A DNA stretch of 41,303 bases from Candidatus Uhrbacteria bacterium RIFOXYB12_FULL_58_10 (GTDB lineage: Bacteria > Patescibacteriota > Patescibacteriia > UBA9934 > GWF2-40-263). Positions 1-41,303 of this stretch are shown one piece after another. The DNA is taken from contig CALRBH010000007.1 in NCBI GenBank assembly GCA_943354165.1, forward strand, positions 1 to 41,303, in the 5' to 3' direction. Position numbers and translations under genes: made by a program. Below the pieces are notes generated by a model that made no database searches, was not told where the DNA came from, and saw nothing but the letters and a program-made list of their open reading frames with translations. The first letter of the stretch is position 1. Each line of letters starts with the position of its first letter.

Positions 1-1
1 T

Positions 2-1672
2 CAGACCGTCAAAGGTTTGGAAGAGAAGGCGAGCAAGGCCGGCATGGAAGTTTGTGTCCGCCTCGTGGTTTCCGGGAAAGACGCCCATGCCGCGGAGACG
101 ACGCTCTCAAGCATGATGGCGGCCTTCGCGCAGTTCAATATCTACGAATACGGCAACAGCTTCGTGAAAGCCGTTCCGCGATCGAAGAACGGTTTGGTGC
201 AAGGCTTCATTCGCCGGACGTTCGATGAAGGGCATCGCCTGATCCTGAATGCGGAAGAGATGGCCACGGTTTGGCATCTTCCCACCCCATGGACGGAAAC
301 GCCGAACATCCATTGGCTTGGCGCGCGCAAGGCTCCGGCTCCGGCAAACGTCCCAAACTCTGCGGACGGTCAGGTCGAGCTTGGCTTCAATGAGTATCGT
401 GGCGTAAAGACGCCGGTCTGGATCAAACAGGCAGACCGCCAGCGCCACATGTACATCATGGGCAAGTCCGGATCCGGTAAGTCCGAACTCATTGGGAAGC
501 TCGCGATCCAGGATATTGTCGCCGGCCGAGGTGTGGCCGTCGTTGATCCTCACGGCGACCTCATCGACAGGATCCTGGCGAACATTCCGCGCGAGCGCGT
601 GGACGACGTCATTTATTTCTGCCCAGCCGACACGGACCGTCCGATGGGACTCAATATGCTCGAGTCCAAGGACCCGGCCATGAGGGATTTCGCCGTGCAG
701 GAAATGATTTCCATTTTCTACAAGCTGTTCCCGCCAGAAATGATCGGCCCGATGTTCGAGCACAACATGCGCAACTTCATGTTGACCCTCATGTCAGACA
801 CGGAGAACCCGGGCACCATCGCCGAGGTGCCGCGCATGATCACGGATGACGCCTTCCAGAAGCAATGGCTCGCGAAGGTGACGGATCCCGTCGTTCGATC
901 GTTCTGGGAGAACGAAATTGCGAAGACGAGCGATTTCCACAAGTCCGAAATGTTCGGCTACCTCACCTCCAAGGTGGGCCGCTTCGTGGAAAACGAAATG
1001 ATGCGCAACATCATCGGCCAGGCCAAGTCGAGCTTCGACTTCCGTGAGGTGATGGACCAGCAGAAGATTCTGCTCGTGAACCTGTCGAAGGGGCGCACCG
1101 GCGACGTGAACGCGGAGCTCCTCGGTCTCATCATCGTCTCGAAGCTCCAGATGGCCGCGCTCGGCCGTGCCAACATGCCGGAAGCGGATCGAAAGGACTT
1201 CTACCTCTACATCGACGAGTTCCAGAACTTCATCACGGACTCCATCGCCACCATTCTTTCTGAGGCGCGTAAGTATCGTCTGGACCTGATCATCGCCCAC
1301 CAGTACACCAGCCAGCTGGTCAAGAACAATGACACGAAGATCCGGGACGCCGTGTTCGGGAACGTCGGAACCATGATGGTCGCCCGTATCGGTCCGGAAG
1401 ACGTAGAAACCTTCGAAAAGATTTATTCCCCGTACTTCGCCGGATACGACCTCCAGAACAGCGACAAGTTCACCTGGTTTACGAAGATGATCGTGGATAA
1501 CGCGTCAACCAAGCCGTTCACCATGGGCTTCAATCCGCCGCCAAAAGGCGACGTCGAGATCGCCGAGGCTATCAAGGAATTGTCCCGCTTGAAATACGGC
1601 CGTGATAAGGCGATAGTGGAGGCAGAGATCCAGGAGAGAACGACGATTAATGTTGCTCCGGCGGTGGAATAA
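2..1672 (+). CDS. VirD4/TraG-like type IV secretion ATPase, 5' end missing
   Basis: The frame is open from the first bases of the window, so the N-terminus is cut off; a TTG at 17 is only an internal codon. Counting from that TTG, a Walker A motif (GKSGSGKS) lies near residues 149-156, followed by a conserved VVDPHGDLIDRIL strand. A Walker B-like LYIDEFQNF lies near 396-404, and the following stretch SEARKYRLDLIIAHQY is typical of TraG/VirD4 and TraM-recognition ATPases. Such coupling-protein-like ATPases are common in CPR genomes next to type IV pilus/secretion genes and are thought to be membrane-anchored hexameric motors moving DNA or protein. Family assignment is firm; the substrate is unknown. 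The missing N-terminal part probably carries the membrane segments. Confidence 0.85.
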   Translation, partial: QTVKGLEEKASKAGMEVCVRLVVSGKDAHAAETTLSSMMAAFAQFNIYEYGNSFVKAVPRSKNGLVQGFIRRTFDEGHRLILNAEEMATVWHLPTPWTETPNIHWLGARKAPAPANVPNSADGQVELGFNEYRGVKTPVWIKQADRQRHMYIMGKSGSGKSELIGKLAIQDIVAGRGVAVVDPHGDLIDRILANIPRERVDDVIYFCPADTDRPMGLNMLESKDPAMRDFAVQEMISIFYKLFPPEMIGPMFEHNMRNFMLTLMSDTENPGTIAEVPRMITDDAFQKQWLAKVTDPVVRSFWENEIAKTSDFHKSEMFGYLTSKVGRFVENEMMRNIIGQAKSSFDFREVMDQQKILLVNLSKGRTGDVNAELLGLIIVSKLQMAALGRANMPEADRKDFYLYIDEFQNFITDSIATILSEARKYRLDLIIAHQYTSQLVKNNDTKIRDAVFGNVGTMMVARIGPEDVETFEKIYSPYFAGYDLQNSDKFTWFTKMIVDNASTKPFTMGFNPPPKGDVEIAEAIKELSRLKYGRDKAIVEAEIQERTTINVAPAVE

Positions 1673-1710
1673 GGGCGGTAATGGCTGTAAGGGCGGTTAG
1701 GGCGGTAAGT
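1671..1710 (+). repeat. G-rich tandem repeat after the ATPase gene
   Basis: The sequence repeats GGGCGGTAA / GGGCGGTTA units in the short gap between the ATPase stop and the next start. It has no inverted partner here. It resembles in style, not in sequence, the other junction repeats of this window. Confidence 0.6.
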
Positions 1711-1730
1711 GGGAGAAAAACAAAACAAAT

Positions 1731-2324
1731 ATGAAAGACGATGAGATCGTTTTTGAACCTGAACAGGATGGGGAAGGGGAGGTGCGGACGTCTGAGGAAA
1801 CGAAGCGGGAGATTGCGCTTCGTTTGCTTAGGCAGGTTCAGGAGGGTGTATCGAACGCTATTCGATTGCTTGAAGGAGGCGAATCTAGTTCACGTGCGGC
1901 GCTGGAGCTCATGCGGATCAATAAGGATGCGCGTGAAGTCACTGCGGAGGAAGGGCGCACTGTCCAGGGGATTTTCGACGGCAGCACGCTTGTTGGGAAC
2001 GATGGGCGCTCGTACCCCGTGCCGCCCAACTATGCGTCGAAGTCCCGTCTCGTGGAAGGCGATGTCATGAAACTGACCGTCCGCGAGGACGGAAGCTTTG
2101 TGTTCAAGCAAATCGGCCCGGTTGAGAGAAAACGGCTGGTCGGAAAACTCGCTACGGATGCATCCACAGGCGACCCTCTTGTCCTCGTCGGCACAACCCC
2201 GTACAAAGTCCTTAACGCCAGCGTAAGCTTCTTCCGCGCCTCGCCCGGAGATGAGGCGGTGATCTTGGTTCCGAAAGGCGCCAAGGCTGTATGGGCCGCC
2301 CTCGAAAATATCTTGAAATCATGA
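1731..2324 (+). CDS. Conserved hypothetical protein upstream of dnaX
   Basis: The product is 197 residues and I recognise no family. The N-terminal third is acidic and helical (residues about 1-65). The middle contains a VEGDVMKLTVREDGSFVFKQ stretch that looks like a small beta-rich domain, followed by a Lys/Arg-rich turn (ERKRLVGKL) and a second beta-rich half. There is no signal peptide or membrane segment, so it is probably cytosolic. Its stop overlaps the dnaX start as ATGA, so the two are likely translated together and the gene may be linked to replication. The ATG at 1731 gives the longest sensible product; no strong Shine-Dalgarno is visible before it. Confidence 0.75.
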   Translation: MKDDEIVFEPEQDGEGEVRTSEETKREIALRLLRQVQEGVSNAIRLLEGGESSSRAALELMRINKDAREVTAEEGRTVQGIFDGSTLVGNDGRSYPVPPNYASKSRLVEGDVMKLTVREDGSFVFKQIGPVERKRLVGKLATDASTGDPLVLVGTTPYKVLNASVSFFRASPGDEAVILVPKGAKAVWAALENILKS

Positions 2325-3937
2325 GTCTCGCTTTGTATCGAAAATACCGCCCGGCCCGATTCGAGGACGTGGCTGGCCAAGAAACCGTCGTTCGAACGGT
2401 GCGCAACCAGCTTGCTTCTGGTTCGCTAGCGCATGCGTACCTGTTTACCGGCCCGCGCGGAGTAGGGAAGACCACCATCGCGCGCATCCTTGCGAAGGCG
2501 GCGAACTGTTTAGAGTTGAAAGATGGGGAGCCTTGCGACACGTGTACAGCTTGCGTGTCGATCCAGAACGGTTCCGCCCTCGATATCATCGAGATCGATG
2601 CGGCTTCGAACACGCAGGTCGAAAAGGTTCGCGACGTCATCGTGGACGGTGTGCGCTTCGCCCCGAGTGCGCTCAAACGCAAGGTGTATATCATCGACGA
2701 AGTGCATATGCTTTCGACGGGCTCGTTCAACGCCTTGTTGAAGACTCTCGAAGAACCGCCAGCTCATGCCTTGTTTATCCTCGCAACAACCGAGATCCAC
2801 AAAGTTCCCGCCACGGTCATTTCCCGTTGCCAGCGATTCGATTTCCGGAAGATTCCCGCACAGGTCATCGTCGACACACTGAAGTCGATTGCGAAGAAAG
2901 AGGGGATCGAAGTCGAAGATCAAGTCTTCTCCGAAGTCGCCAGACACGCCGATGGCGGGCTTCGTGATGCGGAAAGCGTCTTCGGCCAGCTCCTCGCCCT
3001 CGGGGAGAGAAAAGTGACGATGCGCGAAGCCATGCTCGTTTTACCCGCGTCGTCTGCCGAACGCACGTTCGAAATCCTCGCCGCGCTCGCACGGAAGGAC
3101 GCGGCAGGCGCGATTCAGGCACTGAACGTTTCTGTCGAGGAAGGCATCGACATGCCGCACTTGTGCGACGACCTCATCGACACCCTCCGCGCCGCGCTCC
3201 TCGTCTCCATCGGGTCGCCCGCCTCCGCCAGGGACCCTTCGGCAAGCTCAGGGCTCGGCCAGTTCGACGACACCGCGCGCGCCGCCATCGCGCAAGCGGC
3301 AGCCCAGCTAGGCACCGCGCGCGCCGCAGACGCCGTCCGCCGCCTGAGCGACGCCAAGCGCCACATGAAATCCGATTCCATCCCGCAGCTCTCGTTAGAG
3401 ATTGCGTTTGTTGAGCTGTGTTCGCGTGAGGACGCGAAAGGTTTGGAAGGTTTGGGAAGTTCGGGAAGTTTGGGAGGTTCGAAAAAACCCGAACTTTCAA
3501 CTGCCTCAGTTATCCAACCCGTCGAAACAGTTCCTTCCCAACCTTCCGAACCTCCCAAACCTCCCCAACCCACGAGCGTTGTGCCCATCGCACCCATCGC
3601 TACCGCCTTCGGCGGTGCCGTGCCCGTCATAAGTCTCGACGACGTAAAGAGCCGCTGGCCAGAGGTGTTCGCCACGCTCAAGTCCGTGAACGCCTCGCTC
3701 CCCATCGTTATTAATGCCGGCGAAATTTCCCGCATCGACGGCGACCGTATCGAGATGAACTTTACGTATGCGATGCATGCGGACATGGTGAACGCGGACC
3801 GGAACCGCAAGCTCCTTGAACCGGTTCTTGAGCGCATCTATGGGAAGAAGATGTATGTGATCGGTACCCATGCGCACAAGGAATCGGATGAGACGGTAAA
3901 CCTGCTCGTCCAGGAGTTCGGGGGGAGTGCCGCCTAA
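2321..3937 (+). CDS. dnaX: DNA polymerase III subunit gamma/tau
   Basis: This is the clamp-loader ATPase of the replisome. The N-terminus MSLALYRKYRPARFEDVAGQ is the classic DnaX start, so I place the start at ATG 2321, overlapping the previous stop as ATGA, not at the in-frame ATG 2291. A Walker A (GPRGVGKTT) lies near residue 45, a zinc module with CLELKDGEPCDTCTAC follows, then a DEVHM Walker B and a sensor-1 region (ATTEIHKVPATV). The product is 538 residues. From about residue 372 the AAA+ core gives way to a low-complexity linker encoded by short repeats (GLGSSGSLGGS, then PSQPSEPPKPPQP), followed by a C-terminal domain. A second short repeat encodes DPSASSG near residue 305. These insertions keep the frame open. 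Confidence 0.96.
   Translation: MSLALYRKYRPARFEDVAGQETVVRTVRNQLASGSLAHAYLFTGPRGVGKTTIARILAKAANCLELKDGEPCDTCTACVSIQNGSALDIIEIDAASNTQVEKVRDVIVDGVRFAPSALKRKVYIIDEVHMLSTGSFNALLKTLEEPPAHALFILATTEIHKVPATVISRCQRFDFRKIPAQVIVDTLKSIAKKEGIEVEDQVFSEVARHADGGLRDAESVFGQLLALGERKVTMREAMLVLPASSAERTFEILAALARKDAAGAIQALNVSVEEGIDMPHLCDDLIDTLRAALLVSIGSPASARDPSASSGLGQFDDTARAAIAQAAAQLGTARAADAVRRLSDAKRHMKSDSIPQLSLEIAFVELCSREDAKGLEGLGSSGSLGGSKKPELSTASVIQPVETVPSQPSEPPKPPQPTSVVPIAPIATAFGGAVPVISLDDVKSRWPEVFATLKSVNASLPIVINAGEISRIDGDRIEMNFTYAMHADMVNADRNRKLLEPVLERIYGKKMYVIGTHAHKESDETVNLLVQEFGGSAA
3235..3253 (+). repeat. REP-like CCCTTCG..AAGCTCAGGG repeat inside dnaX
   Basis: The copy reads CCCTTCGGCAAGCTCAGGG. It matches, with one change, the central unit CCTTCGACAAGCTCAGG found inside dus at 5515-5531. 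Here it is translated as PSASSG within DnaX. Confidence 0.7.
3440..3571. repeat. Inverted pair of G-rich and C-rich repeats inside dnaX
   Basis: The left arm (3440-3481) is built from GGTTTGGGAAGTTCGGGAGG-like units and the right arm (3533-3571) from the complementary CCTCCCAAACCTCCCC type. The arms could fold together around a loop of about 50 nt. The right arm shares a 25-nt identical stretch with the repeat before pilM (12981-13015), and a related copy lies at 22726-22754. In DnaX the arms encode a Gly/Ser-rich and then a Pro-rich linker. Confidence 0.7.
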
Positions 3938-3966
3938 AAAAAAGAGTGACACCCAGTGAGGGTGTC
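3936..3966 (-). terminator. Rho-independent terminator of the small Cys-rich gene
   Basis: A 7-bp stem GACACCC/GGGTGTC with a 5-nt loop is followed, on the minus strand, by eight T residues. It overlaps the dnaX stop codon. Its direction fits the minus-strand gene at 3984-4199. Confidence 0.75.
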
Positions 3967-3983
3967 GAAGGCGGTTGCCTGGG

Positions 3984-4199
3984 TCAGCTTTTGGGACGTT
4001 TCCCAAGCTGATTCAATAGGGCTTTTGCGATCTGTTCGGACCGCGGCACGTTGATTGACTGTGCCTTCCGGCGCGATTCCCTAATACTCTCATTGGAAGC
4101 CTCGAAGGACTTCACGCAGGAATCACAGACACCGCATCGTTCTCGTTTCATTCCGTCTGTTGGGGGAGGGCAAAAGGAGCAATCCTGCTTCATGTCCAC
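3984..4199 (-). CDS. Small cysteine-rich protein, probable zinc ribbon
   Basis: The product has 71 residues with a cysteine pattern near the N-terminus (DCSFCPP, then RCGVCDSC), suggesting one bound zinc. The C-terminal half is a charged helix (SEQIAKALLNQLGKRPKS). I do not recognise a named family. Support that it is a real gene: a GGAGA Shine-Dalgarno sits about 7 nt before the GTG at 4199, a TTGAAG/TATATC promoter-like pair lies upstream, and a clear terminator follows on the same strand. An ATG at 4193 is an alternative start. It is convergent with dnaX. Role unknown; a nucleic-acid-binding or regulatory job would be a guess. Confidence 0.6.
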   Translation of the reverse strand: MDMKQDCSFCPPPTDGMKRERCGVCDSCVKSFEASNESIRESRRKAQSINVPRSEQIAKALLNQLGKRPKS

Positions 4200-4318
4200 G
4201 TCTCAATCTCCATGAGGAACCGAAATGATATATGAACTGGAGCGAACCTTCAAGGGTCTTTGACGGCGGTTCAAGGCGTTGACGATGTAACGAGAATCGC
4301 CTATTATCCCCGTCGTAT

Positions 4319-4392
4319 TCCGAGATCGTCTAACGGCAGGACAGAGGACTCTGAATCCTCTAATCATGGTTCGAATCCATGTCTCGGAACCA
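4319..4392 (+). tRNA. tRNA-Gln (anticodon CTG)
   Basis: The acceptor stem TCCGAGA pairs with TCTCGGA, followed by A and an encoded CCA. The anticodon arm is GAGGA-CTCTGAA-TCCTC, giving anticodon CTG (reads CAG). The T arm is CATGG-TTCGAAT-CCATG. All four arms fold. A terminator follows directly. Confidence 0.95.
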
Positions 4393-4396
4393 AAAA

Positions 4397-4425
4397 CATA
4401 CCACCCGACCGGGTGGTATGTTTTT
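4397..4425 (+). terminator. Terminator of tRNA-Gln
   Basis: A perfect 10-bp stem CATACCACCC/GGGTGGTATG with a GACC loop is followed by five T residues. It starts 5 nt after the tRNA CCA end. Confidence 0.9.
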
Positions 4426-4426
4426 G

Positions 4427-4457
4427 CCCTGAGCGAGGCCACAGCCGAGTCGAAGGG
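4427..4457. repeat. REP-like CCCTGAGC..GTCGAAGGG repeat
   Basis: CCCTGAGCGAGGCC and GCCGAGTCGAAGGG flank a short spacer. The same two half-sites flank the element inside dus at 5494-5557. This is a shorter, intergenic version. Confidence 0.65.
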
Positions 4458-4483
4458 CTTCGAATCGCTGGGGATATTTTAGC

Positions 4484-4512
4484 TTGACCATGAAAGTACG
4501 CCAGAGTAATAT
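4484..4512 (+). promoter_or_regulatory. Sigma70-type promoter without a downstream gene
   Basis: A -35 box TTGACC (4484-4489) and a -10 box TAATAT (4507-4512) are separated by 17 nt, which predicts a start near 4519. No plus-strand gene follows; a terminator lies about 85 nt downstream. Confidence 0.6.
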
Positions 4513-4518
4513 TATAGG

Positions 4519-4603
4519 GCTGTGATGGACGCGGGATCTCCGTCCCGTTCCACTCCGGCTCTTCTGAAAACACCTGGTCGTGGGGGCCGGGTGTTTTCGT
4601 TTT
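4519..4603 (+). ncRNA. Candidate small RNA between tRNA-Gln and dus
   Basis: About 85 nt lie between a good promoter and an 11-bp terminator hairpin, with no open frame of its own. Inside, CGGGA/TCCCG (within CGGGATCTCCGTCCCG) forms a small hairpin. It lacks the conserved loops of SRP RNA, the tRNA-like ends of tmRNA and RNase P motifs, so I cannot name it. The terminator could equally serve the minus-strand dus gene that ends at 4608, so the case rests mostly on the promoter. Confidence 0.35.
4567..4603. terminator. Bidirectional terminator between the small RNA and dus
   Basis: AAAACACCTGG pairs with CCGGGTGTTTT over 11 bp around a 9-nt loop. T runs occur on both sides depending on strand, so it can end plus-strand transcription and the minus-strand dus transcript, whose stop is 5 nt away. 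Confidence 0.8.
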
Positions 4604-4607
4604 GGGC

Positions 4608-5696
4608 CTATTCGGCGTACTGCGCGTTGAGTTTTTCAGCCACCCCGAGAAACGCTTCGAGGGACGCCATGTCGCTCACCTTGTTCATTTCTCCGCGGAG
4701 TTCCTTTGCCCCATGTTGGCCCTTGAAGTACCAGGTGAGATGCTTGCGGAAACTCACGAGTCCATCCTCGCCATACTGCTGCAGATGGAGTTTCGCATGC
4801 TCACGAATGGTGCGAAGCCGTTCCTCGAGCGTCACTTCGCGCATAGGTCGACCATTAAGGAGATCGTCGGTTTGGGCGAAGATCCATGGATTGCCAAGCG
4901 CACCGCGCGCGACGAGTACGCCATCGCACCCAGTCGCCGTCAGACAGTCGACGACTTTCTGTGCCGTATGTGCATCGCCGTTTGCGAGGACGGGGATCGA
5001 AACACGCTTTTTCATCTCGGCGATCATCTCCCAGTTCGAAGAACCACTGTATCCCTGCAATTTCGTGCGGCCGTGCACCGTAATGAGCTCGGCACCAGCT
5101 TCCTCAAGCTTCGGGGCAAACTCAAGACATTCACGCGGATCGCTCCAGCCTGTGCGGATCTTTACGGAGACAGGAACGTTTGGAACCGCTGCCTTGATCG
5201 CCCGGATGATCGCTTGGGCCCGCGGCGCGTCTTTCATGAGGGCGGCGCCATTAAAGTTATGGACGATCTTATAGACGGGGCAGCCCATGTTGATGTCGAA
5301 GGCCTCGGGCTTGTGCTGCTCGTAAATGATGCGCGCCGCTTCGCCCATTGTCTCCGGTTCGCTTCCGAAGAGCTGCTGCACAAGCGGGCGCTCCGCTGGA
5401 TGGATGTCGGTCATCCCAAGCGTCTTTTCGCTTCCGCGGGTTACGGCTTCCGAGGAAACCATCTCCCGAAATACGACCGTTCGATCCGTTATTCCCTGAG
5501 CGGAGCCACCGTGGCCTTCGACAAGCTCAGGCAATAAGGGTGGCGGAGTCGAAGGGCTTGGGATGGCTATGACAGGTCCCAGTCCCCATCGCTCATTTAC
5601 GATTCGTACGGATTGACAAAACGCCGAATCGGTCATGTCGGCCATCGGAGAAAGCGCCACAATCGGGCGGGGAAGGTTTTTCCAGGAGAAGCCCAT
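4608..5696 (-). CDS. dus: tRNA-dihydrouridine synthase with a repeat-encoded insert
   Basis: An FMN-dependent enzyme that reduces uridine to dihydrouridine in the tRNA D-loop. The TIM-barrel start MGFSWKNLPRPIVALSPMAD, the catalytic loop with NMGCPVYKIV (Cys acts as proton donor), a VKIRTGW strand, HGRTKLQGYSG, and the FMN-phosphate sites VLANGDA and VARGALGNPWIF are all present in order. The C-terminal part is the usual helical tRNA-binding domain. The product is 362 residues. Residues about 47-67 (PSTPPPLLPELVEGHGGSAQ) do not belong to the family: they are the translation of a REP-like element at 5494-5557. The insert falls in a surface region before the ATRGSEKTLGM segment, so the enzyme is probably active. 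The exact Dus subfamily is not certain. Confidence 0.93.
   Translation of the reverse strand: MGFSWKNLPRPIVALSPMADMTDSAFCQSVRIVNERWGLGPVIAIPSPSTPPPLLPELVEGHGGSAQGITDRTVVFREMVSSEAVTRGSEKTLGMTDIHPAERPLVQQLFGSEPETMGEAARIIYEQHKPEAFDINMGCPVYKIVHNFNGAALMKDAPRAQAIIRAIKAAVPNVPVSVKIRTGWSDPRECLEFAPKLEEAGAELITVHGRTKLQGYSGSSNWEMIAEMKKRVSIPVLANGDAHTAQKVVDCLTATGCDGVLVARGALGNPWIFAQTDDLLNGRPMREVTLEERLRTIREHAKLHLQQYGEDGLVSFRKHLTWYFKGQHGAKELRGEMNKVSDMASLEAFLGVAEKLNAQYAE
5494..5557. repeat. REP-like composite palindrome inserted in dus
   Basis: Two interleaved inverted pairs are visible: CCTGAGC with GCTCAGG, and CCTTCGAC with GTCGAAGG, plus GCCACC with GGTGGC. The unit CCTTCGACAAGCTCAGG is of a kind seen in many environmental genomes, where it is translated as PELVEG or similar. 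Here its 64 bases sit in frame within dus. Confidence 0.75.
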
Positions 5697-5697
5697 G

Positions 5698-5725
5698 TTG
5701 TTTTTATTCGAAACGATCGTATACT
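5698..5725 (+). promoter_or_regulatory. Promoter of the thioredoxin/VKOR operon, divergent from dus
   Basis: A -35-like TTGTTT (5698-5703) and a -10 TATACT (5720-5725) are spaced by 16 nt. The -10 lies in the palindrome GTATAC, so its reverse (AGTATA) can serve as a -10 for the divergent dus gene. The 9-mer GTATACTAG recurs at the divergent mutY promoter region (30290). Confidence 0.5.
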
Positions 5726-5760
5726 AGTCTCATTCAACGAATATTTCAAGCATTTCCCTT

Positions 5761-6156
5761 ATGAAATCTATATCGTCTTCCACGGCCCTTATCGCAGGCG
5801 CGTTACTTGTTGTGGTCGGACTTCTTGGTTATGCGGTATTCCACACAGCTGCACCTTCCGTAAACGACGGTTTTGCGCAATGTCTGACAGAGAAGGGCGT
5901 GAAGTTTTATGGCGCATGGTGGTGCCCTCATTGCACGGCGCAGAAAAAACTCTTCGGCACCGCATTTTCGAAGCTTACCTCCATCGAGTGTTCGCCAAAC
6001 AACACCAAGTCCATGTCCGTTCAGTGTAAGAACGATGGGATCGAAAGCTTCCCGACCTGGGTGTTCTCCGACGGAACCAAATTAGCCGGCGAACAGTCAT
6101 TTAACAAGCTCGCCGAGAAGACAAAATGTGAGCTTCCTAAACAAGAGGGAGTATGA
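5761..6156 (+). CDS. Membrane-anchored thioredoxin-like protein (CPHC)
   Basis: The product has 131 residues. Residues about 8-28 form one N-terminal membrane anchor, with the rest outside the membrane. The active site WWCPHC (C55, C58) and a cis-Pro-like SFPTWVF segment mark a thioredoxin fold. Its stop overlaps the start of the VKOR gene as ATGA. The pair is the known partnership in which a DsbA-like thioredoxin introduces disulfides into exported proteins and is re-oxidised by VKOR. The exported pilin at 14128 carries several cysteines and is a plausible client, which is inference. Two further cysteine pairs in the C-terminal half could form structural disulfides. Confidence 0.88.
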   Translation: MKSISSSTALIAGALLVVVGLLGYAVFHTAAPSVNDGFAQCLTEKGVKFYGAWWCPHCTAQKKLFGTAFSKLTSIECSPNNTKSMSVQCKNDGIESFPTWVFSDGTKLAGEQSFNKLAEKTKCELPKQEGV

Positions 6157-6608
6157 TCGTCACTGACAGAAAACTTTTGATGGGGATCAAGGTCCTTGCC
6201 TTGATCGGCGCAGGGATCGCCGTGTATTCGCTCGCGCATAAAAGCGGATTCGCGTCCGGGTCGTTCTGCACGATCGGCACCACGTTCAATTGTGATATCG
6301 TGAACAAAGGTCCTTACTCGGAGCTCTACGGAATCCCCGTGGCTCTGATCGGTATTCTCGGGTACGGCTTCCTTGCCATGACCGCCTTCCTGAAACTCCG
6401 TTCGCCCGCTGATAAGACTCTTACAAAACTCTTGGGTCTTGGCACGATTGGTGGCCTCGGATTCAGCCTATACCTTACAAGCATCGAAGCGTTCGTCCTG
6501 CAGACCTGGTGCCTGCTGTGTCTTACGTCCCAAGCCATCATTCTCACCATCCTTGTCCTAACCATCATCTATGCAATTCGTGAACGTCGATCGGGAAGCG
6601 CTGTTTGA
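6153..6608 (+). CDS. Vitamin K epoxide reductase (VKOR) family protein
   Basis: The product has 151 residues with four predicted membrane helices. It shows the VKOR signature: loop cysteines C39 and C47, the conserved YSELYGIP serine-containing segment, and the active-site pair in TWCLLC (C120, C123). Bacterial VKOR replaces DsbB, passing electrons from the thioredoxin partner to quinone. Translationally coupled to the thioredoxin-like gene upstream through ATGA. The final codons overlap the next start by 38 nt. Confidence 0.92.
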   Translation: MIVTDRKLLMGIKVLALIGAGIAVYSLAHKSGFASGSFCTIGTTFNCDIVNKGPYSELYGIPVALIGILGYGFLAMTAFLKLRSPADKTLTKLLGLGTIGGLGFSLYLTSIEAFVLQTWCLLCLTSQAIILTILVLTIIYAIRERRSGSAV

Positions 6609-6801
6609 AGAAATCGTTGAGAAAGGCCGCGAAGAGGGGATCACGGACGAAGCCGCCTACCGCGATCTTGTCGATGACATCGTCGAGACTCATCGTCGTG
6701 TAGGCGAAATGCACGATGATAGTAATACAGACGGCTTGTCCGAAAACATGGTCGCGCGGTTTGCGGAATACCTTGAACGCATGGGCGAAGCCAAGCTATG
6801 A
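6571..6801 (+). CDS. Small acidic hypothetical protein
   Basis: A 76-residue soluble, acidic, all-helical protein with no recognised domain. It overlaps the VKOR gene by 38 nt if ATG 6571 is used; the in-frame GTG at 6580 is an alternative start. Its stop overlaps the next start as ATGA, so it is sandwiched in the same operon as VKOR and the beta-CASP RNase. Function unknown. Confidence 0.65.
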   Translation: MQFVNVDREALFEEIVEKGREEGITDEAAYRDLVDDIVETHRRVGEMHDDSNTDGLSENMVARFAEYLERMGEAKL

Positions 6802-8162
6802 ACATTTCCTTCCATGGGGCGGCAAAAGAAGTAACGGGTTCTTGTTATCTCGTGGAAGCGAAGGATGCGGCGGGGAAGGCACACAAGCTGTTGATCGATT
6901 GCGGCATGTTCCAAGGCGAGCGCATGTGCGGAAGCAAAAATCTGCTTCCGTTTAAGTTTGGCGCGGGTCACATCGAAGCGGTGTTCGTCACACACCCACA
7001 CGCCGATCACACCGGGCGTTTGCCGAAGCTCATCAAGGACGGGTTCACGGGGAAAATCTACATGACGCCTCCATGCCGTGCGCTTACCCGGATCGTCCTC
7101 GAGGACGCATTTCACATCATGTCCGATAACGCCGAGGAATGCGGCGACCCGGTGCTGTACAGCAAGGAAGATCTCGATCTCCTCATCGCGCACACGGAAG
7201 GCGTCGGCTACCACGAGGAGGTGAAGCTCGCGGAAGGTCTCACCATCATGTTCCACGATGCTGGTCACGTGCTCGGTTCCGCCTACATTTCGATCATGGC
7301 GGAAGGGAAGACCGTGGTGTTCTCCGGCGACATTGGGAACGATAACGTCCCCATTCTTCCGCCAACGGAAGCCATCTCGCATGCCGACGTCATCGTCTGC
7401 GAATCCACCTACGGTCATCGTCGTCACGAGTCGCACACGGAACGCCGCACCAAGCTGAAGGAGGCTATCGAGCAGACGATCAGGGATAAGGGCGTGCTCA
7501 TGATTCCAGCTTTTTCAATCGAACGCACCCAGGAATTGCTCTACGAGATGAATGCGATCCTGAAGGACGTGCAGACGAACATTCCAATTTTTCTCGACAG
7601 CCCAATGGCGATTCGCGCGACCGAGATTTACCGCCAGTTCAAAAACTATCTTCTTTTCGACTCACCGATTCTTGCAGAAGGGGATCGTGATTTTTTCAGC
7701 TTCCCAAACCTCAAGGAGACGCTCCATCGCGATGAGTCCATGGTGATCAATAAGACGCACGCCCCGATGGTCATCATCGCTGGTTCAGGAATGATGTCAG
7801 GCGGGCGCATCATGCATCATCTCATCCGGTATTTGCCCGATCCACACAGCACACTTCTCATCATCGGCTACCAGGCCGTAGGGACGGTCGGGCGCAAATT
7901 GTACGAAGGCGCGCATAACGTGGAAATTTTCGGGAAGCACATTCCGGTGAAATGTCGTATTCGCGCCATCGGATCTTTTTCGGCACACGGCGACATGGAT
8001 AAGCTCACGCGCTGGCTCCACCCAGAAGATGGGAAGGTGCCTGCGAAGATCTTCGTGGTCCACGGCGATGAGGACGCCCAGACCGTGTTCGCAACACACC
8101 TGCGCCACGAGCTCCGTACCGAGGTGATCGTTCCGGAGTTTGAGAGCAGCCATGAGGTTTGA
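6798..8162 (+). CDS. Beta-CASP metallo-beta-lactamase RNase
   Basis: A 454-residue MBL-fold hydrolase with the metal ligands THPHADHTGRLP (H66, H68, D70, H71), DAGHVLGSA and SGDIG. The beta-CASP insert is marked by FLDSPMA and the AGSGMMSGGRI motif, followed by SAHGD and a final VVHGDE histidine. This arrangement matches CPSF73/Ysh1-like bacterial RNases, which cut or trim RNA with two zinc ions. There is no membrane segment. Being last in the operon with VKOR is probably co-transcription without a shared pathway. Substrate unknown. Confidence 0.9.
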   Translation: MNISFHGAAKEVTGSCYLVEAKDAAGKAHKLLIDCGMFQGERMCGSKNLLPFKFGAGHIEAVFVTHPHADHTGRLPKLIKDGFTGKIYMTPPCRALTRIVLEDAFHIMSDNAEECGDPVLYSKEDLDLLIAHTEGVGYHEEVKLAEGLTIMFHDAGHVLGSAYISIMAEGKTVVFSGDIGNDNVPILPPTEAISHADVIVCESTYGHRRHESHTERRTKLKEAIEQTIRDKGVLMIPAFSIERTQELLYEMNAILKDVQTNIPIFLDSPMAIRATEIYRQFKNYLLFDSPILAEGDRDFFSFPNLKETLHRDESMVINKTHAPMVIIAGSGMMSGGRIMHHLIRYLPDPHSTLLIIGYQAVGTVGRKLYEGAHNVEIFGKHIPVKCRIRAIGSFSAHGDMDKLTRWLHPEDGKVPAKIFVVHGDEDAQTVFATHLRHELRTEVIVPEFESSHEV

Positions 8163-8191
8163 TTGACCCGCCGCCCCGTTTCCGATAGAGT
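8163..8191 (+). promoter_or_regulatory. Promoter of the 8225 gene
   Basis: TTGACC (8163-8168) and TAGAGT (8186-8191) are separated by exactly 17 nt. A strong AAGGAGGAGG Shine-Dalgarno follows at 8209-8218, 6 nt before the ATG. Confidence 0.6.
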
Positions 8192-8224
8192 CTTCAAGCT
8201 TCACAACCAAGGAGGAGGCACTCA

Positions 8225-8668
8225 ATGAACCAGCCAGTAGATCTTTCCATGTACAAGCGGCGTATCAAGCGTATACGGGCTATTCCGCAACCGCTTCGTA
8301 GAGTAAATCGTCTTGTGCGTCTCGCGACCAAGGCGGGCCTTCCGGAGGCCATCGACCTCATGCTTCTTGCCGTGGAAGAAGCGTCGAAGATCAACAACCT
8401 CCTGTTGCTTGAACCGGCGGTCGACGAGCTCGTGGACGGGTATACCGACCTCGGACTTTTCATGCAGGCGCTCGCCGTCACGACGAAGTCGGAGAACGCA
8501 GTTGTTCGTGCCGCCTGGTACGCGCTTATCCATGCCGCCGCAACGGTCATGGGTCACGAAGAGGGGATGGAGCGTTCCAAACAAGCACTTCAGAACGCTC
8601 GTCCGCAGCTCAATAAGCAGGAGCTCGCCGAGCTCGACCAGATGCTCTCGCTCCTTGCGGACGTCTGA
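8225..8668 (+). CDS. Helical hypothetical protein, own promoter and terminator
   Basis: A 147-residue, basic-to-neutral protein made of short amphipathic helices (for example AIDLMLLAVEEASKINNLLL and ELAELDQMLSLLA), reminiscent of TPR-like repeats but without a clear match. It is a single-gene unit: a 17-nt spaced promoter, one of the strongest Shine-Dalgarno sequences in the window, and a terminator 30 nt after its stop. That suggests high expression. Function unknown. Confidence 0.75.
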   Translation: MNQPVDLSMYKRRIKRIRAIPQPLRRVNRLVRLATKAGLPEAIDLMLLAVEEASKINNLLLLEPAVDELVDGYTDLGLFMQALAVTTKSENAVVRAAWYALIHAAATVMGHEEGMERSKQALQNARPQLNKQELAELDQMLSLLADV

Positions 8669-8698
8669 CCACGTTCTGGACCAGGTTCTCGTAGCAAT

Positions 8699-8727
8699 CC
8701 CCGTCATCCTGATGGGGCTTTTTCTTT
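8699..8727 (+). terminator. Terminator after the 8225 gene
   Basis: CCCCGTCA pairs with TGATGGGG (8 bp, one G-T) around a 3-nt loop, followed by CTTTTTCTTT. Confidence 0.85.
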
Positions 8728-8730
8728 ACA

Positions 8731-8759
8731 TGGACGCACCACACCTTTTCCGCTAGGAT
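8731..8759 (+). promoter_or_regulatory. Likely lepA promoter
   Basis: TGGACG (8731-8736), 17 nt, then TAGGAT (8754-8759), right after the previous terminator. The leader to the lepA start is about 48 nt and contains a REP-like repeat. Confidence 0.45.
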
Positions 8760-8772
8760 AACGGCACTTCTA

Positions 8773-8808
8773 TGCCCACCTACGCTAAGGCATCGGCGGG
8801 CAGGCACT
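8773..8808. repeat. CCTACGCTAAGGCATCGGCGGGC repeat family in the lepA leader
   Basis: The CCCACCTACGCTAAGGCATC..GCGGGCAGGC unit resembles a repeat seen in CPR assemblies, often translated as YAKASAGRH. Here it starts with an ATG (8773) and would read MPTYAKASAGRHSTY.. for 19 codons out of frame with lepA. I regard this as repeat, not gene. A shorter related copy lies at 33563-33587. Confidence 0.55.
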
Positions 8809-8814
8809 CCACTT

Positions 8815-10608
8815 ATGCAAGATCAAAGTAAAATTAGGAACTTTTGCATTATTGCCCACATCGACCACGGGAAATCGACCCTTTCGGATCGGTTGCTTGA
8901 AGTTACGGGGACTATCGATAAGCGTCAGATGAAAGATCAGATTTTGGACTCGATGGACCTCGAACGCGAGCGCGGGATTACCATTAAGCTCGCTCCAGCG
9001 CGCATGACGCACAAGGGCCACGTGCTCAACCTCATCGACACTCCCGGCCACGTCGATTTCAACTACGAAGTTTCTCGCTCACTCGCTGCCGTGGAAGGCG
9101 CCGTGCTTCTCGTCGACGCAACGCAGGGTGTTCAGGCCCAGACCATCGGCAACCTGTACCTCGCCCTCGCGGAAGATCTCGTCATCATCCCAGCCCTCAA
9201 CAAGATCGACATGCCAGCCGCAGACGTTCCGCGCCGTATGGCGGAACTCGTCCAGCTCATCGGTTGCAAGCCAGAAGAAATTCTTTTGGTGAGCGGAAAA
9301 ACAGGGGAGGGCGTTCCAGCTCTACTCGACGCCATCGTCGAACGCGTCCCCGCTCCAGAAGGGAACCCAGCCGCTCCAGCACGCGCGCTTGTTTTCGATT
9401 CCGCATACGACGATTACAAAGGCGTCGTCGCCTACGTTCGCGTCATCGATGGCGGGTTCAAGAAGACCGACAAGATTCTCATGATGGCCTCAAAGTACGA
9501 CGGGGAAATCCTTGATGTCGGCGCGCTGCGTCCAGGAAAGTTCGAATCGACGGCGGAGCTGGAGTGCGGACAGATCGGCTACATCGTCACCGGCTTCAAG
9601 GATATTCAGGCCTGCCGCGTGGGTGACACGATCACAAGTCTCAAAGTTCCCGCAACCGAAGCTCTCGGCGGCTACCGTGAAGCACGCCCGATGGTGTTCG
9701 CCGGATTGTTTCCCAAGGAAGGCTTTGACTATTCCCGTTTGCGCGATGGGATGGAACGGTTGAAATTGAACGATGCCTCGCTCACGTTCCAACCTGAACA
9801 TTCCCCAGCCCTTGGCTACGGATTCCGCTGCGGACTCCTCGGCATGCTGCACATGGAAATCGTGAAGGAACGTCTTTCACGCGAGTTTAAGATCGAACTC
9901 GTCGTTACAGTTCCGTCCGTTGCCTACAAGATCGTAAAGACCTCGGGCGAGATCCTCGTCGTGAAATCCCCATCAGAACTTCCGGACATGTCCACGATCG
10001 CGGAGATTCAGGAACCATGGGTGAAGGCCGACATTGTGACGCCAGGTGATCACATCGGGGGAGTGATGCAGCTCGTGACCGAGCGCCGCGGCATCTACAA
10101 GAACACGGAATATCTTTCCGAAAATCGCGCGATTCTTCACTACGAGATTCCTCTCGCCATGGTGATCGTCGACTTCTACGACAAGCTGAAGTCCGTGAGT
10201 GCCGGCTACGCCTCGCTCAACTACGAAGTGATCGATTTCCGCGTAGCCGATGTGGCCAAGCTCGATATTCTCGTCGCCGAGGAACCCGTCGAAGCGTTTG
10301 CATCGCTCGTCTATCGCGACGAAGCCGAACGCGTTGGCCGTCGGATGCTCGAATCCCTCAAGACATCCATCCCGTCGCAAAACTTCGTCATTAAGCTTCA
10401 AGCCGCTATTGGCGGAAAAGTCGTCGCAAGCGAACGCATCAGTGCCATGCGCAAGGATGTGACGGCCGGCCTTTACGGTGGTGACGTTACGCGTAAGCGC
10501 AAGGTGCTCGAGAAGCAGAAGAAGGGTAAGGCCAAGATGGCGGCGATGGGACGTGGAAGCGTGGATATTCCGTCGGAGGCGTACATGAATATTCTTAAGC
10601 GAGGATAA
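8815..10608 (+). CDS. lepA: Elongation factor 4 (back-translocating GTPase)
   Basis: A ribosomal GTPase of the EF-G family, 597 residues, the family's usual length. G1 is AHIDHGKST (14-22), G2 is in RERGITI, G3 is DTPGHVDF, G4 is NKID. The LepA-specific C-terminal domain is complete, ending in the typical KRKVLEKQKKGKAKM and RGSVDIPSEAYM stretches. No insertions. It begins a short unit that includes the 30-residue membrane protein before a terminator. Confidence 0.97.
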   Translation: MQDQSKIRNFCIIAHIDHGKSTLSDRLLEVTGTIDKRQMKDQILDSMDLERERGITIKLAPARMTHKGHVLNLIDTPGHVDFNYEVSRSLAAVEGAVLLVDATQGVQAQTIGNLYLALAEDLVIIPALNKIDMPAADVPRRMAELVQLIGCKPEEILLVSGKTGEGVPALLDAIVERVPAPEGNPAAPARALVFDSAYDDYKGVVAYVRVIDGGFKKTDKILMMASKYDGEILDVGALRPGKFESTAELECGQIGYIVTGFKDIQACRVGDTITSLKVPATEALGGYREARPMVFAGLFPKEGFDYSRLRDGMERLKLNDASLTFQPEHSPALGYGFRCGLLGMLHMEIVKERLSREFKIELVVTVPSVAYKIVKTSGEILVVKSPSELPDMSTIAEIQEPWVKADIVTPGDHIGGVMQLVTERRGIYKNTEYLSENRAILHYEIPLAMVIVDFYDKLKSVSAGYASLNYEVIDFRVADVAKLDILVAEEPVEAFASLVYRDEAERVGRRMLESLKTSIPSQNFVIKLQAAIGGKVVASERISAMRKDVTAGLYGGDVTRKRKVLEKQKKGKAKMAAMGRGSVDIPSEAYMNILKRG

Positions 10609-10612
10609 GGGT

Positions 10613-10705
10613 ATGCGTCGAAAAACCATCTCCGAAAAGATCATGACCGTTGTCGCGGTGATCACACTCATCAGCATGATTGGGCTTACCGTCGCTGGGT
10701 ACTAG
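10613..10705 (+). CDS. 30-residue single-span membrane protein
   Basis: An ATG 5 nt after the lepA stop opens a 30-codon frame ending in TAG. The product starts MRRKTISEKIM and continues as one hydrophobic helix (TVVAVITLISMIGLTVAG), so basic residues stay inside and a single span crosses the membrane. It sits between lepA and a terminator at 10723, so it is the last gene of the lepA transcript. Size and clean helix make it a plausible real small protein. No function can be assigned. Confidence 0.5.
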   Translation: MRRKTISEKIMTVVAVITLISMIGLTVAGY

Positions 10706-10722
10706 ATGGACGTGGATAACTT

Positions 10723-10749
10723 ACGGACCCGCGAGGGTCCGTTTGTGTT
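10723..10749 (+). terminator. Terminator of the lepA transcript
   Basis: A perfect 8-bp stem ACGGACCC/GGGTCCGT closed by a GCGA tetraloop, followed by TTGTGTT. It argues that recJ starts downstream of it. Confidence 0.65.
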
Positions 10750-10762
10750 AGTCTGTCACCAC

Positions 10763-12505
10763 ATGAAAACCTGGCACGTTGCAGAATCAGCTCCGCCCGA
10801 GGCGAAAACAACGCTTCCGAACCTGCATCCGGTTGCCTTGGGTTTACTTTGGAATCGTGGCGTCCGGACCCAGGAGGCGATGGAACAATTCCTGAACCCC
10901 GACTGGGTCCGAGATACCCACGATCCGGCCATCTTCAAGAACATGGAAGCGGCCGTCGCCCGCGTGTTCCGCGCCCTCGAAGAAGGCGAGTTCATCGCTG
11001 TTCATGGCGATTACGACGCGGACGGCGTCTGCGGTTCGACTGTACTGCTTTCGACGTTGCGAGATCTCTGCAATTCGATGGGCTTCGACTACGAAAACAT
11101 TTCCGGCTACATCCCGCATCGAGAGAAAGAAGGCTACGGCGTCTCCATCGCCACCATGGAACTCTTGAGTGAAGAGCGCGGTGTGTCGCTCGTCATCACG
11201 GTCGACTGCGGCATCAGCAACAAGCCGGCGATCGACCGTGGGCTCGAGCTCGGCATGGACACGATCGTCTGCGATCACCACGCGATGCCCGAGACGCTCC
11301 CCGTCGGCGCGATCCTTTTGCATCCGCAAGTTCCAGGCGAGGACTACCCGAACAAGAATCTTTGCGGCACAGGGGTCGCCTTCAAGCTCGCCTCGGCGTT
11401 GATTATCGAAGCCCGCAATCGCGGTGCGAATCTTCCGGAAGGATATGAAAAGTGGCTCCTCGATCTCGTCGCTATCGCAACGGTGACCGACGTTATGCCT
11501 CTTACTGGGGAGAATCGCGTGCTCGAACGCTTCGGCCTTAAAGTTTTGAATAAGACGAAGCGCCCGGGCCTCAAAGCCCTCATCGAAGTCGCCGGCGGAA
11601 AACCAGGCGAACTCGACACGTATTCCATCGGTTTCCAAATTGGACCTCGACTAAACGCTGCCGGACGCATGGAACACGCCAAGCTCGCGCTCGAACTTCT
11701 CTTAGAGGAAGACGTCGTCGAAGCAGCGACCAAAGCGCAGGGTCTGCACGAGACAAACATCGCCCGGCAGAAAGTGTCTGAAGACATGTATCAGGAGGCC
11801 AAGGCAATGGTCGGTGAACTCGGCGATCGCAAAGCCATCATTGTCTGGAAGGAGGGTTGGCTCGCCGGACTCGTCGGTCTTGTTGCAGGCAAACTCGTCA
11901 ACGACTTTTCACGTCCTGTGTACGTGGTCGGCCGCGAAGGCGACAAGTTCGTCGGTTCAGGGCGCACGGCAGGTGGATTCGACGTGACAGCTGCGCTCCA
12001 CGTCGCTTCTGCGCATCTCGATAGATTCGGCGGCCACCCGCAGGCGTGCGGCTTTTCGGTACATGGCGAAGAAAAGTTCTTCGAAGCATGCAAAGTGATC
12101 GAAGCGCATGCGATGGAGGTGCTGAAGGCGGAGCATCTCATCCCAACCCTCAAGATCGATGCAGCGGTTGAACTCGAAGAAATGGACTTCGCGCTCCTGG
12201 GCGCGCTCGAATCATTCGAACCATTCGGCGAAAAGAATCCGCGCCCCGTATTCGCCGCGATGAACATCGACGTAGCCTACGCCGAACCGATGGGCGCGGA
12301 AGGGAAGCACTTACGTATTACAGCAAAGTCGCCGCGTGGTAAGATCGCAAAGTTCATCGGTTGGCGGATAGGTGACCGTGCGGCAGAGCTTAAGCCGGGC
12401 ACGCGCGTCGATATTGCCTTCGAACTTGAAGTAAACGAATGGAAAGGACGGAGAGATCTTCAAATGAAAATTGTCGATATACAAATCGCAGGCATTAGGC
12501 ATTAG
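10763..12505 (+). CDS. recJ: Single-stranded-DNA exonuclease RecJ
   Basis: A 5'-3' ssDNA exonuclease of recombination and mismatch repair. The DHH-family motifs are present: HGDYDADGVCGS (residues about 82-91), a VDCGIS segment, CDHHAMPE near 171, and the DHHA1 region with GGHPQACGFS, followed by the OB-like C-terminal domain (EPFGEKNPRPVF). I choose ATG 10763 (580 residues) over the in-frame ATG 10706, because the longer form would begin upstream of a terminator hairpin. The last codons (IAGIRH) lie inside a GGCATTAGGC repeat, so the C-terminus has been reshaped by it. Confidence 0.93.
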   Translation: MKTWHVAESAPPEAKTTLPNLHPVALGLLWNRGVRTQEAMEQFLNPDWVRDTHDPAIFKNMEAAVARVFRALEEGEFIAVHGDYDADGVCGSTVLLSTLRDLCNSMGFDYENISGYIPHREKEGYGVSIATMELLSEERGVSLVITVDCGISNKPAIDRGLELGMDTIVCDHHAMPETLPVGAILLHPQVPGEDYPNKNLCGTGVAFKLASALIIEARNRGANLPEGYEKWLLDLVAIATVTDVMPLTGENRVLERFGLKVLNKTKRPGLKALIEVAGGKPGELDTYSIGFQIGPRLNAAGRMEHAKLALELLLEEDVVEAATKAQGLHETNIARQKVSEDMYQEAKAMVGELGDRKAIIVWKEGWLAGLVGLVAGKLVNDFSRPVYVVGREGDKFVGSGRTAGGFDVTAALHVASAHLDRFGGHPQACGFSVHGEEKFFEACKVIEAHAMEVLKAEHLIPTLKIDAAVELEEMDFALLGALESFEPFGEKNPRPVFAAMNIDVAYAEPMGAEGKHLRITAKSPRGKIAKFIGWRIGDRAAELKPGTRVDIAFELEVNEWKGRRDLQMKIVDIQIAGIRH

Positions 12506-12570
12506 GCTTAAGGCCGAAGGAAGTTCCTCGGTCTGTCCTGTGGCCTTGTCTGCCTAACGCCTAATGCCTA
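12489..12570. repeat. Long inverted repeat bridging recJ and the RNase H gene
   Basis: The left arm AGGCATTAGGCATTAGGC and the right arm GCCTAACGCCTAATGCCT pair over 18 positions with one mismatch, with inner pairs AAGGCC/GGCCTT. The left arm covers the recJ stop codon. The right arm runs into the next gene's start codons at 12564 and 12570. The arms are tandem copies of a 7-nt unit. Confidence 0.8.
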
Positions 12571-12968
12571 TGCGATTAATCACTTACTCCGACGGAGGGT
12601 CCCGCGGCAATCCAGGCCCCGCGGCAGGTGGTGCCGTCGTGAAAAACGACGATGGTGAGACGCTCGAGACCGTCTCGAAGTTTCTCGGAAAGGCGACGAA
12701 CAACGTTGCGGAATACACCGGCATCATCATTGCCCTGGAGGCCGCCAAGCGACAAGGCGCGACGGAAGTGGACATGCGGATGGACTCGGAACTCGCCGTA
12801 AAACAGCTCAAGGGAGAATACAAGGTGAAGAACCCGGACTTGGCCAAGCTGTTTATGCAGGTGCATAACCTTGCGCTCGGCTTCAAGAAGGTCACCTTCA
12901 AGCACATCCGCCGAGAACTCAACACGGACGCAGACGCGGCGGTAAACGACTGTCTTGACCGCCACTAA
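12564..12968 (+). CDS. Ribonuclease HI family protein
   Basis: A 134-residue RNase H fold that cuts the RNA of RNA-DNA hybrids. All four acidic residues of the active site are visible: D in YSDGGSRGNPG, E in NNVAEYTG, D in MRMDSELAV, and D in NTDADAAVN. The length is that of the short, archaeal-like/RNase HI C-terminal type lacking the basic protrusion. Two possible starts, ATG 12564 and ATG 12570, both lie in the right arm of the inverted repeat, so folding of the arm may limit translation. Confidence 0.9.
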   Translation: MPMRLITYSDGGSRGNPGPAAGGAVVKNDDGETLETVSKFLGKATNNVAEYTGIIIALEAAKRQGATEVDMRMDSELAVKQLKGEYKVKNPDLAKLFMQVHNLALGFKKVTFKHIRRELNTDADAAVNDCLDRH

Positions 12969-12980
12969 TTTTTTCTTCTT

Positions 12981-13015
12981 CCAAACCTCCCGAACCTCCC
13001 AAACCTCCCCAACCC
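12981..13015. repeat. C-rich repeat upstream of pilM
   Basis: CCAAACCTCCCGAACCTCCC.. continues as further CCTCCCC units. It shares 25 identical bases with the right arm in dnaX (ending at 3571). It occupies the place of the -35 region of pilM. Confidence 0.7.
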
Positions 13016-13016
13016 G

Positions 13017-13025
13017 TGTTATACT
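13017..13025 (+). promoter_or_regulatory. Extended -10 promoter of pilM, leaderless layout
   Basis: TGTTATACT is an extended -10 box. Only 9 nt separate it from the ATG, so transcription should start 2-4 nt before the start codon. No -35 box is visible because the C-rich repeat lies there. Confidence 0.55.
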
Positions 13026-13034
13026 CGTAACACT

Positions 13035-14117
13035 ATGAGTCTCTTTGGAGGGAAAAAACCGGAAGGCTTTCTTGGGATCGATATTGGTGCCAATGGTCTC
13101 AAGGTGGTTGAACTCATGAACGAGAAAGGCCGGGCGAAGCTGCTCACGTACGGCTATTCAGAACGCAAGACGGGCGATGCGGCTGTTTCGCCATTTGAGG
13201 ATACGCGTGGCACGGGCGAAGTACTGGCCGAAGTCTGCAAGCGAGCCGGCGTGAAATCCGGACAAGCCATGGCGGCACTCCCCATGTCGTCCGTGTTCTC
13301 GACGATCATTGCCGTCCCGCGGAAAAAGGACGAAAAGGAACTCAAACCATTGATCGATGCCCAGGTGAGCAAGCTCACTCCGCTTCCGCTCGCGGAAATG
13401 GTCACCTATTCGACGTTCATCGATGATCTTAAGGCTCCGCCAAAGCCAGGCGCCACCAACGGGAACGATTACGTTCGCGTTCTTGTAACCGGCGCGTCCA
13501 AGTCCCTCGTGCAGAAGTACGTGGATATTTTCCGTTACGCCAAACTTTCCCTCCAGGCGCTCGATACGGAGGCGTTCGCGCTCATTCGTGCGCTCGTCGG
13601 GAAGGACAAGAGCGCCATCATGGTAGTGGACATGGGTTCCACGCGCACCAGCATCACGATTGCCGAGAAGGGGATCCCGTTCCTTTCGCGTAGCATCAAT
13701 GTTGGCGGAACGGCCGTGACGCAGCGCATCATGCAGCAAATGAAAGTGAGCGAAGCCGAGGCCGAACGTGTAAAAACCGATCTCGAATCGCTTCCTGGCG
13801 CCGAGGCCGGAGCGTTGCCGGCCGTGCTCGCACCCGTGATGCAGCCAATCCTGAACGAAATCCGCTACGCGCTTTCGCTGTATGGCCGCATGGAACTTAC
13901 GGAATCCAAGCGTGTGGAAAAAATCATTCTTACAGGTGGATCCGCACATCTTCCAAGCCTCCCAGAATTCCTGTCGTCACAGCTCAACATGAACTGCTAC
14001 CGCGGGGATCCGTGGGCACGCGTGGCGTATCCGGAAGACCTGCGCCCGGTGCTGGATGAGATTGGCCCGCGCATGAGCGTGGCCATCGGCCTTGCCATGC
14101 GTGACATCGACTCATAG
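13035..14117 (+). CDS. pilM: Type IV pilus assembly protein PilM
   Basis: An actin-like ATPase, 360 residues, that sits at the inner face of the membrane and organises PilN/PilO in the pilus machine. Phosphate-1 motif GIDIGANGLKVVEL, the domain-1B region, phosphate-2 VVDMGSTRTSITI and an adenosine motif TGGSAHLPSLPEFL are in order. The usual pilN, pilO, pilB and pilC are not in this window. The next two genes encode a prepilin and its peptidase, so this is a partial pilus cluster. Confidence 0.93.
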   Translation: MSLFGGKKPEGFLGIDIGANGLKVVELMNEKGRAKLLTYGYSERKTGDAAVSPFEDTRGTGEVLAEVCKRAGVKSGQAMAALPMSSVFSTIIAVPRKKDEKELKPLIDAQVSKLTPLPLAEMVTYSTFIDDLKAPPKPGATNGNDYVRVLVTGASKSLVQKYVDIFRYAKLSLQALDTEAFALIRALVGKDKSAIMVVDMGSTRTSITIAEKGIPFLSRSINVGGTAVTQRIMQQMKVSEAEAERVKTDLESLPGAEAGALPAVLAPVMQPILNEIRYALSLYGRMELTESKRVEKIILTGGSAHLPSLPEFLSSQLNMNCYRGDPWARVAYPEDLRPVLDEIGPRMSVAIGLAMRDIDS

Positions 14118-14127
14118 CTTTTCTTTT

Positions 14128-14625
14128 ATGAACCGCAAAGGATTCGCCACCATCGAACTCATGATCGCGCTGCTCGTCATCGGCCTCATCACAGCCGGCT
14201 CCGCGCTCGCGGTGAACGCGGCCCGCTCCCGTCAGCGCGATGCCGTGCGTCTTTCCAACATCCGCCAGATTCAGGCGGGGCTTGAGTTGCATTTCAACGA
14301 AACAAGCTCCTATCCGCCCGGTTCCGCGATCCCGCTCGGCGATGCGCTTTCCACAGGCTGTCTCAACACCACCGGGTTTGCCGCTTCGTGCCCAACGGAC
14401 GGAAAGACGTTGCTACGAGTGGTTCCAGGCACCGTCCAGAAGGGCCTGGACGGCATTTCTTCCTGCGGCACTCCTAAGCGCGACGCGTTCTGCTACCTGC
14501 AAGTTCAGGATGGCAGCACCTACCGCATTCAATTTGAACTTGAAAACGCTCTTCCAGAAGTCGGCCTTCAAGCGGGGATCAACTGCGGATCACCAGATGG
14601 CCTGAACGGCGGACAGTGTCGATAG
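14128..14625 (+). CDS. Type IV prepilin-like protein
   Basis: The start at ATG 14128 gives MNRKG followed by FATIELMIALLVIGLI, a textbook class III signal: cleavage after the Gly, then Phe+1 and Glu+5 and one hydrophobic helix. The product has 166 residues. The globular part contains several cysteines (for example TGCLNTTGFAASC and SSCGTPKRDAFC), which could form disulfides made by the thioredoxin/VKOR pair. A longer in-frame start at 14092 would bury the signal and is rejected. It is followed at once by its likely peptidase pilD. Confidence 0.9.
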   Translation: MNRKGFATIELMIALLVIGLITAGSALAVNAARSRQRDAVRLSNIRQIQAGLELHFNETSSYPPGSAIPLGDALSTGCLNTTGFAASCPTDGKTLLRVVPGTVQKGLDGISSCGTPKRDAFCYLQVQDGSTYRIQFELENALPEVGLQAGINCGSPDGLNGGQCR

Positions 14626-14626
14626 T

Positions 14627-15412
14627 ATGATCGAAAGCCTGTTCGTCTTTGCGTTAGGGCTCTGCATTGGGAGCTTTCTCAATGTTCTGATTTTGCGGAC
14701 CAAGGAAGAGAAATCCTTATCCGGAAGGTCGCAGTGCATGACGTGTAAGATGGAGCTCAAAGCGATCGATCTCATCCCGGTCGTAAGTTTTCTCGCCCTT
14801 CGAGGGAAATGTCGGCAATGCGGCTCCGCGATTTCCGTGCAATACCCGCTCGTCGAGTTCGCAACAGGACTTTTGTTCCTGATATTTTTCCTGCGGTTCG
14901 GGCAGGGGATCACCATCGGCGGCGATTGGATGCAGGGCATGGAAGGAATAAACCTGTTGCGAGTACTATTTTTCATAAGCGTGCTGGTCGTCCTCTTTGT
15001 CTACGACCTCAAGTATTACCTGATCCTCGATCGATTTACGGTTCCCGCCGTCGTCATCGCGGTCCTGCTCAACCTTTGGATCGGCATACCACTCTGGTCC
15101 ATTGCCGTCGCTTCTGTGGGACTCGCGTTGTTTTTCTTCGCACAATACGCCATCTCCCGCGGCCGCTGGATCGGCGGAGGAGACATCCGTATGGGTGCGC
15201 TCATGGGCGCCATGCTCGGATTCCCACAAGCATTAGTCGCCTTATTCCTGTCATATGCGATCGGCGCGATCGTCGGGCTGTTCCTGCTCGGTTCCAACAA
15301 GTCCGAATGGAAAACCCAGGTCCCGTTTGGCACATTTTTATCCGCCAGCACCATCATTACGCTCCTGTTCGGGGAACCCCTGTTGAACTGGTACCTGGGG
15401 TTGTTGGGATAG
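14627..15412 (+). CDS. pilD: Prepilin peptidase (A24 family)
   Basis: A polytopic aspartic protease that cleaves and may N-methylate prepilins. The N-terminal GLCIGSFLNVLILR motif, a zinc-type CMTCKM..CRQCG domain, an aspartate in VYDLKYYLILD and the GGGDIRMGALMGAMLG aspartate motif match A24 peptidases. The product has 261 residues with about seven or eight helices. It starts 1 nt after the prepilin stop and is surely co-transcribed with it. Confidence 0.94.
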   Translation: MIESLFVFALGLCIGSFLNVLILRTKEEKSLSGRSQCMTCKMELKAIDLIPVVSFLALRGKCRQCGSAISVQYPLVEFATGLLFLIFFLRFGQGITIGGDWMQGMEGINLLRVLFFISVLVVLFVYDLKYYLILDRFTVPAVVIAVLLNLWIGIPLWSIAVASVGLALFFFAQYAISRGRWIGGGDIRMGALMGAMLGFPQALVALFLSYAIGAIVGLFLLGSNKSEWKTQVPFGTFLSASTIITLLFGEPLLNWYLGLLG

Positions 15413-15425
15413 GGGGAGGGTGTAG

Positions 15426-17420
<1,995 letters not shown>

Positions 17421-17424
17421 CTGT

Positions 17425-17727
17425 ATGATTACGAACGAAGACATTCTTCACCTCGCAAAGTTGGCTCGCCTTCAGGTGGCTGAAGCCGACGTTCTAGGGT
17501 ATCAGACGGACCTGGAAGCGATTTTGGGCTACGTAAACAAGCTAAAGGAACTCGACACAGAAGGGGTGCCAGAAATGGCTCACGCCGATGGATCAACGAA
17601 CGTCTCCCGCGAAGATGTGGCCGTTGTCTGCCCAGTAGATGAGCGCACGGCGATGATCGGAGCTTTCCCGGTACGATCGGGCGACCTGCTAGAAGTTCAA
17701 GCCGTCTTTGCGAACCGCACCGAATAG
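17425..17727 (+). CDS. gatC: Asp/Glu-tRNA amidotransferase subunit C
   Basis: A 100-residue subunit that stabilises GatA in the GatCAB complex. Motifs: ILHLAKLARLQV, a YVNKLKELDTEGVPEM helix, and the C-terminal EVQAVFANRTE. Starts 4 nt after ligA and ends 2 nt before gatA. gatB is not in the window. Confidence 0.92.
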   Translation: MITNEDILHLAKLARLQVAEADVLGYQTDLEAILGYVNKLKELDTEGVPEMAHADGSTNVSREDVAVVCPVDERTAMIGAFPVRSGDLLEVQAVFANRTE

Positions 17728-17729
17728 GT

Positions 17730-19154
17730 ATGAACCCTTCTGAACTTACGATTCTTGAAGCCGCCAAACTGATGCGCGAAAAGAAACTCACGGCCTATGA
17801 CCTTGTAAGCTCGTGTTTAGAACGCATCGAAGCGGACAATGGCGAAATCAACGCTCTCGTTTCGGTTTCCAAGACGGCTCTCGATGAAGCAAAAGCCATC
17901 GATGCGCGTCGATCAAGCGGGGAAGACTTGCCGATGCTCGCCGGGATTCCGCTCGCCATCAAGGACAACATCATGGTGAAGGGTTGGATGGCGTCCGCCG
18001 GATCGCGCATTCTTGAAAATCATACGGCGGCGTATGACGCGACCGTCGTCGCGCAACTTCGCGCGCAAGGCGCCATCTTCATCGGCCGTGCCAACATGGA
18101 CGAGTTCGCCATGGGATCGTCCAGCGAATCCTGCCACTTCGGCGTCGTTCGCAATCCAGTCGATCGTGAACGCGTGCCAGGCGGCTCATCGGGCGGTTCT
18201 GCTGCGGCGGTGGCCGCTGGATTTGCGCTGGGAGCGTTAGGATCGGATACGGGCGGCTCCGTGCGCCAACCGGCGTCGCTGTGCGGCGTAACGGGTCTTA
18301 AACCGACCTACGGCCGTGTTTCTCGCTACGGCTTGATCGCCCTTGCTTCAAGCCTCGACCAGATCGGTCCGCTTGCAAAGACGGCGGCGGATGTGGCCGT
18401 GATTCTTTCAGCGATCGAAGGGAACGATCCCAAGGACGCCACCTCATCGGGTCCTTATGAAACGTATCTTCCAGAAATCGACACGGAACCATCTGTTGAA
18501 GGAGTGCGCATCGGCATTCCCAAGGAATACTTTTTGGATGGAATGGACGAGCGCGTGAAGGCGTCCGTGATGTACGCGGTGCGCCAGCTCGAGAAAAAAG
18601 GGGCGAAGATCGTCGAGGTCTCTTTGCCGACGACGGAATACGCACTCGCCGTGTACTACTTGGTGATGCCGGCGGAAGCGAGCTCAAACCTCGCACGATT
18701 CGACGGGATGCGCTACGGCCTGTCTGCCGGGGGCGCCACGCTTCAGGAGACTTATGAGCGTACACGCGGGGAAGGGTTCGGGGCGGAAGCAAAACGACGC
18801 ATCATGCTCGGAACCTATGTACTCTCCAAGGGCTATTACGATGCGTACTATCGGAAGGCCTTGAAGGCTCGTGAGCGCATTCGCCTGGATTTTGAAGACG
18901 CGTTCAAAGTTTGCGACGTGATCGCTTCGCCAACCTCACCAACCGTCGCCTGGAAGATCGGTGAAAAGTTTGGGGATCCGCTTACCATGTATCTTTCCGA
19001 CATTTACACCATCTCCGCCAACCTGGCTGGAATCCCCGCCATTTCCGTCCCGTGCGGAACCGCGGACGGATTACCGGTCGGCCTGCAGCTCATGGGCAAG
19101 CCATTCGATGAAAAGACCTTGCTGCGCGTCGCGTGTACCCAACAGAAAACATGA
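17730..19154 (+). CDS. gatA: Asp/Glu-tRNA amidotransferase subunit A
   Basis: The glutaminase subunit that supplies ammonia to convert misacylated Glu-tRNA(Gln) and Asp-tRNA(Asn). The Ser-cisSer-Lys triad is complete: K78 in LAIKDN, S153 in PGGSSGGS and S177 in GSDTGGS. The product has 474 residues. Both tRNA-Gln and tRNA-Asn genes also lie in this window, though not adjacent. The stop overlaps the lgt start as ATGA. Confidence 0.96.
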   Translation: MNPSELTILEAAKLMREKKLTAYDLVSSCLERIEADNGEINALVSVSKTALDEAKAIDARRSSGEDLPMLAGIPLAIKDNIMVKGWMASAGSRILENHTAAYDATVVAQLRAQGAIFIGRANMDEFAMGSSSESCHFGVVRNPVDRERVPGGSSGGSAAAVAAGFALGALGSDTGGSVRQPASLCGVTGLKPTYGRVSRYGLIALASSLDQIGPLAKTAADVAVILSAIEGNDPKDATSSGPYETYLPEIDTEPSVEGVRIGIPKEYFLDGMDERVKASVMYAVRQLEKKGAKIVEVSLPTTEYALAVYYLVMPAEASSNLARFDGMRYGLSAGGATLQETYERTRGEGFGAEAKRRIMLGTYVLSKGYYDAYYRKALKARERIRLDFEDAFKVCDVIASPTSPTVAWKIGEKFGDPLTMYLSDIYTISANLAGIPAISVPCGTADGLPVGLQLMGKPFDEKTLLRVACTQQKT

Positions 19155-19852
19155 TTCCATATCTTCAACTCATTTCTTTCAAGATCGGCCCCCTCACCAT
19201 CTATGTGTGGGGGTTGATGGTTGCCCTCGGAATCATTGCCGGTACCTACGTTGCGGCGAGGTTCGGAGAGAAGCGCGGCCTAAAGCGCGAAGTGTTTTGG
19301 GATCTCGCCTTCTGGTGTGGTCTTGCTGGCTTCGTCGGCGCGCGACTTTTTGATGAGCTTGCCTATCAAGGGAGTGGAGGATATTCGAGTATCGGCGGGT
19401 TCATCGGCGGAACGATGGCGGGGTTGATCTATCTCAAACGAAAAAAGCTCGACGTCTGGATGTATGCAGACACGGCAGTTTTCGGGCTTCCGCTCGGCTA
19501 TGCGATTGGCCGCGTCGGCTGCTTCCTCATTCATGATCACCCTGGAACCGCCACGAATTTCTTCCTGGGCGTGCCGTATCCGGACGGCGTAGTTCGCCAC
19601 GACCTCGGTCTCTATCAGATCATCGATGGGGCGGTCCTGTTTGTCATCTTCCTCGTTCTGCGAAAGCGAAAAGCCCCCGTGGGAATCTATATAGCCGCGT
19701 TTCTCCTCTGGTACGGGACAACACGTTTTTTCCTTGATTTCTTAAGGAATGCGGACGCCCGTTACATCGGCCTCACTCCAGCGCAATACGCAGCCATTGC
19801 CATGATTCCAGTAGGATGTTGGGCGGCGAAGAAAACCTTCAAGAAAGTGTAG
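19151..19852 (+). CDS. lgt: Prolipoprotein diacylglyceryl transferase
   Basis: Transfers diacylglycerol from phosphatidylglycerol to the lipobox cysteine of prolipoproteins. The N-terminus IPYLQLISFKIGPLTIYVWGL, the Arg/Gly-rich GLPLGYAIGRVGCFLIHDHPG signature and the LGLYQIIDGAVLF (in place of LYE) segment fit Lgt. It has 233 residues and about seven helices, a compact version. ATG 19151, overlapping gatA as ATGA, is preferred to the in-frame ATG 19133. The GRVGCF signature with H-x-H is divergent from E. coli, but the topology supports the call. Confidence 0.88.
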   Translation: MIPYLQLISFKIGPLTIYVWGLMVALGIIAGTYVAARFGEKRGLKREVFWDLAFWCGLAGFVGARLFDELAYQGSGGYSSIGGFIGGTMAGLIYLKRKKLDVWMYADTAVFGLPLGYAIGRVGCFLIHDHPGTATNFFLGVPYPDGVVRHDLGLYQIIDGAVLFVIFLVLRKRKAPVGIYIAAFLLWYGTTRFFLDFLRNADARYIGLTPAQYAAIAMIPVGCWAAKKTFKKV

Positions 19853-19860
19853 GCAAGATA

Positions 19861-19883
19861 TTGACAAGATTCTATTTTATACT
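19861..19883 (+). promoter_or_regulatory. Possible promoter of the TrmB-like regulator
   Basis: A perfect TTGACA (19861-19866) is followed by TATACT (19878-19883) at only 11 nt and by TATAAC (19888-19893) at 21 nt. Neither spacing is ideal. Confidence 0.35.
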
Positions 19884-19944
19884 ACGCTATAACTAGCGCA
19901 GTTTTTCAGTGGTGATCGCATTTGAAGCATATAAGTTGCCATAT

Positions 19945-20703
19945 ATGTCCTCCCGTACGACCATATCTATGCGCACGCTTGTAGAGCTCGGGCTCTCGGA
20001 GTCCGATCTCGAGATGTACGTTTCGCTGCTGCGTTTGGGGTCGGCTCCCCTCCGCCGCGTGGCCGAGGAAGCTTCTCTGAATCGCGGCACGGCGTACGAC
20101 TCACTCAAGCGGCTCATGCGCGCGGGTCTGGTGTCCTACATGGATGCCAAGACCCATCGGCATTTTATTGCCGAAGATCCGCATAAGCTCCGTGGATTGG
20201 TGACACGAAAGGAGGAAGCTCTCCTTCACGCACGTGCCGAACTCGACAGCGCCATACCCGCGCTTTCGGAGACGGCTCGATCAGGCGCGGCGCGTCCGGC
20301 CGTTCGCTATGTAGAAGGTGTGACGGGCGTACGCGACTTGCTTCTCGATGTGCTCACTACCACGGAGCGTGCGGAGTCGATGCTCTATCGCGTCTATTCT
20401 GCCGCTCAGGTCCGAGATCTTATTAGCGATGCCTGGCCGACCTTCACCAAGGAACGTATCAAGCGCAACGTGCGTGTCCACGCGATCGCCGTGGGAAAGG
20501 GAGGGACGGGAGCAGAGCTTGCCGAGCGCCGTTGGCTCAATAAGGATGCCAAGGCTCCAAGCTACATCTTCATCTATCCCGGAAAGACCGCGTTCGTGTC
20601 TGCGGACTTGCACAAGCGTCTGTTCGGGATAGTGATGGATGACCCTGCGCTCTCAAAGACACAGGAGCTCGTGTTCGATACGTTGTGGCAAACTCTTGAA
20701 TAG
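19945..20703 (+). CDS. TrmB-family HTH transcriptional regulator
   Basis: The N-terminal winged helix (LVELGLSESDLEMYVSLLRL, then RVAEEASLNRGTAYDSLKRL) and the following coiled-coil linker are typical of TrmB-like regulators. The C-terminal part (about residues 100-250) resembles the TrmB effector domain. I prefer ATG 19945 (252 residues) to ATG 19909. The gene is flanked by the DUF218 gene 15 nt downstream, a possible target or partner. Effector unknown. Confidence 0.8.
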   Translation: MSSRTTISMRTLVELGLSESDLEMYVSLLRLGSAPLRRVAEEASLNRGTAYDSLKRLMRAGLVSYMDAKTHRHFIAEDPHKLRGLVTRKEEALLHARAELDSAIPALSETARSGAARPAVRYVEGVTGVRDLLLDVLTTTERAESMLYRVYSAAQVRDLISDAWPTFTKERIKRNVRVHAIAVGKGGTGAELAERRWLNKDAKAPSYIFIYPGKTAFVSADLHKRLFGIVMDDPALSKTQELVFDTLWQTLE

Positions 20704-20717
20704 GTGAGGTGAAACGC

Positions 20718-21275
20718 ATGAAGCAGGTCGTTGTGATGTTCTGTGGGCCGTTGTACGGCAAACCATTTCATTACGGACGCATCGATCATGCGGTCCGTGT
20801 GGCAAAGAAGCGTGGATGCCCGTTGGTCATTTGTGGAGACGGCTCAAAAGGCCGAGAGCTGGAAGAGTTCGAGAAGCGCGCGAAGGATGCGGGGATCGCG
20901 AGGGTGTGTACGCGGTATAACCGTCGAGCAAACACCAGAGGCGATTCCATAAGCGCTGCCGCCATGCTCCAAGTGTTCTTTCCAGAAGCCACCCGTGTGT
21001 TGCTGGTGACGGATTGGTACCACATGGCACGGTCTATCGTGCAGATGTATCGACGCATCAATCGCTGCAAAATGCACAAGATCAATGTGTTTCCGTCACC
21101 GGTCTGGGAACACTTGAAGGGAGGGTTACTGCGCCTTCCTCGTGAGCTGCTCGGAACGATCCATGCGCTCATGGGGGTCCCGCAGCCGATCAAAAGCAAT
21201 GGGATCTTTCAACTTCTTCTGCGCAGCCGTCGGATCATCCGTCGGATGCGGCTCAAGAAGCGCTTAAGGCACTGA
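20718..21275 (+). CDS. DUF218 / YdcF-SanA-like protein
   Basis: The order LVICGDGSKG, then RANTRGDSISAAAMLQ, then VLLVTDWYHMARSI follows the DUF218 pattern (GG..., E.S.NT.EN, and a DxxH-R motif). The family contains YdcF and the envelope-barrier protein SanA; the biochemical role is unsettled. The product has 185 residues, strongly basic at the C-terminus, with no clear membrane anchor. A GGTGAGG Shine-Dalgarno supports ATG 20718 over GTG 20709. It follows the TrmB-like regulator and ends in a terminator. Confidence 0.75.
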   Translation: MKQVVVMFCGPLYGKPFHYGRIDHAVRVAKKRGCPLVICGDGSKGRELEEFEKRAKDAGIARVCTRYNRRANTRGDSISAAAMLQVFFPEATRVLLVTDWYHMARSIVQMYRRINRCKMHKINVFPSPVWEHLKGGLLRLPRELLGTIHALMGVPQPIKSNGIFQLLLRSRRIIRRMRLKKRLRH

Positions 21276-21315
21276 AAATATTCAGCGCATCAAACACAAA
21301 AGCCTCCAGAAGCTT

Positions 21316-21346
21316 AGCCTCCAATACGGGAGGCTTTCTTATTTCT
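21316..21346 (+). terminator. Terminator after the DUF218 gene
   Basis: AGCCTCC (21316-21322) pairs with GGAGGCT (21329-21335) around a 6-nt loop, followed by TTCTTATTTC. Confidence 0.75.
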
Positions 21347-21350
21347 CCCG

Positions 21351-21824
21351 CTAGAGGATCCTGACGAACGGAGGCTGGGTTGAGTGAATAGGGAGGTCGG
21401 CAAGTGGTAATACACGTATCCAATTCGGTTCAAACCGATAGAGAGTATACTCGCCGGTCCCGACCGTAAGGATGGGTGGACAGAAACCTTTCACGTTTGT
21501 GGCTTTTTTAGAGATGAGGTTAAGAAGCTTTTGTATCTGTGGGCCGGAAACGATTTTCACGGTTCCATTCATTTGAACATAAATATTCCCAAGCTCATAC
21601 ATTGCGAGAGATGCCCGTGGGTTGTCGGTTATGAGTTGGTGCTTATAACTGTGCGGATCAGAAATAAAATATACGTTCCAGTCCCGATCGATGGTGTTCA
21701 ATAAGACCGCAGAATGGGGGAGTCCATGAAGAGTGCTAAACGCAACGGTCATGAAGGGGATTCGTTGTGCCATCTTCAGGAACTGGGCTTTTGTAGGAGG
21801 TCGTTTCTTCGGTGGTCTGATCAT
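21351..21824 (-). CDS. Pyridoxamine 5'-phosphate oxidase-like flavin-fold protein
   Basis: The split-barrel fold is suggested by MTVAFSTLHGLPHSAVLLNTIDRDWNVYFIS, SYKHQLITDNPRASLAMY and a later YTLYRFEPNWIRVL. These proteins bind FMN or F420 and reduce small molecules; the substrate cannot be told. The start at 21824 (157 residues) is chosen because a -10 box TATCAT lies 7 nt upstream. It is convergent with the DUF218 gene and lies downstream of the Lys-rich peptide gene, with a terminator between them. Confidence 0.75.
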   Translation of the reverse strand: MIRPPKKRPPTKAQFLKMAQRIPFMTVAFSTLHGLPHSAVLLNTIDRDWNVYFISDPHSYKHQLITDNPRASLAMYELGNIYVQMNGTVKIVSGPQIQKLLNLISKKATNVKGFCPPILTVGTGEYTLYRFEPNWIRVLPLADLPIHSTQPPFVRIL

Positions 21825-21831
21825 ACGTGGA

Positions 21832-21837
21832 ATGATA
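21832..21837 (-). promoter_or_regulatory. -10 box of the flavin-fold gene, leaderless layout
   Basis: On the minus strand, TGCTATCAT is followed after 7 nt by the ATG at 21824, so the mRNA should start at or next to the start codon. It lies just after the terminator of the upstream peptide gene. Confidence 0.45.
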
Positions 21838-21842
21838 GCACA

Positions 21843-21877
21843 CAAAAAATCTCGCCAACGAAAATCGTTGGCGAGAT
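21843..21877 (-). terminator. Terminator of the Lys-rich peptide gene
   Basis: A perfect 13-bp inverted repeat ATCTCGCCAACGA with a 3-nt loop, followed on the minus strand by six T residues. This is one of the strongest terminators in the window. Confidence 0.92.
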
Positions 21878-21886
21878 CAGGCAAAC

Positions 21887-21952
21887 CTACTTTTTCTTGT
21901 CTTTTTTCGGCTTCTTTACGTTTTTCTTCTGTGCATGGTTTCCTTTTGCCAT
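21887..21952 (-). CDS. 21-residue lysine-rich peptide
   Basis: A 22-codon frame, ATG at 21952 to TAG at 21887, reads MAKGNHAQKK followed by NVKKPKKDKKK. Ten of 21 residues are Lys. It stands alone, followed by a perfect terminator 10 nt after its stop and preceded by a repeat region. The composition resembles the basic tails of ribosome-associated small proteins; the role is unknown. I judge it real mainly because a dedicated terminator follows it. Confidence 0.5.
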   Translation of the reverse strand: MAKGNHAQKKNVKKPKKDKKK

Positions 21953-21963
21953 ATGGGGGGGCT

Positions 21964-22036
21964 AGTTAGTAGTAAGTAGAAAGTAGTTAGTAGTGTAGAG
22001 GGAAATCTACTATCTACTTACTACTATCTACTAACT
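21964..22036. repeat. TTAGTAGTAAGTAG inverted repeat, copy 1
   Basis: The left arm AGTTAGTAGTAAGTAGAAAG.. and the right arm ..CTACTTACTACTATCTACTAACT are near-complementary over about 30 nt with a loop of about 12 nt. The second copy of the same element is at 25947-26030. Confidence 0.85.
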
Positions 22037-22065
22037 TCTGAATGAATAATAGAAGTATAGCACGA

Positions 22066-22091
22066 AAGAAAAAACCTCGGCAGAAGCCGAG
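22066..22091 (-). terminator. Terminator of tRNA-Ser
   Basis: On the minus strand CTCGGC-TTCT-GCCGAG is followed by GTTTTTTC, 10 nt after the tRNA end. Confidence 0.85.
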
Positions 22092-22100
22092 ATGTTTTCA

Positions 22101-22188
22101 TGGCGGAGGGGGAGAGATTCGAACTCTCGGACCCTTGCGGGTCACACGCTTTCCAAGCGTGCGCACTAGGCCGCTATGCGACCCCTCC
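22101..22188 (-). tRNA. tRNA-Ser (anticodon GGA)
   Basis: The acceptor GGAGGGG pairs with CCCCTCC, followed by G and encoded CCA. The anticodon arm CACGC-TTGGAAA-GCGTG gives GGA (reads UCC/UCU). The long variable arm (GACCCGCAAGGGTC) marks a class II tRNA, as expected for serine. The T arm is GAGAG-TTCGAAT-CTCTC. Confidence 0.96.
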
Positions 22189-22418
22189 TCGATGCGGGAG
22201 GAGTGTATACTGTCCGCTCCAATACGTAAATACGGCACCCGAGTAACAGGTGCCGTACAGACGAAAGCAAGGAGTTCCTCTCTTCCAATCGTACAAAAAC
22301 AGGCTTCATGATTCCTCTTTTCGGGAGTTTGTGTTGACGAAAGTAATGAACAACGACGTCTAAACATGTCAAAAATTAAGGTTTTCGTCAAGGGCGAGGT
22401 CTGCTAAGCTGGGCGGAC
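22189..22418. other. 230-nt gap with an inverted repeat
   Basis: No convincing gene. A perfect 9-bp inverted repeat TACGGCACC/GGTGCCGTA (22231-22257) lies on the tRNA-Ser promoter side. A TATACA -10 for tRNA-Ser reads on the minus strand at 22209-22204. Towards the right end, TAAGCT (22405-22410) lies 8 nt before the next ATG and is its likely -10 box. Confidence 0.5.
22405..22410 (+). promoter_or_regulatory. -10 box of the 22419 gene, leaderless layout
   Basis: TGCTAAGCT is a TG-preceded -10 box, 8 nt before the ATG at 22419. A TTCGTC -35-like element lies about 16-17 nt upstream. Confidence 0.4.
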
Positions 22419-22787
22419 ATGAATCAATTCATCCAAGGCCCACTCCCAGATCGCGGATGGAACCTTCTCCGTCGGTTGGGGTACGCGGAACAGAAAGTCG
22501 TCGGCGAAGAAATCGGCTTCACGCGTCGTTTAAGCACGGATCAATTCCCGCGCTATCATGCGTACACGGAAGAGGTCGATGGGGGGATTAAGGTCAATTT
22601 GCATCTCGATCAGCGCGCGACCACGCACGGGAAGCAAAGCGCACACGGCGGGGAATACAATGGACCGCTCGTTGAGCGCGAGATGGCGCGAATCGTTTCT
22701 GGGATCTCGTCCATGAAGTCTACTCCTCCCAAACCTCCCGGACCTCCCCAACCTACCGGCGGATGGCTTTCACGGTTGTTCGGCTAA
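22419..22787 (+). CDS. Conserved hypothetical protein with Pro-rich repeat linker
   Basis: A 122-residue soluble protein. The body (residues 1-97) has an alternating beta/alpha look (TRRLSTDQFPRYHAYTEEV, then GIKVNLHLDQRATTHGKQSA). The segment HLDQRATTHGKQSAHGGEY reads like a conserved loop. It is followed by PPKPPGPPQP, the translation of the C-rich repeat at 22726-22754, and a hydrophobic tip GGWLSRLFG. No family recognised. It lies just upstream of dnaG with its own leaderless-type promoter. Confidence 0.72.
   Translation: MNQFIQGPLPDRGWNLLRRLGYAEQKVVGEEIGFTRRLSTDQFPRYHAYTEEVDGGIKVNLHLDQRATTHGKQSAHGGEYNGPLVEREMARIVSGISSMKSTPPKPPGPPQPTGGWLSRLFG
22726..22754. repeat. C-rich repeat at the 3' end of the 22419 gene
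   Basis: CCTCCCAAACCTCCCGGACC followed by TCCCCAACC belongs to the same family as 3533-3571 and 12981-13015. It is read in frame as a proline linker. Confidence 0.7.
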
Positions 22788-22829
22788 CGCTCGACATTCG
22801 CCTCTCCCTCGGGCAAGCTGCGAGCAGAT

Positions 22830-24647
22830 ATGGACCCCAAGGAAGAAATAAAATCGCGCATAAACATCGCGGAACTGATCGGTTCCTACATCACGCTCAA
22901 GCCCGCCAGCGCGGCGAGCTTTAAAGCACTCTGTCCGTTCCATGCGGAGAAGACGCCGTCGTTTCACGTCTCGGCCGACAAGGGGATCTGGCGATGTTTC
23001 GGCTGCTCGGAAGGCGGCGATTGTTTTTCGTTCATCATGAAGATGGAAGGCATGGAGTTTCCGGAAGCGCTGCGGTTTCTCGGGGAGAAAGTTGGCGTGG
23101 AAGTGAAGCGCTATGACACCAAGGAAGCGAACGAGCGCGCGCGTCTCGTCACGATTAACGATCTGGCGGCAAAGTACTATCGAAAGCTACTCGTCGAATC
23201 TCCAGGCGCTCAGCACGTTCGTGAATACGCGGAACGTCGCGGCATGAGCGTAGACCTGCAGGAAAAATTCGGCATCGGATTCGCTCCAGACGCCTGGGAC
23301 ACGCTCAGCCTGTTCCTTTCGTCCCGAAGCTATGGCGAAAGCGAATGCGAGCTCTCCGGGCTCGGTATGAGGCGCAGGCAGGGAAGTGGGAACATCGATA
23401 GGTTCAGGAATCGACTGATGATCCCGATTCGCGATCAACATGGAGCTACGGCAGGATTCACCGGTCGAGTATTACCGGGTGCCGCTGACGATGTGCCAAA
23501 ATACCTCAACACTCCGGAAACCCCCATTTTCCATAAAGGAAAGTTACTTTTCGGACTCGACCTCGCTAAGCAGGCGATCAAGCGCGCCGGGTTCGTCGTC
23601 ATCGTCGAAGGAAACCTCGATGTCGTCGCCTCGCACAAGGCCGGCGTAGAAAACGTCGTCGCAAGTTCCGGAACCGCGCTCACGGACGATCAGATCTCGC
23701 TTCTCAAACGTTTCACCAACACGATGGCGTTCTGTTTCGATGGCGACGCCGCCGGATTCGAAGCCGCACGGAAGGGAATTACCATCGCGCGCGCCGCCGG
23801 CGTGGATGTTCGTGCGGTTATTCTTCCGCTCGATGCGGGCAAGGATCCGGATGAAGTCGTTCAGAAAGATCCAGCCATCTGGAAATTCGCCGTCGAAAAT
23901 ACAGTGCCTATCATGCAGTACCTCATCGACAGGGCTATCGCCGGAAAGGATCTGAGCCAGGTCGATGACAAGCGCACCGTCGCCGCAATCCTTTTACCAG
24001 AGTTGAAAGCGACCGTGGACGTGATCGAACGCGAGCACTGGCTCACAAGCGTCGCCGACATTTTGCGAACCGACGCAAACGAACTCCGAAAATCCATCGA
24101 GGGAGAGCCGAGTAAACAGGCTTGGAAAAATCCAAACATAAAAACTCCTACTCCCTTACCCACCCCGCAAACCCCGACCACCCCATCGGTTCCACATTCG
24201 AAAGAAGCCGTCGCCTCCATGGTCCTCGTCGGCATCGCCGCCCAATCGGCCGAGATCTTCAAACGCGTGTCCGATACCCTTGGAACGGTGCAGTTTACCG
24301 ACCCGTGGCATGGGCTTTACGCAATGCTCTCAGATGTGTATCATCGTCCGCAGACAGATGCAGCAGGAAATGCCTTCCGGATCATTCGCGGCCAACTAGA
24401 GGCCGATCCCGCGTCCACTGAGCTTTTGCGCATGCTAGACCATGCGGCCCTTGAAGGGGAAACGCTCATGAACGCCCTCGCCGGAAAGGACATCCCCCGC
24501 CGCATCACCGAACTCGTCCGCACCATCTCTGCCGCTGACCTTGCGCGTCACCGCCAGTCGATTGAGTCGGACATACGTCGCGCCGAGCGCGACGGCGACC
24601 GCGCCACCGTGGAGCGCCTCATCCGCGAATTAGGAACACTTCGATAA
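22830..24647 (+). CDS. dnaG: DNA primase
   Basis: Synthesises RNA primers for replication. The N-terminal zinc finger is complete (CPFH at about 31-34, then CFGCSEGGDCF), followed by the TOPRIM core (VIVEGNLDVVASHKAGV, then FCFDGDAAGFEAARKG with the metal-binding DGD-type acids), and a helicase-binding C-terminal domain after a Pro/Thr linker (TPTPLPTPQTPTTP). It has 605 residues, a normal length. dnaG-rpoD is the conserved macromolecular synthesis pair; rpsU is absent here. Confidence 0.96.
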   Translation: MDPKEEIKSRINIAELIGSYITLKPASAASFKALCPFHAEKTPSFHVSADKGIWRCFGCSEGGDCFSFIMKMEGMEFPEALRFLGEKVGVEVKRYDTKEANERARLVTINDLAAKYYRKLLVESPGAQHVREYAERRGMSVDLQEKFGIGFAPDAWDTLSLFLSSRSYGESECELSGLGMRRRQGSGNIDRFRNRLMIPIRDQHGATAGFTGRVLPGAADDVPKYLNTPETPIFHKGKLLFGLDLAKQAIKRAGFVVIVEGNLDVVASHKAGVENVVASSGTALTDDQISLLKRFTNTMAFCFDGDAAGFEAARKGITIARAAGVDVRAVILPLDAGKDPDEVVQKDPAIWKFAVENTVPIMQYLIDRAIAGKDLSQVDDKRTVAAILLPELKATVDVIEREHWLTSVADILRTDANELRKSIEGEPSKQAWKNPNIKTPTPLPTPQTPTTPSVPHSKEAVASMVLVGIAAQSAEIFKRVSDTLGTVQFTDPWHGLYAMLSDVYHRPQTDAAGNAFRIIRGQLEADPASTELLRMLDHAALEGETLMNALAGKDIPRRITELVRTISAADLARHRQSIESDIRRAERDGDRATVERLIRELGTLR

Positions 24648-24695
24648 TCCCGTTTCGATGGGATATCGCGGTACCCGCCTCCCCCTTCGGGTTCT

Positions 24696-25943
24696 ATGCC
24701 GTCAAAGAAGAAGTTGGTGAAGAAAGCTGTCGTGAAGTCCAGCAAAAAGCCTGTCGCAAAGAGTGCGCCTAAGAAGGTTCACCCGCCGCGCGGCAAATAC
24801 GTGAAGGCACTTCCTCCGTCCGAGGACATGATCGCCAACATGTTAAAGAAAGGCCAGTCTCGCGGGTTCATCACCGAGAACGAGATTCTCTTTGCGTTTT
24901 CCGAGGTAGAAGATTACCTGCCGGTGTACGAGGATTTCCTTGAACGATTGGAACGCATAGGCGTTCACCTCATCGAGATGAAAGACGGCATTCTCGGCCG
25001 CGATAAGGATCGCAAGGACGTGTACGACAAGATCCGCGTCACGCACGAAAAGGAAAAGCAGCCGACCAAGAAAACGACCGCATCCGTCACAGGTGGCGCA
25101 GAAAATTCGATTCCAGAACTCACGCAGGACTCCATCCAGATGTACCTGCGCGAGATCGGAAAAATCCCTTTGCTTACAGGTGAAATGGAAGTCGCGCTCG
25201 CTAAGCGAAAGGAACGCAACGATAAGGAAGCGGACCGCCGCCTCATCGAAGCCAACCTGCGTCTCGTGGTTTCCATCGCGAAGAAATTTGTCGGCAAGCA
25301 GATGTCACTTCTCGACCTGATTCAGGAAGGGAACATCGGTCTCTTCCGCGCGGTGAAGAAATTTGAATATCGAAAGGGCTACAAGTTCTCCACGTACGCC
25401 ACGTGGTGGATTCGCCAGGCCATCACGCGCGCGCTTGCGGACCAGTCCCGCACCATCCGTATTCCGGTGCACATGGTGGAAACCATCAACCGCTTCATGC
25501 AGGTGGAACGCCAGCTCATTCAGGACCTCGGCCGCGAGCCGTTGCCTGAGGAAATCGCCGCAGAAATGAACGAGCCGCTGGATAAGGTTCTTCACATCCG
25601 CAAGATTTCTCAGGAAACTGTTTCGCTCGAAACGTCAGTGGGTGATGACGATGAAGACTCCAAGCTCGAAGACTTCATCGAAGATACAAAGACGATCAGC
25701 CCAGACCGTGCCGCCGCTCGCGAACTCCTTCGCGACTACGTGCACACGGCCATGAAAGATCTTTCGCCACGTGAGCAAAAGATTCTCGAAATGCGTTTCG
25801 GCCTTACGGACGGCGTAAGCCACACGCTTGAGGAAGTCGGAAAGGAATTCGATGTTACGCGTGAACGTATTCGTCAGATCGAAGCGAAAGCGCTCGAAAA
25901 GATTCAGGCGAATCCGATTATTGCTAAGTTGCGCGATTACTAG
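24696..25943 (+). CDS. rpoD: Primary sigma factor RpoD/SigA
   Basis: A 415-residue housekeeping sigma factor. A Lys-rich N-terminus and region 1.1-like helix ([16 protein letters not shown]) precede region 1.2 ([17 protein letters not shown]), region 2 ([41 protein letters not shown]), region 3 and region 4 with a helix-turn-helix ([21 protein letters not shown]). It recognises TTGACA/TATAAT-type promoters, consistent with those seen here. Downstream lies the second TTAGTAGTAAGTAG repeat. Confidence 0.97.
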
Positions 25944-25946
25944 GAC

Positions 25947-26030
25947 GAGTTAGTAGTAAGTAGATAGTAGTTAGTAGAGTTACGATCATTCCGTAAATCC
26001 TACTAACTACTTACTACTATCTACTAACTT
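25947..26030. repeat. TTAGTAGTAAGTAG inverted repeat, copy 2
   Basis: The left arm GAGTTAGTAGTAAGTAGATA.. (25947-25977) is near-complementary to the right arm ..CTACTTACTACTATCTACTAACT (26000-26030). The arms match copy 1 (21964-22036) closely, while the loop differs. It fills the gap between rpoD and the ECF sigma gene and could act as terminator of rpoD, although there is no clean T run. Confidence 0.85.
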
Positions 26031-26036
26031 TTCATT

Positions 26037-26068
26037 TTGCAACGATGCGCGGGGTTTTGTTATATACT
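26037..26068 (+). promoter_or_regulatory. Promoter of the ECF sigma gene
   Basis: TTGCAA (26037-26042), then TATATA (26061-26066, 18-nt spacing) overlapping TATACT (26063-26068). The leader to ATG 26096 is about 20 nt. Confidence 0.5.
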
Positions 26069-26095
26069 TGTGAAAGGTTCGTAACTCCTTGCCCT

Positions 26096-26731
26096 ATGGA
26101 AGAAGAAAAGGAGGTGGTAGAGCAAGCTAAATCTAACCCCGAAGCCTTCGGCCGGTTGTACGATGCGTACTACCAGCCGATCTTCGGCTATCTCGCCAAG
26201 CGCGTCGGCAGCATCGAGAGCGCGCAGGACCTCGCAAGTGAAACGTTTTTCCAGGCCTTTAAGAATATTGGCCGATATCGCCAGGAAGGGAAGCCGTTTA
26301 AGGCGTGGTTGTACGCCATTGCCGTTGCGCAGGTAGGGAATTTCTTCCGGGCGCGCAAACGTAACCTTCCCATCCTTTCGGAAGAGTTTCCGGAGGTGGC
26401 GGCAGACGAAATGATGCGGCCGGACGTTCAATACATCGAGGATGAAGACAATGCGGAGCAGAAAGCCCAATTAGTCCAGATGAAACGCCATCTCATAAAG
26501 CTGAAAGAGAAATGGCAAACCATCCTCACCTTGCGCTACTGGCAGGACATGACCATCCCGGAGATCGCGGTGGCTCTGAATATGAAGGAAGGAACCGTAA
26601 AATCCCACATTCATCGCGCACTTAAGCGCCTCCAAACCCTCATGGCAGAAGAAGCCGCTCAAGAAGCCTATGCCCGAACCCCTGAGCCTAAACCATATCG
26701 AGAACTTGCTCATGCAAATGGGCAAGGATGA
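26096..26731 (+). CDS. ECF-type RNA polymerase sigma factor
   Basis: Region 2 is seen in GRLYDAYYQPIFGYLAKRVG, DLASETFFQAFKNIGRY and KPFKAWLYAIAVAQVGNFFR. Region 4 is QTILTLRYWQDMTIPEIAVALNM followed by KEGTVKSHIHRALKRL. I choose ATG 26096 (211 residues) over ATG 26045. The 62-nt overlap with the next gene, a single-span membrane protein, fits a sigma/anti-sigma pair. The trigger cannot be seen. Confidence 0.88.
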   Translation: MEEEKEVVEQAKSNPEAFGRLYDAYYQPIFGYLAKRVGSIESAQDLASETFFQAFKNIGRYRQEGKPFKAWLYAIAVAQVGNFFRARKRNLPILSEEFPEVAADEMMRPDVQYIEDEDNAEQKAQLVQMKRHLIKLKEKWQTILTLRYWQDMTIPEIAVALNMKEGTVKSHIHRALKRLQTLMAEEAAQEAYARTPEPKPYRELAHANGQG

Positions 26732-27080
26732 ACGCATCGGCGAGGCTAAGCACCGCTATGCGCTCCGCCGGGCCCTTATGAACTCCGCCGCCACGACGTC
26801 TGCGGCGGAGCCCGTATTCGCCTGGCTTTCGACGACCGGTATGGTGTTTGCTACAGGAGTCGCTACGGTTGCCGTGGTGATCGTCGTGAGATTCTCTGAC
26901 TCCACGGGCGCGGCGGAACAGCTGGCTTCGATTCCGGAGCAGCCGGCCGTGGAAGACATTCAGCTCAGTGTCCGTGAACTTGAACCATCGCCATTTGCCA
27001 CGTACGCAGATTTCCGTCCAATTCCTGCGCGTGAGATTTTCGAAAACATGCAAATTCGGCTTGCTGGAGTGGCAAGGTAA
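26670..27080 (+). CDS. Single-span membrane protein, likely anti-sigma partner
   Basis: A 136-residue protein with about 45 cytosolic residues (KDERIGEAKHRYALRRALMN), one membrane helix (about 55-73, GMVFATGVATVAVVIVV) and an outer tail. It begins inside the ECF sigma gene (62-nt overlap), the usual arrangement for a membrane anti-sigma factor. No zinc-binding ZAS cysteines or named anti-sigma domain are visible, so the role rests on position and topology. ATG 26712 is a possible later start. Confidence 0.6.
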   Translation: MPEPLSLNHIENLLMQMGKDERIGEAKHRYALRRALMNSAATTSAAEPVFAWLSTTGMVFATGVATVAVVIVVRFSDSTGAAEQLASIPEQPAVEDIQLSVRELEPSPFATYADFRPIPAREIFENMQIRLAGVAR

Positions 27081-27092
27081 CGGTTAAGCCAA

Positions 27093-27120
27093 AGCCTGTT
27101 GAACAACAGGCTATTTTGGT
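27093..27120 (+). terminator. Terminator after the ECF/anti-sigma pair
   Basis: AGCCTGTT (27093-27100) pairs with AACAGGCT (27105-27112) around a GAAC loop, followed by ATTTTGGTTT. Flanking CCAAA/TTTGG extends the fold. Confidence 0.7.
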
Positions 27121-27156
27121 TTAAACTTTTGGGAATATAACTACCAAAATAAAGGT

Positions 27157-28134
27157 ATGTCCGACCACACATTACCGTCCATAAAGTCACTCCTGACTGA
27201 ATTGCTGGACAAGGCAAAGAAACAGTGGAAAACGCTCGTGATCATTGCCGTCATTCCATGGGGAGTATTCATTGCCTCCGCGGTGTTGCTCGCTGTGGTC
27301 GGGATTGCGTTTGGCTTGTCGGTGGGAGGACAGTCTATGATGAGTCCAAACACCATGTCACCTGAGACGTACATGGGCCAAGGGATGTTTCTCGGAATCC
27401 TCGCGTTGGTATTCGCGGCGATTAACATGCTCGCAAGCTTTGTTGGCGGGCTGGCACTCATTTACGCCACGTTGCATCCGGATTCGGACGTACGAGCGTG
27501 CTATCTCATGGCGCTAAAAGTGTGGAAGTCGCTCCTGTGGGTTTCATTGATTGCAGGGTTCGTTTTGATCGGCGGCACCTACCTTTTTGTCATTCCAGGG
27601 CTTGTGGTGGGCCTCATGCTCGCGTTTGCGGAATATGTGGCGCTTGATGAAGGGAAGAAGGGGATGGATGCGCTCATGCGTTCACGCGAGCTCGTGAAAG
27701 GCCGTGGATGGTCCGTACTGTTTGTATTGATCGTTATGGGCATTGTGATAGGTATTCCAAGCCTGATTCTGGGCTCTATTGCCGATCAGGGAAACGAGGT
27801 ATTTGGATTCCTTTCTTCTGCTTATGATGGACTGGTGGCGATGCCGCTGTACGTCCTCGCGGGCGCCATCGTGTACCACCATGCAAAAAAACTTCCTTCG
27901 CTTGCCGGTCCGGAAGTAAATGCACGGAACGTTTACAAAGGCTTGGGCATTCTCGGTGTCGTCGGTATTATCTTTATTGTGCCAGCGTTCATCTTCATTG
28001 CGATAAGCGTGCTTTCGGGCGGAGGGTTCGGGCCCATCAATCAAGAAAATTTTGACAGCTTCGACTGGACCGGATCCGACATCCAATACGCCCCTGACAT
28101 TTCTGCCGGGGAGACCATCCTCATCCAGCAATAG
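27157..28134 (+). CDS. Multi-pass membrane protein
   Basis: A 325-residue protein with about six hydrophobic helices (for example TLVIIAVIPWGVFIASAVLL, LLWVSLIAGFVLIGGTYLFV). A central YVALDEGKKGMDALMRSRELV loop between membrane helices resembles the GDPD-membrane-domain / YciC (DUF975-like) proteins. The C-terminal tail is acidic and outside a helix. No catalytic motif is seen. Function unknown. The structured RNA candidate begins just past its stop. Confidence 0.75.
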   Translation: MSDHTLPSIKSLLTELLDKAKKQWKTLVIIAVIPWGVFIASAVLLAVVGIAFGLSVGGQSMMSPNTMSPETYMGQGMFLGILALVFAAINMLASFVGGLALIYATLHPDSDVRACYLMALKVWKSLLWVSLIAGFVLIGGTYLFVIPGLVVGLMLAFAEYVALDEGKKGMDALMRSRELVKGRGWSVLFVLIVMGIVIGIPSLILGSIADQGNEVFGFLSSAYDGLVAMPLYVLAGAIVYHHAKKLPSLAGPEVNARNVYKGLGILGVVGIIFIVPAFIFIAISVLSGGGFGPINQENFDSFDWTGSDIQYAPDISAGETILIQQ

Positions 28135-28142
28135 GCAAACTA

Positions 28143-28338
28143 AAACCCCACCAGCTCACGCGTTTTGGACTAGATGATAGTCGGGGCCGACACAAGGTCT
28201 GCCCGCGAGGCTCTCATGGCATGGACAAGTCCATGCCGGTTCTAAGCCTACAAAACGATTAGCCAAAGCGTGAATCAAGTGGAGTCTGCCTTGAGCGTAA
28301 CACGAATAAAATAACTCGGAAACGGTCCCGAGTTTTTC
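28143..28338 (+). ncRNA. Candidate branched structured RNA ending in a terminator
   Basis: In a 286-nt gap without a convincing gene, several helices nest. An outer stem is CCAC (28148-28151) with GTGG (28279-28282). P1 is CACGC..TTTGG (28157-28168) with CCAAAGCGTG (28263-28272). Inside are three hairpins: GACTA-gatga-TAGTC, CGGG..CCCG with GAC/GTC, and GGCATGGAC-AA-GTCCATGCC, a perfect 9 bp within AGGCT/AGCCT. A terminator follows at 28313-28338. The fold does not show SRP, tmRNA, RNase P or 6S signatures that I know. It could be a 3'-UTR element of the membrane protein, a stand-alone RNA, or a cis-element for the sigma gene. No convincing promoter was found before it. Confidence 0.5.
28313..28338 (+). 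terminator. Terminator of the structured RNA candidate
   Basis: AACTCGG (28313-28319) pairs with CCGAGTT (28328-28334) around 8 nt, followed by TTTCGT. Confidence 0.75.
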
Positions 28339-28420
28339 GTGAGAAGGTATCGTCGTCAATCGTTGACGGGACACGTTCCAATACATAGGCTGGGGTAGGT
28401 CTTTTACGAAAGGAGTCTAC

Positions 28421-29320
28421 ATGTCACAACGAGACGGAAATATGAGGTTCCGTCGCGGTGACGTCGGGCCCCTCATGAAAGCGGCCATGCGTGCACCTTT
28501 GCTCACACGTGAAGAGGAGATTACGCTCGGCATGTGCGCGATCCCGTCATGGGAGGCGCAGACGCGCGGTGTCATTGACCCGGTCTCGCGCCGGATCTGG
28601 CAACGGGCGGGAAATACCTTCATGGCGCACAATCTCCGGCTGGTGATGAAAATCGCCTTGCGGTTCCAGCATCGCGGACTCGAGCTCGAGGATTTGATGC
28701 AGGAAGGCACCATCGGACTGCAAAAAGCGGCGGAACGTTTCGACTATCGCAAGGGATTCAAGTTTTCTACCTATGCGACCTGGTGGGTCAGGCAGGCCAT
28801 GCAGCGGGGCATTGGAGACATGGGTCGTGACATACGGTTGCCGATCAACCAGAGCGCCATGGCCGTGGAAATCCTGCGCACCGAGGATTACATTCGAGCG
28901 AGGGTGCGAAGAGAGCCAACGCAGGCAGAAGTTGCTTACTTCCTCGGTATTACGGAAGAGAAGATCGGACAGATCAAGGTTCAATCGCAATCGCCGGCCT
29001 CGCTGGACGGGCTCGTAGGGCCAGACGGGGATCAGACGCTCCAAGACCTCCTTCCTGACGTGGCAAAGCTTCAGGATGTGCGGTGTGAGGAGGCAGAGAC
29101 CTCGCTGCGCCTTAAGCGAGCGATCGGACGGATCGCCTCGGAAAAGACGCGTACGGTCCTGTTGGCCCGCTTCGGGTTTACGGGCGGGGACATTGAGACG
29201 TTGTTGGACATCGGGAAGACGATGGACGTAAGTCGTGAACGGATTCGCCAGATTGAGTCCATCGGATTACGACAACTACGGAACGATAAGCAGCTGCGCC
29301 GTGATTTCGACGCGGACTGA
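28421..29320 (+). CDS. Alternative sigma-70 family factor (group 2/3-like)
   Basis: A 299-residue sigma factor. Region 2 ([40 protein letters not shown]) and region 4 ([20 protein letters not shown]) are conserved. The N-terminal 1.1 region is lost and region 3 is shortened. A GAAAGGAGTCT Shine-Dalgarno sits before ATG 28421. It follows the structured RNA and a possible own promoter (TTGACG..TAGGCT, 17 nt). The stimulus is unknown. Together with rpoD and the ECF gene, three sigma genes lie within 5 kb. Confidence 0.9.
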   Translation: MSQRDGNMRFRRGDVGPLMKAAMRAPLLTREEEITLGMCAIPSWEAQTRGVIDPVSRRIWQRAGNTFMAHNLRLVMKIALRFQHRGLELEDLMQEGTIGLQKAAERFDYRKGFKFSTYATWWVRQAMQRGIGDMGRDIRLPINQSAMAVEILRTEDYIRARVRREPTQAEVAYFLGITEEKIGQIKVQSQSPASLDGLVGPDGDQTLQDLLPDVAKLQDVRCEEAETSLRLKRAIGRIASEKTRTVLLARFGFTGGDIETLLDIGKTMDVSRERIRQIESIGLRQLRNDKQLRRDFDAD

Positions 29321-29346
29321 CGGGGCCTCTCTGGCCCCGTTTTCTT
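29321..29346 (+). terminator. Terminator of the alternative sigma gene
   Basis: A perfect 7-bp stem CGGGGCC/GGCCCCG with loop TCTCT, followed by TTTTC. It abuts the stop codon. Confidence 0.88.
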
Positions 29347-29352
29347 TATCAT

Positions 29353-30267
29353 TTATTGGCCTTTTGAAAGGTGAAGCGTCGATCGGTCGCGTTCGATCAT
29401 GCCGTCCGCAATCATGCGGTCGATCATGGCACGCACCCACTGAGCGTCGTTTACGGAATTGTAGGACGGGTCAATGCGCCCGCCGACGGCTGATTCCTTG
29501 ATGCGAGGGTTCTCGCGGACCAATCGAAGAATTCTCCCCCGATAAATGCGATCAGGATGAGACTTTCCCACTTGAATCGTCTCCTTTGCCTTCTTGATCG
29601 CCGCTTTTGGAATACGGACACGCCCCGCAATGAACTTCTCTGCCATCGGACACTGTTTGCGCAGCGGACACTCCGCACACGAGGGGGTCTTTTTGCAGAC
29701 GATGGTGGCGAGGTCGAACAGCGCCTGGGGAATCTCCCAGAACTTCCGTGACGACTTCATAAGATCGATCGACTTTCTGCGAATGCGTTCATCGTCATCG
29801 AGTTGGGAAAAAGGTTTCGCGAGAAGTAGGCGACCGAGCACACGTCGAATGTTCGTATCTACGGGCATGGTGCGCTTGTGGTTGGCAAAGACGGCGAGGG
29901 CCGCCGCGGTGTACGGGCCAATGCCTTTCAGAATGCGCCAGCCATCCTCTGTGGTCGGTTCACTGTTTTTCGCTACGCTGCGGGCAATATCGCGCAACAT
30001 AAGCCCGCGGCGATTGTAGCCAAGTCCGGCCCACATCGTAATTACCTCTGCATTTGTGGCCTTGGCGAGTTCGTTCCAGTTCGGAAACGTTTCCATCCAT
30101 CGATCGTAAAATCCGAGCACACGCGACACCTGCGTTTGCTGGAGCATGACCTCGCTGACGAGGATCCGGTACGCGTCCCGCGTCTCTCTCCAGGGCAGGG
30201 TGCGACCGTGCGTTTCATACCAACGCAATAGCTGTGAGCTTAGGGATGTTTTCGGGGAGGTATACAC
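29353..30267 (-). CDS. mutY: A/G-specific adenine glycosylase
   Basis: Removes adenine mispaired with 8-oxoguanine. The catalytic Glu in SEVMLQQTQ, the helix-hairpin-helix (LKGIGPYTAAALAVFA), the catalytic Asp in PVDTNIRRVLG and the 4Fe-4S cluster (C-x6-C-x2-C-x5-C in CKKTPSCAECPLRKQC) are all present. The C-terminus, however, is a short winged-helix-like segment rather than the NUDIX-like 8-oxoG recognition domain. The start is GTG 30267. Divergent from the possible small RNA at 30303. Confidence 0.93.
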   Translation of the reverse strand: MYTSPKTSLSSQLLRWYETHGRTLPWRETRDAYRILVSEVMLQQTQVSRVLGFYDRWMETFPNWNELAKATNAEVITMWAGLGYNRRGLMLRDIARSVAKNSEPTTEDGWRILKGIGPYTAAALAVFANHKRTMPVDTNIRRVLGRLLLAKPFSQLDDDERIRRKSIDLMKSSRKFWEIPQALFDLATIVCKKTPSCAECPLRKQCPMAEKFIAGRVRIPKAAIKKAKETIQVGKSHPDRIYRGRILRLVRENPRIKESAVGGRIDPSYNSVNDAQWVRAMIDRMIADGMIERDRSTLHLSKGQ

Positions 30268-30286
30268 ATGTTAGCTAACGGGGATT

Positions 30287-30296
30287 ATTGTATACT
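30287..30296. promoter_or_regulatory. Divergent promoter between mutY and a small RNA
   Basis: The palindrome GTATAC gives TATACT on the plus strand (30291-30296) and TACAAT (30292-30287) on the minus strand. The 9-mer GTATACTAG also lies at the dus/thioredoxin divergent promoter (5719). Confidence 0.45.
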
Positions 30297-30302
30297 AGCC
30301 TC

Positions 30303-30375
30303 AAGTTCTCGGAAAAAAGACGAAGTAAACATGTAACGACCAGTTCCAGGGTTGGGGCTGGTCTTCGTGTTTTCG
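30303..30375 (+). ncRNA. Possible small transcript upstream of the MFS gene
   Basis: Starting about 7 nt after the plus -10 TATACT, roughly 70 nt run to a hairpin GACCAGTTCC/GGGGCTGGTC (30338-30363; two G-T pairs) followed by TTCGTGTTTTC. The only start codon inside (30331) is followed at once by TAA. No match to a known RNA. It may be an attenuated leader of the MFS gene or an independent transcript. Confidence 0.3.
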
Positions 30376-30406
30376 GAGAACGCGTAAGGACCATTTGGCA
30401 ATGGTG

Positions 30407-30412
30407 TATAAT
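30407..30412 (+). promoter_or_regulatory. -10 box of the half-MFS gene
   Basis: TATAAT preceded by GTG. A perfect hairpin ACGGCAGG-AAA-CCTGCCGT (30427-30445) follows in the leader. Confidence 0.45.
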
Positions 30413-30450
30413 GTCTTAGATATGACACGGCAGGAAACCTGCCGTACATA

Positions 30451-30483
30451 ATGGTACACAGACTACGGTTGTACGCTTCATGA
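30451..30483 (+). CDS. Possible 10-codon leader peptide
   Basis: ATG 30451 reads MVHRLRLYAS and stops at TGA 30481-30483, overlapping the ATG of the MFS gene as ATGA. Such coupling would explain how the MFS gene lacks a Shine-Dalgarno. An alternative is that a frameshift has separated the true N-terminus of the MFS gene. Confidence 0.25.
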   Translation: MVHRLRLYAS

Positions 30484-31055
30484 TATTTTCCGGAATGGTC
30501 TGGCGGCTCAGCATAGAGCTGTTCATTCCCGTGATGGCGCTGTTTGTGGTTTCCAGGATCGAAGGCGGCGGTCCAGTGGTGGTAGGAATTTCTGCCATGA
30601 TCGCCTTGCTGACTAAGAGCCTATTCCAGATTCCCGCCGCGGCGATCGCAGACAAGATCGATGGGGAATTCGACGACTTCTGGATGATGTTTCTCTCCGC
30701 CCTCCTGAGTTCACTCTTTCCGCTGCTCCTGCTTTATGTCGAAACACCAACCGGGCTTTACGCCGTACAGTTTGCGACCTCCGCAAGCCTTGCGTTCTCC
30801 TACCCGACGTTCATGGCGATCATGACCAGGCACATACCTCCCAAGAAGGTGGGAACCATCTGGGGGACCTATTTCACGCTTACGGACGTCGCCGGAGCCA
30901 TTGGGGCGGCCCTCGGCGGACTTATTGCGGTCACGTATGGTTTCGATACGCTCATTATGCTCGTGAGCGGGATTGGCGTTGCATCTGCGTTCCTGTATAT
31001 TCCCATTTACCACTTCATGAAGCACGCAAAAAAAAGAGCCCCAGGTCGGGGCTAA
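30480..31055 (+). CDS. Half-length MFS-like membrane protein
   Basis: A 191-residue protein with about six membrane helices and the MFS A-type loop between helices 2 and 3 (AAIADKIDGEFDDFW), plus a KVGTIWGTYFTLTDVAGAIGAALG stretch like MFS helices 4-5. Only six helices are present against twelve in a normal transporter, so it either works as a dimer or is a truncated relic. The stop codon lies in a terminator hairpin that serves the opposite strand. The leader is unusual, as given in the separate entries. Confidence 0.7.
   Translation: MIFSGMVWRLSIELFIPVMALFVVSRIEGGGPVVVGISAMIALLTKSLFQIPAAAIADKIDGEFDDFWMMFLSALLSSLFPLLLLYVETPTGLYAVQFATSASLAFSYPTFMAIMTRHIPPKKVGTIWGTYFTLTDVAGAIGAALGGLIAVTYGFDTLIMLVSGIGVASAFLYIPIYHFMKHAKKRAPGRG
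31027..31053 (-). terminator. Terminator of the small acidic gene
   Basis: On the minus strand AGCCCC-GACCT-GGGGCT is followed by CTTTTTTTT. It overlaps the end of the MFS gene. Confidence 0.88.
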
Positions 31056-31075
31056 TGAGGCGTGGAGTGAGAAGG

Positions 31076-31261
31076 TCACTCCTTGGGCAGGGCTGAGCGA
31101 AGCGCGTTCTCGATGGAGTCCGTGGGGACGTGCTGGATGTCCATCGGCACAAGGTCGGGGTCCGTACGGTCCCCGGGAGCGAATCCGTCTACGTCTGAAA
31201 AATCCTGTTCCTCCACAGGAGGGGTTGCGGGTTTGGGCGGCTTTGGACCTTCTGTCGTCAT
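31076..31261 (-). CDS. Small acidic disordered protein
   Basis: A 61-residue product, Pro-rich then acidic (EEQDFSDVDGFAPGDRTDPD), likely disordered and soluble. A CAGGAGA Shine-Dalgarno 5-6 nt before ATG 31261 and a strong terminator just past the stop show it is a real single-gene unit. It lies back-to-back with the desaturase gene. Function unknown. Confidence 0.65.
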   Translation of the reverse strand: MTTEGPKPPKPATPPVEEQDFSDVDGFAPGDRTDPDLVPMDIQHVPTDSIENALRSALPKE

Positions 31262-31325
31262 TCAATCTCCTGAACGAGTGCTGAAGGAACATGCAGGGAA
31301 CATGGAGGGCTGTCTAGATATCAAT

Positions 31326-31985
31326 ATGCCAAAACGAACCATTCTTCATACGACAGTCGAATTTATCGCGGTTTTCGGGTTTTTCATCGGCATGGGATTC
31401 CTGGCAATGCCGTTGCTTGAAATCATTTCCACGTATCCGTGGTGGGCCGCAATCATCCTTGGACTCGCGGTGCTCGGATATCTCGCCGCCGATTTCTTTT
31501 CCGGATTCGTGCATTTCATGGGCGACTCCTTCTTTCACGAGTCTACGCCAATTATCGGGAACGCATTCATTTCACCATTCCGCGAGCACCACACGGATCC
31601 TGAGGCCATAACGAGGCATGATTTTGTAGAAACGAACGGAAACAATTGTCTTGCATCTATCTTGATATTGCCGATCGCGTTCCTGTTGCTCCCTCTGTAC
31701 CCGCTCGTATCCGCCTTCATCTTCTTTTTTCTCCTGAGTATCTTCGCCACAAATCAGTTCCACAAGTGGGCACATCAAAAGCACCCGAACCAAACGGTCC
31801 AGGTGCTTCAGAAGCTCGGTCTTATTCTTTCGCCAAAGCGTCACGTCCTCCACCACACGCCTCCGTATCACAGCGATTTCTGCATTACGGTAGGCTGGCT
31901 AAATCCCGTGCTCAATCGTCTGAAGTTCTTTCCGACCGCTCATCGAATCCTTTCGATGGTACTACCGAACGATTCCTCGTATTAA
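31326..31985 (+). CDS. CarF/PEDS1 (TMEM189)-like lipid desaturase
   Basis: A 219-residue membrane protein with the histidine motifs of the Kua/TMEM189/CarF family: HFMGDSFFH (H63, H71), FREHHTDP (H88, H89), RHDF (H98), NQFHKWAH (H146, H150), KRHVLHHTPPYH (H173, H176, H177, H182). Family members are plasmanylethanolamine desaturases that make the vinyl ether of plasmalogens with O2; Myxococcus CarF is also needed for the response to singlet oxygen. ATG 31326 is chosen because a TAGATA -10-like box lies 6 nt before it; ATG 31302 is in frame and possible. The longer frame from 31083 is rejected. Substrate here is unproven. Confidence 0.85.
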   Translation: MPKRTILHTTVEFIAVFGFFIGMGFLAMPLLEIISTYPWWAAIILGLAVLGYLAADFFSGFVHFMGDSFFHESTPIIGNAFISPFREHHTDPEAITRHDFVETNGNNCLASILILPIAFLLLPLYPLVSAFIFFFLLSIFATNQFHKWAHQKHPNQTVQVLQKLGLILSPKRHVLHHTPPYHSDFCITVGWLNPVLNRLKFFPTAHRILSMVLPNDSSY

Positions 31986-32212
31986 TTCTTGGTAGCGGCA
32001 CCTAGGCAAGGAGCGAATTCGCACTTCGGACCGCCACGGCCTACGTAGCTGCCATCAGGACACTGTTTCGCTTCCATTGTGCAGGCAACCATCCCAGGAG
32101 CTTCTAAACCCTCTGGTGCGGCAGGCGACATAAAGGTTTTCACGGAATACACAACTCCGCCGACGACTACGAGGAGAGCCGTGATGATGAGAGCTATTTT
32201 CGAGGTCGACAT
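31982..32212 (-). CDS. Small membrane-anchored Cys-rich protein
   Basis: A 76-residue protein with one N-terminal membrane span (IALIITALLVVVGGVVYSV) and an outer tail with four cysteines, including the CPDGSYVGRGGPKCEF motif that recurs in Patescibacteria envelope proteins. The motif probably forms two disulfides, a possible job for the VKOR system. It is convergent with the desaturase (4-nt overlap at the ends). Function unknown. Confidence 0.75.
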   Translation of the reverse strand: MSTSKIALIITALLVVVGGVVYSVKTFMSPAAPEGLEAPGMVACTMEAKQCPDGSYVGRGGPKCEFAPCLGAATKN

Positions 32213-32356
32213 AGCTGGACGATAAAGATGTATTTATGGTTCTGCGGCCCGGTCTCGCTTGGTGTTTTTTAGAGGGCTTTCAGCTGCCTTTAGGATGTGT
32301 GGTTGACCCGTTCCGGTCTGATAGAACCATGGTCCTGGACACGGTTCTCTGGAAGA
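32213..32356. other. Intergenic region with repeat-like segments
   Basis: No gene seen. GTTCCGGTCTGATAG (32310-32324) resembles the GTTCCGGTCTGTAGG hairpin at 33598-33612, so a shared small repeat is possible. The minus-strand promoter of the 32212 gene should lie here, with CATAAATACA near 32235-32226. Confidence 0.4.
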
Positions 32357-32384
32357 TTGACAGAATCCTGAATTCTGGTATCCT
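32357..32384 (+). promoter_or_regulatory. Strong promoter of a small RNA opposite mazF
   Basis: A perfect TTGACA (32357-32362), 16-nt spacing, and TATCCT (32379-32384) preceded by TGG, an extended -10. Confidence 0.6.
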
Positions 32385-32389
32385 GTAGT

Positions 32390-32449
32390 TACATTGGCCT
32401 CGCAAGAGGCTCCGAGAATCCTCCGGCTTAGGTCGGGGGATTCGTTTTT
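32390..32449 (+). ncRNA. Candidate 60-nt RNA, antisense to the end of mazF
   Basis: Between the strong promoter and a 10-bp terminator (GAATCCTCCG/CGGGGGATTC, 32416-32443, then GTTTTTA), a GCCTC-GCAA-GAGGC hairpin with a GNRA loop lies at 32397-32410. No reading frame fits. Its 3' end (32428-32449) is complementary to the last 22 nt of the mazF-like gene, so it could act on that mRNA. Confidence 0.5.
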
Positions 32450-32862
32450 ATGAGCGCGACGAATCCTTCGACCAACGGTTGAAACTGTTCGGGGGAAAGA
32501 TTCCCGATTTTTCGAATGAGCCGTTTGGCACTGATTGTTCTTGCCTGCGCTAAAATTGCTTGAGTTTTCACCGCATCATATTTTATTGGCTGATACCAGC
32601 TGCCGACCTTGGATTTGGTCGTCGTTGGTATCACAAAAAGCATGTCCTTGCTAAATTTTCTGACAATGACCACGGGTCGTTCGAAGTGAAAATTTTTCCC
32701 ATTGGTTTCCGATCCAATATTCTCACCTAAACTCGCCCACCAAACTTCTCGTTCATAAAAGTAAAACTCAGGACGATCGGTGAAGTGAATACTGATCTTC
32801 CTGCTCGTCCACGCAAGAAAATGCTGGACGGGATCGAGGATGTCATCAAGGCTCATACGCAC
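32428..32862 (-). CDS. PemK/MazF-family toxin-like protein
   Basis: A 144-residue product with the MazF-like core: REVWWASLGENIGSETNGKNFHFERPVVIVRKF, PTTTKSKVGSWY and ARTISAKRLIRKIGNLSPEQF. In this family the core is an mRNA interferase of about 110 residues. Here about 35 extra residues precede it, starting MRMSLDDILDPVQHF. No antitoxin gene is next to it: the upstream neighbour is the frameshifted membrane protein. The strong RNA promoter opposite its 3' end is notable. Confidence 0.78.
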   Translation of the reverse strand: MRMSLDDILDPVQHFLAWTSRKISIHFTDRPEFYFYEREVWWASLGENIGSETNGKNFHFERPVVIVRKFSKDMLFVIPTTTKSKVGSWYQPIKYDAVKTQAILAQARTISAKRLIRKIGNLSPEQFQPLVEGFVALIKTNPPT

Positions 32863-32905
32863 CCTATTCTTGTTGCATCGAAATCCGGAGCTACCGAAGT
32901 TAATG

Positions 32906-33492
32906 TCACGGGTTCAATCGAAAAGAATCAACAATTCTTCTGGCCGTTTCCTCAAAGGATGAATCTTCGTATGAGTCGGTAGTGAAGGTTATTTCTACGT
33001 CCGCGTCGGCCCCTTGGGTCGTTGGGATAAAATAATGTTCGTCGAAACGATCGGTAAAAGTTGCGGCACAAAGATAATGGCGGAGAGTAGGTCTATCATC
33101 CGCAGCCAAGCCGCATATCCTTTGCATTGTTTCGTTCTCATCAAACCATTTATTCGATGACGGAAAAACTATACTGACATATCCAGGACCTGGTTCAGGT
33201 GTCCAGGATCCAAATACAACATTTTGGTATGACTCGTTCGCTGGAAACGGATCGTCTTTGCCAACGCGAGACTCAATGATCGGCCAATTTTCTGGATAGG
33301 AGACGGACCAGTGGTATTTTGGATTTTGATATGTCTTGAAGCCTGCCGACAGAGATGTCGAATTCGAAATTGGAGCAGAGCCGGTAGGAGAATTTTCCTG
33401 TTCCGCCATTGACCTTTTTGCCACAAAAATACACCAGCACCTATCCCGACAAGAAGAGTAACCCCTAAGATCAACGCTATTTTTCCTTTCAT
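32906..33492 (-). pseudogene. Membrane-anchored protein gene split by a frameshift
   Basis: From ATG 33492 the frame gives MKGKIALILGVTLLVGIGAG and VFLWQKGQ, a clear membrane anchor. At the AAAAA run (plus 33415-33419) it must move by one base to enter the frame that continues MAEQENSPTGS and contains a PsbP-like/HslJ-like domain (NPKYHWSVSYPENWP). If the run were A6 the gene would be whole. Neither frame alone looks complete. Possible causes are a sequencing or assembly error, a true mutation, or slippage at the A run. The ATG is 9 nt after a TACAAT -10 box. Confidence 0.7.
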
Positions 33493-33512
33493 ACGATCGT
33501 AATTGTAGCACG

Positions 33513-33547
33513 AAAAAAGCAAAAACCCGGAGTCTTGCGACTTCGGG
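33513..33547 (-). terminator. Terminator, likely for the SGNH hydrolase transcript
   Basis: On the minus strand CCCGAAGTC-GCAA-GACTCCGGG (one mismatch) is followed by GTTTTTGCTTTTTTC. Confidence 0.75.
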
Positions 33548-33562
33548 CTTTTACTGCACCGC

Positions 33563-33618
33563 ACGCCGAAGCCTCGGCGTAGGCGTGGTCACACCCTGTT
33601 CCGGTCTGTAGGAACAGG
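33563..33618. repeat. Two palindromes between the terminator and the hydrolase
   Basis: ACGCCGA/TCGGCGT (33563-33580) continues as GTAGGCG and is a short relative of the repeat at 8773-8808. CCTGTTCC/GGAACAGG (33595-33618) is a perfect 8-bp hairpin whose loop resembles 32310-32324. Confidence 0.5.
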
Positions 33619-33666
33619 TCGTGATGGTTCTGAGGTTTGGATTCGAACCACTTACAACAGGGAGTA

Positions 33667-34398
33667 CTATAACGCGAATGCGTCTAGCTCATTCGACATC
33701 AGGTGAAACCAATCACGATAGCCCGCATCACTGGGATGGAAGGAATCGGCGGCATAGTAGACCTTTGGTTGTAAGGCAAACGGGTCCTGGTCACGCTCGC
33801 GAAACAGATCTGTATACCGGACGTTTGGGTTTCCCGCATGAGTGATTTCCGCAAGAAAGATCTCACGAGCCTTGCGTGTTCGGTGGGTAAAGATTGGTCG
33901 GCTCAGGGGAGGGAGAAGTGGGGCAGTCCCCATGTTTCCTGTAGAAGTGACAAGGACGTTCGTGCCCTTGCCTTGTGCGAGGTTCAGAACCGACTTTAGA
34001 CGCGCCCGAAACTCCTCATGCGACGTGAAGTGCGTAATATCGTTCCCGCCTACGTGTACGAGGATTAGGTCAAAGAACTTGGGGTCATTTTTTTTCAGCT
34101 GTTCAATGACGTCCAGCAACCTGGCGCCGCTCACCGACCTATTCACGATGCTGGCGCCGAGGTACTTCTTTCCGACCAACCCAGCGAGTGACTCTTCTGG
34201 TGCCCCAGCCCCAACTCCAGCCCCCGTACTATCGCCGACCATGAGGATACGTTTTCCTCCTTCTGACCCTCCGTGTTCAAAGGGGACCGCTTCTGCCACT
34301 AGCACACGCGCAACGCGAATATGCCCATACGTTCTATAGGCTTGAAACGCAATACAGGCCACAAGAAAGAGAAAAACGATAAGCAAAAACATACGCAT
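33667..34398 (-). CDS. Membrane-anchored SGNH/GDSL hydrolase
   Basis: A 243-residue product with one N-terminal membrane anchor (FLLIVFLFLVACIAFQAY) and the four SGNH blocks: Ser in MVGDSTGAGVG, Gly in block II, Asn in VHVGGNDITHF, and the Asp/His pair in AADSFHPSDAGY. The family includes esterases and carbohydrate de-acetylases acting on the cell envelope. It is followed by two palindromes and a terminator. The substrate cannot be told. Confidence 0.88.
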   Translation of the reverse strand: MRMFLLIVFLFLVACIAFQAYRTYGHIRVARVLVAEAVPFEHGGSEGGKRILMVGDSTGAGVGAGAPEESLAGLVGKKYLGASIVNRSVSGARLLDVIEQLKKNDPKFFDLILVHVGGNDITHFTSHEEFRARLKSVLNLAQGKGTNVLVTSTGNMGTAPLLPPLSRPIFTHRTRKAREIFLAEITHAGNPNVRYTDLFRERDQDPFALQPKVYYAADSFHPSDAGYRDWFHLMSNELDAFAL

Positions 34399-34430
34399 AT
34401 CATGCAGGTTGACTAAAGAGTGAGAAATAC

Positions 34431-34459
34431 TTGCACCTAAGCCACCTCCTTGTTATACT
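34431..34459 (+). promoter_or_regulatory. Promoter of tRNA-Asn
   Basis: TTGCAC (34431-34436), 17 nt, then TATACT (34454-34459) in an extended TGTTATACT box identical to that of pilM. Confidence 0.8.
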
Positions 34460-34489
34460 CGCATTCGTTCAATATAGGAACCAATACGT

Positions 34490-34564
34490 TCCGAGGTAGC
34501 TCAGCGGCAGAGCAGTGGACTGTTAATCCATTGGTCGTGGGTTCGAATCCCACCCTCGGAGCCA
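34490..34564 (+). tRNA. tRNA-Asn (anticodon GTT)
   Basis: Acceptor TCCGAGG pairs with CCTCGGA, followed by G and CCA. The anticodon loop CTGTTAA gives GTT. The T arm is GTGGG-TTCGAAT-CCCAC. It is the last feature before the A+T-rich segment begins, a common position for the edge of an island, though no direct repeat or integrase is visible. Confidence 0.96.
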
Positions 34565-34569
34565 TGAGC

Positions 34570-34632
34570 GACTGTGTCTGGCGACCTAGACACAGTCATT
34601 CAAAAAGCCATCACTTTTGTGGTGGTTTTTTG
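34570..34632 (+). terminator. Hairpin and terminator after tRNA-Asn
   Basis: A perfect 10-bp hairpin GACTGTGTCT/AGACACAGTC (34570-34597) is followed by the terminator CCATCAC-TTTT-GTGGTGG (34608-34625) with six T residues. The first hairpin may aid 3' processing or be part of a small RNA. Confidence 0.8.
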
Positions 34633-34805
34633 AATGGTCCAAATTTCCCGTCTTTTTACGAAGGTTTTAGAACAGAACGGTTTATAGACTTGAGTAAAAA
34701 GGCGATTTGCTAGTTGCACAGACCGGCACTCCTTGCGGTTGATGTAAAAAATTTAAAAAAATAGAGAATATTACTAATATGTGGGATAATGTAGTATCAA
34801 TATAT
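34633..34805. other. A+T-rich gap at the start of the transferred segment
   Basis: No gene. Composition turns visibly A+T-rich. A GATAAT -10-like box (34787-34792) and further TATA-like sequence lie before the SOUL gene. Confidence 0.5.
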
Positions 34806-35459
34806 ATGAAGAAAAAAACTATGAACATCACATTAATAATTATCGGAGCTGTGTTGGTTGTTTGGTTTTTGTATAGCTGGCTTCCGGTTCGTAATATCGA
34901 AGAGCCGAAGTATACGACCGTGAGCGAGGCCGGTGACTATGAGATACGCGAATACGCAAGCTCTATTATCGCCGAGACAACTATCACCGGGGTCAAAGAC
35001 CGTAGCGATGCCGCAAGCAAGGGCTTTCCCATAATTGCGGGCTTCATCTTTGGTGACAATACCAAAAAAGACAAGATCGCGATGACAGTACCGGTTAATA
35101 CCCAGACAGGTACTTCAGAAAAGATCGCCATGACTGCGCCGGTTAATACCGAAGAAGAAGCCGAGAGCGGCGCATACAGAATCTCTTTTGTCATGCCGAG
35201 CGAATATACGCTTGAGACATTGCCGCGGCCAAATGATACGCGGGTAGGGTTGCGTGAAGTGCCGGCGCGCAAGGTGGCGGTGCGCAGATTTGGCTGGACG
35301 ACCAGTGAGTCAGCTTTCAAAAAACACGAGGCGGAGCTTTTGGAAGCGCTGGCGCGCGATCAGGTGGAGACAGTGGGTGCGGTCAATTCGGCGCGCTACA
35401 ACACGCCGTGGACAATACCGTTTATGCTTAGGAGTGAGGTGCAGGTGGAGGTAAAATAA
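34806..35459 (+). CDS. SOUL family heme-binding protein
   Basis: I prefer ATG 34806 (217 residues), with one N-terminal membrane anchor (LIIIGAVLVVWFLYSWLPV). The SOUL fold is marked by YTTVSEAGDYEIREYASSII, GFIFGDNTKKDKIAMTVPV, SEKIAMTAPVN, SFVMPSEYTLETLPRPND and RFGWTTSESAFKKHEAELLE. SOUL proteins bind heme or other tetrapyrroles and are found in plants, algae and diverse bacteria. It heads the segment that also carries TspO and a cryptochrome-like protein, so a tetrapyrrole link is plausible but unproven. Confidence 0.87.
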   Translation: MKKKTMNITLIIIGAVLVVWFLYSWLPVRNIEEPKYTTVSEAGDYEIREYASSIIAETTITGVKDRSDAASKGFPIIAGFIFGDNTKKDKIAMTVPVNTQTGTSEKIAMTAPVNTEEEAESGAYRISFVMPSEYTLETLPRPNDTRVGLREVPARKVAVRRFGWTTSESAFKKHEAELLEALARDQVETVGAVNSARYNTPWTIPFMLRSEVQVEVK

Positions 35460-35477
35460 ATTGGTGTACTTATCTCT

Positions 35478-35942
35478 ATGACACCACCATGGATAGATAG
35501 TTTCGGATTGTTTCTGCTCCTTGCCGGTTTTGTCATCGGCCTTGGCGCGGTAACGGTCATTGATATTCATGGCTTTCTCGGACGAAAGTCGTCATACTGG
35601 AGCGAGGCGACCACTCGGACGCATAAAGTGACCAAGCCAATGATCTGGGCTGGGATTTTTCTTTCCGTGGTCGGCGGTTTGATTTTCTACCGCGCGCAAA
35701 GCTTTTCCGGCATTCCCCTCATTCATGCGGCCATCGCGCTCGCCCTCATCCTTAACGGCTATTTTCTGTCTTTTAAGGTCAGTCCTTTTTTACTGAGGCG
35801 AGAGAAAGAGGGTCGGTCGGGTGAACTTTTGCCGGCTTCCTGGCAGAAGAAAATCATGGTGAGTCTCATCGTCTCCGATCTCGGCTGGTGGGGCGGATTG
35901 TTTTTACTGGTCGTCTATCTTGCAGGCCAAAAAGACCTATGA
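35478..35942 (+). CDS. Four-span membrane protein
   Basis: A 154-residue product with about four helices (FGLFLLLAGFVIGLGAVTVI, PMIWAGIFLSVVGGLIFY and others). The conserved-looking GFLGRKSSYWSEATTRTHKVTKP loop follows helix 1. I do not recognise the family with confidence. Its stop overlaps the next start as ATGA. Confidence 0.72.
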   Translation: MTPPWIDSFGLFLLLAGFVIGLGAVTVIDIHGFLGRKSSYWSEATTRTHKVTKPMIWAGIFLSVVGGLIFYRAQSFSGIPLIHAAIALALILNGYFLSFKVSPFLLRREKEGRSGELLPASWQKKIMVSLIVSDLGWWGGLFLLVVYLAGQKDL

Positions 35943-36451
35943 GAAAAAAGATGATAACAGTGAACGACAAATTCCAGAATGGTTACACATACGAACTCAC
36001 CGCACCGGTGGGACGAAATTTTCATCCCGATTTCAAGCCGGAACTTACGCCAAAGGAAATGCTCGCGCTTGGCGTCTTTGGCGGCAAGTACATGACCGAT
36101 TGCAAGAAAGAGTTTCCGCAAAGTTGGTTTACGCGTGCCAAGCTCTCGCCTGACCATCACGATGACACCGTAAACTTTTTTCATAAGCACGCCAGCCAGC
36201 CTCTCAAAGTTTGGCAAAAAAAAGGATGGATAAATGAAGCGCATGATCCTCGCGGCTGGTTCCAATGGTATTGCCGTTATTATATGGGCAGACGGCTTCC
36301 CGTCGAAGATGAACGTCAGATCAATCGGTGGAAAGCCATTCGTCGGCACATTTCACAAATCAAGAAGAATTGCCGACGGAAAGATCTGACATGCCGCCCC
36401 GCTCAAAGACAGGCGGTCCTGCACTGGGCATATGACAGCCGAAAAATGTAA
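35939..36451 (+). CDS. Conserved hypothetical protein (GWFQWYCRYYMGRR)
   Basis: A 170-residue basic protein with the striking block DPRGWFQWYCRYYMGRR (about residues 102-118) followed by RQINRWKAIRRHISQIKKNC. Earlier, TPKEMLALGVFGGKYMTDC appears conserved in style. No signal peptide. I choose ATG 35939, coupled to the gene upstream by ATGA, over a frame starting at 35888. Trp- and Arg-rich blocks of this sort suggest nucleic-acid or pigment contact but this is not evidence of function. Confidence 0.7.
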   Translation: MRKKMITVNDKFQNGYTYELTAPVGRNFHPDFKPELTPKEMLALGVFGGKYMTDCKKEFPQSWFTRAKLSPDHHDDTVNFFHKHASQPLKVWQKKGWINEAHDPRGWFQWYCRYYMGRRLPVEDERQINRWKAIRRHISQIKKNCRRKDLTCRPAQRQAVLHWAYDSRKM

Positions 36452-36506
36452 CGAGGACTGATGGCTCAAAACCGAGTTCACCACCCGGCCACCGAGCCAA
36501 CATCAT

Positions 36507-36534
36507 CTCAGCAGAAATGCTGGGATTTTGTTAT
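36507..36534 (+). terminator. Terminator after the 35939 gene
   Basis: CTCAGCA pairs with TGCTGGG around a GAAA tetraloop, followed by ATTTTGTTA. Confidence 0.6.
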
Positions 36535-36577
36535 GATGAACAGGTTGTCAAAATAGCTGAATAAGCATACGAACATT

Positions 36578-37432
36578 ATGAAACGCTATAGATACAATTT
36601 CCTCACATTCACCATGCTTGCGGTGTTTTTATGGGCTCCTAGCCTGGCATTCGCACATCAGCCACGCATCGTAGAAAGTAGACAAACCACTGTCATGGAT
36701 CCTGAAATTTCCAAAGCCTATTACGGCAAGCTTTCTGGCGAGGCGGATGTCTATGTCATCAATGCAAGCGAAGCGTTTGACCTCTATGTCAATGTCCTCG
36801 TGCCGGATATCGCCGGGCAGAAGAAAGATGTCTCCGCGGTGGTGCTAAAAGACGAGAAAGAAATCGCCCTCCTCGACGGTACAAATTTTGAATGGAAACA
36901 GTTCTACGAGCCCTTTGGCGCCGACACGTACTGGATGGGACCCGAGTACAAAGCCCGCGCCGAAGCCGGCACCTACGAGATCCGCGTGTCGAGTAGCAAC
37001 AATGACAGCAAGTACTCGCTCGCCATCGGTGAGATAGAGGTATTTGACGGCAAAGAAGGTTTGGGCGCGCTTACGATTATCCCCGAGCTTAAGAAAGACT
37101 TTTTCGACAAATCGCCAATCGACTTTATCGCTTCACCATTCGGCTGGGGTCTTATCGTGGTTATGTATATTCTTGCGTTCATCGTGGGTTTCATCTACCG
37201 CGCGATTTTGAAAAAGTTTGCCGAAAATTCTTCCCGTGGCGTTGCCCGTAACATCGGCAAACCCGACCGCTTGCTCCGCACAATCATCGGCGTAGCATTG
37301 CTTCTCTTAGGCATCACCACCACCTGGAGCCCTATCATCATCTTCTTCTCCGGCTTTGCATTCTTTGAAGCAATATTTAGCTGGTGTGGCTTCTATGCAG
37401 CGATGGGAAAAAACACCTGCCCAGTTGCATAA
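36578..37432 (+). CDS. Exported protein with C-terminal DUF2892 membrane domain
   Basis: A 284-residue protein. A signal peptide ends at AFA-HQ (about residue 26). The outer domain (27-185) is beta-rich (SRQTTVMDPEISKAYYGKL, then FYEPFGADTYWMGPEYKA). Then one helix (GLIVVMYILAFIVGFIYRAI) is followed by a DUF2892/YgaP-like hairpin with NIGKPDRLLRTIIGVALLLL and a WCGFYAAMGKNTCP end. Fusion of an exported domain to DUF2892 is unusual to me. A decayed copy of its last 40 residues lies at 38240-38366. Confidence 0.8.
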   Translation: MKRYRYNFLTFTMLAVFLWAPSLAFAHQPRIVESRQTTVMDPEISKAYYGKLSGEADVYVINASEAFDLYVNVLVPDIAGQKKDVSAVVLKDEKEIALLDGTNFEWKQFYEPFGADTYWMGPEYKARAEAGTYEIRVSSSNNDSKYSLAIGEIEVFDGKEGLGALTIIPELKKDFFDKSPIDFIASPFGWGLIVVMYILAFIVGFIYRAILKKFAENSSRGVARNIGKPDRLLRTIIGVALLLLGITTTWSPIIIFFSGFAFFEAIFSWCGFYAAMGKNTCPVA

Positions 37433-37465
37433 GTAATCGCAAGAAGTGCCGTATCATAATTATGT

Positions 37466-37831
37466 ATGATAAAAGTCTTATCAATTTTAATCGGCGTAGT
37501 CAACCTCAATAAGTCAAAACCATTCTATGAAGAAATTCTTGGAATGACCTTCGATGAATTTCGTCCACCGTTTGCTTCTGCAAAGCTTCATGGTATCGAG
37601 TTCAATATTGAAGAAAATGTGGACTATCGTTCCAAAGATTGGGCCGGTAAATATATAGGAGGGCGTAAACAAGTCTCGTTTGAAGTAGATAGCCTAGAAC
37701 AATTTATAGAAAGAGCTAATAGCTATGGCGTAAAAATTGTTCAATCAATTGAGATTAAACCTTGGGATTGGAAAGAAGCTATAATTGCTGATATTGATGG
37801 AAACGAATTTATAATTGAACAGAAAATATGA
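37466..37831 (+). CDS. Glyoxalase/bleomycin-resistance (VOC) family protein
   Basis: A 121-residue product with two beta-alpha-beta-beta-beta units: SILIGVVNLNKSKPFYEEIL, then KQVSFEVDSLEQFIERANSY and AIIADIDGNEFIIEQ. VOC proteins include isomerases, dioxygenases and resistance proteins; the canonical metal-binding residues are incomplete, so no reaction can be assigned. Codon use is A+T-rich, unlike upstream core genes. It is coupled by ATGA to the pyrophosphatase-like gene. Confidence 0.82.
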   Translation: MIKVLSILIGVVNLNKSKPFYEEILGMTFDEFRPPFASAKLHGIEFNIEENVDYRSKDWAGKYIGGRKQVSFEVDSLEQFIERANSYGVKIVQSIEIKPWDWKEAIIADIDGNEFIIEQKI

Positions 37832-38208
37832 TTGATTATTCAAAATACAAAATAGTTATCGAAAATCCAAAAGGCTCATACAAATCATTCCAAACAGAAA
37901 GTGATTCTGTTTGGAATTCATATCCTCTCAAAGGTGTAAATTATCCAGTTGATTATGGATATATCGATGGATATAAAGGAGAGGATGGAGCTGAACTTGA
38001 TATTTTTGTTGGGAGTGGAGATAAAAATGGGTATATCAAAGTTTGGAGATTAGATGTACCAGAGGAGACTAAATTTTTTATTAAACTAACTAAGGAAGAA
38101 TTAAAGGAAGTCTTAAATGTTTTTGAACCGGTTTTTTTGAAATATGAAATACTTCAAGGAGAAAATTTTACCCTTGCAATAGAGAAATTTAAAATAAATG
38201 AAAAATAA
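37828..38208 (+). CDS. Inorganic pyrophosphatase-like protein, degenerate signature
   Basis: 126 residues with the family I layout: NYPVDYGYIDGYKGEDGAEL then DIFVGSGDKNGYI. The usual D-[SGDN]-D-[PE]-x-D metal signature reads D-G-A-E-L-D, so the central Asp is Ala. The later Asp/Lys active-site strand is not visible. Length is short against about 170. Catalysis is doubtful; it may be a binding protein or a relic. Strongly A+T-rich. Confidence 0.7.
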   Translation: MIDYSKYKIVIENPKGSYKSFQTESDSVWNSYPLKGVNYPVDYGYIDGYKGEDGAELDIFVGSGDKNGYIKVWRLDVPEETKFFIKLTKEELKEVLNVFEPVFLKYEILQGENFTLAIEKFKINEK

Positions 38209-38239
38209 TGATGTAAAGCGGCAAAATACTAAAATGGGT

Positions 38240-38366
38240 TCTCGGGCCATTACCACTTCCTGGAGCCCTATCATCATCTTTTTCTCCGGCTCCGCCTTTT
38301 TTGAAGCGATATTCAGCTAGTGTAGATTCTACGCCGCGATAGGGAAGAATACTTGCCCGTGGAGTA
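38240..38366 (+). pseudogene. Decayed copy of the DUF2892 C-terminus
   Basis: Reading from 38246: AITTSWSPIIIFFSGSAFFE, AIFS, a TAG stop, then CRFYAAIGKNTCPW. It lines up with the end of the 36578 product except that Trp (TGG) has become TAG. No start codon or upstream part remains. It lies after the VOC and pyrophosphatase-like genes, as if they had been inserted next to, or between copies of, the DUF2892 gene. Confidence 0.8.
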
Positions 38367-38482
38367 ATATAAATTTATGGCCAAAGTATCTTTTTCCACT
38401 GAAAGCCGAGGTTCGCAAAAAAAGAATAGTGGTTTTTAAGCAAATGAAGTTTATAATAGAAGTAAGGACTGAAAAAAAATAA

Positions 38483-38749
38483 ATGGATACTATAACCATA
38501 CACACGATTGCTGTCATTGCGTTTATTATCTGGAGTTTTCCTCTGGGATTTTTTCGGAGTCGATTTAGGAAGATGGTCTATCAAACCGATAGCTGGTGGA
38601 TTAATGTAAAGCCCGTTTTTTGGGAGGAGATCAAAGTAATTTTTGACTTTCATCAGCGCACGAAGAGGGCAGAGTTGCGGGTGATTAATTTCTATCGTTT
38701 TTATCTGATCGCATACTTCGCTATTTTTATTTTGATACGATCAACCTGA
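38483..38749 (+). CDS. Small membrane protein before the photolyase gene
   Basis: An 88-residue protein with a hydrophobic helix near each end (IHTIAVIAFIIWSFPLGFF, then FYRFYLIAYFAIFILI) and a conserved-looking middle RKMVYQTDSWWINVKPVFW. It ends 3 nt before the photolyase frame. Small proteins of this type next to cryptochrome/photolyase genes occur in other bacteria as far as I recall, but I cannot name the family. Confidence 0.68.
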   Translation: MDTITIHTIAVIAFIIWSFPLGFFRSRFRKMVYQTDSWWINVKPVFWEEIKVIFDFHQRTKRAELRVINFYRFYLIAYFAIFILIRST

Positions 38750-38752
38750 TAG

Positions 38753-40213
38753 ATGAATACTATGAAAGAAGCAACATTAGTCTACCCTCATCAACTTTTT
38801 ATAAAATCACCGGCTATACAAAAAGCACGCATTATTTTTTTGATTGAAGAGCCGTTGATTCTGTCGCGGAACCCTATCCATTATCAAAAGCTAATTTTGC
38901 ACAAATTAAGTATGAGTGCATATGGAGAGCTTTTGAAAAAAGAGGGGTACAAAGTAAAATGTCTGACGATTGAACAGTATCCGAAGACGAAAGATTTTTT
39001 TGATTATTTAAAAAAAGAAGGGATACAAGAACTTCATATTGTCGATACTAGTGACTTCTATTTGGAGCAGGCTATAACAGCTTCCAAGATAAAGCGGGTT
39101 TGGTATGAGTCACCACTTTTTATTTTGCCAAAGGAGGAATCAATAGCAAGATACAAAAGCTCAAAGAAAAATATGGCGATGTTCTACAAGAAAATTCGAG
39201 AGGACTTGGGTATCATGATGGACGAACATGGAAAGCCCAGAGGGGGCGCGTGGAGCTTTGATGTAGATAATCGAAAAAAACTTGCTCGAGATACAACTCT
39301 CCCCGAGGATATTGTTTTTGAAAATGATTTTGAAGTATTAAAAATGAAGAAGTGGCTCGATACAATACAAGCTGAAAAATATGGAGAGATAGCGTGCTGG
39401 CTACCATGTACACACAAGGATGCCGAAAAATTTTTACAGGTGTTTTTAGAAGACCGCTTTGCACATTTTGGTGTGTATGAAGATGCGCTTTCTACGAAAA
39501 GCGTAAGGCTCTTTCATTCGACATTGTCAGCGCTTATAAATATTGGATTGCTCGAACCGAGACAGGTAATCGATAGGGCAATAGTGTATGCAGATACTCA
39601 CGCTATACCTATAAATTCACTCGAAGGTTTTGTGCGACAGATTATTGGGTGGCGTGAGTTTATGCGTGCTTCCTATGAGTGTGATGGTGCCGTCATGCGC
39701 ACGAAAAATTTTTGGAAACATTCCCGTCGCTTGCCAATAGGATTTTGGACTGGAGATACTGGTATTGCTCCGGTCGACAGCGCTATCAAGAAAGCTCTGC
39801 ACTATGGATACAATCATCATATCGAACGATTAATGGTTATCGGTAACTTTATGTTACTTTCTCAAGTCAATCCTAATCATGTGTATCAATGGTTTATGGC
39901 AATGTACGTAGATGCGTATGATTGGGTAATGGTACCAAATATATATGGGATGAGTCAGTTCGCTGATGGTGGTATTTTTGCCACCAAACCGTATATCTCT
40001 GGTAGCAATTATATTAAAAAAATGTCAGATTATCCCGGGGGCGGCTGGGAAGAGAAGTGGACTGCGCTGTATTGGAACTTCATAGCTAATCACCGTGACT
40101 TTTTCAGAAGCAACCATCGACTGTCGATGATGCCGAGACTTTTTGACAAGATGGAAAAGAAGAAGAAAGAGAATTATTTGAAAATGGCAAAGGAGTATCT
40201 GTCAGAAAAATAA
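38753..40213 (+). CDS. Cryptochrome/photolyase of the PhrB type, without Fe-S cysteines
   Basis: 486 residues. The start is a Rossmann-like domain (LVYPHQLFIKSPAIQKARII), and the C-terminal FAD domain shows IPINSLEGFVRQIIGWREFM, FWKHSRRLP and IYGMSQFADGGIFATKPY. These match the FeS-BCP/PhrB (6-4) photolyase family. In Agrobacterium PhrB the segment between MSDY and ALYW carries three cluster cysteines in a longer loop. Here it is MSDYPGGGWEEKWTALYW (about residues 424-441) with none. So it belongs to a cluster-free branch. DNA repair or light sensing are both possible. ATG 38762 is an alternative start. Strongly A+T-rich. Confidence 0.88.
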   Translation: MNTMKEATLVYPHQLFIKSPAIQKARIIFLIEEPLILSRNPIHYQKLILHKLSMSAYGELLKKEGYKVKCLTIEQYPKTKDFFDYLKKEGIQELHIVDTSDFYLEQAITASKIKRVWYESPLFILPKEESIARYKSSKKNMAMFYKKIREDLGIMMDEHGKPRGGAWSFDVDNRKKLARDTTLPEDIVFENDFEVLKMKKWLDTIQAEKYGEIACWLPCTHKDAEKFLQVFLEDRFAHFGVYEDALSTKSVRLFHSTLSALINIGLLEPRQVIDRAIVYADTHAIPINSLEGFVRQIIGWREFMRASYECDGAVMRTKNFWKHSRRLPIGFWTGDTGIAPVDSAIKKALHYGYNHHIERLMVIGNFMLLSQVNPNHVYQWFMAMYVDAYDWVMVPNIYGMSQFADGGIFATKPYISGSNYIKKMSDYPGGGWEEKWTALYWNFIANHRDFFRSNHRLSMMPRLFDKMEKKKKENYLKMAKEYLSEK

Positions 40214-40225
40214 TTTCATGTACGA

Positions 40226-40292
40226 CTGGTCCTCGACTCTAATCAAACCGACAGGCCTGTCCGTCCGCGGCATTATCGGAGGCGGAGGACCA
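40226..40292 (+). promoter_or_regulatory. Structured leader upstream of tspO
   Basis: TGGTCCTC (40227-40234) pairs with GAGGACCA (40285-40292). Inside lies a perfect 12-bp palindrome GACAGGCCTGTC (40250-40261). It may be an operator or a folded leader between the photolyase and tspO genes. Confidence 0.4.
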
Positions 40293-40306
40293 GAGATAGA
40301 ATCATT

Positions 40307-40711
40307 ATGAACGAACCGACACGATATCAAGCGCTGATAAAACCATCTTGGAGCCCACCGGGCTGGCTCTTCGGGCCGGTATGGACGGTTTTGTATGCGA
40401 TTATCGCCGTGTCTTTCGGCACGGTATTTTACAAAGCATTTACCAAGCAGATTCCATGGATCGTGGCATTGCCGTTCGCGCTCAACGTACTTTTCAATTT
40501 CGCCTTCCCGCCGATACAATTCCGCTTGGTAAATAATTTCTTAGCGTCCATCGACATTTTACTTGTGGTCGGCACGCTTATCTGGGCACTTTACGCCGTT
40601 TGGCATGCATCGCCCGAACTCAGCTGGGTCGTCTATGCCAATATCCCGTATCTCTTATGGGTGTCATTCGCCACTTGCGTGCAATTAAATATAACGTATC
40701 TAAATAAATGA
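40307..40711 (+). CDS. tspO: TspO/MBR family protein
   Basis: A 134-residue membrane protein with five helices. The family marks are KPSWSPPGWLFGPVWTVLYA at the start, FNFAFPPIQF in the middle and YLLWVSFATCVQLNI at the end. TspO binds porphyrins and can degrade them in light with oxygen. The A+T content is intermediate. Its neighbours, a SOUL protein and a cryptochrome-like protein, support a light/tetrapyrrole role, which is inference. Confidence 0.93.
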   Translation: MNEPTRYQALIKPSWSPPGWLFGPVWTVLYAIIAVSFGTVFYKAFTKQIPWIVALPFALNVLFNFAFPPIQFRLVNNFLASIDILLVVGTLIWALYAVWHASPELSWVVYANIPYLLWVSFATCVQLNITYLNK

Positions 40712-40714
40712 CAC

Positions 40715-41293
40715 ATGTCATTACATATCAAAATAATTTTAGCGAGCGTGCGTCAGGGCAGATTCGGCGACAAGCCTGCGGAGTGGATTACGACGATTGC
40801 CAGAGAAAAAGAAGAATTATCGGTCGAGTTGCTTGATCTTAGGGATTATTCCCTTCCGATTTTTCAAGAGGCCGTGTCACCAATGCAAATCAAAGGAGAG
40901 TATGGAACACCGGAAATAAATCGCTGGGCAGAAAAAATTGCCGAAGCAGACGGATTTGTCGTTGTCACTCCCGAATACAATCACGGCTACCCGTCCTCGT
41001 TAAAAAATAATATCGATTACCTCTATAAGGAATGGAACGACAAACCCGTTTGCTTTGTCGGTTACGGTTCAACGGGAGGCGCTCGGGTGATTCAGCAATT
41101 ACGCCAGGTTTCAACCGAACTACAGATGGCCCCCATTAGAAACAGTGTGCACATCATGTCTCCGTGGTTTCTGACCGAGACCGACGGCACCCTGAAAGCC
41201 GGGGCGCTCGATGTTTACGTGAAGTCGGCTGAAAGTATGTTGGCGCAGCTCACCTGGTGGGCCGACGCCCTAAAGAAGGCTAGAGAACGATGA
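40715..41293 (+). CDS. NADPH-dependent FMN reductase family protein
   Basis: A 192-residue flavodoxin-like protein: IILASVRQGRFGDKPAEWI (phosphate loop), VVVTPEYNHGYPSSLKNNID (isoalloxazine contact) and VCFVGYGSTGGARVIQQLR. Members reduce FMN, quinones or azo compounds. It starts 3 nt after tspO and is presumably in the same transcript. The complete frame ends 11 nt before the window edge. Confidence 0.88.
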   Translation: MSLHIKIILASVRQGRFGDKPAEWITTIAREKEELSVELLDLRDYSLPIFQEAVSPMQIKGEYGTPEINRWAEKIAEADGFVVVTPEYNHGYPSSLKNNIDYLYKEWNDKPVCFVGYGSTGGARVIQQLRQVSTELQMAPIRNSVHIMSPWFLTETDGTLKAGALDVYVKSAESMLAQLTWWADALKKARER

Positions 41294-41303
41294 GATGAAT
41301 ACG

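What the first reader, a model, noticed from the sequence alone, without database searches (positions are those of the whole stretch)
28143..28338. Branched structured RNA candidate between a membrane-protein gene and a sigma gene
An orphan gap of 286 nt holds nested helices: a long-range P1 with a further outer 4-bp stem, three inner hairpins including a perfect 9-bp one, and a terminator. This is more order than chance sequence usually shows, and it matches no RNA class I can name. If conserved, it could be a new CPR RNA or a regulator of the adjacent sigma factor.
Basis: partly seen in the sequence, partly recalled or inferred. Interest (0 to 1): 0.7.

Follow-up and report, generated by a model that had tools for sequence, protein, structure and literature searches.

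The report
New pseudoknotted RNA family in Uhrbacteria
The gap holds a real gene for a small structured RNA, read from the opposite strand to the one proposed; the same RNA occurs about once per genome in most relatives of this tiny uncultured bacterium, matches no catalogued RNA, and its job is unknown.

Summary
The fold is real, but the RNA is on the MINUS strand (about 28287 to 28143), not the plus strand. Covariance models find it in 33 of 43 genomes of the window's family (Candidatus Uhrbacteria), in two sister families, and in divergent form in three more families of the same class. It is normally single-copy. None of 346 sampled genomes from other classes of the phylum has it.

Support is strong: on a sequence-only alignment, 216 base-pair cells changed on both sides versus 86 in shuffles (0/500). 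A TGnTAnnnT-type extended -10 box sits 3-6 nt before the RNA start in nearly all members. A terminator or U-tract usually follows. Five hits were independent of model training.

Consensus fold: closing stem P1-P2, a central pseudoknot, a hairpin (P4) with a nearly invariant internal loop, and a P5-P8 domain that the window copy lacks. Rfam gives no match in any member tested. tmRNA and RNase P have their own genes.

In Uhrbacteria it usually lies between an ECF-sigma/anti-sigma operon and mutY; elsewhere it is near tRNA genes. Orientation varies, so it is an independent trans-acting RNA, not a leader of the sigma gene. Function is inferred, not shown.

The parts
28143..28287 (-). structured RNA gene, short form of the new family (R3 model match 28144-28287)
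   Evidence: R1 94 bits, R2 52.5 bits, R3 76 bits; window copy is in the R1 and R3 training sets, not in R2's; fold z -3.71
28294..28302 (-). extended -10 promoter element TG-T-TACGCT; RNA start inferred near 28287
   Evidence: -10-type hexamer 3-6 nt before the model start in all 39 aligned members (weak in two), TGn before it in 31
28278..28287 (-). P1, 5' strand (pairs 28143-28152)
   Evidence: P1 helix 79% paired on a sequence-only alignment
28143..28152 (-). P1, 3' strand, followed by a UUUUAGUUU tract (possible terminator)
28260..28274 (-). P2/P3 composite, 5' strand (UUCACGCUUUGGCUA), includes segment a1 UUUGG
   Evidence: family covariation
28154..28172 (-). P2/P3 composite, 3' strand (UAGUCCAAAACGCGUGAGC), segment b2
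   Evidence: family covariation
28245..28249 (-). P4, 5' strand (AGGCU, pairs 28208-28212)
   Evidence: P4 99% paired, all five pairs covary
28208..28212 (-). P4, 3' strand (AGCCU)
28238..28244 (-). conserved P4 internal loop, 5' side (UAGAACC)
28213..28217 (-). conserved P4 internal loop, 3' side (AUGAG)
28218..28237 (-). P4b hairpin GGCAUGGA-CUUG-UCCAUGCC; sequence free, pairing kept in relatives
   Evidence: helices 6 and 7
28204..28207 (-). conserved CGCG after P4
28184..28204 (-). single hairpin that stands where long-form members carry P5-P8
28180..28186 (-). CCCCGAC, segment b1; UUGG/CCGA pseudoknot partner of a1 in the family
   Evidence: (95.8% paired in long forms)
28313..28334 (+). 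intrinsic-terminator-like hairpin, not part of the RNA; probably ends the plus-strand operon
   Evidence: the scan scored it on the minus strand; the plus strand also has a TTTTT tail
26045..27080 (+). ECF sigma factor and overlapping anti-sigma-like gene, conserved neighbours
29353..30267 (-). MutY-like glycosylase gene, conserved neighbour on the other side

Best explanation
The minus strand of 28143-28287 is a gene for a stand-alone, trans-acting structured RNA of a family not in Rfam. It is transcribed from its own extended -10 promoter. It folds into a core closed by P1-P2, with a pseudoknot between UUGGGC near the 5' end and GCCCGA near the 3' end that crosses helix P3, and ends just after P1. 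The nearly invariant P4 internal loop plus the pseudoknot are the likely binding surface for a protein or for the ribosome or RNA polymerase, so it most likely works as the RNA of a small housekeeping ribonucleoprotein. Shown computationally: conservation, strand, fold, promoter, independence from neighbour genes, restriction to the class. Inferred: expression, trans action, protein binding.
For: Usually one hit per genome in 33 of 43 family genomes, 2/2 of f2 and 3/5 of f3. Five hits not used in training, all in the same class, none in about 346 genomes of other classes; read by eye, they keep P2 and P3 with different letters. Sequence-only alignment: 77% of cells paired vs 64% shuffled, 216 vs 86 double changes, 0/500; slid controls collapse. 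P3 tested without column alignment: own pairing beats swapped, 0/500 and 0/2000. G-U exceeds A-C among non-Watson-Crick cells (109 vs 56) and UUUU follows the minus-strand 3' end in 32/39 versus 16 on the other strand. Promoter. No Rfam match. Neighbours change orientation and identity, and other families place it near tRNA-Phe or tRNA-Pro.
Against: No transcript data. The window copy is a short form (145 nt) lacking P5-P8, with a weak -10 (TACGCT) and no separate terminator; it could be under relaxed constraint, though the same short form recurs in L028, L045 and L048. Not found in family f4 (0 of 23) or genus g6 (0 of 3), so it is not essential to the whole order unless it has diverged beyond detection. 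No protein partner is identified.
Confidence: 0.6

Rival explanations
1. Functional analogue of 6S RNA: binds RNA polymerase holoenzyme and tunes sigma-70 transcription. These genomes have no recognisable 6S RNA and the locus lies beside rpoD and an ECF sigma operon in many members.
For: 6S absent in 10 of 10 genomes; neighbourhood of rpoD/ECF; own promoter.
Against: No long rod with a central open bubble; instead a pseudoknotted multi-branch core. The 6S model rings in only 6 of 14 control genomes, so absence is weak. In other families it sits by tRNAs, not sigma genes.
Confidence: 0.13
2. Base-pairing regulator acting on the convergent transcript: in the window the RNA is antisense to the 3' region between the membrane-protein stop codon and the plus-strand terminator.
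For: In the window and several relatives the ECF/anti-sigma operon runs towards it on the other strand.
Against: In many relatives the operon and the RNA are on the same strand, so antisense overlap is not conserved; what is conserved is structure, not an exposed seed sequence.
Confidence: 0.1
3. Catalytic or ligand-binding RNA acting in trans (ribozyme or sensor) built on the pseudoknot and P4 internal loop. The repeated UUUGG segments a1 and a2 both match b2 and could also be a two-state switch.
For: Nearly invariant internal loop in a variable stem; a1:b2 and a2:b2 both supported.
Against: No expression platform or regulated gene in line; no Rfam match to any ribozyme or riboswitch family. 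A single nested-plus-pseudoknot fold also explains both pairings.
Confidence: 0.1
4. Divergent form of a known housekeeping RNA (SRP RNA, tmRNA, RNase P RNA).
For: Housekeeping-like distribution; no SRP RNA found by small or large models.
Against: tmRNA and RNase P have separate genes. No SRP tetraloop/S-domain motif in the RNA; one near-complete genome (G019) also lacks the Ffh/FtsY GTPase motif, so an SRP RNA is not expected there.
Confidence: 0.03
5. One reading: cis-acting regulator of the adjacent sigma gene on the plus strand.
For: Adjacent position; terminator hairpin on the plus strand before the sigma gene.
Against: Promoter, U-tract and G-U bias point to the minus strand; the RNA reads away from the sigma gene; that gene is not at the site in relatives.
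Confidence: 0.03

Closest known systems
6S RNA (RF00013)
   Same: single-copy stand-alone RNA of about 150-240 nt with its own promoter; 6S itself is not detected in these genomes
   Different: no sequence/structure match; pseudoknotted multi-branch core instead of a rod with a central bubble
tmRNA (RF00023) and RNase P RNA (RF00010)
   Same: housekeeping-type distribution, pseudoknots
   Different: both have their own separate genes here; ARAGORN finds no tRNA-like domain at three members
Orphan bacterial RNA classes found by comparative genomics (as a kind: raiA, OLE and similar motifs, recalled from memory)
   Same: large conserved fold, covariation, unknown function
   Different: no Rfam relationship; confined to one class of Patescibacteria in this sample

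Membership tests
New RNA family defined here | P1-P2 closing helix, P4 with UURGAAC/GAGAG-type loop, CGCG after P4, P3 | tested here: met
   window copy has P1, P2, P4, P4b, loop and CGCG; P3 is reduced to a 3-bp extension of P2
New RNA family defined here | P5-P8 domain with CGGU-tetraloop-ACUG hairpin (optional domain) | tested here: not met
   absent in the window copy and in L028, L045, L048; present in long forms, so it is optional, not defining
New RNA family defined here | extended -10 promoter just upstream of P1 | tested here: met
   TGT-TACGCT 6 nt before the model start
6S RNA | match to RF00013 | tested here: not met
6S RNA | binds RNA polymerase, templates pRNA | not testable with these tools
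   needs biochemistry
SRP RNA | match to RF00169 or RF01854 and an Ffh partner | tested here: not met
   no Ffh/FtsY motif in genome G019
tmRNA / RNase P RNA | match to family models at this locus | tested here: not met
   separate genes exist
Riboswitch or cis leader | conserved in-line position upstream of a gene on the same strand | tested here: not met
   downstream genes vary and are often convergent

The most novel reading that the evidence does not exclude
A lineage-specific housekeeping ribonucleoprotein RNA, ancestral to one class of CPR bacteria and kept in most Uhrbacteria despite genomes of about 1 Mb, carrying out a general cellular function that no known RNA performs there.
Probability: 0.35. 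Interest if true: 0.88.

Novelty: categorically new. Interest (0 to 1): 0.74.

Why it matters
An RNA kept as a single copy across most of a bacterial group with very small genomes is unlikely to be dispensable. It has its own promoter, dozens of compensated base pairs and no Rfam relative. It gives a concrete handle on non-coding biology in CPR bacteria, where little is annotated, and the alignment defines exact nucleotides to probe. The novelty is at the level of the RNA family; the function is open.

Tried and rejected
Exact core pattern in viral contigs: five hits, judged chance because they lack the flanks and one overlaps a tRNA. Phages, distant blastn: none. Exact core pattern across the phylum: only the window and one chance-like hit; covariance models were needed. 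The early assumption of the plus strand was dropped when relatives showed TATAAT boxes on the other side. MAFFT column pairing for P3 failed (32% paired) because segment a2 is misaligned; replaced by per-sequence duplex and flank tests. Pseudoknot evidence is weaker than for other helices: pairing 95.8% but swapped control 19/500, because the letters hardly vary. K-turn reading of P4 considered and not claimed: the sequence does not fit beyond the first family. Coding: most members have stops in all six frames and lengths differ by non-multiples of three. Literature searches found no description of it; bioRxiv and most subscription papers were not searchable.

Full report
OBSERVATION. The 286-nt gap between the membrane-protein gene (27157-28134, +) and the sigma-70-like gene (28421-29320, +) is real. 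Its plus strand folds better than 199 of 200 shuffles, z -3.0. The minus strand of the core folds better than all 200, z -3.7. Rfam finds nothing at curated thresholds, and nothing meaningful at E up to 10 on either strand.

FINDING RELATIVES. A DNA search of relatives gave one weak hit around the hairpin. The shared core read on the minus strand is GGCUUAGAACC-hairpin-AUGAGAGCC-CGCG. A pattern built from it found a third genome. Aligning the three showed that, outside the window, a TATAAT box lies just before the minus-strand P1 and a terminator just after it, so the strand was revised. A first covariance model (R1, 88 positions) found the core in most genomes of the family, normally once per genome. 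A full-length model (R2) and a widened one (R3) extended this. Counting, 33 of 43 genomes of the family carry it, one more has a copy cut off after about 35 nt, and it is in 2/2 of f2, 3/5 of f3 and 0/23 of f4. In a phylum-wide sample of 380 genomes R3 rang in 7, all in the same class, none in about 346 others. Five of these (G142, G241, G315, G331, G381; E 1.5e-11 to 5.7e-5) had not been used for training. A pattern scan of 84,980 species hit 18 contigs; most titles say Candidatus Uhrbacteria, the rest say Parcubacteria or just bacterium.

ANATOMY (RNA strand, 5' to 3'). P1 (CUCCAC..GUGGAG); P2 (CUA-AUUU..AAAU-N-UAG); a bulge with GGGC; P3 (GGCU-type..AGCC); P4 with a 5-bp stem, a nearly invariant internal loop and hairpin P4b with free sequence but kept pairing; CGCGG; P5; P6 capped by P7 (CGGU, UUCG or GNRA-type loop, ACUG); P8; CCCGACU; then the 3' strands. 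Segment a1 (UUGGGC) can pair with b1 (GCCCGA), which crosses P3 and makes a pseudoknot. Segments a1 and a2 both carry UUUGG and both match b2. The 5' flank of a1 covaries with the 3' flank of b2 (columns 20-22 with 305-307), and the 3' flank of a2 with the 5' flank of b2 (0/2000 swaps). One nested P2-P3 stack plus the pseudoknot explains all of this; a two-state switch is not excluded.

COVARIATION. On A3, a MAFFT alignment not fitted to any structure, 24 sequences and 54 pairs give 77.3% paired versus 63.6% shuffled, 216 versus 86 doubly changed cells, covariation score 0.419 versus 0.196, all 0/500; sliding one column drops pairing to 43-50%. The structure was partly chosen by looking at this alignment, so the slid control flatters it somewhat. 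On the model-fitted A5 (39 sequences) it is 87.3% and 444 versus 139 (leans towards the structure). P4 is 100% paired on A3 with four of five pairs changed on both sides. P3 duplex energy own -7.43 versus swapped -6.28 kcal/mol, 0/500. The pseudoknot is 95.8% paired but nearly invariant, so its covariation support is weak (19/500). The untrained hits keep their helices with other letters, e.g. P3 in L157 UUUGGUUGA/UCAACCAAA and P4 in L158 GGGAUC/GAUCCC (read).

STRAND AND TRANSCRIPTION. All 39 aligned members have a hexamer with A2 and T6 three to six nt before the model start (two are weak, GATCGT and GAGGTT), and 31 have TG one base before it. The best -10 match is 5 or 6 of 6 in 24 of 39 on this strand versus 1 of 39 on the other. 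UUUU occurs within 60 nt of the 3' end in 32 of 39 versus 16 on the other strand; non-Watson-Crick cells are G-U 109 versus A-C 56. In the window the box is TGT-TACGCT (28302-28294), a weak type but identical in hexamer to L048.

CONTEXT. In Uhrbacteria the gene usually lies beside the ECF/anti-sigma operon, with mutY on the other side and rpoD nearby, in either orientation. In f6, f13 and f14 it lies near tRNA-Phe or tRNA-Pro genes in six of the seven loci examined, in several of them directly upstream. The window's membrane-protein gene and second sigma gene are not at the site in relatives. That argues against a cis role on the sigma gene and for an independent RNA.

WHAT IT IS NOT. RNase P RNA and tmRNA have separate genes. 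6S and both SRP RNA models give nothing in the genomes tested. No member tested matches Rfam at its own coordinates. Reading frames are interrupted and lengths are not in threes.

MECHANISM. Shown computationally: a conserved, minus-strand, independently promoted, pseudoknotted RNA. Inferred: expression, trans action, and a ribonucleoprotein role with the P4 loop as contact site. The window copy is a short form (also in L028, L045, L048) that keeps the core and lacks P5-P8, which suggests the core is the working part.

LIMITS. Genomes are metagenome bins; absence can be incompleteness. Searches over 40 genomes used strict filters. E-values are rough. No expression data, and preprints could not be searched.

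Noticed in passing
G019 (L104-L153), and genomes: No SRP RNA by small (10 genomes) or large (8 genomes) models, and no Ffh/FtsY-type DTAGR GTPase motif in a near-complete genome of the family although EF-Tu-type motifs are found: the SRP pathway may be missing.
   Followed up: partly
L019 about 1590-1740 (G062): A roughly 125-nt inverted-repeat insertion sits inside the P5 loop of this RNA; the rest of the RNA is intact.
   Followed up: no
L051/L101 (G025): Promoter and first 35 nt of the RNA are intact, then the sequence diverges completely: broken gene or assembly chimera.
   Followed up: no
L017 (G020:C14) and L044 (G020:C30): Two different copies in one bin; one resembles the copy of its own genus, the other that of other genera. 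Could be contamination or a real second copy.
   Followed up: no
L098, L102, L157, L158, L159: In other families of the class the RNA lies just upstream of tRNA-Phe(GAA) or tRNA-Pro(GGG), like a stable-RNA cluster.
   Followed up: partly
window 24696-29320: Three sigma-70 family genes (primary sigma, ECF, and a region 2-3-4 sigma) lie within 5 kb; the last was not seen at this site in relatives.
   Followed up: no
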